Assembly: GCA_902766095.1 (NCBI GenBank)
Contig: CACXCN010000068.1
Location: 1-49,602, forward strand
Reading direction: 5' to 3'
Source: an uncultured Selenomonas sp.
GTDB lineage: Bacteria > Bacillota > Negativicutes > Selenomonadales > Selenomonadaceae
DNA: 49,602 bases
Under the pieces are notes generated by a model that saw only the letters and a list, made by a program, of their open reading frames with translations, ran no database searches and was not told where the DNA came from. Positions 1 to 49,602 of this stretch are shown one piece after another (position 1 is the stretch's first letter; each line of letters starts with the position of its first letter). The position numbers and the translations under genes were made by a program.

Positions 1-669
1 ACCTGGGACGGCATCATGCGCACGACGAACCTCGTCATCGCGGGCAAGAATGTCGTCATCGCCGGCTATGGCTGGTGCGGCAAGGGCGGCGCTATGCGGG
101 CTCGCGGCCTCGGCGCGAATGTCATCATCACCGAGGTGGATCCGATCAAGGCCATCGAGGCCGTGTTCGATGGCTTCCGCGTCATGCCGATGGATGAGGC
201 GGCGAAGATTGGCGATATCTTCCTGACGCTGACCGGCGATAAGGACATCATCCGCAAACGTCATTTCGAGTCGATGAAGAATGGTGCCGTGCTGGCCAAC
301 TCCGGTCATTTCGATGTCGAGATCAATATCCCGGAGCTCGAGTCGGTCTCGGTATCGCGTCGGCCGGTCCGCAAGAATATCGAGGAGTTCCTCCAGCCGG
401 ATGGACGCAAGCTCTATCTGCTCGGCGAGGGCCGGCTCGTCAATCTGGCCTGCGGCGATGGTCATCCGGCGGAGATTATGGATCTGTCGTTCGGCGTGCA
501 GTTCTTCTCGGCATTGCATCTGCTTCATCATGGCCAGGAATTGAAGCCGGGCGTATACCTGATGCCGGAGGAGATCAATACGCGCATCGCAGAGATCAAG
601 CTGAAATCGCTGGGCGTAGCCATCGATGAGCTCACGCCGGAGCAGAGAGCTTACCTGAACATGGATTGA
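1..669 (+). CDS. ahcY: adenosylhomocysteinase, 3' part (5' end outside window)
   Basis: S-adenosylhomocysteine hydrolase reversibly splits SAH into homocysteine and adenosine in the cytosol, using a tightly bound NAD. The reading frame is open from base 1 ([17 protein letters not shown]), so the ATG at 16 is internal and the true start lies upstream. Visible are the NAD-binding GYGWCGKG motif, the [10 protein letters not shown] segment after the second Rossmann strand, GDKDII, and the C-terminal [20 protein letters not shown] block typical of the family. The C-terminus is complete (YLNMD, stop at 667-669). It precedes mtaD by 65 bases on the same strand, which suggests an operon for SAH and MTA recycling. 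The family assignment is secure. Confidence 0.96.
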
Positions 670-734
670 GACATACCGCAAATGGGGAAAGGCGGACAGT
701 CAATCATATATTTCAACTACAGCAGGAGGAGAAT

Positions 735-2012
735 ATGAAAACTCTTATCAAGAATGTCAATGCCTTGTTACCGGACGGTACGACCCCACAGACGAATATT
801 TGTATAGACTGCGATAAGATCGTGGCAATCGGCGAGGTGCCGGAGCATTTCCATCCGAGCCACATCATAGATGGCACGGACCATCTGGCCATACCGGGGC
901 TGGTCAATGCCCATACGCATGCTTCGATGACGCTGTTCCGCAGCTATGCCGATGATATGATGCTGCAGGAATGGCTCGAGGACAAGCTCTGGCCGCGCGA
1001 GGCTCTGATGACGAAGGGTGATATCTACTGGGGCGCTATGCTCGCTATGGTCGAGTTCATCAAGACTGGCACGACGTCGTTCCTGGATATGTATGGTCCC
1101 TATATGGAGCTTGTGGCCGAGGCTACGATGGATGCCGGTCTGCGTGGTGTGCTGTCGCGCGGCATGATCGGGCTGGCGCCGGATGCTGACGCAAAGCTCG
1201 AGGAGAATATCGAGCTGTACAAGAATTTCCATGGGGCTGATAATGGCCGGATCACGGTCATGTTCGCACCGCATGCTCCCTACACATGCCCGCCGGACTA
1301 CCTGCGCAAAGTAGCCGAGACGGCGAAATCGTTCGGCGCCGGCATCCATATCCACATGCATGAGACGCAGCGCGAGGTCGATGACTACATCAAGCAGTAT
1401 GGCAAGCGCAGCTTCAAGGCTGTAGAAGAGACGGGGATATTCGATAATCCGACGGTGGCTGCTCACTGCGTCCACCTCGATGAAGAGGATATCGCCATCA
1501 TAAAGAAACATCACATAAGTGTCGCCCATAATCCGGGCAGCAACCTGAAGCTGGCCAGCGGCATCGCTCCGGTGCCGCGTCTGCTCGCGGAGGGCGTGAA
1601 TGTCGCTCTCGGTACTGACGGTGCAGCCTCGAATAATAATCTGGACATGCTGGAGGAAGTGAACCTCGCTGCCATGATCCATAAGGGCAATACGAACGAC
1701 CCGCTGGCCGTACCGGCGCTGACGGCGATGAAGATGGGCACGGAGAACGGTGCGAAAGCGCTCGGACTCAAAAATGTCGGCCGTCTCGAGAAGGGCTGGA
1801 AGGCAGATATCACGCTGCTGAACATGCAGGGACCGGCCTGGTGCCCACGCCACAATCTGCTCTCGCTGGCGGTGTATTCCGCTCATAGCGAGTCGGTGGA
1901 TACGGTGCTCGTCGATGGTCGCGTACTCATGGAGAAGGGCGAGCTCCGCACGCTCGATGAAGAACGCATATACGCTGAGGCGCGGCGCTGCGCGAAACGT
2001 CTCTGCTACTGA
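735..2012 (+). CDS. mtaD: 5-methylthioadenosine/S-adenosylhomocysteine deaminase
   Basis: Amidohydrolase-superfamily enzyme of 425 residues that deaminates SAH and/or methylthioadenosine to the inosyl compounds. Metal ligands are visible: HTH at residues 60-62 ([11 protein letters not shown]), [17 protein letters not shown], and the catalytic Asp in [13 protein letters not shown] (about residue 295). The [10 protein letters not shown] segment is typical of MtaD/TrzN-like proteins. I chose ATG 735 because AGGAGGAG lies 6-8 bases upstream and the protein then begins MKTLIKNVN as family members do; an upstream in-frame extension to 666 has no ribosome site. It sits between ahcY and ftsK with short gaps. 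Having both SAH hydrolase and SAH deaminase side by side is notable. Related guanine or chlorohydrolase activities are the main alternative. Confidence 0.92.
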
Positions 2013-2032
2013 TTTTTACCCAAGGTGATAAT

Positions 2033-4561
2033 TTGAACAAGAAAACTACGGCTCGCCGTACGACGAAGCGCAAGAAAAGAACGACCAGGAAGACGGCAGC
2101 CAGGAATGCTGCGCCTGCCGTCAGCGGGCGCAAATACGAGCTCGTGGGGCTGGTGCTGTTCGCGCTGGGACTCATATCGCTGCTGGGCTTGTTCGGGCTG
2201 AGTGTCGGACCTTTCGGCACTTATTTCGCCAAGGTCCTGCACTATATGTTCGGTGTCGGAGCGGTCGTCGTTACCTTGCTCATCATGCTGATCGGCTATC
2301 AATATATGAGCCACCATCACGGACTTCACTATTCCGTGCGTTTCTTCGGCATTGCTGCTCTGTTCATCGTACTGCTGGCCATATGGCATCATTTCGTCAT
2401 CCCGGTCGGGGCCGAGGTGATGCCGGATAGCCTGCCGCGCGGCGGGGGGCTCCTGGGCGGCAGCCTGCTGTTCGGCCTGCGCAAGATTTTCGGTGTCGAT
2501 GGGACGATCATCGTGCTTGGCATCAGCTTCATCGGTTCCATACTGCTCTCTACGAGCTGGTCGCTGGCCCGCGGTCTGAACAAGACGGAGGAAAAGGTGG
2601 CCAAGGGCGCCGATGTCACAGGCTCGGTGCTGACAGCGGCTTATGACAAGATGGCAGAGGCCGGCGAACGGGCCGAGGAGCATGTCGTATCTTCGGTCAA
2701 GGCCCGCGTGAAGCGCCGGGCTGCCTATAATCAGGAGCGGGATGGCTCGGTAGATGATCCTGCAGAAACAGCATCCGCAGAGCCCGCAGATGAGCGGATC
2801 TCCCCGACCGGCTCGGCCGCCGGTGTGGGTGCGGTGGCTGATATCAGCCATGACCGCGTCATGGGGGAGGTGCTGCGGCGGGCAGAGGAAGATGCCGCTG
2901 AGGAGGCTGGAGATGATTTCCAGGCCGATACCGGAGCCGATGCGCCGACACCGCAGTTCACTATAGAGTACAGCCGCGAGCCGGCTGCAACGACGTCTGC
3001 GGCCCCGGCGGCAACGGTCTCGTCCGCGCCCGTCTCGACACCTGCACCAGCCCCGACGGCTGCCGCGGGCGAGGGGGCAGCGGAGCCGGTCCAGCCAGCT
3101 GTGCCGCCCTATGTGTTGCCGCAGGTGACTGAAATACTCGACAAGCATGTCAAGAAGCATGATGATGCGCTGGAAATAGAAATACAGGAGAAGGCCGGGC
3201 ATCTGGCCAAGACGCTGAATGATTTCCGTGTGAAGGCGCATATCATAAATGCCTGTCACGGTCCGGCGGTCACCCGCTATGACCTCGAGCCCGCTCCGGG
3301 CGTGAAGGTCAGCAAGATTACCGGACTGGCTGAGGATATAGCCCTGAGCCTCGCAGCTCCGTCCGTGCGCATCGAGCCGATCCCTGGCAAAGCCGCCATC
3401 GGCATCGAGGTGCCGAATGACAAGCTCGAAGGGGTGCCATTGCGCGATGTGCTCGACAATGACCGCTTCTACAAGGCAAAATCGAAGCTGACCGTCGGTC
3501 TGGGCATGGATATCAGCGGACAGGCGATATTTGCCGATCTGGCGAAGATGCCGCATCTGCTCGTAGCCGGCACGACCGGTTCCGGCAAGTCCGTATGTAT
3601 CAACTCGCTGATAACAAGCATCCTGTTCAAGGCAAAGCCGGATGAGGTGAAGTTCATCCTGATCGACCCGAAGATGGTCGAGCTATCGAATTACAACGGG
3701 ATACCGCATCTGATGGTGCCGGTCGTCACGGAAGCCAAGAAAGCAGCCTCTGTGCTCAACTGGGCCGTTCAGGAGATGGAGAAGCGCTATGCAAAATTCG
3801 CCGAGACCGGTGTTCGCAAAATGGAAAGCTTCAATCATAAGTTCCCGGAGGAAAAGATGCCGTCCATCGTCATCATCATCGATGAGCTGGCCGATCTCAT
3901 GATGGTGGCACCGCATGATGTCGAGGATGCCATCTGCCGTCTGGCGCAGAAAGCCCGTGCAGCCGGCATCCACATGGTGCTGGCGACCCAGCGCCCGTCG
4001 GTCAACGTCATAACCGGCATCATCAAGGCGAACATCCCTTCACGCATTGCTTTCGCTGTAGGTTCGCAGGTAGATTCGCGTACCATACTCGACCATGGCG
4101 GAGCCGAGAAACTGCTGGGCAAGGGCGATATGCTGTTTGCTCCGGTAGGCTCGACGAAGCCGACGCGCGTGCAGGGAGCTTTCGTCAGCGATGATGAGGT
4201 CGAGCGTTTGCTTGACTTCATCCGGGCACAGGGACAGAAGGCGGAGGCCAATGAGGAAATCATAAAATTCACAGAGCAGGCTATGGCAGAATCTGAGGCG
4301 GAGTCCGAGGAAAAAGGCAGTCATCGCAGTCCGGCCCGCGATGAGCTATTGCCAGAGGCAGTAGAGCTCGTCATGTCGACCGGCCAGGCGTCGGCCTCGA
4401 GCCTGCAGCGGCGCTTCCGCGTCGGCTACACGCGGGCGGCCCGGCTCATCGATACGATGGAAGAACTCCAGATCATCGGTCCCAGTGCCGGCGGCAATAA
4501 ACCGCGCGAGATACTGATGAGTTCCGATGAAGCGATGGCGGCTTTAGGGACTCAGAACTGA
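2033..4561 (+). CDS. ftsK: DNA translocase FtsK/SpoIIIE
   Basis: Septum-anchored double-stranded DNA pump of 842 residues that clears chromosome ends during division. The start is TTG 2033, four bases after an AAGGTGAT ribosome site; a Lys/Arg-rich cytosolic tip (residues 1-35) comes first. Four hydrophobic segments lie at about 37-190, then an Ala/Pro/Glu-rich linker to about 360, then the RecA-like motor with Walker A GTTGSGKS (513-520) and Walker [11 protein letters not shown] (about 610). The C-terminal winged-helix gamma domain ([15 protein letters not shown] to the end) is the part that reads polar DNA signals. The gene starts 20 bases after mtaD and ends just before a clear terminator. 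Length and domain order are normal. Confidence 0.96.
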
Positions 4562-4567
4562 TATTGT

Positions 4568-4608
4568 AAAAAAACCGCTCATGACACTGGTACATGGGCG
4601 GCTTTTTT
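4568..4608 (+). terminator. Rho-independent terminator after ftsK
   Basis: CCGCTCATG (4575-4583) pairs with CATGGGCGG (4593-4601) through a nine-base stem with one G:U pair, followed by C and six T; an A-run precedes the stem, so it could also work on the minus strand. It closes the ahcY-mtaD-ftsK unit. Confidence 0.85.
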
Positions 4609-4610
4609 GC

Positions 4611-4616
4611 TATAAT
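4611..4616 (+). promoter_or_regulatory. possible -10 box for alaS
   Basis: A perfect TATAAT lies 70 bases before the alaS start and directly after the ftsK terminator. I cannot point to a good -35 at 17-base spacing, so this is only a candidate. The 120-base leader is too short and lacks the landmarks of a T-box. Confidence 0.4.
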
Positions 4617-4680
4617 GAAATTTGTACTGCATAACGAATTAGTACCATAAAATATTACCTGATTTGGGGGTAGATTTATT

Positions 4681-7317
4681 TTGAAGTATATGTCTGGCAA
4701 TGAACTGCGTGAAGCTTATCTGAAGTTCTTCGCCGAGAAAAAAGGCCATCTGCGGCTGCCGAGTTTCTCGCTGATCCCGCAGGATGATCCGACGCTGCTG
4801 CTCATCGGTGCTGGTATGGCGCCGCTGAAGCCGTTCTTCACTGGCAAGATGAAGCCGCCTCGCACGCGTGTGACGACGAGCCAGCGTTGCGTCCGCACCG
4901 GTGATATCGAGAACGTCGGCCGTACGGCCCGTCATCAGACGTATTTCGAGATGCTGGGCAATTTCTCTTTCGGTGACTACTTCAAGGGTGAGGCTATCCC
5001 CTGGGCTTGGGAGTTCCTGACCGAGGTCGTCGAGCTGCCGAAGGACAAGCTCTGGGTCACGGTCTATCCCGATGACGACGAGGCAATCAACATTTGGAAG
5101 AGCCAGCCGGGCTTCCCGCAGGACCACATCGTGAAGATGGAGGACAATTTCTGGGAGATCGGCCCTGGTCCCTGTGGCCCTGACTCTGAGATATACATCG
5201 ATCTCGGCGAGGAGCGCGGCTGCGGCCAGCCAACTTGCGGCGTAGGCTGTGACTGCGATCGCTATCTCGAGATATGGAACCTCGTGTTCACGCAGTATGA
5301 CCGTACCGAGGACGGCCAGTACAAGCCGCTCGCCCATAAGAACATCGATACCGGCTGCGGCCTCGAGCGTCTGGCCTCGGTCGTGCAGAACAAGCGCACG
5401 AATTTCGAGACGGATCTGCTCTATCCGATCATCGAGTATGCTTCGAAGATATCTGGTATCGAGTATGGCAGCGATCCGGAAAAGGATGTCTCGCTCAAGG
5501 TCATCGCTGATCATGCCCGCTCCATGGCCATCATGATCATGGATGGCATCCTGCCGTCGAACGAGGGTCGCGGCTATGTGCTGCGCCGTATCCTGCGCCG
5601 CGCTGTGCGCCATGGCCGTATGCTGGGCATCAAAGACAAGTTCCTGGCCGGTGCGATTGACTCGGTCGTGGAGATATATCGCGAGGCAAGCGATTTCGGC
5701 GAGCTCATCAACAAGGCGGACTACATAAAGAAAGTCGTCTCCCTTGAGGAGGATCGCTTCGCTGCTACGCTGAATCAGGGCACGGAGCTGCTCGACGAGG
5801 AGATAAAGAAGCTCAAGGCTGCCGGTAAGAAAGAGCTGGCTGGCGATGTCGGCTTCCGTCTTTACGATACGTTTGGCTTCCCGTGGGAGCTCACGGACGA
5901 GATACTGTCTGAGGCTGGTCTGAGCCTGGACAAAGACGGATTCGACAAGGCCATGGAGGAGCAGCGCAACCGTGCCCGCAGTGCCCGGGCCGAGAATCAG
6001 CGCGTGGCAGTGCCTGACCTGTCGGGCATCGATACGACGAAGCTCAAGGTGAACCCTGAGGCGAAGACTGCCGAAGTCGTGGCTATATGGAAAGATGGCC
6101 AGCTCGTCGACGAGCTCGATGATGGTGAAGAGGCTGGCATCATACTGACGGAGACGCCGTTCTATGCAGAGGGCGGCGGCCAGGTCGGTGATGAGGGCAC
6201 GATGACGACCTCGTTCGGCCATATAAAGGTCGGCAATGCCAAGAAGCTGCCGGATGGCACGGTATACCACATATCGTACGTCGAGGAGGGCATGCTCCGC
6301 AAAGGCGATACGGTCGAGATAAAGGTAGATCCGGTAGCTCATCTGGCTTCGGCCCGTAATCATACGGCGACCCATCTGCTGCAGGCAGCTTTGAAGCAGG
6401 TTGTCGGTGATCAGGTCAATCAGGCGGGCTCGTCCGTCACACCGGAGCGTCTGCGCTTCGACTTCACGAATTTCGAGCCGGTGACGGCCCAGCAGCTCGC
6501 TGATGTCGAAGAGCTCGTCAATAAAGAAATCCTCAAGGCCAAGGACGTCGAAATCACCCATATGCCGCTCGAGGAAGCGAAAAAGCTCGGCGCCATGGCT
6601 CTGTTCAGTGAGAAATACGGCGATGTGGTCCGCGTCGTGACGGTGCCGGGCTTCAGCCGTGAGCTCTGCGCTGGCTCCCATGTTGCCAATATCGGCGAGA
6701 TCGGCATGTTCAAGATCGTCAGCGAGTCGGGGGTAGCCTCGGGCGTGCGCCGCATCGAGGCAGTGACTGGTCAGGCAGCCATCGACTATGTCAATGAGCG
6801 TCTGGCCTGGCTCCAGGAGTCGGCAGCCAAGCTGAAAGCTACACCGGCCGAGGTACCGGCACATATCGATACTCTTCTGCGTGAGAACAAGGAGCAGTCC
6901 GCCAAACTGGCCGAGGTGGCTGAGATGCAGGCCAAGGCTGATGCCAGCAAGCTGCTCATGGCAGCGAAGCAGGTGGGCAATGTCCACATCGTAAGCGGCA
7001 AGGCGAATGTGAGCGATATGAACGAGCTGCGTGAAATCGCTGATATGACCATAGACAAGATGACGGCAGACGGCCCGGCTCTCGCCATCATCGCCTGTGT
7101 TGCTGACGGCAAAGTCAATCTCGTCGCCAAGGCCAACAAGGCGGCTGTGGCTGAGGGCATACACGCCGGCAAGATCATCAAAGAGGCAGCCAAGATCGTC
7201 GGTGGCGGCGGTGGCGGCCGTCCGGACATGGCACAGGCTGGCGGCAAGAATCCGGAAGCCTTACCGCAGGCTTTCGATAAGGCCTTCGAGGTAATAAACA
7301 GCCAGCTGGGTGCATAA
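4681..7317 (+). CDS. alaS: alanine--tRNA ligase
   Basis: Class II synthetase of 878 residues that charges tRNA-Ala and edits Ser/Gly mischarges. The N-terminal catalytic core is complete (RTRVTTSQRCVRTGDIENVG, NFSFGDYFKGEAI). Editing-site ligands are H561, H565 (NHTATH) and C663, H667 (CAGSH), the same spacing as in E. coli AlaRS. The C-Ala domain carries a six-glycine stretch at about 841-846 before RPDMAQAGG. The start is TTG 4681, ten bases after GGGGG (4666-4670); the ATG at 4690 is 19 bases away and less likely. It is transcribed alone between the ftsK terminator and a hairpin at 7341. A very long open frame on the opposite strand is a codon-bias shadow. Confidence 0.97.
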   Translation: MKYMSGNELREAYLKFFAEKKGHLRLPSFSLIPQDDPTLLLIGAGMAPLKPFFTGKMKPPRTRVTTSQRCVRTGDIENVGRTARHQTYFEMLGNFSFGDYFKGEAIPWAWEFLTEVVELPKDKLWVTVYPDDDEAINIWKSQPGFPQDHIVKMEDNFWEIGPGPCGPDSEIYIDLGEERGCGQPTCGVGCDCDRYLEIWNLVFTQYDRTEDGQYKPLAHKNIDTGCGLERLASVVQNKRTNFETDLLYPIIEYASKISGIEYGSDPEKDVSLKVIADHARSMAIMIMDGILPSNEGRGYVLRRILRRAVRHGRMLGIKDKFLAGAIDSVVEIYREASDFGELINKADYIKKVVSLEEDRFAATLNQGTELLDEEIKKLKAAGKKELAGDVGFRLYDTFGFPWELTDEILSEAGLSLDKDGFDKAMEEQRNRARSARAENQRVAVPDLSGIDTTKLKVNPEAKTAEVVAIWKDGQLVDELDDGEEAGIILTETPFYAEGGGQVGDEGTMTTSFGHIKVGNAKKLPDGTVYHISYVEEGMLRKGDTVEIKVDPVAHLASARNHTATHLLQAALKQVVGDQVNQAGSSVTPERLRFDFTNFEPVTAQQLADVEELVNKEILKAKDVEITHMPLEEAKKLGAMALFSEKYGDVVRVVTVPGFSRELCAGSHVANIGEIGMFKIVSESGVASGVRRIEAVTGQAAIDYVNERLAWLQESAAKLKATPAEVPAHIDTLLRENKEQSAKLAEVAEMQAKADASKLLMAAKQVGNVHIVSGKANVSDMNELREIADMTIDKMTADGPALAIIACVADGKVNLVAKANKAAVAEGIHAGKIIKEAAKIVGGGGGGRPDMAQAGGKNPEALPQAFDKAFEVINSQLGA

Positions 7318-7340
7318 ATCCCATAGCATAAGCTAACAAA

Positions 7341-7374
7341 GGACTGTCGTACTGCTTGCGGGCAGACGATGGTC
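7341..7374 (+). terminator. hairpin after alaS, possible weak terminator
   Basis: GGACTGTCGT (7341-7350) pairs with ACGATGGTCC (7365-7374) over ten bases with two G:U pairs, and CTGC/GCAG extends the stem inside. The tail is only moderately T-rich (TGTTGTCTCT), so termination is plausible but not sure. Confidence 0.5.
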
Positions 7375-7429
7375 CTGTTGTCTCTATGACGATAGCATAA
7401 CCGTTTGATTCGGATAGGTGGGAATGATT

Positions 7430-8668
7430 TTGGCAGAAGAACAGGAAAAGAAGCCAGTGCCTGAGCCGGATGCAGCGCAGCCGGACGCGGCAGGGAAACC
7501 AGTGACAGCCGGTGAGGAAGATATCACGAACCGTGTGAGCTACTTCCTGAAATATGGTCTGATCGGCCTCGTGATCATCGCTGTAGTGGCGGCCGGCGGC
7601 ATATATTTCTGGCAGAGCAGGCACAGCTATATGAGCATATATGATGCTCAGGTATCAAGCTCGCTCGTCGGTGCAAAGGTCCAGGCCGATGGCACAATCA
7701 CGGAGATGATGGTGGGTGATGGTGATCACGTCGAGGCCGGTGATGTCATCGCGCATGTTCAGGTAAAGGTCACAGATGAGCAGATCGACCAGCTCCAGCA
7801 GACGGTGGAGCTGTCGCAGAAGAATCTCGAGCAGCTGCAGAAAGGCATAACCGTACAGACGCCATCAGCTGCTGCAGCTCCGAGCTACAGCAGCGGGGCA
7901 TCGAGCCAGGCCGCTCAGGAGCATCTGGCGCAGGCTCAGTCGCGGCTGAACCGCATGAACGAGCTCTATCAGATGGGGGCAGTCAGCGCGATGAAGCGAG
8001 ATGAAGCCGCTGCTGATGTGGCCGCAGCCCAGGCCGAGGTCTCAGCCAGCAGCGCCCCGGCTGCCAGCCCGGCTCCGAGTCTGCACACGACGACGCAGCC
8101 GGCTGACCCAAAGGTCCTGGCCCAGGCGGAAGCCCAGCTGAAACAGGCCAAGGCAGCCCTCGAGAATGCCAAACAGGCGTCACAGGCTACCGAGATCGTC
8201 GCACCGGTAGCTGGCACCGTCTACTATACCGATGTCCGTGAGGGAACCGATGTGAAGGCTGGTCAGATTATAGTGAATATCGGTGATGCCGGCAATGTCT
8301 GGGTGGAAGCGAAGCTCGATGAAGAGCAGGCTCAGAAGATACGTCTGGGGCAGTTCGCGGAATACACGGTCGATGGGCATAAGCTCAATGGCAGCGTGCA
8401 GGATATCATAGCGCCGGACGATAACGGACAGGGGACGTTATCGCAAAGCGACGGCAGCCAGGCCTCCGGGGCAGCTTCAGAGAATGATAGCAGCACCAGC
8501 AGTGACAACAACAGCCAGCCGGCGACATCCGCCACTGGTACCGATGGTGGAGCCCCTGAGCCCCGCAGCGATGGCAAGACCATCGTGCGGATATCGATAC
8601 CAGGTGATCTATCTTTCGACATAAAACCCGGCATGAAGGCCGAAGTGCGGTTCGATACGAAGAACTAA
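7430..8668 (+). CDS. HlyD/EmrA-type membrane fusion protein
   Basis: Periplasmic adaptor of about 412 residues of the kind that links an inner-membrane pump to an outer-membrane channel. One membrane span follows a short acidic N-terminus (FLKYGLIGLVIIAVVAAGGIYFW). Then come half a lipoyl domain (DGTITEMMVGDGDHVEAGDVIAHV), a Gln/Ala-rich coiled coil with an inserted Ser/Ala/Pro stretch, the second lipoyl half (TEIVAPVAGTVYYTDVREGTDVKAGQ) and a beta-barrel domain. The barrel is interrupted near the C-terminus by about 50 residues rich in Ser, Asn, Gly and Asp. I chose TTG 7430, eight bases after AGGTGG; GTG 7418 and ATG 7424 overlap or crowd that site. No transporter or TolC-like gene is next to it, so its partner is unknown. 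Confidence 0.85.
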   Translation: MAEEQEKKPVPEPDAAQPDAAGKPVTAGEEDITNRVSYFLKYGLIGLVIIAVVAAGGIYFWQSRHSYMSIYDAQVSSSLVGAKVQADGTITEMMVGDGDHVEAGDVIAHVQVKVTDEQIDQLQQTVELSQKNLEQLQKGITVQTPSAAAAPSYSSGASSQAAQEHLAQAQSRLNRMNELYQMGAVSAMKRDEAAADVAAAQAEVSASSAPAASPAPSLHTTTQPADPKVLAQAEAQLKQAKAALENAKQASQATEIVAPVAGTVYYTDVREGTDVKAGQIIVNIGDAGNVWVEAKLDEEQAQKIRLGQFAEYTVDGHKLNGSVQDIIAPDDNGQGTLSQSDGSQASGAASENDSSTSSDNNSQPATSATGTDGGAPEPRSDGKTIVRISIPGDLSFDIKPGMKAEVRFDTKN

Positions 8669-8698
8669 GCAGCGGCTGACAGCCGGAGATTGGACGGG

Positions 8699-8731
8699 AA
8701 GCGACTCATCAGTACGATGGGCCGCTTTTCT
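8699..8731 (+). terminator. terminator after the HlyD-type gene
   Basis: AAGCGACTCAT (8699-8709) pairs with ATGGGCCGCTT (about 8717-8727) with one G:U and one mismatch, followed by TTTTC. It separates the adaptor gene from the nfeD operon. Confidence 0.7.
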
Positions 8732-8774
8732 GGTACAGGAAACGAGGTATATTTTCTCTATACATATTATATGG

Positions 8775-8780
8775 TATAAT
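8775..8780 (+). promoter_or_regulatory. possible -10 box for the nfeD-floA operon
   Basis: A perfect TATAAT lies 38 bases before the chosen nfeD start. The -35 region is T-rich without a clear TTGACA-like hexamer. Confidence 0.4.
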
Positions 8781-8818
8781 ATTTTTAGTAGCGTAGATTG
8801 CCTGAAGAGGTGATATTT

Positions 8819-9454
8819 ATGGATTTCGTAGGTATGCCTTTGCTGCAGATGCTGATGCTGGCGATCATGTTCCTCGCCATATTCGTGGAGATAAAGACGG
8901 GCGGCATGGGAGCCGGAGTATTGCTGGGCATCGTGGCAGCCGGTGTTTTCTGGGGCAGCCAGTATGTCAAGGGGCTCGTGAGCCTGTATCAGGTCGCCAT
9001 ATTCTTGGGCGGCATCCTGTGCATCATCGTCGAGATGCTGATGCCGACGGTCGGGCTGCTGGCCGGTATCGGCATAGCGGCCATGCTGTACAGCGTGGTG
9101 CTGGCCATGGGCGGCGACATCAATGCGGTGTATGCGTTGGGCATCTCGTTCCTGGCGGCTATCGCTATATTCGCGCTCATCGTCAAGAAACTGCCATCGA
9201 GCCGACTGTGGAACAAGGTCGTGCTCAAGGACCAATCGACCTCGCAGCGCGGCTATGTGAGTGCCAAAACGCAGTCAGAGCTCGTAGGCAAGAAAGGCAA
9301 GGTACTGACCGAATTGCGCCCGGCCGGCACCGTGCTTATAGATGGTGCCCCCGTCGATGTAGTATCAGAGGGGGCTTTCATAGCCAAAGGCAGGCAGGTG
9401 CAGGTCGTAGAGGTCCATGGCAGCCGGGTGGTCGTACGCGAGCTGCCGCAGTGA
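8819..9454 (+). CDS. nfeD: NfeD family membrane protein (short type)
   Basis: Membrane protein of 211 residues. The N-terminal two thirds are hydrophobic helices (about four to five spans; for example [18 protein letters not shown] and [18 protein letters not shown]). The C-terminal 65 residues form the NfeD OB-fold domain ([22 protein letters not shown] ... [13 protein letters not shown]). There is no N-terminal ClpP-like protease, so this is the short form. Family knowledge: NfeD proteins are encoded beside SPFH/flotillin genes and help organise membrane microdomains. The start is ATG 8819, with GAAGAGGTGA 6-8 bases upstream; a TTG at 8798 in frame has no such site. It lies 59 bases before floA and is surely co-transcribed with it. 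Confidence 0.88.
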
Positions 9455-9513
9455 GTACTCCGTTGTCAGTTGTATCCGTCGGATTCATTATCATATATTT
9501 AGGAGGATTTTTC

Positions 9514-10524
9514 ATGAGTATGTTGATCAGCTCCGCCTTCATATTAGTATTGATCATCGTCGCTGTGATGTTGTTCCTGCATTTCGTCCCGCTGGGACTG
9601 TGGATATCGGCTTTGGCAGCTGATGTACGCGTCAGCATCATCACGCTCGTAGGTATGCGCATGCGCCGCGTGCCGCCCTCGAAGATCATCCTGCCGCTCA
9701 TAAAGGCGAATAAAGCCGGGCTCGATGTGCATGTCAACCAGCTCGAGGCTCACTATCTGGCCGGTGGTAATGTCGATAAGGTCGTGGATGCTCTCATCGC
9801 CGCGCACCGGGCGCAGATTCCTCTGCCGTTCGAGCGCTCGGCGGCCATCGACCTCGCCGGTCGCGATGTGCTCGAGGCCGTGCAGATGAGTGTCAATCCG
9901 AAGGTCATAGAGACGCCGGTCGTGTCGGCTGTCGCAAAGAACGGCATAGAGCTCAAGATCAAGGCACGCGTGACGGTTCGCGCCAATATCGACCGTCTCG
10001 TGGGCGGTGCTGGTGAGCCGACCATCATCGCACGTGTCGGTGAAGGTATCGTCACGACTGTCGGTTCTTCGGAGAGCCATAACGATGTGCTCGCGAACCC
10101 TGATGATATCTCGAAGACCGTGCTCGGCAAAGGACTCGATGCCGGTACGGCATTCGAGATCCTGTCCATCGATATCGCGGATGTCGACGTCGGACGCAAC
10201 ATCGGTGCTGAGCTCCAGACCGATCAGGCAGAGGCGGATAAGCGCATTGCGCAGGCCAAGGCTGAGGAGCGCCGCGCGATGGCTGTTGCGAAGGAGCAGG
10301 AGATGAAAGCCTATACGCAGGGGATGGAGGCCAAGGTCGTCGAGGCTCAGGCCGAGGTCCCGCATGCTATGGCTGATGCTCTGCGCTCGGGCAATCTCGG
10401 GGTCATGGACTACTACAACCTGAACAACGTACAGGCTGATACGGACATGCGTCAGGCGATCAGCAACGCCGGCAACGGTGGCAAGATCGCCGCTCCGAAG
10501 GCTCCGAAACCAGAAACGAAATAA
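9514..10524 (+). CDS. floA: flotillin-like protein FloA
   Basis: SPFH-domain scaffold of 336 residues that forms membrane microdomains. An N-terminal hydrophobic hairpin ([29 protein letters not shown]) is followed by the SPFH core ([26 protein letters not shown]) and a coiled coil rich in Ala, Glu, Lys and Gln ([28 protein letters not shown]). Length and order match the FloA/YqfA family. The start is ATG 9514 with a perfect AGGAGG seven bases upstream; the frame stays open upstream to 9019 only because it overlaps nfeD in another frame. It sits between nfeD and a small anchored protein, the usual nfeD-floA pairing. Confidence 0.94.
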
Positions 10525-10533
10525 GGGATAGCC

Positions 10534-11193
10534 ATGGATATTCTCATCATCATCCTTGTATTCGCCATCTTCATCCTGCCGAATCTCCTGGACAAGAAGA
10601 AGCCGCCGGTACCGAAGAACAGGAGGAATATGCCACCGGTAGATATCAGACTGCCACGTACGCCTGACACGCTGCCCCAGCCGCAGTTGCCGCAGCAGCC
10701 ACGCCGTCAGCCACAGCCCATAGCGACGCATACGTCAGGCGGTCCTGCATCGCATCCGGAGCGTCAGATGGAGGGAAATCGTCAGCCAGCGCCGCAAAAA
10801 TCGCGTTTGGGCTTCGAGATACCGGAGCTGCGTAATGCTCCGACACGGGAATCTGAGCCGGCAGGCTATGAGGTCGATGGCGTCTATCGCGATGCTGGTA
10901 CTGTCCTATCTGATATGGCCGAGCGCTATCGGGAGGAAATGGCCGACCGGGAGCACGAACTGGCCTATGAACTGAAGCGCAAGCAGGAAGAGGCGCAGGT
11001 GCGGGCAGCTGAGCAGGCAGCGTATGTGAAGCAGGCTCAACTGCCCCTGTCGCCGGAGCAGGCGGCCATCCAGGAAGAAAAACGACAGGCAGCACTGCAT
11101 CTGACTCCGGAAGCGGCATTGAATGCGGTTGTATGGGCTGAGGTTTTGGGGCAGCCGAAAGCGCACCGTATCGGATACAGGAAGCGTCACTGA
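10534..11193 (+). CDS. hypothetical protein, N-terminally membrane-anchored
   Basis: Protein of 219 residues that I do not recognise as a named family. Residues 3-19 form one hydrophobic anchor (ILIIILVFAIFILPNLL). A basic stretch follows, then a long Pro/Gln-rich linker (about 25-100), a charged helical region rich in Glu, Arg and Ala (about 120-190), and a C-terminal motif with AVVWAEVLGQPKAHR. The layout suggests a cytosolic helical domain tethered to the membrane. It starts nine bases after floA (ATG 10534, AAGGGAT upstream), so it belongs to the nfeD-floA operon and may act with the flotillin scaffold; that role is inferred from position only. Confidence 0.75.
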   Translation: MDILIIILVFAIFILPNLLDKKKPPVPKNRRNMPPVDIRLPRTPDTLPQPQLPQQPRRQPQPIATHTSGGPASHPERQMEGNRQPAPQKSRLGFEIPELRNAPTRESEPAGYEVDGVYRDAGTVLSDMAERYREEMADREHELAYELKRKQEEAQVRAAEQAAYVKQAQLPLSPEQAAIQEEKRQAALHLTPEAALNAVVWAEVLGQPKAHRIGYRKRH

Positions 11194-11245
11194 GGCAAAT
11201 GGTACAGCAAAAAATCGTTGCTCATCAATATGACACAGTATATAC

Positions 11246-11274
11246 ATGACAAAAGCTTGTATTTGTGGTATCCT
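11246..11274 (+). promoter_or_regulatory. sigma-A-type promoter upstream of polyprenyl synthase
   Basis: ATGACA (11246-11251) and TATCCT (11269-11274) are separated by 17 bases. It lies about 90 bases before the prenyltransferase start in an otherwise gene-free stretch. Confidence 0.6.
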
Positions 11275-11366
11275 TAGTAAAGCAGTTTGTTCAACGATGA
11301 ACGAATTGTCGAGTCAGGGGAACAGATTGCTGCAGATAGGCAAATAAAAATTTGTAGGTGATAACT

Positions 11367-12344
11367 TTGGCAAAAACAAATGCCATGTTTGAAGTGATAC
11401 AAGCCGATCTCGAGGTGCTGGAAAGCCGGCTGATGCGCGATGTGACTGCGGACAGCGCGATCGTGACATCCGTAGGACGCCATATCCTCGAATCCGGGGG
11501 GAAGAGACTGCGCCCGGCGCTTTGTATTCTTTCTGCTCGCGGTGGTCAGAATTTCGATTTGGAGCGCGTGCTTCCTATTGCCGAGTGCCTGGAACTGCTG
11601 CATACTGCTTCCCTTATGCATGATGATGTCATAGATGAAGCGGATACTCGTCGCGGTGCCATTACAGCCAATGCCAAATGGGGCAATCAGATCGCAATTC
11701 TGACCGGCGACTTCATATTTGCTAAAGCATTCAGTCTTGTTGCGACAAAGGATTATGACTCGTATATCATCTCCCGCCTCGTCAATCTCGTCTGTGATCT
11801 CAGTGTGGGCGAGATCGATCAGGATGAAAGTGTCTATCAGGCTGTCACAGATGAGGCAGACTACTATAGTCGCATACAGAAGAAGACGGCTGACTTCCTC
11901 GAGGTATGTGCCGAGGTCGGCGCTCTGATCGGTGGCATGAGCCGTGAGGAGGCACGCCGGATGGCCGCTTATGGTCATGCCATCGGCATGGCTTTCCAGG
12001 TGACGGATGACCTGCTCGATGTTCTGCAGACCTCGGAGCAGATAGGGAAACCGGTTGGCAACGACATCCGTCAGGGTATCGTGACGCTGCCGGTCATACG
12101 GGCGATGGCTGTCAGCCCCGATGCTGCCGAGCTGCGCAATATAGTGACGAATCCGGAAATGACGGATGATGATGTGCAGCGGGCGCTCGATATCGTGCTG
12201 GCTACTGATGGCGTAGACGTAGCGAAAGCCAAGGCTGACCAATACCTCGATGAGGCCCGTCAGGCGTTGCCAGACAGCCTGCCGCAGGAGATATATGATC
12301 CCTTTATCGAAGTGGCAGATTTCATAGGTGAGCGTGATTTTTAA
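11367..12344 (+). CDS. trans-polyprenyl diphosphate synthase (hepta-/octaprenyl type)
   Basis: All-alpha isoprenoid chain-elongating enzyme of 325 residues that condenses isopentenyl diphosphate onto allylic primers. The first Asp-rich motif is MHDDVIDEADTRRG (D86, D87, D90) and the second is QVTDDLLDVL (D214, D215, D218); GGKRLRPAL binds the diphosphate. Given ubiD and ubiA downstream, the product is probably the side chain of menaquinone, although chain length cannot be read reliably by eye. The start is TTG 11367, six bases after AGGTG (11356-11360); the GTG at 11358 lies inside that site. The gene is followed 14 bases later by a TatA-like gene. Confidence 0.88.
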   Translation: MAKTNAMFEVIQADLEVLESRLMRDVTADSAIVTSVGRHILESGGKRLRPALCILSARGGQNFDLERVLPIAECLELLHTASLMHDDVIDEADTRRGAITANAKWGNQIAILTGDFIFAKAFSLVATKDYDSYIISRLVNLVCDLSVGEIDQDESVYQAVTDEADYYSRIQKKTADFLEVCAEVGALIGGMSREEARRMAAYGHAIGMAFQVTDDLLDVLQTSEQIGKPVGNDIRQGIVTLPVIRAMAVSPDAAELRNIVTNPEMTDDDVQRALDIVLATDGVDVAKAKADQYLDEARQALPDSLPQEIYDPFIEVADFIGERDF

Positions 12345-12358
12345 GTAGGAGACAGTAG

Positions 12359-12919
12359 ATGTTTGGAATAGGTATGCCGGAGCTCATCCTGATATTGATC
12401 GTCGGCCTCGTGGTATTCGGGCCGGGCAAACTGCCTGAGATCGGGCGCTCGCTCGGCAAGGCGATGCGCGAATTCCGCAAGGCATCAGATGCCTTTACCG
12501 CTGCGATGAATGCCCCGGAAACGGCGAAGACCGTCGTCAAGGATAAGGCAAAAGAAAAAGTCAAGCAGGCGGCATGGGGGGCAGACAACCCGCCACCTGA
12601 TCCGTCGCTCAAGCGCGAAGAGGTAGTAGCGGCAGAAGCTGCAGCTGCGAAGACGGCCGAGTCGGCTGCAGCTCCGGCACCAGCGGCTGACGTGCCAGTA
12701 GCTGCCAGCGAGCAGCAGCCGGCAGCCACCGAAAAAGAGATGAGCAGTGCGGATGATGTGCCGGCCGAGCAGCAGTCAGGCTATCAGCCGCCCACGCAGG
12801 AGTCGGTCCGCGCCCAGCTGGTGGCCGATGGGAAGCTGGAACCAGCTGCCGCCCAATCCGCTGCAGGAGAAAAGCCGGCTACCCAACCGGCGGCCTCGGA
12901 TCATCCGGATAATAAGTGA
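12359..12919 (+). CDS. TatA/TatB-like twin-arginine translocase protein with long Ala/Pro tail
   Basis: Inner-membrane component of the Tat export system, 186 residues. The first 45 residues are classic TatA/B: a short periplasmic tip, one span (PELILILIVGLVVFGPGKLP) and an amphipathic helix (IGRSLGKAMREFRKASDAF). The remaining 130 residues are low-complexity, rich in Ala, Pro, Glu and Gln, longer than usual for TatA and more like a TatB tail. FGPGKLP favours TatA, so TatA versus TatB cannot be settled here. ATG 12359 follows AGGAGACAG. It lies 14 bases after the prenyltransferase and ends at a strong terminator that separates it from tatA-tatC. Confidence 0.85.
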   Translation: MFGIGMPELILILIVGLVVFGPGKLPEIGRSLGKAMREFRKASDAFTAAMNAPETAKTVVKDKAKEKVKQAAWGADNPPPDPSLKREEVVAAEAAAAKTAESAAAPAPAADVPVAASEQQPAATEKEMSSADDVPAEQQSGYQPPTQESVRAQLVADGKLEPAAAQSAAGEKPATQPAASDHPDNK

Positions 12920-12925
12920 GAAATT

Positions 12926-12956
12926 AAAGCCTTTGCTTTATGCATAGGCTTTTTTT
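12926..12956 (+). terminator. terminator after first tat gene
   Basis: AAAGCCT (12926-12932) pairs with AGGCTTT (12945-12951), and the T-run continues to 12956. Confidence 0.85.
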
Positions 12957-12991
12957 CATAAAAAAAATTTATACTTATCCGAAGTGCTGCA

Positions 12992-13020
12992 TTGAGATTT
13001 TGGCGCCATACTTGTATAAT
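12992..13020 (+). promoter_or_regulatory. sigma-A-type promoter for tatA-tatC-ubiD-ubiA
   Basis: TTGAGA (12992-12997) and a perfect TATAAT (13015-13020) are separated by 17 bases. It follows the terminator and lies 53 bases before tatA. Confidence 0.8.
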
Positions 13021-13072
13021 AGAAGAGGCATGATTTTATCAGATTGGATAATGTTTTAGGAGGAAAAGAAGC

Positions 13073-13285
13073 ATGTTTGGATTGGGAGTACCTGAGTTAG
13101 TCATCATCCTGATAATAGGTCTGGTTCTGTTCGGCCCGGGCAAGCTGCCGGATGTCGGCAAGGCTCTGGGCAAAAGCATAAGAGAGTTCAAGGCTGCAAG
13201 CAGCGAGACGGCTGAAGAGGATAAGCAGCCGAAGAATGTCACTGAGTCTACGAAGGAGATTGCGGAAAAAACGGAGCAGAAATAA
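13073..13285 (+). CDS. tatA: twin-arginine translocase subunit TatA
   Basis: Protein of 70 residues, the pore-forming subunit of the Tat pathway for folded proteins. It has a single span (PELVIILIIGLVLFGPGKLP), the FGPGKLP hinge, an amphipathic helix (DVGKALGKSIREFKAASSE) and a short charged tail. ATG 13073 has AGGAGGAAA seven bases upstream. tatC starts three bases after its stop, so the two are translated together. It resembles the first 50 residues of the longer tat gene at 12359, which suggests an old duplication. Length is typical. Confidence 0.93.
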   Translation: MFGLGVPELVIILIIGLVLFGPGKLPDVGKALGKSIREFKAASSETAEEDKQPKNVTESTKEIAEKTEQK

Positions 13286-13288
13286 TCT

Positions 13289-14095
13289 ATGGCGGATACA
13301 CCTACGGAAAATAACACGACGGCTCTGACGGTAGCTGAGGGGCCAGCTGAGGGGCCAGCGGAGGGGGCAGCTCCAGAGGACGAGGAGACTGAGGCTCTGG
13401 ATGACGGCAGCATGACGCTCATCGAGCATCTGACCGAGCTGCGCAGCCGCATCATAAAATGTCTGATTGCCATAGCGCTGGGAAGTTGCGTGGGCTTCTA
13501 CTTCATCGATGACATCATGCACTATCTGACGCTGCCGGCGGGCAAGCTGTACTATCTGCAGCCGTCGGAGGCCTTCTTTACCTACATAAAGGTCGCAATC
13601 GTCGTCGGCTTCCTGCTGGCGCTTCCGGTCGTCTTCTATCACGTCTGGCGGTTCTTCCTGCCGGCACTCACCAGAGCCGAGCGCATGGTCTTGGGCATCA
13701 TAGTCCCGACGTCGGTCATATTGTTCTTCCTGGGCCTGGCATTCTCGTTCTTCCTGGTCCTGCCGGCTGGTGTGCGGTTCTTCCTGAGCTTTGGCAATAT
13801 GGAGCTCGAAGCCCTGTTCTCGGTCGATAAATATTTTGATTTCGTCATCATGTTCGTGCTGCCGTTCGGCTTCGTATTCGAGCTGCCGCTCATCATTACG
13901 ATATTGGGCAAGATGGGGCTGATTACGTCGGCCTTCCTGAAGCGTCATATACGCATGGTGATATTCCTTTCGTTCGTCATCGGTGCGGTCATCACTCCGA
14001 CGCCGGATATATTCACCCAGTCGATGATCGCCCTGCCGATGATATTGCTTTACGGAGTGGGCTATCTGATCGTGCGCTATATATTGCATCGCTGA
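13289..14095 (+). CDS. tatC: twin-arginine translocase subunit TatC
   Basis: Polytopic receptor for twin-arginine signal peptides, 268 residues. A cytosolic N-terminal extension of about 45 residues carries an acidic, Ala/Gly/Pro-rich stretch with a threefold AEGP-like repeat. Then comes the family hallmark MTLIEHLTELRSRIIKC and about six spans. The conserved loop SEAFFTYIKVAIVVG and the FELPLI segment in the later helices are present. ATG 13289 follows tatA by three bases. ubiD starts 43 bases after the stop. Length is normal apart from the N-terminal extension. Confidence 0.95.
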   Translation: MADTPTENNTTALTVAEGPAEGPAEGAAPEDEETEALDDGSMTLIEHLTELRSRIIKCLIAIALGSCVGFYFIDDIMHYLTLPAGKLYYLQPSEAFFTYIKVAIVVGFLLALPVVFYHVWRFFLPALTRAERMVLGIIVPTSVILFFLGLAFSFFLVLPAGVRFFLSFGNMELEALFSVDKYFDFVIMFVLPFGFVFELPLIITILGKMGLITSAFLKRHIRMVIFLSFVIGAVITPTPDIFTQSMIALPMILLYGVGYLIVRYILHR

Positions 14096-14138
14096 TAGGG
14101 CTGGAGCGTGCTGCCATGCCTGAATAGGAGGAAAACAG

Positions 14139-15602
14139 TTGGCTTTTCAAGATCTCAGAGAATTCATAGACCTGCTCGAGCAGCGTCACCTGCTGAAGCG
14201 CATCAAGACCGAGGTCGACCCGGAACTCGAGATAACCGAGATCACGGACCGCGTCTCGAAAATGAAAGGCGCGAAGAACGTGGCCCTGCTGTTCGAGAAT
14301 GTGCGCGGTAGCAGCATGCCGGTGCTCATGAATGCTTTCGGCAGCTATGAGCGCATGGCTCTGGCTCTCGGTGTCGAGAAACTGGACGATGTGGCTGATG
14401 ATCTGCGGGATATGCTCAAGATTCCCTATATATCGCCGCAAAACAAGTTCATGGCCATGACGCAGATACTGCCGAAGATAAAGAACGCCATAAAGTTCCC
14501 GAAATATGTGAAGAATGCGCCGTGCCAGGAAGTGATAAATACCGAAAATCCGTCGCTCGACGAGCTGCCGATTCTGAAATGCTGGCCGCAGGATGGTGGC
14601 CCGTTCATCACGCTGCCGCTCGTATTCACGAAGAATCCGGCTACAGGCAAGCGCAATGTCGGCATGTACCGGCTGCAGAAATACGATAGCCGGACGACGG
14701 GCATGCACTGGCACATCCACAAGAACGGCGCCGAGAATTTCCGCGATACGAAGGCTGCCGGTGGCGAGAAGATCGAGTGCGCCGTAGCCATCGGCACGGA
14801 TCCGGTGCTGACCTATGCGGCTACGGCTCCGCTGCCGCGTGATGTCGATGAGATGATATTCGCTGGCTTCCTGCGCCACGAGCGCGTCGAGCTGGTCAAA
14901 TGCAAGACCGTCGATATCGAGGTTCCGGCGACAGCCGAGATCATACTCGAGGGCTATGTGCGCACGGACGAAGTGCGCAGTGAGGGGCCGTTCGGCGACC
15001 ATACGGGCTACTACTCGTTGGCAGATGACTATCCGGTATTCCATATCACGGCCATCACGCATCGCCGCGATGCCATATACGCCGCTACGGTCGTAGGTCG
15101 GCCACCGATGGAGGATTGCTATATCGCAAAAGCGACCGAGCGCATATTCCTGCCGCTGCTGCAGCAGATGCTGCCGGAAATCGTCGACATCAATATGCCG
15201 CTCGAGGGCGTGTTCCACGACTGCGTGCTCGTCTCGATCAAGAAGCAGTATCCCATGCATGCGCGCAAGGTCATGCATGCTTTGTGGGGCATGGGGCAGA
15301 TGATGAATGTCAAGATGATCATCGTCGTCGATGCCCATGTCGATGTGCAGGATGTCTCGCAGGTGGCTTGGCGTGTATTCAACAATATCGACGCGGAGCA
15401 TGATCTCGAGATCGTGCATGGACCGCTCGATGTGCTCGACCACTCCTCACCTATGGCCAAGTGGGGAGCAAAGCTCGGCATCGACGCTACCAAGACATGG
15501 CCGGAGGAAGGTCATACCCGGGAGTGGCCGGATGAAATCGAGATGACGGCCGACGTGAAGGCGCGCGTGGACGCGAAATGGAAGGAGCTAGGGCTGGATT
15601 GA
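14139..15602 (+). CDS. ubiD: UbiD family decarboxylase (menaquinone biosynthesis)
   Basis: Prenylated-FMN-dependent decarboxylase of 487 residues acting on an aromatic carboxylate in quinone synthesis. Family blocks are visible: GMHWHIHKNGAENF, the acidic EVRSEGPFGDHTGYYSLADDYPVF-type stretch that holds catalytic Glu/Arg/Glu residues, and GRPPMEDCYIAKATERIFLPLLQQ. The start is TTG 14139 with AGGAGGA nine bases upstream (MAFQDLREFIDLLEQRHLLKRI). A ubiA gene overlaps its stop, and prenyl synthase lies upstream, so the substrate is most likely a menaquinone intermediate, by the futalosine route or the classical one; the rest of the pathway is not in view. No ubiX is nearby. Confidence 0.92.
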   Translation: MAFQDLREFIDLLEQRHLLKRIKTEVDPELEITEITDRVSKMKGAKNVALLFENVRGSSMPVLMNAFGSYERMALALGVEKLDDVADDLRDMLKIPYISPQNKFMAMTQILPKIKNAIKFPKYVKNAPCQEVINTENPSLDELPILKCWPQDGGPFITLPLVFTKNPATGKRNVGMYRLQKYDSRTTGMHWHIHKNGAENFRDTKAAGGEKIECAVAIGTDPVLTYAATAPLPRDVDEMIFAGFLRHERVELVKCKTVDIEVPATAEIILEGYVRTDEVRSEGPFGDHTGYYSLADDYPVFHITAITHRRDAIYAATVVGRPPMEDCYIAKATERIFLPLLQQMLPEIVDINMPLEGVFHDCVLVSIKKQYPMHARKVMHALWGMGQMMNVKMIIVVDAHVDVQDVSQVAWRVFNNIDAEHDLEIVHGPLDVLDHSSPMAKWGAKLGIDATKTWPEEGHTREWPDEIEMTADVKARVDAKWKELGLD

Positions 15603-16489
15603 GTGTAGATACATCGACTACCGGCCTGAGCATCCCCCAGAAGCTCAAAGCGCATATTAACAATGTAGCCCTGCACCATACGCTGTTCGACCTGCCGTAT
15701 GCCTTTCTGGCAGCACTGCTGGCGACGGACGGGCACCCGGGCATCTGGAATCTCGTCTGGATCGCGCTGGCTATCACAAGCGGCCGGGCAGCCGCCCTCG
15801 CTATGGACAACCTCGTCGATCTGCGCTATGACAAGCAGCAGCCGCGCATGAGCTACCGCGCCATGGTCAAAGGCGAGATAACGCCCACAGAGGCAAAGGT
15901 GTTTATCATCGTGATGCTCGGCATCATGGTGCTCGCGGTACTGCAGCTGGCTCCGATATGCATCTATCTGCTGCCGGTGGCGGCGTTGCCGTGCCTGATT
16001 TATCCCTATATGAAGCGCGTGACGGGCTGGGTGCATATGTTCCTGGGACTGGCCATAGCCATGGCTCCAGCCGGCGGCTGGGTGGGAGTGACCGGCGAGG
16101 TCACTTTGCCGCTCATCGTGCTTTGCACGGCGGTAGCGCTCTGGATTGGTGCTTTCGACGCGATGTACGGAGCTCAGGACGAGGAATTCGACCGCGCTCA
16201 CGGACTTCATTCGCTGGCCGTCAGCTACGGGGCCCGTGGGGCTTTCCGCATTGCTTCGGCCTGCCATGTGCTGTGCATAGGGCTGTTCGTGCTGCTCGGG
16301 ACGATGCTCGGGCTCGGAGCGCTGTATTACTTCAGCGTTTTCCTGGCAGGCTGCGTGCTACTCTACCAGCATATGATCGTCACGCCGACTGATTTTCATC
16401 GCGTTACGCAGGCCTATTTCATGCGCAACAGTCTCGTGCCGCTCGTGATGCTGGTATGCACCTGGATCGATTTCGTCATGCGGGCGTAA
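15599..16489 (+). CDS. ubiA: UbiA family prenyltransferase
   Basis: Integral membrane enzyme of 296 residues that attaches a polyprenyl chain to an aromatic ring. Both Asp-rich motifs are intact: DNLVDLRYDKQ (N71, D74, D78) and YGAQDEEFDR (Y190, D194, D198). About eight to nine hydrophobic segments follow the usual pattern. The start is TTG 15599, whose TTGA overlaps the ubiD stop, with AAGGAG ten bases upstream; an ATG at 15578 in frame lacks a site. The overlap implies translational coupling with ubiD. Together they fit a menaquinone-branch decarboxylase/prenyltransferase pair (MqnP-like), though 4-hydroxybenzoate-type substrates cannot be excluded from sequence. Confidence 0.9.
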   Translation: MSVDTSTTGLSIPQKLKAHINNVALHHTLFDLPYAFLAALLATDGHPGIWNLVWIALAITSGRAAALAMDNLVDLRYDKQQPRMSYRAMVKGEITPTEAKVFIIVMLGIMVLAVLQLAPICIYLLPVAALPCLIYPYMKRVTGWVHMFLGLAIAMAPAGGWVGVTGEVTLPLIVLCTAVALWIGAFDAMYGAQDEEFDRAHGLHSLAVSYGARGAFRIASACHVLCIGLFVLLGTMLGLGALYYFSVFLAGCVLLYQHMIVTPTDFHRVTQAYFMRNSLVPLVMLVCTWIDFVMRA

Positions 16490-16504
16490 TCGAGCTACCT
16501 GATG

Positions 16505-16600
16505 ACCGTTTCAATAAAATTGTCGTGCTCCTCAAAATGCCGACAGGGATTGAAACAACGGTTGCAGGCAATAAAGAGATATAGTGATAGAGCAGGAGGT
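16505..16600 (+). promoter_or_regulatory. structured leader of folD with anti-Shine-Dalgarno loop
   Basis: GTTTCAAT (16508-16515) pairs perfectly with ATTGAAAC (16549-16556); flanking CC/GG pairs add two more through a two-base bulge. Inside, TGTCG (16521-16525) pairs with CGACA (16541-16545). The apical loop has CTCCT (16528-16532), complementary to the AGGAG of the folD ribosome site (16594-16599). It could be an RNA switch on folD translation. I do not recognise it as a known folate riboswitch. Its right arm also resembles the end of a CRISPR repeat, but only one copy exists. Confidence 0.45.
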
Positions 16601-16604
16601 CTAC

Positions 16605-17474
16605 ATGACAGCAAGAATATTATACGGCAAGGAATTTGCAGCTCAGTTCAAGGCTGATGCCGGAGAACGGGCTGCGGCACTGCAGAAGCAGTACGGCGTA
16701 ACGCCGGGGCTGGCCGTCATCATCGTCGGCAGCGACCCTGCCTCTCAGGTCTATGTCCGCAACAAGCACAAGGCCTGCGAGGCGCTCGGGATATATTCCG
16801 AAGTCATAGAGATGCCCGCGGAGACGACGAAGGAGGAACTGCTGGCGAAGATCGATGCGCTGAATGCGGATGAGCGGATCCATGGCATCCTCGTACAGCT
16901 GCCGCTGCCAGCGGCCATTGCTGCTGATGAGTCGGAGATATTGAACCGCATCAGTCCGGATAAGGATGTCGATGGCTTCCATCCGGTGAATGTCGGACGG
17001 CTGGGCATCGGGGAGCCGGGGATGGTGCCCTGCACACCGGCCGGCTGCGTAAAGATGCTCGAGCTGGCTGGCCTGCCCGTGGATGGCCAGCGGGCAGTCG
17101 TCATCGGCCGCAGCAACATCGTAGGCAAGCCTATGGCCAACCTGCTTCTGCAGCACAATGCCACAGTGACCGTGTGCCATTCGCATACAAAGGACTTGCC
17201 AGCCATAACGCGGGAGGCCGATATTCTCGTGGCTGCGATAGGCAAGCCGAAATTCGTCACGGCCGATATGGTGAAGCCGGGGGCTACCGTCATCGATGTC
17301 GGCATCAACCGCATCGCTCCGAAAAAGCTGGTCGGCGATGTCGATTTCGAGGCAGTCAAAGAAATTGCCGGCGCGATAACGCCCGTCCCGGGCGGCGTGG
17401 GCGTGCTGACCGTAGCCATGCTGATGGAGAATGTGGTGACGGCTTGCGAGCGCCAGCTGGCTCAGAACCATTAA
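16605..17474 (+). CDS. folD: bifunctional methylenetetrahydrofolate dehydrogenase/cyclohydrolase
   Basis: Cytosolic enzyme of 289 residues converting 5,10-methylene-THF to methenyl-THF (NADP-linked) and on to 10-formyl-THF. The catalytic YVRNK (Y50, K54) sits exactly where it does in E. coli FolD. Further marks are QLPLP, the DKDVDGFHPVN motif, the Rossmann segment VVIGRSNIVGKPMANLL, and the C-terminal TPVPGGVGVLTVAMLMENVV. ATG 16605 has AGGAGGT five to seven bases upstream; a GTG at 16584 in frame is upstream of that site and unlikely. The next gene is fhs, giving the full formate to methylene-THF route. The hairpin in its leader may control it. Confidence 0.96.
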   Translation: MTARILYGKEFAAQFKADAGERAAALQKQYGVTPGLAVIIVGSDPASQVYVRNKHKACEALGIYSEVIEMPAETTKEELLAKIDALNADERIHGILVQLPLPAAIAADESEILNRISPDKDVDGFHPVNVGRLGIGEPGMVPCTPAGCVKMLELAGLPVDGQRAVVIGRSNIVGKPMANLLLQHNATVTVCHSHTKDLPAITREADILVAAIGKPKFVTADMVKPGATVIDVGINRIAPKKLVGDVDFEAVKEIAGAITPVPGGVGVLTVAMLMENVVTACERQLAQNH

Positions 17475-17494
17475 ACAAAATATCGTGTAAGACA

Positions 17495-17523
17495 TTGATT
17501 TTTTTCTCTAAGCTTTTTATGAC
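17495..17523 (+). promoter_or_regulatory. possible promoter for fhs
   Basis: TTGATT (17495-17500) and TATGAC (17518-17523) are 17 bases apart in the 137-base folD-fhs gap. The -10 is poor. No clear terminator precedes it, so fhs may also be read from folD. Confidence 0.3.
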
Positions 17524-17611
17524 AAGCCCGCACGCCATATTGGCAAGATGAACAGAAGGTGTGTAGCTTGTAATTGGTATATGGTATGTGTTTTAGGGAG
17601 AGATGCATGTT

Positions 17612-19279
17612 ATGAAGACGGATGTCGAGATAGCTCAGGAAGCAGAAATGAAGCCAATCCAGGAAATCGCCGCCAAGCTGGGCATAACGGACGACGAGCT
17701 GGAACTGTACGGGAAATACAAGGCCAAGGTCACGACGCAGGCCTGGAAACGTATCAAGGATCGTCCGAACGGCAAGCTCATACTCGTAACGGCCATCAAT
17801 CCTACGCCGGCCGGCGAGGGCAAGACGACGACGAGCATTGGCCTGGCGGATGCGCTGGCCCAGCAGGGCAAGAACGTCGCAGTCGCGCTGCGCGAGCCGT
17901 CGCTCGGTCCCTGCTTCGGTCTGAAGGGCGGCGCTGCCGGCGGCGGCTATGCCCAGGTCGTGCCGATGGAGGATATCAACCTGCATTTCACAGGGGATTT
18001 CCATGCCATCACGACGGCTCACAACCTGCTCGCAGCAGTGCTGGACAACCATATCCATCAGGGCAATGAGCTCGATATCGATGTGCGGCGCGTCGTGTGG
18101 AAACGCGTGCTGGATCTGAATGACCGGGCGCTGCGCCATGTCGTGGTCGGACTCGGCGGCAAGGCTCATGGCGTACCGCGTGAAAGCGGATTCGATATCA
18201 CGGTGGCTTCGGAGATGATGGCCATCCTCTGCCTGGCTGACGATCTCATGGATCTCAAGAAGCGTCTGGGCGAAATCGTCGTTGCCTATACCAGGTCAGG
18301 GCGTCCGGTCCGGGCGAAGGAACTGCATGTCACCGGAGCGTTGACGCTGCTGTTCAAGGACGCCATCAAGCCGAATATCGTGCAGACGCTCGAGGGGACG
18401 CCGGCATTCGTGCATGGCGGTCCGTTCGCCAACATCGCTCATGGCTGCAACTCCGTCATGGCTACGAAGTACGCATTGAAATACGCAGACTATGTCGTCA
18501 CGGAGGCCGGCTTCGGTGCTGACCTCGGCGCTGAGAAATTCCTCGATATCAAGTGCCGTTTCGCTGGCATTCATCCGGATGCCGTCGTCATCGTAGCTAC
18601 GGTCAGAGCCCTGAAGATGCATGGCGGCCTGGCCAAGAACGAGCTCGACAAGGTAGATATGGCAGCGCTCGACAAGGGGACCGCCAATCTGACCAAGCAC
18701 ATAGAGAATATAAAGAAATTCGGCCTGCCGGCAGTCGTGGCCATCAATGAGTTCCCGACGGACAAACCGGAGGAGATCGCCTTCGTCGAAAAGAAATGTC
18801 AGGAGCTCGGCGCCGAGGTAGCACTGTCCGAGGTCTGGGCCAAGGGCGGCAAGGGCGGCCTCGAACTCGCTGATAAAGTAGAAGCCGCGATGAAGCAGCC
18901 GGCCGATTTCCACTTCATGTACGATGTGGAGCAGTCCATCCCAGAGAAGATTACGGCGGTGGCACGCGAGATCTATGGCGCTGACGGCGTCGACTTCACT
19001 CCGGCTGCCCGAAAGCAGCTGGCTGAGATTGAGAAGCTCGGCTTTGACAAGATGCCGGTCTGCATCGCGAAGACGCAGTACTCGCTCTCAGACGACAAGG
19101 ACAAACTCGGCCGTCCGACCGGTTTCCGCATAACGGTCCGCGAGCTCAGCGTATCGGCTGGCGCGGGATTCGTGGTAGCGTTGACGGGCAACATCCTGAC
19201 GATGCCAGGCCTGCCGAAGCATCCGGCGGCATTCGATATGGATATTGATGCGGATGGCAAGATTACAGGCTTGTTCTGA
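17612..19279 (+). CDS. fhs: formate--tetrahydrofolate ligase
   Basis: ATP-dependent enzyme of 555 residues making 10-formyl-THF from formate, the entry step of the methyl branch. The P-loop-like nucleotide motif TPAGEGKTT starts at residue 65. Other family blocks are [46 protein letters not shown] and PGLPKHPAA near the end. ATG 17612 is preferred because AGGGAGAG lies nine bases upstream; ATG 17603 is immediately next to that site. The length is as expected. It lies between folD and metF. Whether it runs in the formate-assimilating or the formate-releasing direction depends on metabolism and cannot be read here. Confidence 0.97.
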
Positions 19280-19314
19280 AGCGTATATCATTATGTAAAT
19301 AAGGGGGCCTGCAT

Positions 19315-20058
19315 ATGCAGCGTATCTCGGTAGAATTGGTACCGCGCAGCAGCGAGGAGCTGAAGGCTGATTTGGAATTCCTCGAGCGGTACAAGGATTT
19401 AGTGGGAGTAATCAATGTCCCGGACCTCCTGCGGCTCGATATCCGCAGCTGGGAGGGAGCGGGCATCGCCAGAGAATATTATCCGGCAGCCATGCCGCAT
19501 ATACGGGCCATGGATATCGACCTCGATCAGGAACTGCCCATGAAGGCATACCTGCGCGAGCACGGCATAAAGGAAGTACTCGTCATCGAGGGCGATCCGC
19601 CACAGAGCATGGCGCATGAGACGTACCCGACGACGAGCACGGACGTCATCCGCAAGTTCCGCGAGGAAATGCCGGAAGTGACCGTCTATGCCGGTATCGA
19701 TCAGTACCGCTCCTCGATGCGTCAGGAGCTTTACCGTATCAAGCGGAAGAAACAGGCCGGAGCAGCCGGTTTCTTCACCCAGCCGTTCTTCGATATGCGC
19801 TATCTGGCGATATATGCCGATATGCTGCAGGGACTGAATATCTACTGGGGCGTATCGCCCGTACTGTCGGCCCGTTCGCAGAGCTACTGGGAGCGCAAGA
19901 ACAATGTCGTGTTCCCTTCGGATTTCGCGCCCACGTTGGAATGGAGCACGGATTTCGCGCGACAGGTCATGCAGTGGACGCGTGACCATGACGCCAATAT
20001 CTATATCATGCCGATAAAGACGGGGCTGCAGGAATATCTGACAGGCGTCTTTGCCTGA
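19315..20058 (+). CDS. metF: methylenetetrahydrofolate reductase (short form)
   Basis: TIM-barrel flavoprotein family that reduces methylene-THF to methyl-THF. At 247 residues it is shorter than the roughly 290 of typical MetF. Family marks: N-terminal SVELVP (the position of the catalytic Glu), VIEGDPP (RGDPP in most MetF; the Asp is kept but Arg is Glu), GAAGFFTQPFFDMR and WGVSPVLS. ATG 19315 has AAGGGGG six bases upstream. It stands 35 bases after fhs and 59 before nfnA, so all are probably one operon. The neighbouring flavin/iron-sulfur genes raise the question of which electron donor it uses. Function is likely, but the divergence leaves some doubt. Confidence 0.8.
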   Translation: MQRISVELVPRSSEELKADLEFLERYKDLVGVINVPDLLRLDIRSWEGAGIAREYYPAAMPHIRAMDIDLDQELPMKAYLREHGIKEVLVIEGDPPQSMAHETYPTTSTDVIRKFREEMPEVTVYAGIDQYRSSMRQELYRIKRKKQAGAAGFFTQPFFDMRYLAIYADMLQGLNIYWGVSPVLSARSQSYWERKNNVVFPSDFAPTLEWSTDFARQVMQWTRDHDANIYIMPIKTGLQEYLTGVFA

Positions 20059-20117
20059 CAGGGGCTGGACAGCCTGATACTGGATGTTCACTCATCGTGT
20101 AGGATAGGAGAGAGCAT

Positions 20118-20954
20118 ATGTTTAAGATTCTGAAAAAGGAAGAGATGGTCCCGAATGTGTTCGCTATGACCATAGATGCACCGCGCATAGCGAAGAAAGC
20201 TCAGGCAGGTCAGTTCGTCGTATTGCGCATCGATGAGAAAGGCGAGCGCATCCCGCTGACCATCGCCGACTATGATCGGGAGACCGGTGAGATACTCATC
20301 GTATTCCAGCCGATCGGTGCCTCGACGCAGCAGCTGGCTCAGCTGGAGGCTGGCGATGCGCTGCTGGATTTCGTCGGACCGCTCGGCCAGCCCTCCGTCA
20401 TAAAGAAATTCGACGGCACGGTCGTAGTCGTTGGCGGTGGTATCGGCGTGGCGCCGATTTATCCCATCGCCCGCGCCATGAAGGCTGCTGGCAACAAGGT
20501 CATAGCCATCATGGGAGCGAAGAATAAGGATATCCTCATCATGGAGGACTATATGAAGCAGGTCACCGACGAGATACTCGTCACGACGGACGATGGCTCT
20601 CGCGGTATCAAGGGCTTCGTCACCTACGCGGTACAGGAGCTCATCGACCGCGGTGAGAATATCGCGCAGATCACGGCCATCGGCCCTGGCATCATGATGA
20701 AGAGCGTGGCTGATGCTACGCGCGAGGCCGGCATCCGGACCATAGTCAGCCTGAATCCGCTCATGGTCGATGGCACGGGCATGTGCGGTTGCTGCCGCGT
20801 CATCGTCGGCGGCGAGGTTCGTTTCGCCTGCGTCGACGGACCGGAGTTCGACGGACATCAGGTCGATTTCGGCAATCTCATGAACCGCGGCCGCATGTAC
20901 CGCGGCGAGGAAGCCGAGGCCAAGGATCACGTCTGCAGGATAGGGCTGCACTGA
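20118..20954 (+). CDS. nfnA: NfnA-type ferredoxin-NADP reductase, FAD/NAD-binding subunit
   Basis: Protein of 278 residues of the PyrK/NfnA family. It has an N-terminal FAD barrel (GQFVVLRIDEKGERIPLTIADYD), an NAD-binding part (VVVVGGGIGVAPIYPIARAM, TAIGPGIMMK) and a C-terminal iron-sulfur cluster motif GMCGCCRV with C223, C225, C226 and C238 (FACVDG). In NfnAB this subunit exchanges electrons with NADH and passes them to NfnB; reduced ferredoxin and NADPH are the partners. ATG 20118 follows AGGAGAGAG. The next gene encodes the matching large subunit 13 bases later. A stand-alone sulfide dehydrogenase or glutamate synthase accessory subunit is the alternative annotation for the same family. 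Confidence 0.88.
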   Translation: MFKILKKEEMVPNVFAMTIDAPRIAKKAQAGQFVVLRIDEKGERIPLTIADYDRETGEILIVFQPIGASTQQLAQLEAGDALLDFVGPLGQPSVIKKFDGTVVVVGGGIGVAPIYPIARAMKAAGNKVIAIMGAKNKDILIMEDYMKQVTDEILVTTDDGSRGIKGFVTYAVQELIDRGENIAQITAIGPGIMMKSVADATREAGIRTIVSLNPLMVDGTGMCGCCRVIVGGEVRFACVDGPEFDGHQVDFGNLMNRGRMYRGEEAEAKDHVCRIGLH

Positions 20955-20967
20955 GGAGGAGATTATC

Positions 20968-22365
20968 ATGGCGATATCGATGAAGAAGCATGAGATGCCG
21001 GTGCAGGCTCCTGCTGACCGCATCCATAATTTCGATGAAGTGGCACTGGGATATGATGAGGAGACGGCCGTAGCTGAGGCGGAGCGCTGCCTGCACTGCA
21101 AGGTGCCGCAGTGCCGCAAGGGCTGCCCCGTATCCATAGATATACCGGCGTTCATCGCAAAGATAAAAGAGCGCGATTTCGATGGCGCGATAGCGAAAAT
21201 CAAGGAGTCGAACGCCCTGCCGGCAATCTGCGGCCGTGTCTGCCCGCAGGAGAATCAGTGCGAGAAACACTGCATACTGGCCAAGAAGGGCGAGGCAGTC
21301 GCCATCGGCCGTCTCGAGCGCTTTGCGGCAGATACGTTCATGGCGAAGAACGAGCCGGTGCAGCCAGCGGCCATCGCTCCCGATGCCCAGAAAGTCGCCG
21401 TCATCGGTGCCGGTCCGGCCGGTCTGTCCTGTGCCGGCGACCTCGCGAAGCGCGGCTACAAGGTCACGGTATTCGAGGCGCTGCACAAGGCGGGCGGCGT
21501 GCTGTCCTACGGCATCCCGGAGTTCCGTCTGCCAAAGGACAAGGTTGTGCAGCGCGAAATCGACAATATCAAGCAGCTCGGTGTCGATATAGAGCTCGAC
21601 TGTGTAGCCGGCCGCCTGTTCACGGTCGATGAGCTGCTCGATGAAGAGGGTTTTGATGCCGTATTCATCGGTACCGGTGCCGGCCTGCCGCGGTTCCAGA
21701 ACATACCAGGTGAGAATCTCAATGGCGTCTATTCGGCGAATGAATTCCTGACGCGCACGAATCTCATGAAAGCCTACAAGTTCCCGGAATATGCTACGCC
21801 GATCCATGTGGGCAAGAAAGTCGCTGTCGTAGGCGGCGGCAACGTGGCGATGGATGCCGCCCGCACGGCCATGCGTCTGGGTGCAGACGAAGTCAGCATC
21901 GTCTACCGTCGCAGCGAGGCGGAGCTGCCGGCCCGCAAAGAGGAAGTTGGCCATGCCAAGGAGGAGGGCATACAGTTCCGCCTGCTGAACAATCCGGTCG
22001 AGATCTATGGCGATGATAAAGGCTGGGTAACCGGCATGCGCTGCATAAAGATGGAGCTGGGCGAGCCGGATGCCTCGGGACGTCGCCGTCCCGTACCCAT
22101 AAAGGGCTCGGAGTTCGATATGGATGTTGATACGGTCATCATAGCGATAGGTACAGGTCCGAATCCGATCATCATGCAGACGACGCCGGGACTCGAGACG
22201 ACGAAGCGCGGCAACATCGCTGCGGATGAGTTGGGCGCAACCTCGAAACCAGGCGTATTCGCCGGCGGCGATATCGTCACGGGCGCTGCGACCGTCATCC
22301 TGGCCATGGGGGCCGGACGCAAGGCAGCCGCAGCTATCGATGAATATCTGCAGAGCAAGAAATAA
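20968..22365 (+). CDS. nfnB: NfnB/GltD-type NADPH oxidoreductase subunit
   Basis: Protein of 465 residues resembling the glutamate synthase small chain and NfnB. An N-terminal double [4Fe-4S] domain shows Cys motifs (RCLHCKVPQCRKGCPV and ICGRVCPQENQCEKHC). Two Rossmann folds follow, one for FAD (VAVIGAGPAGLSCAGDLAKRG) and one for NADPH (VAVVGGGNVAMDAARTAMRLG), with a C-terminal FAGGDIVTGAATVILAMGAGR block. ATG 20968 has GAGGAGGAG upstream. With NfnA directly before it and no large glutamate synthase subunit nearby, electron-bifurcating transhydrogenation is the best call. The operon ends at a strong terminator just downstream. Confidence 0.9.
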   Translation: MAISMKKHEMPVQAPADRIHNFDEVALGYDEETAVAEAERCLHCKVPQCRKGCPVSIDIPAFIAKIKERDFDGAIAKIKESNALPAICGRVCPQENQCEKHCILAKKGEAVAIGRLERFAADTFMAKNEPVQPAAIAPDAQKVAVIGAGPAGLSCAGDLAKRGYKVTVFEALHKAGGVLSYGIPEFRLPKDKVVQREIDNIKQLGVDIELDCVAGRLFTVDELLDEEGFDAVFIGTGAGLPRFQNIPGENLNGVYSANEFLTRTNLMKAYKFPEYATPIHVGKKVAVVGGGNVAMDAARTAMRLGADEVSIVYRRSEAELPARKEEVGHAKEEGIQFRLLNNPVEIYGDDKGWVTGMRCIKMELGEPDASGRRRPVPIKGSEFDMDVDTVIIAIGTGPNPIIMQTTPGLETTKRGNIAADELGATSKPGVFAGGDIVTGAATVILAMGAGRKAAAAIDEYLQSKK

Positions 22366-22388
22366 AGCTTCAACCTAACCAGATAGGG

Positions 22389-22430
22389 ACAAGCCAGGTC
22401 AACGGCAGTATGTTGCCTGGCTTGTTTTTC
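22389..22430 (+). terminator. terminator after nfnB
   Basis: ACAAGCCAGGTCAAC (22389-22403) pairs with GTTGCCTGGCTTGT (22412-22425) with a single bulge, then a T-run. It closes the one-carbon/Nfn cluster. Confidence 0.88.
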
Positions 22431-22485
22431 TCTTAACATATTCGATTCATTCCAATGACAAACAGAAGGCAGGTGCTGGATTCCT

Positions 22486-23118
22486 ATGATGGATTTCACG
22501 GCCATAGATTTCGAGACGGCTACTGCAGCCCGCGATTCGGCTTGCAGCGTAGCCGTTATCGAGATAAAGGATGGCCGGCTGCATGATTCTTACTATACAT
22601 TGATCAAGCCACCGGGCAATAAATACAACTGGTTCAACACGAAGATTCATGGCCTGAAGGCCAGGGATACGGCCACTGCCCTCGATTTTGCCGGTATATG
22701 GCCGGAGCTCAGTCCCTACCTGACTGGGCATATCGTCGTCGCGCATAATGCCCGCTTCGATATGAGCGTACTCAGTGCCTGTCTCGACCGTTACCAGTTG
22801 CCACATCCCGATTTCCGCTACTGCGATACGGTGGCGATATCGCGCAAGGTATGGCCGGAGCTCGAGAATCACAAGCTCGACACGGTCGGCAGCTATCTGA
22901 ATTTCGATTTTCATCACCATAATGCCCTCGACGATGCCAAAGCCTGCGCCATCATACCATTGCGGGCCGGCCGTCAGCTGGCAACGGATGATCTGCCGAC
23001 GCTGGCCAGCCGGCTGGGGATCAGTGTGAAAACATTTGCGGCGCTGCGGCTCAGCGCCAGGGAGCGCGGCGTGAAACTGCAATCCGGCAGGCGCTGGCAT
23101 CGTCGCCTGAGCGACTAA
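22486..23118 (+). CDS. DEDDh 3'-5' exonuclease (DNA polymerase III epsilon-like)
   Basis: Small exonuclease of 210 residues. The metal-binding residues of the DEDDh family are visible: D8 and E10 in IDFETA, the Asp in HNARFDMSVL, and the His and Asp in HNALDDAKACA. After the exonuclease fold (to about residue 175) a basic C-terminal part ends in GRRWHRRLSD. No polymerase, helicase or BRCT domain is attached, so it is a free-standing repair or RNA/DNA-trimming nuclease and not the replicative proofreader by itself. The ribosome site is weak (AGGCAGG about 12-15 bases upstream), so ATG 22486 and ATG 22489 are both possible. It lies six bases before the next gene. Confidence 0.85.
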   Translation: MMDFTAIDFETATAARDSACSVAVIEIKDGRLHDSYYTLIKPPGNKYNWFNTKIHGLKARDTATALDFAGIWPELSPYLTGHIVVAHNARFDMSVLSACLDRYQLPHPDFRYCDTVAISRKVWPELENHKLDTVGSYLNFDFHHHNALDDAKACAIIPLRAGRQLATDDLPTLASRLGISVKTFAALRLSARERGVKLQSGRRWHRRLSD

Positions 23119-23124
23119 TACCGA

Positions 23125-24282
23125 ATGTCATTTTTAGAGAATATGGATGGACAAATGAACCGGAGAACATTTATATTTGGGGGAGCAGCGACGATCGTGG
23201 CAGCAGGATTCGGCAGCTATCAATTCGTACATGGGCAGAAGTTCGGCCGGCCGTCATTCGGCAGCTTTGCGCCGGAGCGCTGGGAACGCATGCTGGCATC
23301 ACCTCATTTTCAAAATGGCCAGTTCCAGAATCTGGTGCCGGTAGACGTCATGGCGAACCGCAACGACAGCAAACTCGGCGGTATGATAAAATTCTTGTTC
23401 CGGGATAAATCCCATCTGGCCCCCCGGGATACCATGCTGACGCAGAAAATCGATCTGGGCAGCCTGCCGTTGGAGAAGGATATCGCCATGTGGCTGGGGC
23501 ACTCTTCTTTCTATCTGCAGCTCGCGGGGCATCGCATATTGATAGACCCGGTGTTTTCTTCGTATGCTTCGCCGCTGTTCTTCATCAACAAGGCCTTCAA
23601 GGGCTCGAATGCCTATGCACCGGCGGATTTTCCGCCCATCGATGTGCTCGTACTGACGCACGACCATTGGGACCATCTCGATTATCCGACGGTCATGGCG
23701 CTCAAGCCGAATATAAAGGAAGTCGTGTGCCCGCTCGGTGTCGGCGAATACTTCGAGCAGTGGGGCTTCGAACCGGCAAAAGTTCACGAGGGAGACTGGT
23801 ACGATAAAGTGACCATCGATGACAAGTTGTCGATAACGATACTGCCTTCACAACATTTTTCTGGTCGCTTCTTGAAGGCGAACCCGACGTTATGGGCCGG
23901 ATTTGCCTTTGTCACTCCGCAGCGCCGTGTATATTGCAGCGGCGACGGTGGCTATGGCGATCATTTCAAAATCATCGGCGAGCGCTTCGGCGGCTTCGAT
24001 CTCGCACTGATGGAGAATGGTCAATACAATATGCAGTGGCATCATATCCACAATCTGCCGGAGGAGACTGCCCAGGCAGCTGTCGATGTCAAGGCCCGCC
24101 GCGTGATACCGGCTCATAGCGGGAAATTCGCGCTGGCCTATCATGACTGGGACGAGCCGTATCGCGACCTCGTCAGATATTCGCGCGACAAAAACTACCA
24201 GTTGCTGACTCCGATGAATGGCGAACCTGTATATCTGGATGACGATAAGACATTCGATTATTGGTGGAACAACATGTCTTGA
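23125..24282 (+). CDS. metallo-beta-lactamase-fold hydrolase with Tat-like N-terminus
   Basis: Protein of up to 385 residues of the NAPE-PLD/UlaG-like branch of metallo-beta-lactamases. The metal motif is THDHWDH (H179, H181, D183, H184 in this numbering), with GHSSFYLQLAGHRILIDP before it and SGDGGYGDH, MENGQYN and PAHSGKF after it. In-frame starts exist at 23125, 23143 and 23155. The last gives MNRRTFIFGGAATIVAAGF, a good twin-arginine signal, and has GGATGG a few bases upstream, so the true start may be 23155. If so the protein is probably exported or membrane-attached by the Tat system encoded at 12359-14095. The substrate is unknown: N-acyl phospholipids and lactones are family precedents. 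Confidence 0.83.
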   Translation: MSFLENMDGQMNRRTFIFGGAATIVAAGFGSYQFVHGQKFGRPSFGSFAPERWERMLASPHFQNGQFQNLVPVDVMANRNDSKLGGMIKFLFRDKSHLAPRDTMLTQKIDLGSLPLEKDIAMWLGHSSFYLQLAGHRILIDPVFSSYASPLFFINKAFKGSNAYAPADFPPIDVLVLTHDHWDHLDYPTVMALKPNIKEVVCPLGVGEYFEQWGFEPAKVHEGDWYDKVTIDDKLSITILPSQHFSGRFLKANPTLWAGFAFVTPQRRVYCSGDGGYGDHFKIIGERFGGFDLALMENGQYNMQWHHIHNLPEETAQAAVDVKARRVIPAHSGKFALAYHDWDEPYRDLVRYSRDKNYQLLTPMNGEPVYLDDDKTFDYWWNNMS

Positions 24283-24287
24283 CATAC

Positions 24288-24322
24288 AAAAAATCCTCTG
24301 TTGAGCAGACAGAGGACCTTTT
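24288..24322 (+). terminator. terminator after the metallo-hydrolase gene
   Basis: TCCTCTGT (24294-24301) pairs with ACAGAGGA (24309-24316), with an A-run before and CCTTTT after, so it may work in both directions. Confidence 0.78.
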
Positions 24323-24388
24323 GCTGTGTAGATATTTTAGGAGAGCTTCAGGCTTTCAGCAGATATATCCGCGTATCTACTGTTGAGA

Positions 24389-24417
24389 TTGATTATCATC
24401 TCGAGCCTGTATATAAT
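24389..24417 (+). promoter_or_regulatory. sigma-A-type promoter for holA and probably the pel genes
   Basis: TTGATT (24389-24394) and a perfect TATAAT (24412-24417) are 17 bases apart, 58 bases before holA. An imperfect palindrome with GAGAT/ATCTC arms (24385-24402) overlaps the -35. Confidence 0.7.
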
Positions 24418-24427
24418 ATAGCATAGA

Positions 24428-24442
24428 TGATAAAAATTATCA
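24428..24442. promoter_or_regulatory. Fur-box-like operator upstream of holA
   Basis: TGATAAAAATTATCA is a 6-3-6 perfect inverted repeat and differs at one base from the 7-1-7 Fur core known from Bacillus (TGATAAT-N-ATTATCA). It lies 11 bases after the -10, over the expected transcription start, a position suited to repression. No iron-uptake gene is in view. Confidence 0.45.
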
Positions 24443-24474
24443 ATAGAAAAAACAAAATTTTTTGAGGTCATTTT

Positions 24475-25545
24475 ATGAAATTTAGCGAATTCATGACCGG
24501 GATGAGGAAGGCACCGCTGCGGCACATATATCTGCTGGCGGGTGAGGAGCACTATTATATCGAAAAAGCCTGGCAGGCCATCCTGAAGAAACTGTTCCCG
24601 CAGGGAGACTATGGCGATGCCATACAGAAACGGGCCGGCAGCATCGATCCGGAAGACTTGATCGAGGCCATCAATTCCGTGCCCTTTCTCAGCGAATACA
24701 ATATCATATTGCTACAGGATACGACGCTGTTTAAGGCTGACAAAAGCAAGAAGGCAGAGAAAGGCCGGGCTGTCGACAGGAGTCTGGATGATCTGCTGGC
24801 CGTGCTGGCTGATATGCCGGAATACACGTATCTCATATTCATGACCGGGGACAAGCCGGATAAGCGCAAGAAGCTGTACAAGACGGTGGCTGAATATGGT
24901 GTGGTCCTGGAGGCTGAGCCGGTGAAGCCCTGGAACATCGATGAATGGCTCACGGTCAGGCTTCAGGAACTGCAATGCCGCTTCGACCGTGAGGCTGCCT
25001 TGTATTTTCACCAGCTGGTCAGCGTCATGCAGCCGCTGTCGCTTGAATTTCTCGACCAGCAGCTGAGCAAGCTGGAGTTGTTGTCCGGCCCGAAGACCGG
25101 CGGAATGCGGCTCATCACGAGGGAAACGCTTGTAGAGCTGTTTGCCGGTTTGCCCGAGGTCTCGATATTCGCATTGCTCGACGCAATCAGTGAGCAGGAT
25201 GCAGGCAAAGCCATGCTGATATTGCGTCGCCAGCTGACCGAGGGAACGTATTTCACCGTCCTGATCGCGCTGCTGACGCGTCATGTGCGGCAGCTCTGGC
25301 AGGCCCAGCGCCTGTATCGGCGCGGCATCCGGGGCAAGGCCCTCGGCAAGCCTATGGGGCTCAATCCTTTCATTGCTGGAAAGCTGGGAGACGCGGCAGC
25401 AAGATTTTCCCCGCAGGTACTCCACGATTCGCTGTTGGGACTTATCGATGCTGATTATCTGCTGAAGAATGGTCAGGCGGGTAACGAGGTGCTGGAGAAT
25501 ATCGTGCTGCAGCTCTGTCGCGTCGGTTGTCGGTCCGGGGCCTGA
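24475..25545 (+). CDS. holA: DNA polymerase III subunit delta
   Basis: Clamp-loader subunit of 356 residues that opens the beta ring. The N-terminal segment HIYLLAGEEHYYIEKAWQAI matches the HolA family, as do SVPFLSEYNIILLQD, a degenerate AAA+ fold without a working Walker A, and the C-terminal collar helices (LYRRGIRGKALGKPMGLNPFIAGKLGDAA). ATG 24475 follows GAGGT by eight bases. Only 27 bases and no terminator separate it from pelD, so the Pel genes are probably read through from the holA promoter. Length is normal. Confidence 0.92.
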   Translation: MKFSEFMTGMRKAPLRHIYLLAGEEHYYIEKAWQAILKKLFPQGDYGDAIQKRAGSIDPEDLIEAINSVPFLSEYNIILLQDTTLFKADKSKKAEKGRAVDRSLDDLLAVLADMPEYTYLIFMTGDKPDKRKKLYKTVAEYGVVLEAEPVKPWNIDEWLTVRLQELQCRFDREAALYFHQLVSVMQPLSLEFLDQQLSKLELLSGPKTGGMRLITRETLVELFAGLPEVSIFALLDAISEQDAGKAMLILRRQLTEGTYFTVLIALLTRHVRQLWQAQRLYRRGIRGKALGKPMGLNPFIAGKLGDAAARFSPQVLHDSLLGLIDADYLLKNGQAGNEVLENIVLQLCRVGCRSGA

Positions 25546-25572
25546 TGTGGTATGGTAAGGATGTGACAGGAA

Positions 25573-27834
25573 ATGGAACAAGGTCAGACTAAGAAAATAT
25601 TGCTGGCTGGCGGCCTTGGCTTCTGCCAGGTCCGTTTGCGGCAGGTATTCCAGAAAGAAGGCTGGCAATGCTGGTCGCGTCCCTCGGCGATGGCCGCAGC
25701 CGATGATGACCGGTCACATCTCTATGAGCTGATGCGCACCGAGAACATCCCCGTCGTGATGTATATGCTCGGCCGTCCGCAGACGGTGTCCGAGGGGGAG
25801 CAGGAACTGCAGCATCTGCTGGGATTCCTGCACGTCATGACGGATATTCTGTCGGCTACCGCTGCCTATGGCGGCGATTTGCACAGCTTTTACCTGATCT
25901 CCTATACGGCCGCCGACGATACGGCCCGCAATCAGGAAGTGCTGCCGCAGGCGGCTGCCATGGCGGAGCAGGTTGTGTCCATTTGGGCGCAGAGTCATGA
26001 CGTCAGACTGGGGCTGTTGCGGCTGCCAGAGATCTACGGGCCGGGGGATGATATAGCGCGCAGCCTGCTGAGCCGCTGGTTGTCCAGAATCCTGCCGGTG
26101 GAACAGCAGCAGGCTTTGCAGATACCGCCGGCAGATTTCGTCGTGCCCGATCTGGCTGAAGCGACGGATATGGCCGTGGACGATGCAGGGAGGCTCCAGC
26201 ACTATATGACGGATATCGTCTATGTGGATGATGCCGTCTATGCTATGGCAGCAGCGGTCCTGCGCGAGTTCGAGGGACGGCTGACGATAGCGACAGGGAA
26301 CGGTATATCTGTCGCGGCGCTGTGGCAGGAACTGACTCGTCTGACCGGCAAGCAGGTCGCAGCCTATGTACGACCGGTTTACCAACACGCCGCTGCCGGT
26401 GATGCGGCGTCAGCTGGCGAGTCCCGGCCGCGCCTGATGCTGATGCCGTCCTCGCGGCAGGTGTCTGCAGAACGTATGGCGGAGGAGGAACTGGGGTGGC
26501 ACTGTCGTTATGATACGGCCACAGGACTGGCGGCACTCTGGGAGGACATCCGGTGCCGAGGCCGGCAGGCTGTCGCACGTCGGGATTTCATCCGGCATCA
26601 GAGCCGCTGGCAGACCTGGCGCCGGCGGTCCGTACCATATGTCGAGAATATCGTCGGAGCTATGCTTATGAGCGGGGTGGCTTTCCTGCAGGGCGGCACG
26701 CCGATCAACCATCAGACCGGTCTCGATATGAATTTCATCTATATCGGCACCATGGGGCTGCTCTACGGGAAGCTGCAGGCAGGGCTTGCGATGCTGTTCT
26801 CGCTCGTCATGCTCATATCCGGCTGGCTCCTGCAGGGACGGGAACTGGCCTCACTGGCTTATCAGCCGCAGAGCTCCATGCATGTCATACTCTATATATT
26901 CGTAGCGGTTCTGACCGGGTATTTTGCTGACAGTCGCCGCTATGAGCGTCAGGAAGCCAGCTGGCATGAAGAGCAGGCCCGGGAGCGGTTTGATTTCCTG
27001 CGTCATCTGTATAACGAGAATCAGCAGATCAAAGACAGGCTCTACCATCAGATCGTGAACTCCGATGACAGTATCGGTCTATTGTACAGCATCGTACGCC
27101 GCCTCGACTCCGTGCGCATGGAGGATGTGTTTACCCAGGCGGCAGCCGTGACTTCGCAGATCATGGGGACGCGCGATATCGCGCTCTACGTGATGGGGCA
27201 GGATCGTCTCTACATGCGTCAGAAGATACATATGGGGCCGACAGCCGCTACTCAGCCTCGGTCACTGCGCATCGATGATTATCCATATCTGCAGACACTG
27301 GTGCAGGAGCATCATATCTTCGTTAATCGGGAGCTCGTAAAGAACTATCCCGATATGGCGGCACCAATCGTATATCAGGGCGAGGTTATCGCGGTGGTGC
27401 AGATATTCGGATTGCAGTTCAACCAGTGGAGCCTGCATCAGCAGAACCTGCTGTCCGTTACGGCCCGGCTCATCGCTGCCTCCATGGGGCGGGCGTATGA
27501 GTACGAGCTGGCTGTAGCCGCTGAACGATACATAGCCGGGACACGTCTGCTGAAGCCTGACGAACTGGATGCCATAAGGCAGGAGCTCCGCAGCCGCCGG
27601 ACGGTGACCGGCAATTATCCCGTCAGCATTCTCAGGGTGGATATGACAGGAATCGATTTCCAGACTCTGGATCAGCGGCTCAGCCATACGATACGCAATG
27701 AGGATTTCGTGGGCGTGCATGGCGACGATGTCTATATCGTGCTGCCGGATGCCGATGCCGAAGTGGCAGCCATGGTACAGAAACGTCTGGCGAAGGCTGC
27801 GGTACAGACGGAGATATTGCCTGAAGCGGTCTGA
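25573..27834 (+). CDS. pelD: PelD-like c-di-GMP receptor with N-terminal epimerase-like (SDR) domain
   Basis: Membrane protein of 753 residues. Residues 1-330 look like an extended SDR/epimerase: AGGLGFCQ at 12-19, LPEIYGPGDD near 151-160, YVDDAVYAM at 217-225. The Gly-rich loop is incomplete and no YxxxK is obvious, so catalysis is doubtful. About four spans lie at 356-450, then a short coiled coil, a GAF domain (about 490-640) and a degenerate GGDEF domain. The active site reads GDDVY (717-721), but RNED at 708-711 keeps the RxxD c-di-GMP inhibitory site five residues upstream, as in Pseudomonas PelD. It therefore probably senses c-di-GMP and switches on PelF. It is first in a pelD-E-A-F-G order. 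Confidence 0.85.
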   Translation: MEQGQTKKILLAGGLGFCQVRLRQVFQKEGWQCWSRPSAMAAADDDRSHLYELMRTENIPVVMYMLGRPQTVSEGEQELQHLLGFLHVMTDILSATAAYGGDLHSFYLISYTAADDTARNQEVLPQAAAMAEQVVSIWAQSHDVRLGLLRLPEIYGPGDDIARSLLSRWLSRILPVEQQQALQIPPADFVVPDLAEATDMAVDDAGRLQHYMTDIVYVDDAVYAMAAAVLREFEGRLTIATGNGISVAALWQELTRLTGKQVAAYVRPVYQHAAAGDAASAGESRPRLMLMPSSRQVSAERMAEEELGWHCRYDTATGLAALWEDIRCRGRQAVARRDFIRHQSRWQTWRRRSVPYVENIVGAMLMSGVAFLQGGTPINHQTGLDMNFIYIGTMGLLYGKLQAGLAMLFSLVMLISGWLLQGRELASLAYQPQSSMHVILYIFVAVLTGYFADSRRYERQEASWHEEQARERFDFLRHLYNENQQIKDRLYHQIVNSDDSIGLLYSIVRRLDSVRMEDVFTQAAAVTSQIMGTRDIALYVMGQDRLYMRQKIHMGPTAATQPRSLRIDDYPYLQTLVQEHHIFVNRELVKNYPDMAAPIVYQGEVIAVVQIFGLQFNQWSLHQQNLLSVTARLIAASMGRAYEYELAVAAERYIAGTRLLKPDELDAIRQELRSRRTVTGNYPVSILRVDMTGIDFQTLDQRLSHTIRNEDFVGVHGDDVYIVLPDADAEVAAMVQKRLAKAAVQTEILPEAV

Positions 27835-27858
27835 GTGCCACTGCACGAGGGAGTGATG

Positions 27859-28836
27859 ATGATGGGCTATATAAGCAGTATCGCTGGTCTGTCGGGCGGA
27901 CCGTTCGCCATGGGGCATGCCTTCCTATGCCTGGGCTATTTCCTGCTCATGCTCATATTGCCATATCCGCTCGGAGCAGGCGGCTGGAGGCGCGGGCTCG
28001 TAGAGACCTGTCTCGTCGTCGTGCTGCCTGTCGCTGGTATCATCATGCTCGGGCTGTACCATATTGTCGTCACGCTGCTGCATCTGACGAAGGGGCATCC
28101 CCCGGAACAGCCTGATTACGGGATGGGGTTCTCGGTCGGACGACAGCTGCCGGAGAATGTCATACCGCTGAACGATGCATATCTGGTGGACAGTCAGCAG
28201 CAGAAGCGTTTTTTCTTCACGAATGCCATCAAGCAGGCTGTCGTCGACAACAACAATATCCTGAAGATGGCCGTTCATGATAAAGACCGCGAGATTGCTT
28301 ACTACGCGGTGTCGATGCTGACGACGAAGATGGAGAAACTCGAAGCGCGCATATTCGCTCAGGAGGAGATGCTCCGACAGTTCGATGCCCGTGCGGATGC
28401 CGCCGATGCGCAGCCGGCATATGTCGATGCTCTGGCCGGGTATGAGCGGTTGCTGCATGAGTATCTGTCAGAGAAGGAGTTCGTGGATCACGTTTCCTGG
28501 CGTCTGAAACAGGCTGACTATATAAAACTATTGGAACGCCTTATCAAGATTCGTCCGCACAAAACCGATTACTATGTCCGTCTCGTGCAGCAACTGCTGG
28601 ATACGGAGCGCTATCCCGAGGCGGAGTCTGTATGCCAGAGCATGCTGACCATATTTCCCCACGATGAAATCAGCTACCTGACGACGATAGCGCTTTATCA
28701 GGCATGGCATCAGCCTGGGAAAATGCAGGCCGTGCTGCAGCAGCTCAGGCGGGCACCGATCATGCTTTCAAATGAGGCGTTGCGCGTGATAAGGTTCTGG
28801 AGCCAGAAGCCAGCTGGGAGGAATGCAGATGAATAA
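27859..28836 (+). CDS. pelE: PelE-like membrane TPR protein
   Basis: Protein of about 325 residues with two N-terminal spans (GHAFLCLGYFLLMLILPYPL and a second at VETCLVVVLPVAGIIMLGLYHIVV) followed by a cytosolic helical part with TPR-like repeats near the end (YYVRLVQQLLDTERYPEAESVCQSML). This matches the topology of PelE, which binds PelD and supports the synthase complex. Starts cluster: GAGGGAG (27847-27853) serves ATG 27859 or 27862 best, ATG 27856 is close, and GTG 27835 directly after the pelD stop has no site. Its stop overlaps the next gene by eight bases. Similarity is read from layout and position as well as sequence, so the call is less sure than for PelF or PelG. Confidence 0.75.
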   Translation: MMGYISSIAGLSGGPFAMGHAFLCLGYFLLMLILPYPLGAGGWRRGLVETCLVVVLPVAGIIMLGLYHIVVTLLHLTKGHPPEQPDYGMGFSVGRQLPENVIPLNDAYLVDSQQQKRFFFTNAIKQAVVDNNNILKMAVHDKDREIAYYAVSMLTTKMEKLEARIFAQEEMLRQFDARADAADAQPAYVDALAGYERLLHEYLSEKEFVDHVSWRLKQADYIKLLERLIKIRPHKTDYYVRLVQQLLDTERYPEAESVCQSMLTIFPHDEISYLTTIALYQAWHQPGKMQAVLQQLRRAPIMLSNEALRVIRFWSQKPAGRNADE

Positions 28837-30742
28837 GCGGGCTGTACTATTGATATGCGTACTGGTCATGGCGCTCGGACTGCTTGTCCAGTTCAACCGT
28901 ATGGATGGCTTGCTGCGCCTGCTGCCTTCACGCAGCCACGATATCCATCTGACGGATACGGTCAGTCTGGATTCGGAGGAGGGGCGCGACCAGTATCTGA
29001 TCATCTATGATCCGCTCAGCGTGCAGAGTGTGCTGACGCGGCATAACATCGTGAAGATGCTGGCCCAGCAGAAAAAATCAGTGACGGTGCGCAAGCTGAA
29101 CGGTGAAGCATTGCCAGCCGCACAGGATGACGGTATAGAAGCCGTGGTACCGACCGCGGATGGGACATATGGCGATCTGCAGTCTTATAAGGGTGTACTG
29201 CTCATAACCGGCAATCTGGAGCAGGTAGCCGGCTGGGAGGAACTGTGCCAGTATGTCGCTGCCGGTGGCAATATGGCTGTACTGGAGCATGTCGATGAAC
29301 ATCTGGCAACGGAAGCACCGGCACGGCTGCAGGATATAGGCATCACTGCTCTGCAGGGCGTCCGTGTGGTGCCCGGATTGCAGATCGACAGTGATTTCTT
29401 GCTCGGAGGACGCGGCCTCCGGATCAGCAATGTCCGCGCCTATAATAACGAGTCTGCCGTCGTGCAGCTCGCGCCCGGGGCCAGGGTGGCCATGTCGGCG
29501 CTCGATGGCGTTCCCTTGCTATGGGAGTATGATGATGGTGCCGGAAAAATATTCGTCTACAATGGTCAGGAGCGCGATGATAAGACGAATCTCGGCGTAT
29601 ACAGCGCTATCGTCAGCCATATGGGAGAGGATACACTGTATCCGGTCATGGCGGCCAAATTGTTCTACATCGATGATTTCCCTGCTCCGGTCCCGGAGGG
29701 GAACGAGTCCCGTATCTATGAGGAACTGCACACAGATACGGCAGGGTTCTTCCGCAATATATGGTGGCCGTATATGCAGCAGAATGCCAAGGATTTCGGG
29801 CTCAAATATACCGGGGTCATCATAGAGACCTACGGCGACCAGGTCGATCCTCCCTTCGAGGGGACGCGTAAACAGGAGTCGCTGGACAGCGCGATCATAT
29901 ATGGGCGCGAACTGCTGAACATGGGCGGCGAACTCGGCCTGCATGGCTATAATCATCAGCCGCTGGCTCCGGCAGGCTATAACCAGGCTGCGCTGGATTA
30001 CGTTCCCTGGCCGGATGAGTCCGCCATGATCGCCGCGCTGACAGAACTGCGGCGCTATGTAAAATCGCTTTATCCCGACTATGAGTTCCGCGTATACGTG
30101 CCGCCCTCGGACATACTCAGTCCAGAGGGGCGCGATGCCGTCTGCCAGGTATTTCCCGAAGTGAAGACATTCGCCTCGTTGCATGACGGGCTGGCCGAGG
30201 ATAAAGCCTATTATCAGGATTTCGAGCAGGCGGCTGATGGGCGCTATGAGCTGCCGCGTCTGACCTCGGGCTACATCCCGACCGAATCCATGCAGTGGGA
30301 TTTCGTATCGGCGGCGAACTACATCGGGATATTCTCCCATTTCGTCCATCCTGACGAGATCATGTACCCTGAGAGCCGGGACAAGACCTGGGCTCAGATG
30401 GAAGCGGCCCTGCAGTCCTGGCTGACTGATGTCGGGAGCCGGTTCCCCTGGCTGCAGGCGATGACCGCCTCGGAGGGGATGGAGGCGCTGTCCGACTATC
30501 TGAGCCTCGATTACCGCGTCCGGCGCAGTGCCGATCATATAGACATCGTGACGAATGAACTGCCGCGACCGGTTCATTTCGTACTGCGCACGGAACATGA
30601 GCCGGATGAGGCACAATCGACCGGCTGTACCATAGCACCCGCTGGTGAATATGGGCCGGGCGTATATATCGTGACGATGAACGCGGCGAAAGCCCGCATC
30701 GTATGGCGTGATGTCACCCCGGAAAGTCAGGAAAAGAAGTGA
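28829..30742 (+). CDS. PelA-type deacetylase (DUF2194-like, membrane-anchored)
   Basis: Protein of 637 residues with an uncleaved signal anchor (KRAVLLICVLVMALGLLVQF). A Rossmann-like N-terminal half (YLIIYDPLSVQSVLT ... GVLLITGNLE) precedes a polysaccharide-deacetylase barrel. Catalytic candidates are D282 and D283 (FYIDDFPAP) and H372 and H376 (LHGYNHQPL), the Asp-Asp and HxxxH metal signature of CE4 enzymes. It would deacetylate the GalNAc/GlcNAc-type Pel polymer outside the inner membrane. It corresponds to the deacetylase half of Pseudomonas PelA; the hydrolase half is a separate gene at 33716. ATG 28829 has GGGAGG eight bases upstream and overlaps pelE. Confidence 0.82.
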   Translation: MNKRAVLLICVLVMALGLLVQFNRMDGLLRLLPSRSHDIHLTDTVSLDSEEGRDQYLIIYDPLSVQSVLTRHNIVKMLAQQKKSVTVRKLNGEALPAAQDDGIEAVVPTADGTYGDLQSYKGVLLITGNLEQVAGWEELCQYVAAGGNMAVLEHVDEHLATEAPARLQDIGITALQGVRVVPGLQIDSDFLLGGRGLRISNVRAYNNESAVVQLAPGARVAMSALDGVPLLWEYDDGAGKIFVYNGQERDDKTNLGVYSAIVSHMGEDTLYPVMAAKLFYIDDFPAPVPEGNESRIYEELHTDTAGFFRNIWWPYMQQNAKDFGLKYTGVIIETYGDQVDPPFEGTRKQESLDSAIIYGRELLNMGGELGLHGYNHQPLAPAGYNQAALDYVPWPDESAMIAALTELRRYVKSLYPDYEFRVYVPPSDILSPEGRDAVCQVFPEVKTFASLHDGLAEDKAYYQDFEQAADGRYELPRLTSGYIPTESMQWDFVSAANYIGIFSHFVHPDEIMYPESRDKTWAQMEAALQSWLTDVGSRFPWLQAMTASEGMEALSDYLSLDYRVRRSADHIDIVTNELPRPVHFVLRTEHEPDEAQSTGCTIAPAGEYGPGVYIVTMNAAKARIVWRDVTPESQEKK

Positions 30743-30749
30743 CAAGTCT

Positions 30750-32183
30750 ATGAAGATATGTCTGTTGACAGAGGGCTCTTATCCCTATGTCGTAGGCGGC
30801 GTCTCCTCCTGGTGCCATATGCTCATGGAGGGGCTGCCCGAATATGAGTTCAGTGTCTGCTCCATCGGTGCCGAGATGAAGGACAGAGGCAACTACAAGT
30901 ACAAGCTGCCGCAGAATCTGACGAGAATCCAGGAAGAATTTCTCGATTCCATGCTCAGTCAGAAATCAAGCGGCATGTATGAGAACATATTGAGTCCCGA
31001 TGAGCGAAATGCCTTGTATGAGCTCGTGACAGGCGACAAGCCGATCGATATCACGCAGCTCGTGAATATATTCCACCAGCGCGGCCGCTTTGCGAGTGCA
31101 TTCGATATCTTCATGTCGAGCGATTTCTTCGACATCATAGAACAGGTCTACCGGGAGCGCTACAGCTATCTGCCGTTTACGGATTTCTTCTGGACGATGC
31201 GCTCCATGCTGTTGCCCTTGTTCTATCTGCTGCAGCAGAGACTGCCGGAGGCGGATGTCTATCACAGCGTGGCGACCGGCTACTGCGGGGTGATCGGGGC
31301 CATGGCTGCGACGGTCTATGGCAAGCCGTTCATGATTACCGAGCATGGCATATACTCCCGCGAGCGTGAGGTCGAGATCATAAAGAGCGACTGGGCCAAA
31401 GGCGATTTTAAATCTATATGGATACAATATTTCTATAATCTGGCCGGCCTGTCCTATGCTTCCGCTGATCATGTCTATACGTTGTTCGAGCATAATGCAG
31501 CAATCGAGCGCGACCTTGGCTGCGATTCGGAGAAGATCGGCATCATCCCGAATGGCATCCATATGGAGCGCTTTGCCGATATCGGCGAGCTGACGCCGCA
31601 CGAAGGGCCGCTCACCATCGGTGCTGTCGTGCGCGTGGTACCGATCAAGGACATCGTAACCATGCTGCGGGCATTCTTCCTCGTCAAACAGGAATTGCCG
31701 GAGGCGAGGCTGATCATCATGGGGGGCTATGAAGAGGATCCCGAGTACTACGCGCTCTGTCGGCGGACTGTGGATATGCTGCGTCTCGACGATGTCGTAT
31801 TCACGGGGACGGTGAACGTGCATGACTATATCCCGCAGCTTGATATCATGCTGCTGTCGAGCATCAGCGAAGGACAGCCGCTCGCCGTACTCGAGGGCCA
31901 GGCGGCACACAGACCGTTCATAACGACGGATGTGGGCTGCTGCCGGGAGCTGATATACGGAGGGACGGGGGATGACCTCGGCCCCGCCGGGGCCGTAGTG
32001 GCGCCGATGGATTTCGAGGCTATGGCAGCTGAGATACTGCGGCTGGGCCGGGACTTCGAGATGCGGCGGCACATGGGCAATGTCGGCTATGAACGCACGA
32101 AACGGTACTACAGATTCGAGCAGTTCATAGCTGCCTACCGGGATATCTATGCGCTGGAAGTCGGCCAGACAGGGAAAGGGTGA
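30750..32183 (+). CDS. pelF: PelF family glycosyltransferase
   Basis: Cytosolic GT4-type polymerase of 477 residues that builds the Pel chain from a UDP-sugar. The PelF signature TEGSYPYVVGGVSSW is at the N-terminus. ITEHGIYSRERE, GIIPNGI and the donor-binding EX7E (E374 and E382 in ISEGQPLAVLEGQA) follow. I chose ATG 30750 because it gives the family N-terminus MKICLLTEG; an upstream ATG at 30708 overlaps the previous gene. The ribosome site is weak, so coupling to the upstream gene is likely. It is six bases from pelG. The family call is firm; the sugar specificity is inferred from the locus. Confidence 0.93.
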   Translation: MKICLLTEGSYPYVVGGVSSWCHMLMEGLPEYEFSVCSIGAEMKDRGNYKYKLPQNLTRIQEEFLDSMLSQKSSGMYENILSPDERNALYELVTGDKPIDITQLVNIFHQRGRFASAFDIFMSSDFFDIIEQVYRERYSYLPFTDFFWTMRSMLLPLFYLLQQRLPEADVYHSVATGYCGVIGAMAATVYGKPFMITEHGIYSREREVEIIKSDWAKGDFKSIWIQYFYNLAGLSYASADHVYTLFEHNAAIERDLGCDSEKIGIIPNGIHMERFADIGELTPHEGPLTIGAVVRVVPIKDIVTMLRAFFLVKQELPEARLIIMGGYEEDPEYYALCRRTVDMLRLDDVVFTGTVNVHDYIPQLDIMLLSSISEGQPLAVLEGQAAHRPFITTDVGCCRELIYGGTGDDLGPAGAVVAPMDFEAMAAEILRLGRDFEMRRHMGNVGYERTKRYYRFEQFIAAYRDIYALEVGQTGKG

Positions 32184-32189
32184 GGCTAT

Positions 32190-33719
32190 ATGGCCGGAGT
32201 TGGATTCGAGCTGAAAAAGCTGTTCCGGGCTCGTACAGCCGTCGGGCATATTCGCGCCTACACTTATTCGGCATTGATAACAGCCGGGCCGTTTGCATTC
32301 ATGACCTGCATGATACTGGCGATACAGGTGCTGCTGTATCAGTATGCAGTTACGGATGCCGAGGCTGGCATATTCATGGGAGCCGTCGTTTATTCTTTTG
32401 TCTTTTCGCAGATATTCAGCAGCGGGTTCACGATGGTTGTGACCCGCTATCTGGCCGATTCGATCGCCGTGGGGCGCTACGCAGATATCACGGCGTCACT
32501 GTTCGGATTGCTGACGCTGCTGACGGTGGCGGGCGGCGTGGTCGCGGCCGTATTCCTCTGGCCCGGCCTGCTGCCTCCGTTCACGAAGCTGCTCATATAC
32601 CTGTTCTTCCTGTTGCTTATGATGGCCTGGGGCGAGAGCATATATTTATCGGCGATCAAACATTACAAGCGGCTGCTCGTCAGCTATCTCTGGGGCTGCC
32701 TCGTCAGTATCCTGCTGACTTGGGGACTGCTGGCTGCGGACGGCACCAGTCTGGGGCTCTCGGCCTCGCAGTGCAGCCTGCTGGCGTTGTGTCTGGGCAT
32801 CGGCCTTGTCGATCTGTTGTTTCTGTTGCATATAACGACTTATTTCGGTTGGCCGTCCGGGGGACTGAATTTTGCCTTCCTGCCTTATTTCGAGCGGCAT
32901 TGGCGTCTGTTCCTGGTAGCTTTTTTCTACATGGCCGGCCTGTTCGCACCGAATATCATCATATGGCAGGGACCTGATGGGATCAGCGTGGCCGGTATAT
33001 TCCGCTTTTCTCCGCGCTATGATGTATTGACGTTTTATGCCTTCCTATCCATACTGCCGCTCATGATGCTGTTCGTCGTATCGATGGAGACGCGCTTTTA
33101 CGAGCGCTATGCGAAGTATTTCACCCTGATCACGCATGCCGGCAACTTCCGCCAGATTGATGACGCACGCAAGGATATGGTGCAGATCCTATGGTTCGAG
33201 CTGCGCCATATCGTGGAATTCCAGTTCGTGTTCACCCTCGTAGCCTTCGTGCTGGGCAATTATATCTTCACAGGTATGAATATGCCGTATGCGGATGTGA
33301 ATCTGTTCGATGTTCTGCTGACGGCTGCGTTCTTTATCGGTCTGCTGCAGCTGTTGTACGTGCTCATGATATATTTCGACTGTCAGAAAGAGACGCTGCG
33401 CCTGTCGGCGTTCTTCTTCATCAGCAATCTCGCTCTGGGAGTCATAGGCTTGTGGCTTGGGCGGGACAGCTATGGATTCACATTCTTCCTGACATCTGCC
33501 GGCAGTTTCTTGCTGGGACTCTGGCGGCTTGACCACTATCTGAAACGCGTCAATTATTATGTATTCTGCTCGCAGCCGGTATTCGTCAGGCAGGTGCGCG
33601 GACCGCTGTCCTGGCTGGTCCGGCGGCTTTACGGCGAACGCTATGTAGAACTGGACGCACTGAAGGAGCAGGCAGTGATAGCGGGACGAACGACATGGGA
33701 TGATGGGGATGAGGCATGA
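32190..33719 (+). CDS. pelG: PelG family polysaccharide exporter
   Basis: Integral membrane protein of 509 residues with about twelve spans, of the MATE/MOP flippase-like PelG family. The N-terminus MAGVGFELKKLF is characteristic. It carries the polymer made by PelF across the inner membrane in complex with PelD and PelE. ATG 32190 comes six bases after the pelF stop. Its stop overlaps the next start as ATGA, so the hydrolase gene is translationally coupled. Length is normal. No outer-membrane porin gene follows. Confidence 0.93.
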   Translation: MAGVGFELKKLFRARTAVGHIRAYTYSALITAGPFAFMTCMILAIQVLLYQYAVTDAEAGIFMGAVVYSFVFSQIFSSGFTMVVTRYLADSIAVGRYADITASLFGLLTLLTVAGGVVAAVFLWPGLLPPFTKLLIYLFFLLLMMAWGESIYLSAIKHYKRLLVSYLWGCLVSILLTWGLLAADGTSLGLSASQCSLLALCLGIGLVDLLFLLHITTYFGWPSGGLNFAFLPYFERHWRLFLVAFFYMAGLFAPNIIIWQGPDGISVAGIFRFSPRYDVLTFYAFLSILPLMMLFVVSMETRFYERYAKYFTLITHAGNFRQIDDARKDMVQILWFELRHIVEFQFVFTLVAFVLGNYIFTGMNMPYADVNLFDVLLTAAFFIGLLQLLYVLMIYFDCQKETLRLSAFFFISNLALGVIGLWLGRDSYGFTFFLTSAGSFLLGLWRLDHYLKRVNYYVFCSQPVFVRQVRGPLSWLVRRLYGERYVELDALKEQAVIAGRTTWDDGDEA

Positions 33720-34756
33720 TGTTTCAAAAAACATATAAATGGTTGCTGGGCGGCCTGTCCGCATTGCTGACCATAGCTGGTGCAGCGACGATTTTTGCTG
33801 CCGCCGGGACGACCAGGACGACGGAGCGGCCCGCCAGCTACGCTGCGGCAATGATTGATTTGCTCAGCCAGATCAAAGCCTATGCGGCTGCCCGGCAGCC
33901 GGAATTCGAGTTCATCGGCAACGGCGCAGTTGGCCTTCTGACGTCTGACGGAGATTTGACAGTAGCGGACCGGCAGCGTGTTCTGGACAGTCTTGATGGC
34001 ATTATGGCCGAGTCGCTTTACTATCGCTGGACAGCTGATGGCTTTGCCGAAACTCCGTCAGCGGAGCGTGAACCGTACCTGCGTGCGCTGCTGGCCGCGA
34101 AGCAGACCAGCCGGCAGCAGGAAAAGCCGCTGACAGTGCTAACGCTCGACTATACCGATCGTGACCGGGCAGCAGAGAAAGCCAGGCGTCGCAGCCGCAC
34201 GAATGGATTCCTGCCGCAGATAAAGGCGGGACGCAGCCTGGACAGGCTGAACCGGAGCGAGGACAGGATGGAGCATGCTACCGGACACTCTGTGACACGT
34301 CTTTCCGAGGCCGGGAGCTTCGATATACTGCTAAATCCCGGCCGCTATCATACGAAACAGGCATATCTGGATGCGCTGCAGCACAGCGATAGCGATGTAC
34401 TCATCATCGATGCGTATTTCGGCGGTGAGATGCTGACGAAGGCTGATGTCGATAGCATCAAGCAGCGCAGAGATGGCAGCCAGCGGCTGGTATTCGCCTA
34501 TCTGAGTGTCGGCGAGGCTGCCAGCTATCGTGACTACTGGCATTCCGTATGGGCAAAGCAGCCGCCCGAGTGGCTGGAGGGCCCGAATGCCGACTGGCCG
34601 GACAGCTATCGCGTGCGCTACTGGGAACGTGGCTGGCAGGACATCCTGTACGGTCGGCCGGATTCCCAGCTCGACCGCATCATGGGCGCCGGCTTCTCAG
34701 GGGCCATGCTCGATACCATTGATGTTTATCAATATTTTTCCGCGCAGGACTTCTGA
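33716..34756 (+). CDS. PelA-type glycoside hydrolase (GH114-like), membrane-anchored
   Basis: Protein of 346 residues with an N-terminal hydrophobic anchor or signal (KWLLGGLSALLTIAGAATIFAA). A divergent middle (about 35-180) holds charged repeats. The C-terminal third resembles the endo-alpha-1,4-polygalactosaminidase fold: FDILLNPGRYHTKQAYLDAL, LVFAYLSVGEAASYRDYW (E267), RYWERGWQDIL and GFSGAMLDTIDVYQYF (D333, D336). Those acids are candidates for catalysis. It is probably the hydrolase half of a split PelA and would trim the Pel polymer in the cell envelope. The ATGA overlap with pelG places it in the operon. ATG 33719 is an equally possible start. A bidirectional terminator follows. Confidence 0.8.
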   Translation: MMFQKTYKWLLGGLSALLTIAGAATIFAAAGTTRTTERPASYAAAMIDLLSQIKAYAAARQPEFEFIGNGAVGLLTSDGDLTVADRQRVLDSLDGIMAESLYYRWTADGFAETPSAEREPYLRALLAAKQTSRQQEKPLTVLTLDYTDRDRAAEKARRRSRTNGFLPQIKAGRSLDRLNRSEDRMEHATGHSVTRLSEAGSFDILLNPGRYHTKQAYLDALQHSDSDVLIIDAYFGGEMLTKADVDSIKQRRDGSQRLVFAYLSVGEAASYRDYWHSVWAKQPPEWLEGPNADWPDSYRVRYWERGWQDILYGRPDSQLDRIMGAGFSGAMLDTIDVYQYFSAQDF

Positions 34757-34776
34757 AGGAGACCAAAAACGCAGCT

Positions 34777-34826
34777 AAAAAAGCTCTGCCCCCGGGGATC
34801 GTCCTCCCATCGGGGCAGAGCTTTTT
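34777..34826. terminator. bidirectional terminator between pel locus and phosphoribosyltransferase
   Basis: AAAAAAGCTCTGCCCC (34777-34792) pairs with GGGGCAGAGCTTTTT (34812-34826). With A-run on one side and T-run on the other, it can stop the pel operon and the converging minus-strand gene. Confidence 0.92.
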
Positions 34827-34862
34827 GCGTCTACGATATCTGAGTGGATGGATCTGATCGCA

Positions 34863-35414
34863 TCACTGGGCATCGAACAGCGGCAGCGGCTCGAGAAATA
34901 TGATATCGTCGCGCTCGGCGGCATCACCTTCGGCCAGCACGCAGGCTTGTGCGGCTACTTTGCCGCCTGCCAGCTCGGTCAGCTCATGCAGCGCTTTCAT
35001 GGAGCCGCCGGTGCTTATGACATCATCGAGCAGCAGTACCTTGTGGTCTTTGATGCGCTCGACATCGACACCATCGAGGCAGAGCTTTTGCACGCCCTTC
35101 GTGGTGATCGATACATCGTGCACCCATATCGGATTCTCCATGTAGGCCTTTACCGATTTGCGCGCGACGACATAGCGCTTCATGCCCATCTGGCGCGCCA
35201 GCTCGGCCGCGAGCGGGATGCCCTTGGTCTCAGCGGTCAGGATGACGTCTATATCATCCGGCAGCTTGCGCGCGAGAGCCTCGGCGCAGGCATCGGTCAG
35301 CTCGACATCACCGAGCATGATGAAGCCGGCGATCGCCAGCTTGTCTGTCACATTCAAAATAGGCAGCTGGCGCTCCACACCGGCTACCTTCAGTTTATAA
35401 AATCTATCTGCCAT
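34863..35414 (-). CDS. purine phosphoribosyltransferase (APRT-like)
   Basis: Cytosolic enzyme of 183 residues of the type I phosphoribosyltransferase fold. The PRPP loop is VLLLDDVISTGGSMKAL, and VILTAETKGIPLAAELARQMG matches the adenine/xanthine phosphoribosyltransferase group. It would salvage a purine base to the nucleotide with PRPP; adenine is the best guess, xanthine or guanine possible. The start at 35414 has GAGGTG six bases upstream on the minus strand. It is the only clear minus-strand gene in the window and converges on the pel operon. A promoter and a short palindrome lie upstream. Confidence 0.82.
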   Translation of the reverse strand: MADRFYKLKVAGVERQLPILNVTDKLAIAGFIMLGDVELTDACAEALARKLPDDIDVILTAETKGIPLAAELARQMGMKRYVVARKSVKAYMENPIWVHDVSITTKGVQKLCLDGVDVERIKDHKVLLLDDVISTGGSMKALHELTELAGGKVAAQACVLAEGDAAERDDIIFLEPLPLFDAQ

Positions 35415-35456
35415 ATTAGCACCTCATCATCCGCCCGCAGCGGGCTGGTTTTTCTT

Positions 35457-35471
35457 GAACGCAATGCGTTC
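35457..35471. promoter_or_regulatory. palindromic operator-like site in the phosphoribosyltransferase leader
   Basis: GAACGCAATGCGTTC is a perfect 7-1-7 inverted repeat just downstream of the minus-strand promoter. The ACGCAA...TTGCGT-like arms recall LacI/PurR-type operators. Binding protein unknown. Confidence 0.4.
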
Positions 35472-35487
35472 GTACAATAGCAGTATA

Positions 35488-35516
35488 ATTATACTCCCTT
35501 TCCGTATTACAAGCAA
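35488..35516 (-). promoter_or_regulatory. sigma-A-type promoter for the phosphoribosyltransferase
   Basis: On the minus strand TTGCTT (35516-35511) and TATAAT (35493-35488) are 17 bases apart, about 75 bases before the start codon. Confidence 0.7.
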
Positions 35517-35558
35517 ATAAGGCTGGCATAAAATTTATGTATACATGTCCCGTTAAGG

Positions 35559-35587
35559 TTGTTTATCAGCCGGGAGTGCGTTAAAAT
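35559..35587 (+). promoter_or_regulatory. sigma-A-type promoter for ldc
   Basis: TTGTTT (35559-35564) and TAAAAT (35582-35587) are 17 bases apart, divergent from the phosphoribosyltransferase promoter. Confidence 0.6.
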
Positions 35588-35638
35588 AGAGGACGTAAAT
35601 GTTTTTTTCTATTTTATGAAGGGTTGTGTTATTTTGAT

Positions 35639-36856
35639 ATGAGGAAGTTCCGACTCAGCAAAAAAGCAGTGAATGAACTATGCAAGCGTTATCCGACACC
35701 GTTCCTGGTGGCATCGTCCGGGCAGGTGGCTGACTGCTACCGCTTCCTGCGTGAGCATATGCCGCATGTGAGCGTGTGCTACGCGATGAAAGCGAATCCG
35801 ACGCCGGCTTATCTGACGAAGCTCTATGCGATGGGGAGCAATTTCGATGTAGCGTCAGCCGGCGAGATCGAGCTGCTGGCCAAATTGGGCATCGAGGGCG
35901 AACGCATGATTTATGCGAATCCCGTGAAAGATGCCCGAGGGCTGGCAGCCGCCGCCAGAAATGGCGTGCGAAGATTCACATTCGATCATGTGACGGAGAT
36001 AGCGAAGATGGCAGCGGCCGTGCCGGGCGCCGATGTGCTCGTACGCGTCAGCGTGCGCAACAACAAAGCGCTCGTGGACCTCAATACGAAATTCGGTGCC
36101 AAAGCATCGGAGGCGGTCGACCTGCTGGCAGCCGCCGCCCAGGCGGGACTGCACCCGGCTGGAATATGTTTCCATGTGGGCAGTCAGTCGCTATCTACGG
36201 CAGCTTATGAGGAAGCGTTGCTATTAGTTCGCGGCCTTTTTGATGAGGCGGAAGAAAGAGGTATGCATCTGACCGATCTCGATATCGGCGGCGGTTTCCC
36301 GATACCGGATGCGTCGGGGCTGATGGTCGATGTGGCCAATATGCTCGAGGGCATCGACCGGCAGGTCGCCCGCCTGTTCCCCGAGACCAGAGTATGGAGC
36401 GAGCCGGGGCGGTTCCTCTGCGGCACATCGATGAACCTCATCGCGTCCGTCATCGGTACGAAGGACCGGGACGGTGTTCCCTGGTACATATTGGATGAGG
36501 GAATCTATGGCTGCTTCTCCGGCATCATGTACGATCACTGGACGTATCCTTTCCATACATTTGCCAAAGGGAAGCGCATACCATCGACGTTCGCCGGCCC
36601 GAGCTGTGATGGCATCGATGTCCTGTATCAGGGCTATGAGACAGCACCGCTCAAGATCGGCGATCATGTCCTGGCTACGGAGATGGGGGCCTACACTACG
36701 GTCTCGGCTACGCGGTTCAACGGCTTCGAGCTGGCCCCGGTGATCGTATGGGAGACGACCGGTCTCGCGCAGCAGAAAGGCATGCTGCAGGAGGGACCGT
36801 ATGCCGATGAATGCGAGTCGGCCGAGCCGAATATCGCTGATGAGGAGGCTATCTGA
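35639..36856 (+). CDS. ldc: lysine/ornithine decarboxylase (fold III PLP enzyme)
   Basis: Enzyme of 405 residues that makes cadaverine from lysine and putrescine from ornithine. PLP-binding K51 lies in YAMKANPTP, and the active-site Cys is C323 in GPSCDGIDVL; both positions match the Selenomonas ruminantium enzyme as I remember it. HVGSQSLSTAAYEEALLL, GGGFPIPD and EPGRFLCG also fit. In that genus cadaverine is bound to peptidoglycan and holds the outer membrane through SLH proteins, so this gene has a likely envelope role. I chose ATG 35639 because it gives the family N-terminus (MRKFRLS); GAAGGG lies 16 bases upstream, a long spacing, and TTG 35624 is the alternative. A small gene overlaps its stop. 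Confidence 0.93.
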   Translation: MRKFRLSKKAVNELCKRYPTPFLVASSGQVADCYRFLREHMPHVSVCYAMKANPTPAYLTKLYAMGSNFDVASAGEIELLAKLGIEGERMIYANPVKDARGLAAAARNGVRRFTFDHVTEIAKMAAAVPGADVLVRVSVRNNKALVDLNTKFGAKASEAVDLLAAAAQAGLHPAGICFHVGSQSLSTAAYEEALLLVRGLFDEAEERGMHLTDLDIGGGFPIPDASGLMVDVANMLEGIDRQVARLFPETRVWSEPGRFLCGTSMNLIASVIGTKDRDGVPWYILDEGIYGCFSGIMYDHWTYPFHTFAKGKRIPSTFAGPSCDGIDVLYQGYETAPLKIGDHVLATEMGAYTTVSATRFNGFELAPVIVWETTGLAQQKGMLQEGPYADECESAEPNIADEEAI

Positions 36857-37083
36857 TGCATGATGACAGGAATGAATCAGCCGGAGCGCAGAGCCCGGAA
36901 GAAGCAGCAATCGAGCATATCACCCATGTGCTGCTGCATGCTCTGAGCGAGGAGGAGATAGCCGGAGAACTGGATCAAGCGACCTCGCAGCGCGAGGTCT
37001 ACGATATATTATGCCGGCTTGACTATTTCAAGCTCAGCTTCGAGGAGTTCCAGCTCGGGATATCCGTGCTGCGCGAGGCCTGA
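36856..37083 (+). CDS. small acidic hypothetical protein
   Basis: Protein of 75 residues, strongly acidic, helical by eye, with no membrane span or Cys pairs (one Cys). The ATG shares one base with the ldc stop, and an AGGAGG lies eight to ten bases upstream inside ldc, so it is translated with ldc. The second half (LSEEEIAGELDQATSQREVY through LSFEEFQLGI) loosely recalls the helix-turn-helix-like pattern of Nif11-type leader domains, but I would not assign it. A partner or regulator of the decarboxylase is a guess from position only. Confidence 0.7.
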   Translation: MHDDRNESAGAQSPEEAAIEHITHVLLHALSEEEIAGELDQATSQREVYDILCRLDYFKLSFEEFQLGISVLREA

Positions 37084-37165
37084 ACCCGATTCGGGCCTGT
37101 CATATGGATCAGAGACCAGCTGACAAGGTATAGGGCCTCGTCATTACGTTCATATAGCTCAGTTG

Positions 37166-37258
37166 AAAGGAAATCCTACCCACTATCCTGTCGCTATTGC
37201 TGCGAAAGAATGATTATTCGTAGCGATGGCGAGTGTAGCAGGGCAGGATTTCCTTTTT
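37166..37258 (+). terminator. long hairpin with T-tail (terminator or structured RNA)
   Basis: AAAGGAAATCCT (37166-37177) pairs perfectly with AGGATTTCCTTT (37245-37256). Inside, CGCTATTGCTGCGAA (37192-37206) pairs with TTCGTAGCGATGGCG (37217-37231) with three G:U pairs. The T-run suits termination of the ldc unit, yet 93 bases is far longer than a usual terminator. A shorter CCCGA/TCGGG hairpin lies earlier at 37086-37096. Confidence 0.6.
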
Positions 37259-37297
37259 CGTGCTGTTTCGCCGTGTACTTTTTTCCTATTCCGTTGG

Positions 37298-37326
37298 TTG
37301 TCGATGCTTTAGAGTTATGGTAGAAT
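37298..37326 (+). promoter_or_regulatory. sigma-A-type promoter for lysR-smc-ftsY
   Basis: TTGTCG (37298-37303) and TAGAAT (37321-37326) are 17 bases apart, 49 bases before the lysR start. Confidence 0.6.
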
Positions 37327-37375
37327 GGTATGTTAGTAATGGAAATGGGTATATAGGCAATCATTAGGTGGTTTC

Positions 37376-38311
37376 ATGGAATTTCGTCAATTAGAATACT
37401 TCTGCACGTTGAGCGAGCTGGAGAATTTCACGCGCACGGCGGAGACGCTTCATGTGTCCCAGCCGTCGGTGACGAAGGCAATCAAGGCGCTCGAGCTCGA
37501 GCTGGACCTGCTGCTCGTGGACAGGCGTCAGAAGCATGTGACGCTGACCGAGGCGGGCAAGGAGTTCTATCTGCATGCCCAGCGCATCATGCAGGATGTG
37601 GCTGAGGCCAAGCGCGATATGCAGCAGTTCCGCAATGGCAGCGGCGGTGTCGTGCGCGTCGGCGTCTCTCCCATGGTCGAGAGCTATGTATTCCCGCGCA
37701 TCTACACGGCTTTCCATCGCGAGTATCCTGAGATCACGCTCGAGGCAGTGGAGTTTGGCGATTCTGAGGGGGTCAAGGCTGCGGCGGACCAGAGCAAGAT
37801 CGACTATGGTCTGCTGTTGCTCGGACCGGCCGATACAGCGGCTGATACGGAGAATGTCGTAGAGTTAGGGCGTGATAAGATGAGCGTTTGTCTGCCCCTG
37901 TCCCATCCGCTGGCCGGGCGTCGTCAGCTTGACTTTGCCGATCTCGTGCATGAGCATTTCATATTGCAGCGCAATCAGACCTATCAGCACCGCATTGTCT
38001 ACGAGCGTTGCCAGCAGGCCGGTTATACGCCGAATGTCCTGATATGCACCTCGCAGTTTCCTACGATCAAGCAGCTCGTAGCCGACGGGGAGGGGATATC
38101 GGTGCTGCCGGACTTCGTCACTAGCGGTGACCGACGCATCAAATGCCTCGCGCTGAATCCTCCGGTCGAGCTCATATACGTGCTGTACTGGGGCAAACAG
38201 TCAGCGGTAGCCGAGGCAGCGGAGAGGTTCCGGATTTTCCTGCAGCAACGCAGCCAGGAGAAGACTGGTCTGCTCGAAAAAAGAAATCGCAGTGAAAGAG
38301 AGGTAGTCTGA
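37376..38311 (+). CDS. LysR family transcriptional regulator
   Basis: Regulator of 311 residues. The N-terminal winged helix-turn-helix is canonical (MEFRQLEYFCTLSELENFTRTAETLHVSQPSVTKAIKALE), followed by a linker helix and a two-lobed effector-binding domain starting near residue 90 (VVRVGVSPMVESYVFPRI). The effector cannot be told from sequence. ATG 37376 follows AGGTGG by six bases. Its TGA shares a base with the smc ATG, so a specific regulator is translationally coupled to a chromosome-maintenance gene. It has no divergent neighbour, unlike most LysR genes. Confidence 0.92.
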   Translation: MEFRQLEYFCTLSELENFTRTAETLHVSQPSVTKAIKALELELDLLLVDRRQKHVTLTEAGKEFYLHAQRIMQDVAEAKRDMQQFRNGSGGVVRVGVSPMVESYVFPRIYTAFHREYPEITLEAVEFGDSEGVKAAADQSKIDYGLLLLGPADTAADTENVVELGRDKMSVCLPLSHPLAGRRQLDFADLVHEHFILQRNQTYQHRIVYERCQQAGYTPNVLICTSQFPTIKQLVADGEGISVLPDFVTSGDRRIKCLALNPPVELIYVLYWGKQSAVAEAAERFRIFLQQRSQEKTGLLEKRNRSEREVV

Positions 38312-41300
38312 TGCAACTCAAGCGGCTGGAAGCCTATGGGTTCAAGTCTTTTGCTGACAAGATAGAGATAGAGTTCGATAAGGGGATAACGGCCATCGTA
38401 GGCCCTAATGGCAGTGGCAAGAGCAACATCACCGATGCCATACGCTGGGTGCTGGGCGAGCAGTCGGTCCGCAATCTGCGTGCCACGAAGTCTGAGGATA
38501 TCATATTCGCCGGCTCGGCGACGCGGCATGCTCTCGGAGTAGCCGAGGTCTCACTGCTTTTTGCCAATGACGGCACACTGCCCGTCGATTTCGACGAGGT
38601 CATGATCACGCGCCGGCTTTATCGCAGCGGAGAGAGCGAGTACTATATCAATCGCTCCCGCTGCCGCCTCAAGGACATATACAACCTGTTCGCCGATACG
38701 GGTATCGGCCATGACGGCATGAGCATCATCGGTCAGAACCGCATCGATGATATCCTGAATGCCCGGCCGGAGGAGCGGCGCGCTTTCTTCGAGGAGACGG
38801 CCGGTATCACGAAATACCGCAACCGCAAGAAGGAATCGACGCGCAAGCTCGAGGACACGGCGGCTAATCTCGTGCGTGTCGAGGATATCATGCACGAGAT
38901 CGAGAACCAGCTCGAGCCGCTGTCGAAACAGGCGCAGCGCACGAAGATATATAATGAGCTGGCGGAAGAACAGAAGCAGTGCCAGCTGACGAAGATCGTC
39001 CATGACTGCAGCCAGCAGACTCAGGCCGCTGCGGAGAACAAGAGCCAGCTGACAGCAGCCCGCGATGATGAGACACAGGCCGAGACGCAGCTGACCCGGC
39101 TCAGGGCCCGCAAGGAAGAGATTGCCAAGCGTGCCCTCGACCTCGAGAATCGTCTCAGCGAGCAGGGGACGGCGAATGAGAAGCTGCGCCAGAAACTGTC
39201 TGCCATCGAGCAGGAGATGGCGACGCTGACCGAGCGTCAGGAGCAGAGCAGCAGTGCCGATGAGCGCCTGCAGGCCCAGCATCAGGCACTCGAGCATGAA
39301 ATCGCCCAAGCTCTGGCAGCCATCGCCAGAATGCACACGCAGGAGGACGAGCAGCAGAAAGCCCTCGAGGCCGTGGCCTCCGATCTACAGGCGGAAAAGC
39401 TGGAGGCTCAGCAATACGACAGCCGCCTCGCTGCCCAGAAAGAGCGCGAGGCAGAAGCGCAGAAGCAGAAAGAAGCCGCCGGTGCCGAGCTGGCTCAGCG
39501 CCAGCAGGAGCTGGCTGTACTGGAGCGCGATCTCCAGGCTGGTGATGAGGGACGCGAAGAGCGCGAGACAGCGCTCGAGAATGCGCGGACAGAACTCGAA
39601 CGTCTGACCGGACTCGCAGCGAAGCTCGAGCAGGAACTCCAGCATACGGTGGCGGAGGCTCAGGGGAATGAGACATTGCTGCAGACGGCTCAGCAGACAG
39701 CTGCCAAGGCCCATGCAGCGGCCACGGCGGCACAGCGCGAGAGCCAGGGCAGCGAGCAGCAAAGCCGCGACCTCGCGAGCAAGATCCAGTTCCTGACCCG
39801 CATGCAGCAAAGCTATGAAGGCTTCGGACGGTCCACAAAGGCTGTACTGAAGGCTTCCGAGCCCTGGCGGGCCGGCGTAGCTGGCGCGGTGGCTGAGCTC
39901 ATCGACGTCCCCCGCGAATATGTCGTCGCTATCGAGACGGCACTCGGCGGCAGTATCCAGAATGTCGTGACCGATGATACGGATACCGCCAAAGGAGCAA
40001 TTGATTTCCTGAAGCGCACGCATAGCGGGCGCGTGACATTCCTGCCGCTCTCGACGATCGTCGGCCGTACGCCGGACAACCTCGACCTCGCCCAGCTGCA
40101 GCGACAGGGAGCCATCGACTGGGGCAACCGGCTCGTGAAGTGCGAGCCCCGCTATCAGAAAGTGGCGGATCATCTGCTGGCCAGGACACTGGTCGTCGAT
40201 ACGCTGGACCATGCGCTGGCTATAGCCCGCGCCCAGCACTATCGCCTGCGCATCGTCACGCAGACCGGCGAACTGCTGTCCCCCGGCGGCTCTCTCGCCG
40301 GCGGCAGCCATCAGCGTCGCGAGGCCAGCTACCTTTCCCGCTCGGGCGAGATTGCCGGATTGCAGGAAAAGCTGACGGCGGTCCGGCAGCAGCAGGCCCA
40401 GCTCACAGAGGCCTATCAGCAGGCTGCCGCACAAGCAGCCGAAGCCGATCAGGCGGTGAATCAGGCGCGCAATGCGGTCCAGCAGGCCCGCGTGCATCAG
40501 GCAGAGCTGCGGGCCGGTCATGAGCGGCTCGCGGAAAACGTGCGCACGCAGCGCGACGCGGTCAGCTTGCAGGAGCAGGCAGCCGTACAGCAGCGTGAAT
40601 CATTTGCCGCGGCGCAGAACAAGCGTACGAGCATGCTGCGCCAGGTCACTGAAGCCGAAAAAAATCTCAAGCTGGCGGACAAGAACGCAGCTGAGCTGGC
40701 TCAGGAGACAGCTGCCATGGAGCAGGAGCACACGGCACTGGCCGCCCGCATCCATGAGAAGGAACTGCAACAGGCCGTGCTCGAGCAGGAGGTACTGCGC
40801 AGCCGTGAGGGCATAAAGCTGCACACGCAGACGAAAGAAAAAGCCGAGGCCAGCCTCCTGGCCAATGAAAAAGAGGCAGAAGACCTGCAGGTACAGGCGC
40901 AGACCAGCGATAAGCGTCTGCAGGAACTGGAGCAGGAGCAGGCGACGCTGAGCACAGAATTCGACAATGGCCTGGCGGAGTACGATGACATAAAGAAACA
41001 GCGCATGGATTGCTATGAGGATAGTCAGGCAGCCGACAAGGACATGCATACCGGTACGGCTGAGCTGGCTAAGATACAGCAGCGCATCCATCAGCTCGAG
41101 CTCGCCGGCCAGAAAATCAACCTGGCGCTGTCCGATTGGCAGGACAAGCTTTTGTCCGAATATGGGCTGACGCTCGAGAAAGCAGGCGAATATGCCCTCG
41201 ATGCCGCTCCAGAGGAGGTAAATCGCCGCCTGCGTCAACTGAATGCCGAGATCGAGAAACTCGGTCCCGTCAATCCGAATGCCCTGCAGGAGTATGAGGA

Positions 41301-41883
41301 GCTGAACCAGCGCTATGAGTTCATGCAGAAGCAGTCGAATGACCTCATAGAGGCCAAGGAGAACCTGGAACACCTGATCAGCGATATGGATGCCTCGATG
41401 ACGGAACAGTTCACGGCAGCTTTTGCGGATATCCAGAAATACTTCGGCGAGATATTTGTCCGGCTGTTCGGCGGAGGCAAAGCTGAGCTGAAGCTGACGG
41501 ATACCGATAACGTCCTCGAAAGCGGCGTCGACATACTGGTCACGCTGCCGAAAAAGAAGCGCCAGAACCTCTCCGCCCTTTCCGGTGGCGAGCGCGCGCT
41601 GACCGTCATCGCATTGTTGTTCTCGTTCCTGAAGTATCGGCCGTCGCCGTTCTCAGTGCTTGATGAGATCGATGCACCGCTCGACGAGGCCAATGTCAAC
41701 CGCTTTGGCAAATTCCTGCAGGAATTCGCTCACAGCACGCAGTTCATTGTCGTCACGCACCGCAAGGGGACGATGGAGGCGGTGGATACGATGTACGGTG
41801 TCACGGTAGAGGATGCCGGCGTCTCCCGCATCATATCGGTCAAGATCGATGAACTGGAAAAGCTGAAAGGAAAGGGCGCCTGA
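38311..41883 (+). CDS. smc: chromosome partition protein Smc
   Basis: Condensin ATPase of 1190 residues. Walker A is GPNGSGKSN (32-40), followed by the Q-loop region. Long coiled coils rich in Glu, Gln, Ala and Lys run on either side of the hinge domain (about 503-673, with [23 protein letters not shown]). The C-terminal head has the signature [15 protein letters not shown] (about 1091) and Walker [16 protein letters not shown]. It compacts and orients DNA with ScpA and ScpB, which are not in the window. ATG 38311 has GAGAGGTAG upstream. ftsY follows by 39 bases, the common smc-ftsY order, but the usual rnc upstream is replaced by lysR. Confidence 0.97.
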
Positions 41884-41922
41884 TGGGCACTCCAGAAAAC
41901 TATAGTAGCTCAGGAGGAAAAA

Positions 41923-42843
41923 ATGGGATTTTTTGATAAGCTGAAGCGCGGTCTGAACAAGACGCGCGAGAATTTCACGAACAAGATAGAGAAGCTCGTC
42001 ATCGGCTATGCTGATATCGATGAGGACCTGCTCGATGAGCTGGAAGAAACGCTCATCATGGCAGATGTCGGTGTCAAGACGACGGAGAAGCTCATGGACT
42101 CCGTGCGCAAGGGCATAAAGAAGAAGGAAATCAATACGCCGGAGGACCTGAAGCCGTTCCTGGCTGCGCGCATCAATGAGATCCTGACAGCTGGCGAAGA
42201 TGCTGACAAGACGAATATGGCTGTCGAGGGCCCGACCGTGCTGCTCGTCATCGGTGTGAATGGTGCCGGCAAGACGACGACCATCGGCAAGCTGGCGGCT
42301 TATTATAAAGCTGAGGGCAAGAGCGTGCTGCTGGCAGCCGCTGACACATTCCGTGCGGCAGCTATCGATCAGCTAGAGGTCTGGGGCCAGCGCACCGGCG
42401 TGCCCGTCATCAAGCACGAGGAAGGCTCCGACCCGGCGGCCGTAGCCTTTGATGCGGTCAAGGCTGCCAAGGCCCGCAATGTCGATGTGCTGATCGTAGA
42501 CACGGCCGGCCGCCTGCAGACAAAATCGAACCTCATGCAGGAGCTCGAAAAAATCAATCGCGTCATCGGTCGCGAGATCAAGGGCGCACCGCACGAGACG
42601 CTGCTTGTCCTCGATGCGACGACGGGACAGAATGCCCTGAGCCAGGCAGAGCTGTTCACGAAAGCAGCACCGATCACAGGCGTCGTACTGACGAAGCTGG
42701 ATGGCACGGCCAAGGGCGGCGTCGTCATCGGGATAAAGGACAGCCTGAAGATGCCAGTGAAATGGATCGGCGTCGGCGAGGGCGTCGATGACCTGCGTCC
42801 ATTCGTAGCTGAGGATTTCTCGAAAGCGCTGTTTGAGAAATAA
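41923..42843 (+). CDS. ftsY: signal recognition particle receptor FtsY
   Basis: SRP receptor GTPase of 306 residues, NG-domain only, without the acidic A domain seen in E. coli. The G1 motif is GVNGAGKTTTIGKLA (111 onward), then DTFRAAAIDQLEVW, DTAGRLQTKSNLM, TKLDGTAKGG and GVGEGVDDLRPF. It docks ribosomes carrying membrane proteins at SecYEG. ATG 41923 has AGGAGG seven bases upstream. It ends the lysR-smc-ftsY unit; no clear terminator follows before the restriction genes. Confidence 0.97.
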   Translation: MGFFDKLKRGLNKTRENFTNKIEKLVIGYADIDEDLLDELEETLIMADVGVKTTEKLMDSVRKGIKKKEINTPEDLKPFLAARINEILTAGEDADKTNMAVEGPTVLLVIGVNGAGKTTTIGKLAAYYKAEGKSVLLAAADTFRAAAIDQLEVWGQRTGVPVIKHEEGSDPAAVAFDAVKAAKARNVDVLIVDTAGRLQTKSNLMQELEKINRVIGREIKGAPHETLLVLDATTGQNALSQAELFTKAAPITGVVLTKLDGTAKGGVVIGIKDSLKMPVKWIGVGEGVDDLRPFVAEDFSKALFEK

Positions 42844-42952
42844 AAGGCTGCGTGTTCCCCTGAATGATATGACAGGCTATACCATCATGCTTATTTGCTG
42901 GAAGCTGGCAACACCGTAGAGAGAACTTTGACTGTATTTTAGGGAGGATATC

Positions 42953-45037
42953 ATGGCTGTTATTGATGACTTGATCGCACAGGTTGATGATCCGGCATTG
43001 AGGAAACGCCTGCAGACTGAAATCGCACGAGCAAATAAGCAGAAGAAGTTCGGACTCGTATTCGAGGAGCATCTGCCGGAGTGCACGCCGCTCTATGAAG
43101 TACCAGTAAAGGAAGGCCGGCTGGTGGCACGACAGACGGATATATCCAATCTCTACATCGTCGAGCATATTGCGGATGGTGAAGCCGTCTGCATCTCACG
43201 AGCGACAAAGGAACGCGAGACCATCCCGCTCACGGACCTTGTGTCTGTCGCGGAATTCGGCGATCCCATCTATCCTTATCTTGAGCCTATAGATAAAGTA
43301 GAGAATGCTCCAGACAGCGACCTCTGGCATACGCTCATCGAGGCGGACAACTATCATGCGTTGCAGCTTCTGGAGTATCTTTATGCAGGACAGGTGGATT
43401 GTATTTACATCGACCCTCCGTACAATACAGGTGAATCAGATTGGAAATACAATGATCAATTCATAGATGCAAAAGACTCATATCGTCATAGTAAGTGGCT
43501 TTCATTTATAAAAAAACGATTACATATTGCAAAAAAACTTTTATCTGTCAAAGGATCAATCATTATTAGTATCGGATATCAAGAAGTACATCGCTTAATG
43601 CTTTTATGTGGAGAACTATTTCCCGAATACGCAGTTACGTGTGTTACCGTACAAACTTCTGGTGGTAAGCCCAGTGGTGGATTCACTTTTGTACAAGAAT
43701 ATCTTGTGTACATTACGCCGAGAGAATTTATCCCTCAAAAAATGAGCTTTACAGGAGGGGTGTTACGTTCTCCATTTGAAGGATTTACCTTGAGTACATT
43801 TTATAAAACTAATCGACCTAATCAGGCTTACCCTATTTTTATCGATAAAAAGACAAACAAAATTGTGGAAATAGGGAAATCTCTCCAAGAACGAATGGAT
43901 GATGGTACATATACGGGGAGTAAGGATGATTTTGAATATAACTATGACGAAGCACCTGAAGGAACAGTTGCTATATGGCCAATCACTACCAAAGGAAAAG
44001 AATGTGTATGGCGACTCATTCCTAAACGTTTGAAAGAGAATTGGGAAAAGGGATATATAAAGATTTCCGTAAACAGAAAAACTACGAGCAAAAATAAATA
44101 TAGTATACAATACCTCCCCGCCGGAGTAATAGAAAAAATCAATCGGCACGAATTGACTGTATTAGGAAAAGAGGATAATTCTCCGACACTGATTCTTGGC
44201 GAAAACACGACTGTTGGCAACGATATTCCTACTATTTGGACAGAAAAGAATTTTTATACAAATAAAGGAAGTGGAGCTATCAAGGAAATTTTTCATGATG
44301 ATAGATTTCCTTATCCAAAATCCATAGAATACGTAAAAGAGATACTAAAAGGAACAACATCAAAAAAATCATTGATTGTTGATTTTTTTGCGGGAACAGG
44401 AACATCAGCAATTGCAACCTACCTATTAAATGCAGAAGATAATGGGCATCGCCGTTGCATCTTAGTTACAAATAATGAATTATCAGATAAAGAAGAAAGA
44501 ACTTTAAAAAAAGGTGGATATTCTCCCAAAAGCAAGGAATGGAAAAATTTAGGGATCGCTTATCATGTCACCTGGCCACGCATGGTCTGCACCATCGAGG
44601 GGCATGATGTGAATGGGCAGCCGCTCAAGGGGACATATCTCGGCAGTGATCGCCCAATGGCGGATGGCTTCCCGGCGAATGCCGCATTCTTCCATCTCGG
44701 TTTCCTCGATAAGCACGAGGTTGCGCGTGGCGAGCAGCTGGCGAAGCTCATACCGGTACTCTGGATGAAGGCTGGCGCGATTGGCCCTTGTCCTGCAGCC
44801 ACCGACGCTAAGGATATGATGATTTTCCTACGCAATAAGTTCGCCATTCTCATGGATACGAAATACACCTACCAATTCACAAAGACCGTAGCGGAGCAGA
44901 ATATCGAGGTTGCTTTCATCATCACAGACTATGAGCCTGAATATCGCAGCATCGCACAGGACCTCACGGCACACACGACTTATCAGCTCTACCGTGACTA
45001 TCTGGAGAATTTCACCATCAATATGAGGAGGCCTTGA
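42953..45037 (+). CDS. mod: type III restriction-modification DNA methyltransferase (Mod)
   Basis: Beta-class adenine methyltransferase of 694 residues: the catalytic DPPY (154-157, YIDPPYNTGESDW) precedes the AdoMet motif DFFAGTG (477-483). The part between and just after them, where target recognition normally lies, is coded by AT-rich DNA (about 43431-44560) while both ends are GC-rich like the host genes. This suggests the specificity core was replaced by recombination. The frame is intact. ATG 42953 follows AGGGAGGATATC. The res gene starts one base after its stop. No simple repeats that would make it phase-variable are present. Recognition sequence unknown. Confidence 0.9.
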   Translation: MAVIDDLIAQVDDPALRKRLQTEIARANKQKKFGLVFEEHLPECTPLYEVPVKEGRLVARQTDISNLYIVEHIADGEAVCISRATKERETIPLTDLVSVAEFGDPIYPYLEPIDKVENAPDSDLWHTLIEADNYHALQLLEYLYAGQVDCIYIDPPYNTGESDWKYNDQFIDAKDSYRHSKWLSFIKKRLHIAKKLLSVKGSIIISIGYQEVHRLMLLCGELFPEYAVTCVTVQTSGGKPSGGFTFVQEYLVYITPREFIPQKMSFTGGVLRSPFEGFTLSTFYKTNRPNQAYPIFIDKKTNKIVEIGKSLQERMDDGTYTGSKDDFEYNYDEAPEGTVAIWPITTKGKECVWRLIPKRLKENWEKGYIKISVNRKTTSKNKYSIQYLPAGVIEKINRHELTVLGKEDNSPTLILGENTTVGNDIPTIWTEKNFYTNKGSGAIKEIFHDDRFPYPKSIEYVKEILKGTTSKKSLIVDFFAGTGTSAIATYLLNAEDNGHRRCILVTNNELSDKEERTLKKGGYSPKSKEWKNLGIAYHVTWPRMVCTIEGHDVNGQPLKGTYLGSDRPMADGFPANAAFFHLGFLDKHEVARGEQLAKLIPVLWMKAGAIGPCPAATDAKDMMIFLRNKFAILMDTKYTYQFTKTVAEQNIEVAFIITDYEPEYRSIAQDLTAHTTYQLYRDYLENFTINMRRP
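43431..44560 (+). other. AT-rich mosaic segment within mod
   Basis: Codon use changes abruptly at both edges. Inside, A/T-ending codons dominate and runs such as AAAAAA are common; outside, codons mostly end in G or C. The reading frame is continuous across both borders. It covers about residues 160-536 of Mod. Confidence 0.75.
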
Positions 45038-45038
45038 C

Positions 45039-47936
45039 ATGCGCCTGAATCTATTTCCTTTCCAAGCGAAGGCCGTCACAGCTCTCCGCAAGAGGGTTGC
45101 TGCTGCTTTATATAGCTACAATAAAGTAGGAGATGACTATAATCAGATTATCTCTCTCCAGGCCCCGACAGGATCAGGCAAAACCATCATCATGGCTGCC
45201 TTCATCGAGGAAGTGCTCTACGGCACAGAGGATATGATCGGCAATCCGAACGCCATCTTTGTCTGGCTCTCGGACTCCCCAGCCCTTAATGAACAGTCGC
45301 GCGATAAACTGGAGCTGAAATCCGACCGTATCAAATTCGGTCAATGCGTGACCATCAGTGAGGACTCCTTTGATATGGAAACACTCGCCGATGGCAATAT
45401 CTATTTCCTCAATACGCAGAAGCTATCCGTGAAAGGCAAGCTCGGTCAGCACTCCGACAACCGCCAATATACGATATGGGAGACGCTGGATAATACAGCA
45501 CGTGAGAAAGCTGATCGGCTCTATTTCATCATTGACGAAGCGCACCGTGGGATGCAGGGACGTGAGGCGGGGAAAGCGACCTCGATCATGCAGCGCTTCA
45601 TCAAAGGTGCTCCAGCGCAGAAAATGCAAGCGATGCCTCTCATCATCGGCATGAGTGCAACACCAGAACGCTTCAACAAACTCGTCGAAAACTGTCCGAA
45701 CAGCACGCTCTCCATGGTCAAGGTATCTATCGAGGAGGTCCGCGCCTCTGGCCTGCTGAAGGATCGCATTCTCGTCAAATATCCGGGCGATAGCAAACGC
45801 TTCAATGAAATGGCGATGTTGCAAGCCGCGACCGATGAATGGATTGACAAGTGCCGTCATTGGCATCAGTATACCTATGAACAACACTATCAGAATGTCG
45901 ATCCGATTTTTGTCATCCAGGTCGCACCAGCGACTGAGCATGGAATCTCTGCAACGAATTTGGACGCTGCGCTCATGGCTATTGAGGAAAAGCTCGATAG
46001 AAAGTTCGAGGAATACGAGGTCGTGCATACCTTTGGTGAGACAGCAGATGTTACGGTCGCTGGCCTCACGGTACACTATGTCGCGCCATCACATATTGCG
46101 GATAATCATAAGATACGCGTTGTCTTCTTCAAGGAGAATCTTTCGACCGGATGGGACTGCCCGCGGGCCGAGACAATGATGTCCTACCGACATGCTCAGG
46201 ATGCAACCTATATCGCGCAGCTCCTTGGCCGTATGATACGCACGCCGCTAGGCTCGCGTGTCACCGTCGACGAGACATTGAACGAAGTCAGTCTTTTCCT
46301 GCCATATTACGACGAAACGACCGTGAAGAAAATCCTCGAGGAACTGAAAAACACGGAGGGAAGCGATATTCCAACTGTCGTAGATGAGGAGAATATGACT
46401 AATCCTCCCGCAGTGCCATGGGGGATTTATGTGCGTCACACGCGTCATGAGGTATATAATCCAAACCAGATTCCACTCCCTTTAAATTACGATAATCCCG
46501 GCACAAACAACAGTGACGGCGCACAAAAGGGCTTGCTCGTACAGGAATCTGAAGGTGCACAACAGAATGGCATAGCTTCCGATGCAACTACGCAAGGTAC
46601 TCACCCAGAATCAAGTGAGACAAGCGATATGGCAACAAGAATCACTGCGACGACCAGGGATAATGACAACGAGGGAACGAATAGCCGATCTACCAGCGCT
46701 CCTGACGATAACAACTCAGAGGATGCACCTGATATACTGCCAGCTGAGACAGCGACGCAGCTCCCTCTGTTACCGAAACTCGATCGCAAAGCCGTGCTCG
46801 ATTTCATCAATAAACAGGGATTCCTGACGTATCATGTACGCAATATGCGTATCAACGACTATATAAAATCTCTGCTCGATCTCGCTTCGCTGCTGACACG
46901 TTCCGGTGTCTACCCTGAAGCAAACAATGAGGTCATGCGCGACGTCACTGACAGGATTCATACCTACGCCGAGCAAGTACGGGGAAGTGGCAATTACCTG
47001 AAAGCACGCCAAGATGTCCTCGAAATGAAAATTTCTGTCCAGATGTTCGATGCATTCGGCCAGCAGATGGAACAGCCAGAACAGGTAGAGCTATTCCAGA
47101 CAAATAAACTACTTGATCGCCAGCTCACCATGGCAGATATGAAACTAGGCCATCATGGATATACGCAAAGCTATGCGAATCGCTACATGCCAGAAGGAGA
47201 GAACGATGAGGATTGCGCGATCGATTGCATCCTCTATGCTGCTAACGATGACTGCCTAAAGGAACTCGCACAATATGCAAAGCAGAAATATAATGGTTTC
47301 ATCACCCAATATCGCCGCAAGATTGCCAATCGAGAAGAGAAATTCCGTCGAGAGTATAGGAGCATCGCCCAACAGGGCGATGCCGTAAGCCAGCAGATTC
47401 TCGAGCTACCGACCTGTCCAAGTATTGGATCAGCCTCCGATGGCACGACCTACTACAGGCATCTCTACATAGATGACGATGGTACAGCAAAGATAAAGCT
47501 CAATACCTGGGAAGCCGATGTCATCGCCGAGGAAAGTATCCGGCCGGACTTCGTCTGCTGGGTGCGTAATCCATCGAAAGCCGCCTGGGCGCTCACGGTT
47601 CCCTATCGGATGGGCAACGAATGGAAGCCCATGTATCCAGACTTTCTCATCATCCGCAGCGATCCTGAGACTGACTATGTCATGGACATCCTGGAGCCGC
47701 ATGGCGATCAATACAAGGATTCACTCGCAAAGGCAAAAGGGTTGGCAGAATATGCAAAGAACGAGCAACGCATCGGGCGAGTACAGATGATACGAGCGTA
47801 TAAAGACAAGGCAACAGGGAAGAAAATATATCGGCGATTGGAACTCACAAATCCTAATGTGCAGGAAGCAGTGATGAATGCCATGACAAATGACGAATTT
47901 GACCACATATTCGATGATATGGGCATCACGATGTGA
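45039..47936 (+). CDS. res: type III restriction enzyme subunit (Res, helicase-nuclease)
   Basis: Helicase of 965 residues that with Mod cleaves unmodified DNA. SF2 motifs: APTGSGKT (42-49), DEAH (166-169), GMSATPERFN, and motif VI region YIAQLLGRMIRTPLG. Residues about 486-579 are a low-complexity Ser/Thr/Asn/Asp/Gln-rich linker. The C-terminal nuclease-like part has YPDFLII and a DYVMDILEPHGD segment near 866-890, in the place of PD-(D/E)xK, followed by LAKAKGLAEYAKNE. The lysine of the classical motif is not obvious, so cleavage activity needs care. The gene sits one base after mod and ends before a terminator. Codon use is closer to the host than the middle of mod. Confidence 0.9.
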   Translation: MRLNLFPFQAKAVTALRKRVAAALYSYNKVGDDYNQIISLQAPTGSGKTIIMAAFIEEVLYGTEDMIGNPNAIFVWLSDSPALNEQSRDKLELKSDRIKFGQCVTISEDSFDMETLADGNIYFLNTQKLSVKGKLGQHSDNRQYTIWETLDNTAREKADRLYFIIDEAHRGMQGREAGKATSIMQRFIKGAPAQKMQAMPLIIGMSATPERFNKLVENCPNSTLSMVKVSIEEVRASGLLKDRILVKYPGDSKRFNEMAMLQAATDEWIDKCRHWHQYTYEQHYQNVDPIFVIQVAPATEHGISATNLDAALMAIEEKLDRKFEEYEVVHTFGETADVTVAGLTVHYVAPSHIADNHKIRVVFFKENLSTGWDCPRAETMMSYRHAQDATYIAQLLGRMIRTPLGSRVTVDETLNEVSLFLPYYDETTVKKILEELKNTEGSDIPTVVDEENMTNPPAVPWGIYVRHTRHEVYNPNQIPLPLNYDNPGTNNSDGAQKGLLVQESEGAQQNGIASDATTQGTHPESSETSDMATRITATTRDNDNEGTNSRSTSAPDDNNSEDAPDILPAETATQLPLLPKLDRKAVLDFINKQGFLTYHVRNMRINDYIKSLLDLASLLTRSGVYPEANNEVMRDVTDRIHTYAEQVRGSGNYLKARQDVLEMKISVQMFDAFGQQMEQPEQVELFQTNKLLDRQLTMADMKLGHHGYTQSYANRYMPEGENDEDCAIDCILYAANDDCLKELAQYAKQKYNGFITQYRRKIANREEKFRREYRSIAQQGDAVSQQILELPTCPSIGSASDGTTYYRHLYIDDDGTAKIKLNTWEADVIAEESIRPDFVCWVRNPSKAAWALTVPYRMGNEWKPMYPDFLIIRSDPETDYVMDILEPHGDQYKDSLAKAKGLAEYAKNEQRIGRVQMIRAYKDKATGKKIYRRLELTNPNVQEAVMNAMTNDEFDHIFDDMGITM

Positions 47937-47946
47937 CATAACGACG

Positions 47947-47997
47947 CAAAAGCAGCTCAGCTGACAGCTCTAATGTTGTACAGTTGTGCTGCTTTTG
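47947..47997 (+). terminator. terminator after res
   Basis: CAAAAGCAGC (47947-47956) pairs perfectly with GCTGCTTTTG (47988-47997), with further pairing inside the 31-base loop. The T-rich right arm overlaps a possible promoter. Confidence 0.65.
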
Positions 47998-48038
47998 TTG
48001 TATAATATACTAAGTAAAGCGTATTTTGCTAGTTTCTA

Positions 48039-48097
48039 GCGCAATATGTAGATGATGACTCATCAACGCATACTACATATTGATTACACAGTTGCGC
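48039..48097. repeat. nested inverted repeats between res and the 132-residue gene
   Basis: CAATATGTAG (48042-48051) is matched by CTACATATTG (48073-48082), and inside it TGATGA-C-TCATCA (48053-48065) is a perfect 6-1-6 palindrome. GCGCAA and TTGCGC frame the whole. It could be an operator array or a cruciform/RNA element. The last arm overlaps the -35 of the next promoter. Confidence 0.65.
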
Positions 48098-48121
48098 ATT
48101 CCTAAAATGTTGTGTTATAAT
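48092..48121 (+). promoter_or_regulatory. promoter for the 132-residue gene
   Basis: TTGCGC (48092-48097) and a perfect TATAAT (48116-48121) are 18 bases apart, 29 bases before the start. Another TATAAT lies at 48001-48006. Confidence 0.6.
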
Positions 48122-48149
48122 ACATTAGTGCAAAGAGGAGGCGACAAAA

Positions 48150-48548
48150 ATGTTAGAAGGTTTCAAGCCAATTGAGTTAATGACGGGCAGCCCTGTACTA
48201 TCCGTCACGAACAACGGATTATCTTTCAACAAAAATGTGATAAACAAGATGGGGCGTCCAGAATACATTCGATTTATGATAAATACTGAATCGAAGCAGC
48301 TAGCAATACAAAAAGTAGAGGAATATGACAATGCCAGTGTCCCATTCATTAGAAAAAATGTTGATAACAAGAATGGCATACGGTATAATAACCGTGATCT
48401 AGAGAACACGATAGCAACACTCATGGAGTGGGATCTATCGACGAAGACCTACCGCATTGACGGAATCTATCAAGAGGATGACAATGCAATGATTTTTAAT
48501 CTCACAACAGCTCGCACATTCCCCAAACGGACACGTGCTGAAAAATAA
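48150..48548 (+). CDS. hypothetical protein, accessory region
   Basis: Protein of 132 residues that I do not recognise. It has no signal or membrane span. The first half is beta-like (PVLSVTNNGLSFNKNVINKMG, then YIRFMINTESKQLAIQKVEE); the second half reads as mixed alpha/beta with YNNRDLENTIATLMEWDL. AT-rich codon use sets it apart from the core genes. ATG 48150 has AGAGGAGG about ten bases upstream. It is flanked by palindromes on both sides and lies between res and the DUF4417-like gene, so it is probably part of a defence or mobile segment. No function is claimed. Confidence 0.75.
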   Translation: MLEGFKPIELMTGSPVLSVTNNGLSFNKNVINKMGRPEYIRFMINTESKQLAIQKVEEYDNASVPFIRKNVDNKNGIRYNNRDLENTIATLMEWDLSTKTYRIDGIYQEDDNAMIFNLTTARTFPKRTRAEK

Positions 48549-48550
48549 AA

Positions 48551-48594
48551 TAGCGGAATGCTAGGTTAGTTGGCCCTAACCTAACATTCCGCTA
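48551..48594. repeat. near-perfect 44-base palindrome
   Basis: TAGCGGAATG (48551-48560) pairs with CATTCCGCTA (48585-48594), and TAGGTTAG (48562-48569) with CTAACCTA (48576-48583). Only one base pair is mismatched and the loop is six bases. There is no T-tail, so it is not a standard terminator. Confidence 0.8.
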
Positions 48595-48600
48595 CCAAAC

Positions 48601-48675
48601 GCCAATATATCGTTGCGTGATGATATAAAGACGCCCTATACAAGCTCATTATATCATCACTCAACCGATTTTGGC
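48601..48675. repeat. 75-base imperfect palindrome
   Basis: GTGATGATATAA (48617-48628) is perfectly matched by TTATATCATCAC (48649-48660). Outside it TTG/CAA, ATCG/CGAT and GCCAA/TTGGC continue the symmetry with small bulges. It ends 11 bases before a strong ribosome site and starts seven bases after the previous palindrome. It may fold as a leader RNA or be a recombination or replication site. Confidence 0.75.
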
Positions 48676-48696
48676 AATCTCCAGAAAGGGGGAATT

Positions 48697-48756
48697 ATGT
48701 CATTTTCGGTTTATTTATTATTTCTTATTATTTTGCCTAAGGAGATGATATTATGA
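48697..48756 (+). CDS. possible 19-residue hydrophobic peptide coupled to the next gene
   Basis: ATG 48697 has AAAGGGGG four bases upstream, a better site than most genes here. The product, MSFSVYLLFLIILPKEMIL, is a short hydrophobic helix. Its TGA overlaps the ATG of the next gene as ATGA, so translation would be coupled. It could be a leader peptide, a small membrane toxin, or simply a ribosome-loading device. Too short to judge by composition alone. Confidence 0.45.
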   Translation: MSFSVYLLFLIILPKEMIL

Positions 48757-49442
48757 GTAAAATTACCGACGAACTAAGATTCTATACTCAACGACCACTT
48801 CCAGATGATGTCGCGCTTGACAAGCAGGACATGCCGATCATAAAAGCTGTATCTGAAGATGAACTCGATCTGGAACATCTAACGCCAACCAACTTCCAAA
48901 ATATCAAAAAAGACGAAAATAACAGCAAGAAACTCGTGCTAAACTTTCGCTATGATCATCAGCTAAATAAATTATGGGATAAGGCACTCTGCTACATTCC
49001 CTTAATCACTTCATGCGGGGCGATTGTAACCCCAGATTTTAGTGTGAGCCATTTAATGAATCCACATTGGATGAAACAATACGTTTTCCGCAATCGCTAT
49101 CTAGGATGCTTGTGGCAATACTATGGAGTAAAAGTAATCCCTTCCATTCCTTGGGATACTCCGGATACTTTCGACACATGTTTTAGTGGTGTCGAACCAG
49201 GTGGTGTCGTTTGTATTTCCACATTAGGTGTGAAACAAAACCTGAATGTGTTTTTGTCTGGATACAAAGAAATGAAGAAGCGTCTCCATCCAAGCACAAT
49301 CATTGTTTATGGAAATATTCTCCCTGAAATGTCTGGCCGCTTTTTCCATATTAAATACGCAGATGCCTTTTCTCAAAAAGGTCATCCAGAGCAAATCCCT
49401 TTGATTCGCATGTCGAAAGTTTTTTACCGGGAGGCGCTTTAA
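48753..49442 (+). CDS. DUF4417-like protein of mobile elements
   Basis: Protein of 229 residues. The segment from PLITSCGAIVTPDFSVSHLMNP through QYVFRNRYLGCLWQYYGVKVIPSIPW and GVEPGGVVCISTLGV to PSTIIVYG follows the pattern I associate with DUF4417, a domain found mainly in phages, plasmids and integrated elements of Firmicutes; its activity is not known to me. No signal or span is present. AT-rich codon use fits recent transfer. ATG 48753 follows AAGGAGATG. It overlaps the tiny ORF before it, and a very short ORF starts two bases after its stop. Confidence 0.75.
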   Translation: MSKITDELRFYTQRPLPDDVALDKQDMPIIKAVSEDELDLEHLTPTNFQNIKKDENNSKKLVLNFRYDHQLNKLWDKALCYIPLITSCGAIVTPDFSVSHLMNPHWMKQYVFRNRYLGCLWQYYGVKVIPSIPWDTPDTFDTCFSGVEPGGVVCISTLGVKQNLNVFLSGYKEMKKRLHPSTIIVYGNILPEMSGRFFHIKYADAFSQKGHPEQIPLIRMSKVFYREAL

Positions 49443-49443
49443 T

Positions 49444-49524
49444 ATGGGAAGTCGCGGAGCATTTGTCAGTACGAATCTTGGAAACTTTACTTTTCGAGAA
49501 GGAAAATGCATATATAAATGAGGC
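49444..49524 (+). pseudogene. short ORF, probably the 5' remnant of a longer gene
   Basis: ATG 49444 has GGGAGG nine bases upstream and starts one base after the DUF4417-like stop. It encodes 26 residues (MGSRGAFVSTNLGNFTFREG..., then CIYK and stop). The MGSRGAF start resembles the N-terminus of longer accessory proteins that I recall from Firmicute mobile elements, so a truncation is likely. I see no clear continuation in the other frames within the last 78 bases. A GGGCAT/ATGCCC hairpin follows. Confidence 0.4.
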
Positions 49525-49602
49525 TTCGGGCATGATTGTGGGTGAATGCCCTGCCCCTGACTGAAATTTGCTATTGAAAAGCCATGTTGGTTCCTGTAAA
49601 GT

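Follow-up and report, generated by a model that had tools for sequence, protein, structure and literature searches.

The window analyzed here, a stretch of 49,602 nucleotides from an uncultured Selenomonas sp., carries genes for a Pel-like polysaccharide at positions 25573-34756, and neither pelB nor pelC is encoded in that interval. The locus raises the question of how such a polymer would leave a cell that possesses an outer membrane. A first-pass annotation of the same DNA had offered two answers: the polymer stays inside the envelope, or an unrelated exporter carries it out.

The pel operon and its host

Six genes were confirmed in the interval, all on the plus strand, contiguous, and nearly abutting, in the order pelD-pelE-deacetylase-pelF-pelG-hydrolase:

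25573-27834, plus strand: pelD, 753 amino acids; matches to GAF (PF01590, E 5e-7), Epimerase (PF01370, E 4e-4), and GGDEF (PF00990, E 0.015)
27835-28836, plus strand: pelE, membrane and TPR-like protein; identified by weak TPR matches, position, and about 24-46% identity to the pelE of relatives
28823-30742, plus strand: membrane-anchored deacetylase of the PelADA type (DUF2194; PF09960, E 2.7e-118)
30750-32183, plus strand: pelF, GT4 glycosyltransferase (polymerase); NF038011 (NCBIfam PelF), E 1.2e-116, and PF11997, E 1e-77
32190-33719, plus strand: pelG, inner-membrane exporter; PF16933, E 3.1e-121
33716-33719, plus strand: overlap of the pelG stop and the hydrolase start by 4 bases (ATGA), the slot of an additional barrel gene in most relatives
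33716-34756, plus strand: GH114/GH191-like hydrolase with an N-terminal signal or anchor; PF03537, E 6e-13

All of these genes are open and full length. The first-pass annotation had recognized the pelD-pelE-deacetylase-pelF-pelG order of the Bacillus cereus type, and both the gene coordinates and the family matches bore this out. The PelD protein consists of an N-terminal SDR domain with degenerate cofactor and catalytic motifs, a membrane segment, a GAF domain, and a degenerate GGDEF domain (GDDVY). Such a degenerate SDR domain has been reported for the PelD of streptococci, clostridia, and actinobacteria (PMC7112168). An RNED motif, read directly from the sequence, is a candidate for the RxxD I-site that binds c-di-GMP, and the RxxD site was kept in all complete Negativicute PelD proteins compared. 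The PF16963 (PelD_GGDEF) profile matched none of the proteins, controls included, and was not used as evidence. The pelE gene was assigned a GTG start, and its true start may be located downstream. The deacetylase matched the structure of B. cereus PelADA (9zau) with an E-value of 9.1e-73, and it retains the IDDFP, HGYNH, VPPS, PR-TSGY, and SHFVHPD motifs when compared with the catalytic motifs of PelADA (PMC13254593).

The last gene is predicted to encode a GH114/GH191-like endo-alpha-galactosaminidase. The two halves of this protein matched the PelA hydrolase and the structure 9ep5 in reversed order, and the protein is a circular permutant of the known Pel hydrolases with a TIM barrel. Its AF2 model had a pLDDT of 92, and GH191 structures were matched over about half its length. 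Homologues from the pel regions of Negativicutes and two from fusobacteria aligned collinearly with the window hydrolase, and the permuted form is therefore common to Negativicutes and Fusobacteria.

A PLP decarboxylase (ldc/lysA-like) was also found near the operon, at positions 35624-36856 of the window. The earlier suggestion that cell-wall cadaverine is linked to the polymer was abandoned, since ldc is not adjacent to pel in the relatives examined.

The named relatives of the window organism belong to Selenomonas and Anaerovibrio. Its genome encodes two Omp85 proteins and two TolC-type (OEP) proteins, and the host, a relative of the Selenomonadaceae, is thus a diderm, as the first-pass annotation had assumed. 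By sequence inspection, one of the TolC-type genes is located in an apparent Mla/TamB/TolC run and the other in an apparent efflux operon. Additionally, a single Wza-type Poly_export protein is encoded in the genome. The reported lack of pelB and pelC held within the stretch, and for PelB also genome-wide: the PelB barrel (PF24604) had no match in the whole genome, while the positive control, a Caballeronia plasmid, was recovered with an E-value of 4e-92. For PelC, a single Caballeronia query, run without a positive control, had no match in the genome, and this leaves room for a PelC-like lipoprotein.

A barrel protein family that accompanies PelG

The comparison of loci across Negativicutes that the first-pass annotation had called for revealed one extra gene in the pel operon of relatives from the same family, mostly between pelG and the hydrolase gene. 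Its product, of about 600-800 amino acids, contains a signal peptide, a long acidic helical (coiled-coil) region, and a C-terminal outer-membrane beta-barrel, and its last residue is F or another hydrophobic residue in most members. No family in Pfam or NCBIfam matched the protein, and no known relative was found for its helical region. Among the family members, Pfam returned no TPR match; an SLH domain was absent from those scanned. The proposed search for TolC-like proteins and TPR-containing barrels produced the two TolC-type proteins and a barrel protein, the latter lacking TPR. Members of the Selenomonas type (L055 173-2569 and L077-L092) also have an arginine-rich N-terminus, in which RMTRxRRxR is repeated before the signal segment.

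An AF2 model of a relative's copy (L077, from Selenomonas sp. AE3005, and not the copy of the window genome) had a mean pLDDT of 84. It includes helices at residues 7-139 (133 residues) and 189-298 (110 residues), followed by a barrel at 303-668. Judging from the secondary structure of the model, the barrel would have about 16-18 strands, and the two helices would pair as a hairpin-like coiled coil. A fold search with the barrel matched outer-membrane proteins that included BcsC, PgaA, AlgE, and PelB (9h80); no sequence match was found to PelB, BcsC, or PgaA. Since porins, BamA, and FadL scored like PelB, BcsC, and PgaA, the fold supports the assignment as a barrel only. A description of this family was not found in the open-access papers searched, nor was any paper that links Negativicutes with Pel or with BcsC, or diderm Firmicutes with polysaccharide export.

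In a survey of 300 Negativicute genomes, 47 had a PelG match above the cut-off, and 56 encoded the barrel family. The barrel family was present in every one of the 47 pelG-positive genomes, in contrast to nine of the 253 pelG-negative ones, including G026 and G101 (Fisher p 3e-46, uncorrected for phylogeny). The two genes adjoin each other in 44 of the 47, and the pairs span at least seven families. The exceptions were the window genome and G027, where the genes are unlinked, and G012, where they are 5.5 kb apart. In G027, pelG stands alone (L023 5551-7038) with the barrel gene elsewhere (L057 3500-5797), which makes this a second scattered pel system. Conversely, PelG and the barrel form a single open reading frame of 1135 amino acids in G110 (L107 9171-12578), with a segment resembling a signal peptide between the two parts.

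The PelG and barrel phylogenies have their major groups in common (distance r 0.79). For example, G192, G273, and G301, which belong to other families, fall inside the Selenomonadaceae group in both trees. These common groups and placements suggest a joint transfer of pelG and the barrel gene.

Family members were also found beside genes for other polysaccharides, including GT2/BcsB, GT2/deacetylase, and cellulose-type genes (L101, L102, L103, L104, L105, L106, and L108). Specifically, the barrel gene neighbors three kinds of gene set: GT2, BcsB, and a DUF2334 deacetylase (identified by Pfam in G157 and, from identical gene lengths and order, in G145); GT2 and a deacetylase (by Pfam in G148 and, from a comparable order, in G224 and G269); and a BcsA-like GT2 with PilZ together with MBOAT and GH5 (by Pfam in G224 and, from a comparable order, in G110). 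This re-use beside other synthase loci is the best argument that the barrel protein exports polysaccharide. Charge per 100 residues was about -12 in the helical region and -1.7 in the barrel of pel-linked members, in contrast to -5.9 and +1.5 in members beside other synthases. The more acidic pel-linked members would fit a cationic cargo, with the contrast resting on few independent lineages.

Taken together, it appears somewhat probable that Negativicutes own a general class of exopolysaccharide exporter, composed of a coiled-coil helical part and a beta-barrel and not derived from the TPR/barrel exporters. The class would have three or more unrelated synthases as partners (PelF/PelG, GT2 with BcsB and a deacetylase, and a BcsA-like cellulose synthase), and its fusion to PelG in one genome would place the export proteins of both membranes in one frame.

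The unlinked barrel gene and the proposed export route

The 4-base overlap of pelG with the hydrolase gene means that the barrel gene is absent from this slot in the window. The window genome (G000) carries one copy of the family, unlinked to pel and outside the window:

Contig C84 (L055) 173-2569, minus strand: barrel gene, 798 amino acids, intact frame

The encoded protein matched a family model built without it with an E-value of 4e-156. In the barrel tree, this copy is sister to the operon-borne genes of Selenomonas ruminantium (100/99), and it is, on these sequence grounds, an ortholog of the barrel genes in pel operons. A paralogous origin was rejected on the same tree. Tetranucleotide use of C84 correlated with that of the window at r 0.958, compared with 0.20-0.82 for other species, and contamination was rejected on this match. 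Divergent to the relocated gene, at L055 2834-3874, is the gene for a response regulator of apparent HD-GYP type, a putative c-di-GMP phosphodiesterase.

We consider it likely that a Pel-like polymer of alpha-1,4-linked (N-acetyl)galactosamine is produced under the control of c-di-GMP and is released from the cell by an outer-membrane exporter that is specific to Negativicutes and takes the place of PelB and PelC, with the exporter gene of this genome having moved and acting in trans. The export step is inferred from the genes, their conserved synteny and co-occurrence, the orthology of the moved gene, and the predicted barrel fold. In the proposed sequence of events, binding of c-di-GMP to the RNED site of PelD would switch on PelF, which would polymerize UDP-GalNAc, and PelG together with PelE and PelD would move the chain across the inner membrane. 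The membrane-anchored deacetylase would render the polymer cationic. Guided through the periplasm by the exporter's acidic helical region, the polymer would pass outside through the C-terminal beta-barrel, with the permuted hydrolase trimming it. The exporter gene, which in most relatives is located between pelG and the hydrolase gene, would serve this route from another contig. It is not co-transcribed with pel, which was counted against export, as was the presence of the barrel family in some genomes without pelG (G026, G101).

It was judged improbable that the polymer is retained within the periplasm or at the peptidoglycan, with the barrel as a structural or porin-like protein that travels with pel. 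Negativicutes do possess tethers between the outer membrane and the peptidoglycan that combine a coiled coil with a barrel (OmpM), and the barrel fold is unspecific. Machinery of the Gram-positive type also functions without an outer membrane (PMC7112168). However, the co-occurrence in all 47 genomes, the adjacency, the PelG fusion, and the re-use with other synthases are more in keeping with a conduit than with a tether, and the scanned members lack the SLH domain. Of the two answers in the first-pass annotation, the unrelated exporter is thus favored and retention appears unlikely, given that the barrel is present in all 47 pelG-positive Negativicutes and here in unlinked form.

Alternatively, a general exporter, either of the TolC type or the Wza-type Poly_export protein, could carry the polymer in this genome, with the unlinked barrel gene as a relic. 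The genome does encode candidates of both kinds. We regard this as very improbable, since the TolC-type genes are placed in the apparent efflux operon and the Mla/TamB cluster, and the barrel gene has kept an intact frame of 798 codons that is orthologous to the pel-operon copies. The unlinked gene and the long branches on which both the PelG and the barrel of the window genome are located in their trees might indicate a decaying, non-functional system. This was considered the least probable of the explanations, since none of the genes, the unlinked one included, is interrupted or truncated, and those catalytic and I-site motifs that were checked have been retained.

The description as a Negativicute-type pel operon with one gene moved away suits the locus better than that of a Gram-positive type without an exporter. 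Diderm Firmicutes are relevant to the question of how the outer membrane was lost or retained. A Gram-positive-style pel operon equipped with an outer-membrane exporter of its own would exemplify one inner-membrane synthase fitted to different outer envelopes. The barrel family also provides a testable exporter candidate for the biofilm polymers of rumen and oral Negativicutes.

Comparison with known systems

The window operon is close in build to the B. cereus pelDEADAFG operon (PMC7112168, PMC13254593). Both have the same order from pelD to pelG, a stand-alone deacetylase of the DUF2194/CE26 type with its motifs, a separate hydrolase, and a PelD with a c-di-GMP site. The degenerate SDR domain of PelD is a further point of agreement, with the PelD of streptococci, clostridia, and actinobacteria. 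In contrast to B. cereus, the host here is a diderm, the hydrolase is encoded within the operon on the same strand and is circularly permuted, a barrel gene is part of the Negativicute system, and no accessory genes of the CotH type were seen. Unlike the monoderm Gram-positive hosts of Pel, the window genome encodes Omp85, TolC, and the barrel family.

The PelD, PelE, PelF, and PelG core is common to the Pseudomonas-type pelABCDEFG operon (PMC12141448), and both systems are predicted to include a barrel in the outer membrane and, attached to it, a long helical part in the periplasm. They differ in that the window genome lacks a PF24604 PelB barrel and gave no match to the single PelC query, and its exporter candidate is without TPR repeats. 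The hydrolase and deacetylase that are fused in Pseudomonas PelA are two separate genes here. According to a published proposal (PMC12141448), an N-terminal helix that stays uncleaved allows the PelB of P. aeruginosa to connect the two membranes. By analogy, the arginine-rich N-terminus and the fusion with PelG make a PelB-like bridge between the membranes thinkable for the barrel family.

With BcsC, PgaA, and AlgE, the family has in common the outer-membrane barrel fold, neighbors of the synthase-dependent polysaccharide kind, and a helical periplasmic part, which consists of TPR in BcsC and PgaA. However, this part is coiled-coil-like rather than TPR in the Negativicute family, no sequence similarity was found, and other porins match equally well. 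The hydrolase resembles GH191 enzymes (TM1410 and the Myxococcus alpha-galactosaminidase) and the PelA hydrolase in both halves and in its TIM barrel, and it differs from them in the reversed order of the halves.

In the fusobacterial pel loci of Cetobacterium somerae (L075 13519-14436) and Fusobacterium vincentii (L076 13734-14684), a different barrel-like protein of about 305-316 amino acids is encoded directly after pelG. In these two species, PelG is also extended at its C-terminus by a sequence that includes a lipobox-like segment and repeats of the YNEKGW type. The occurrence of another barrel-like gene in the two fusobacterial loci seen points to repeated recruitment of outer-membrane channels by Pel systems.
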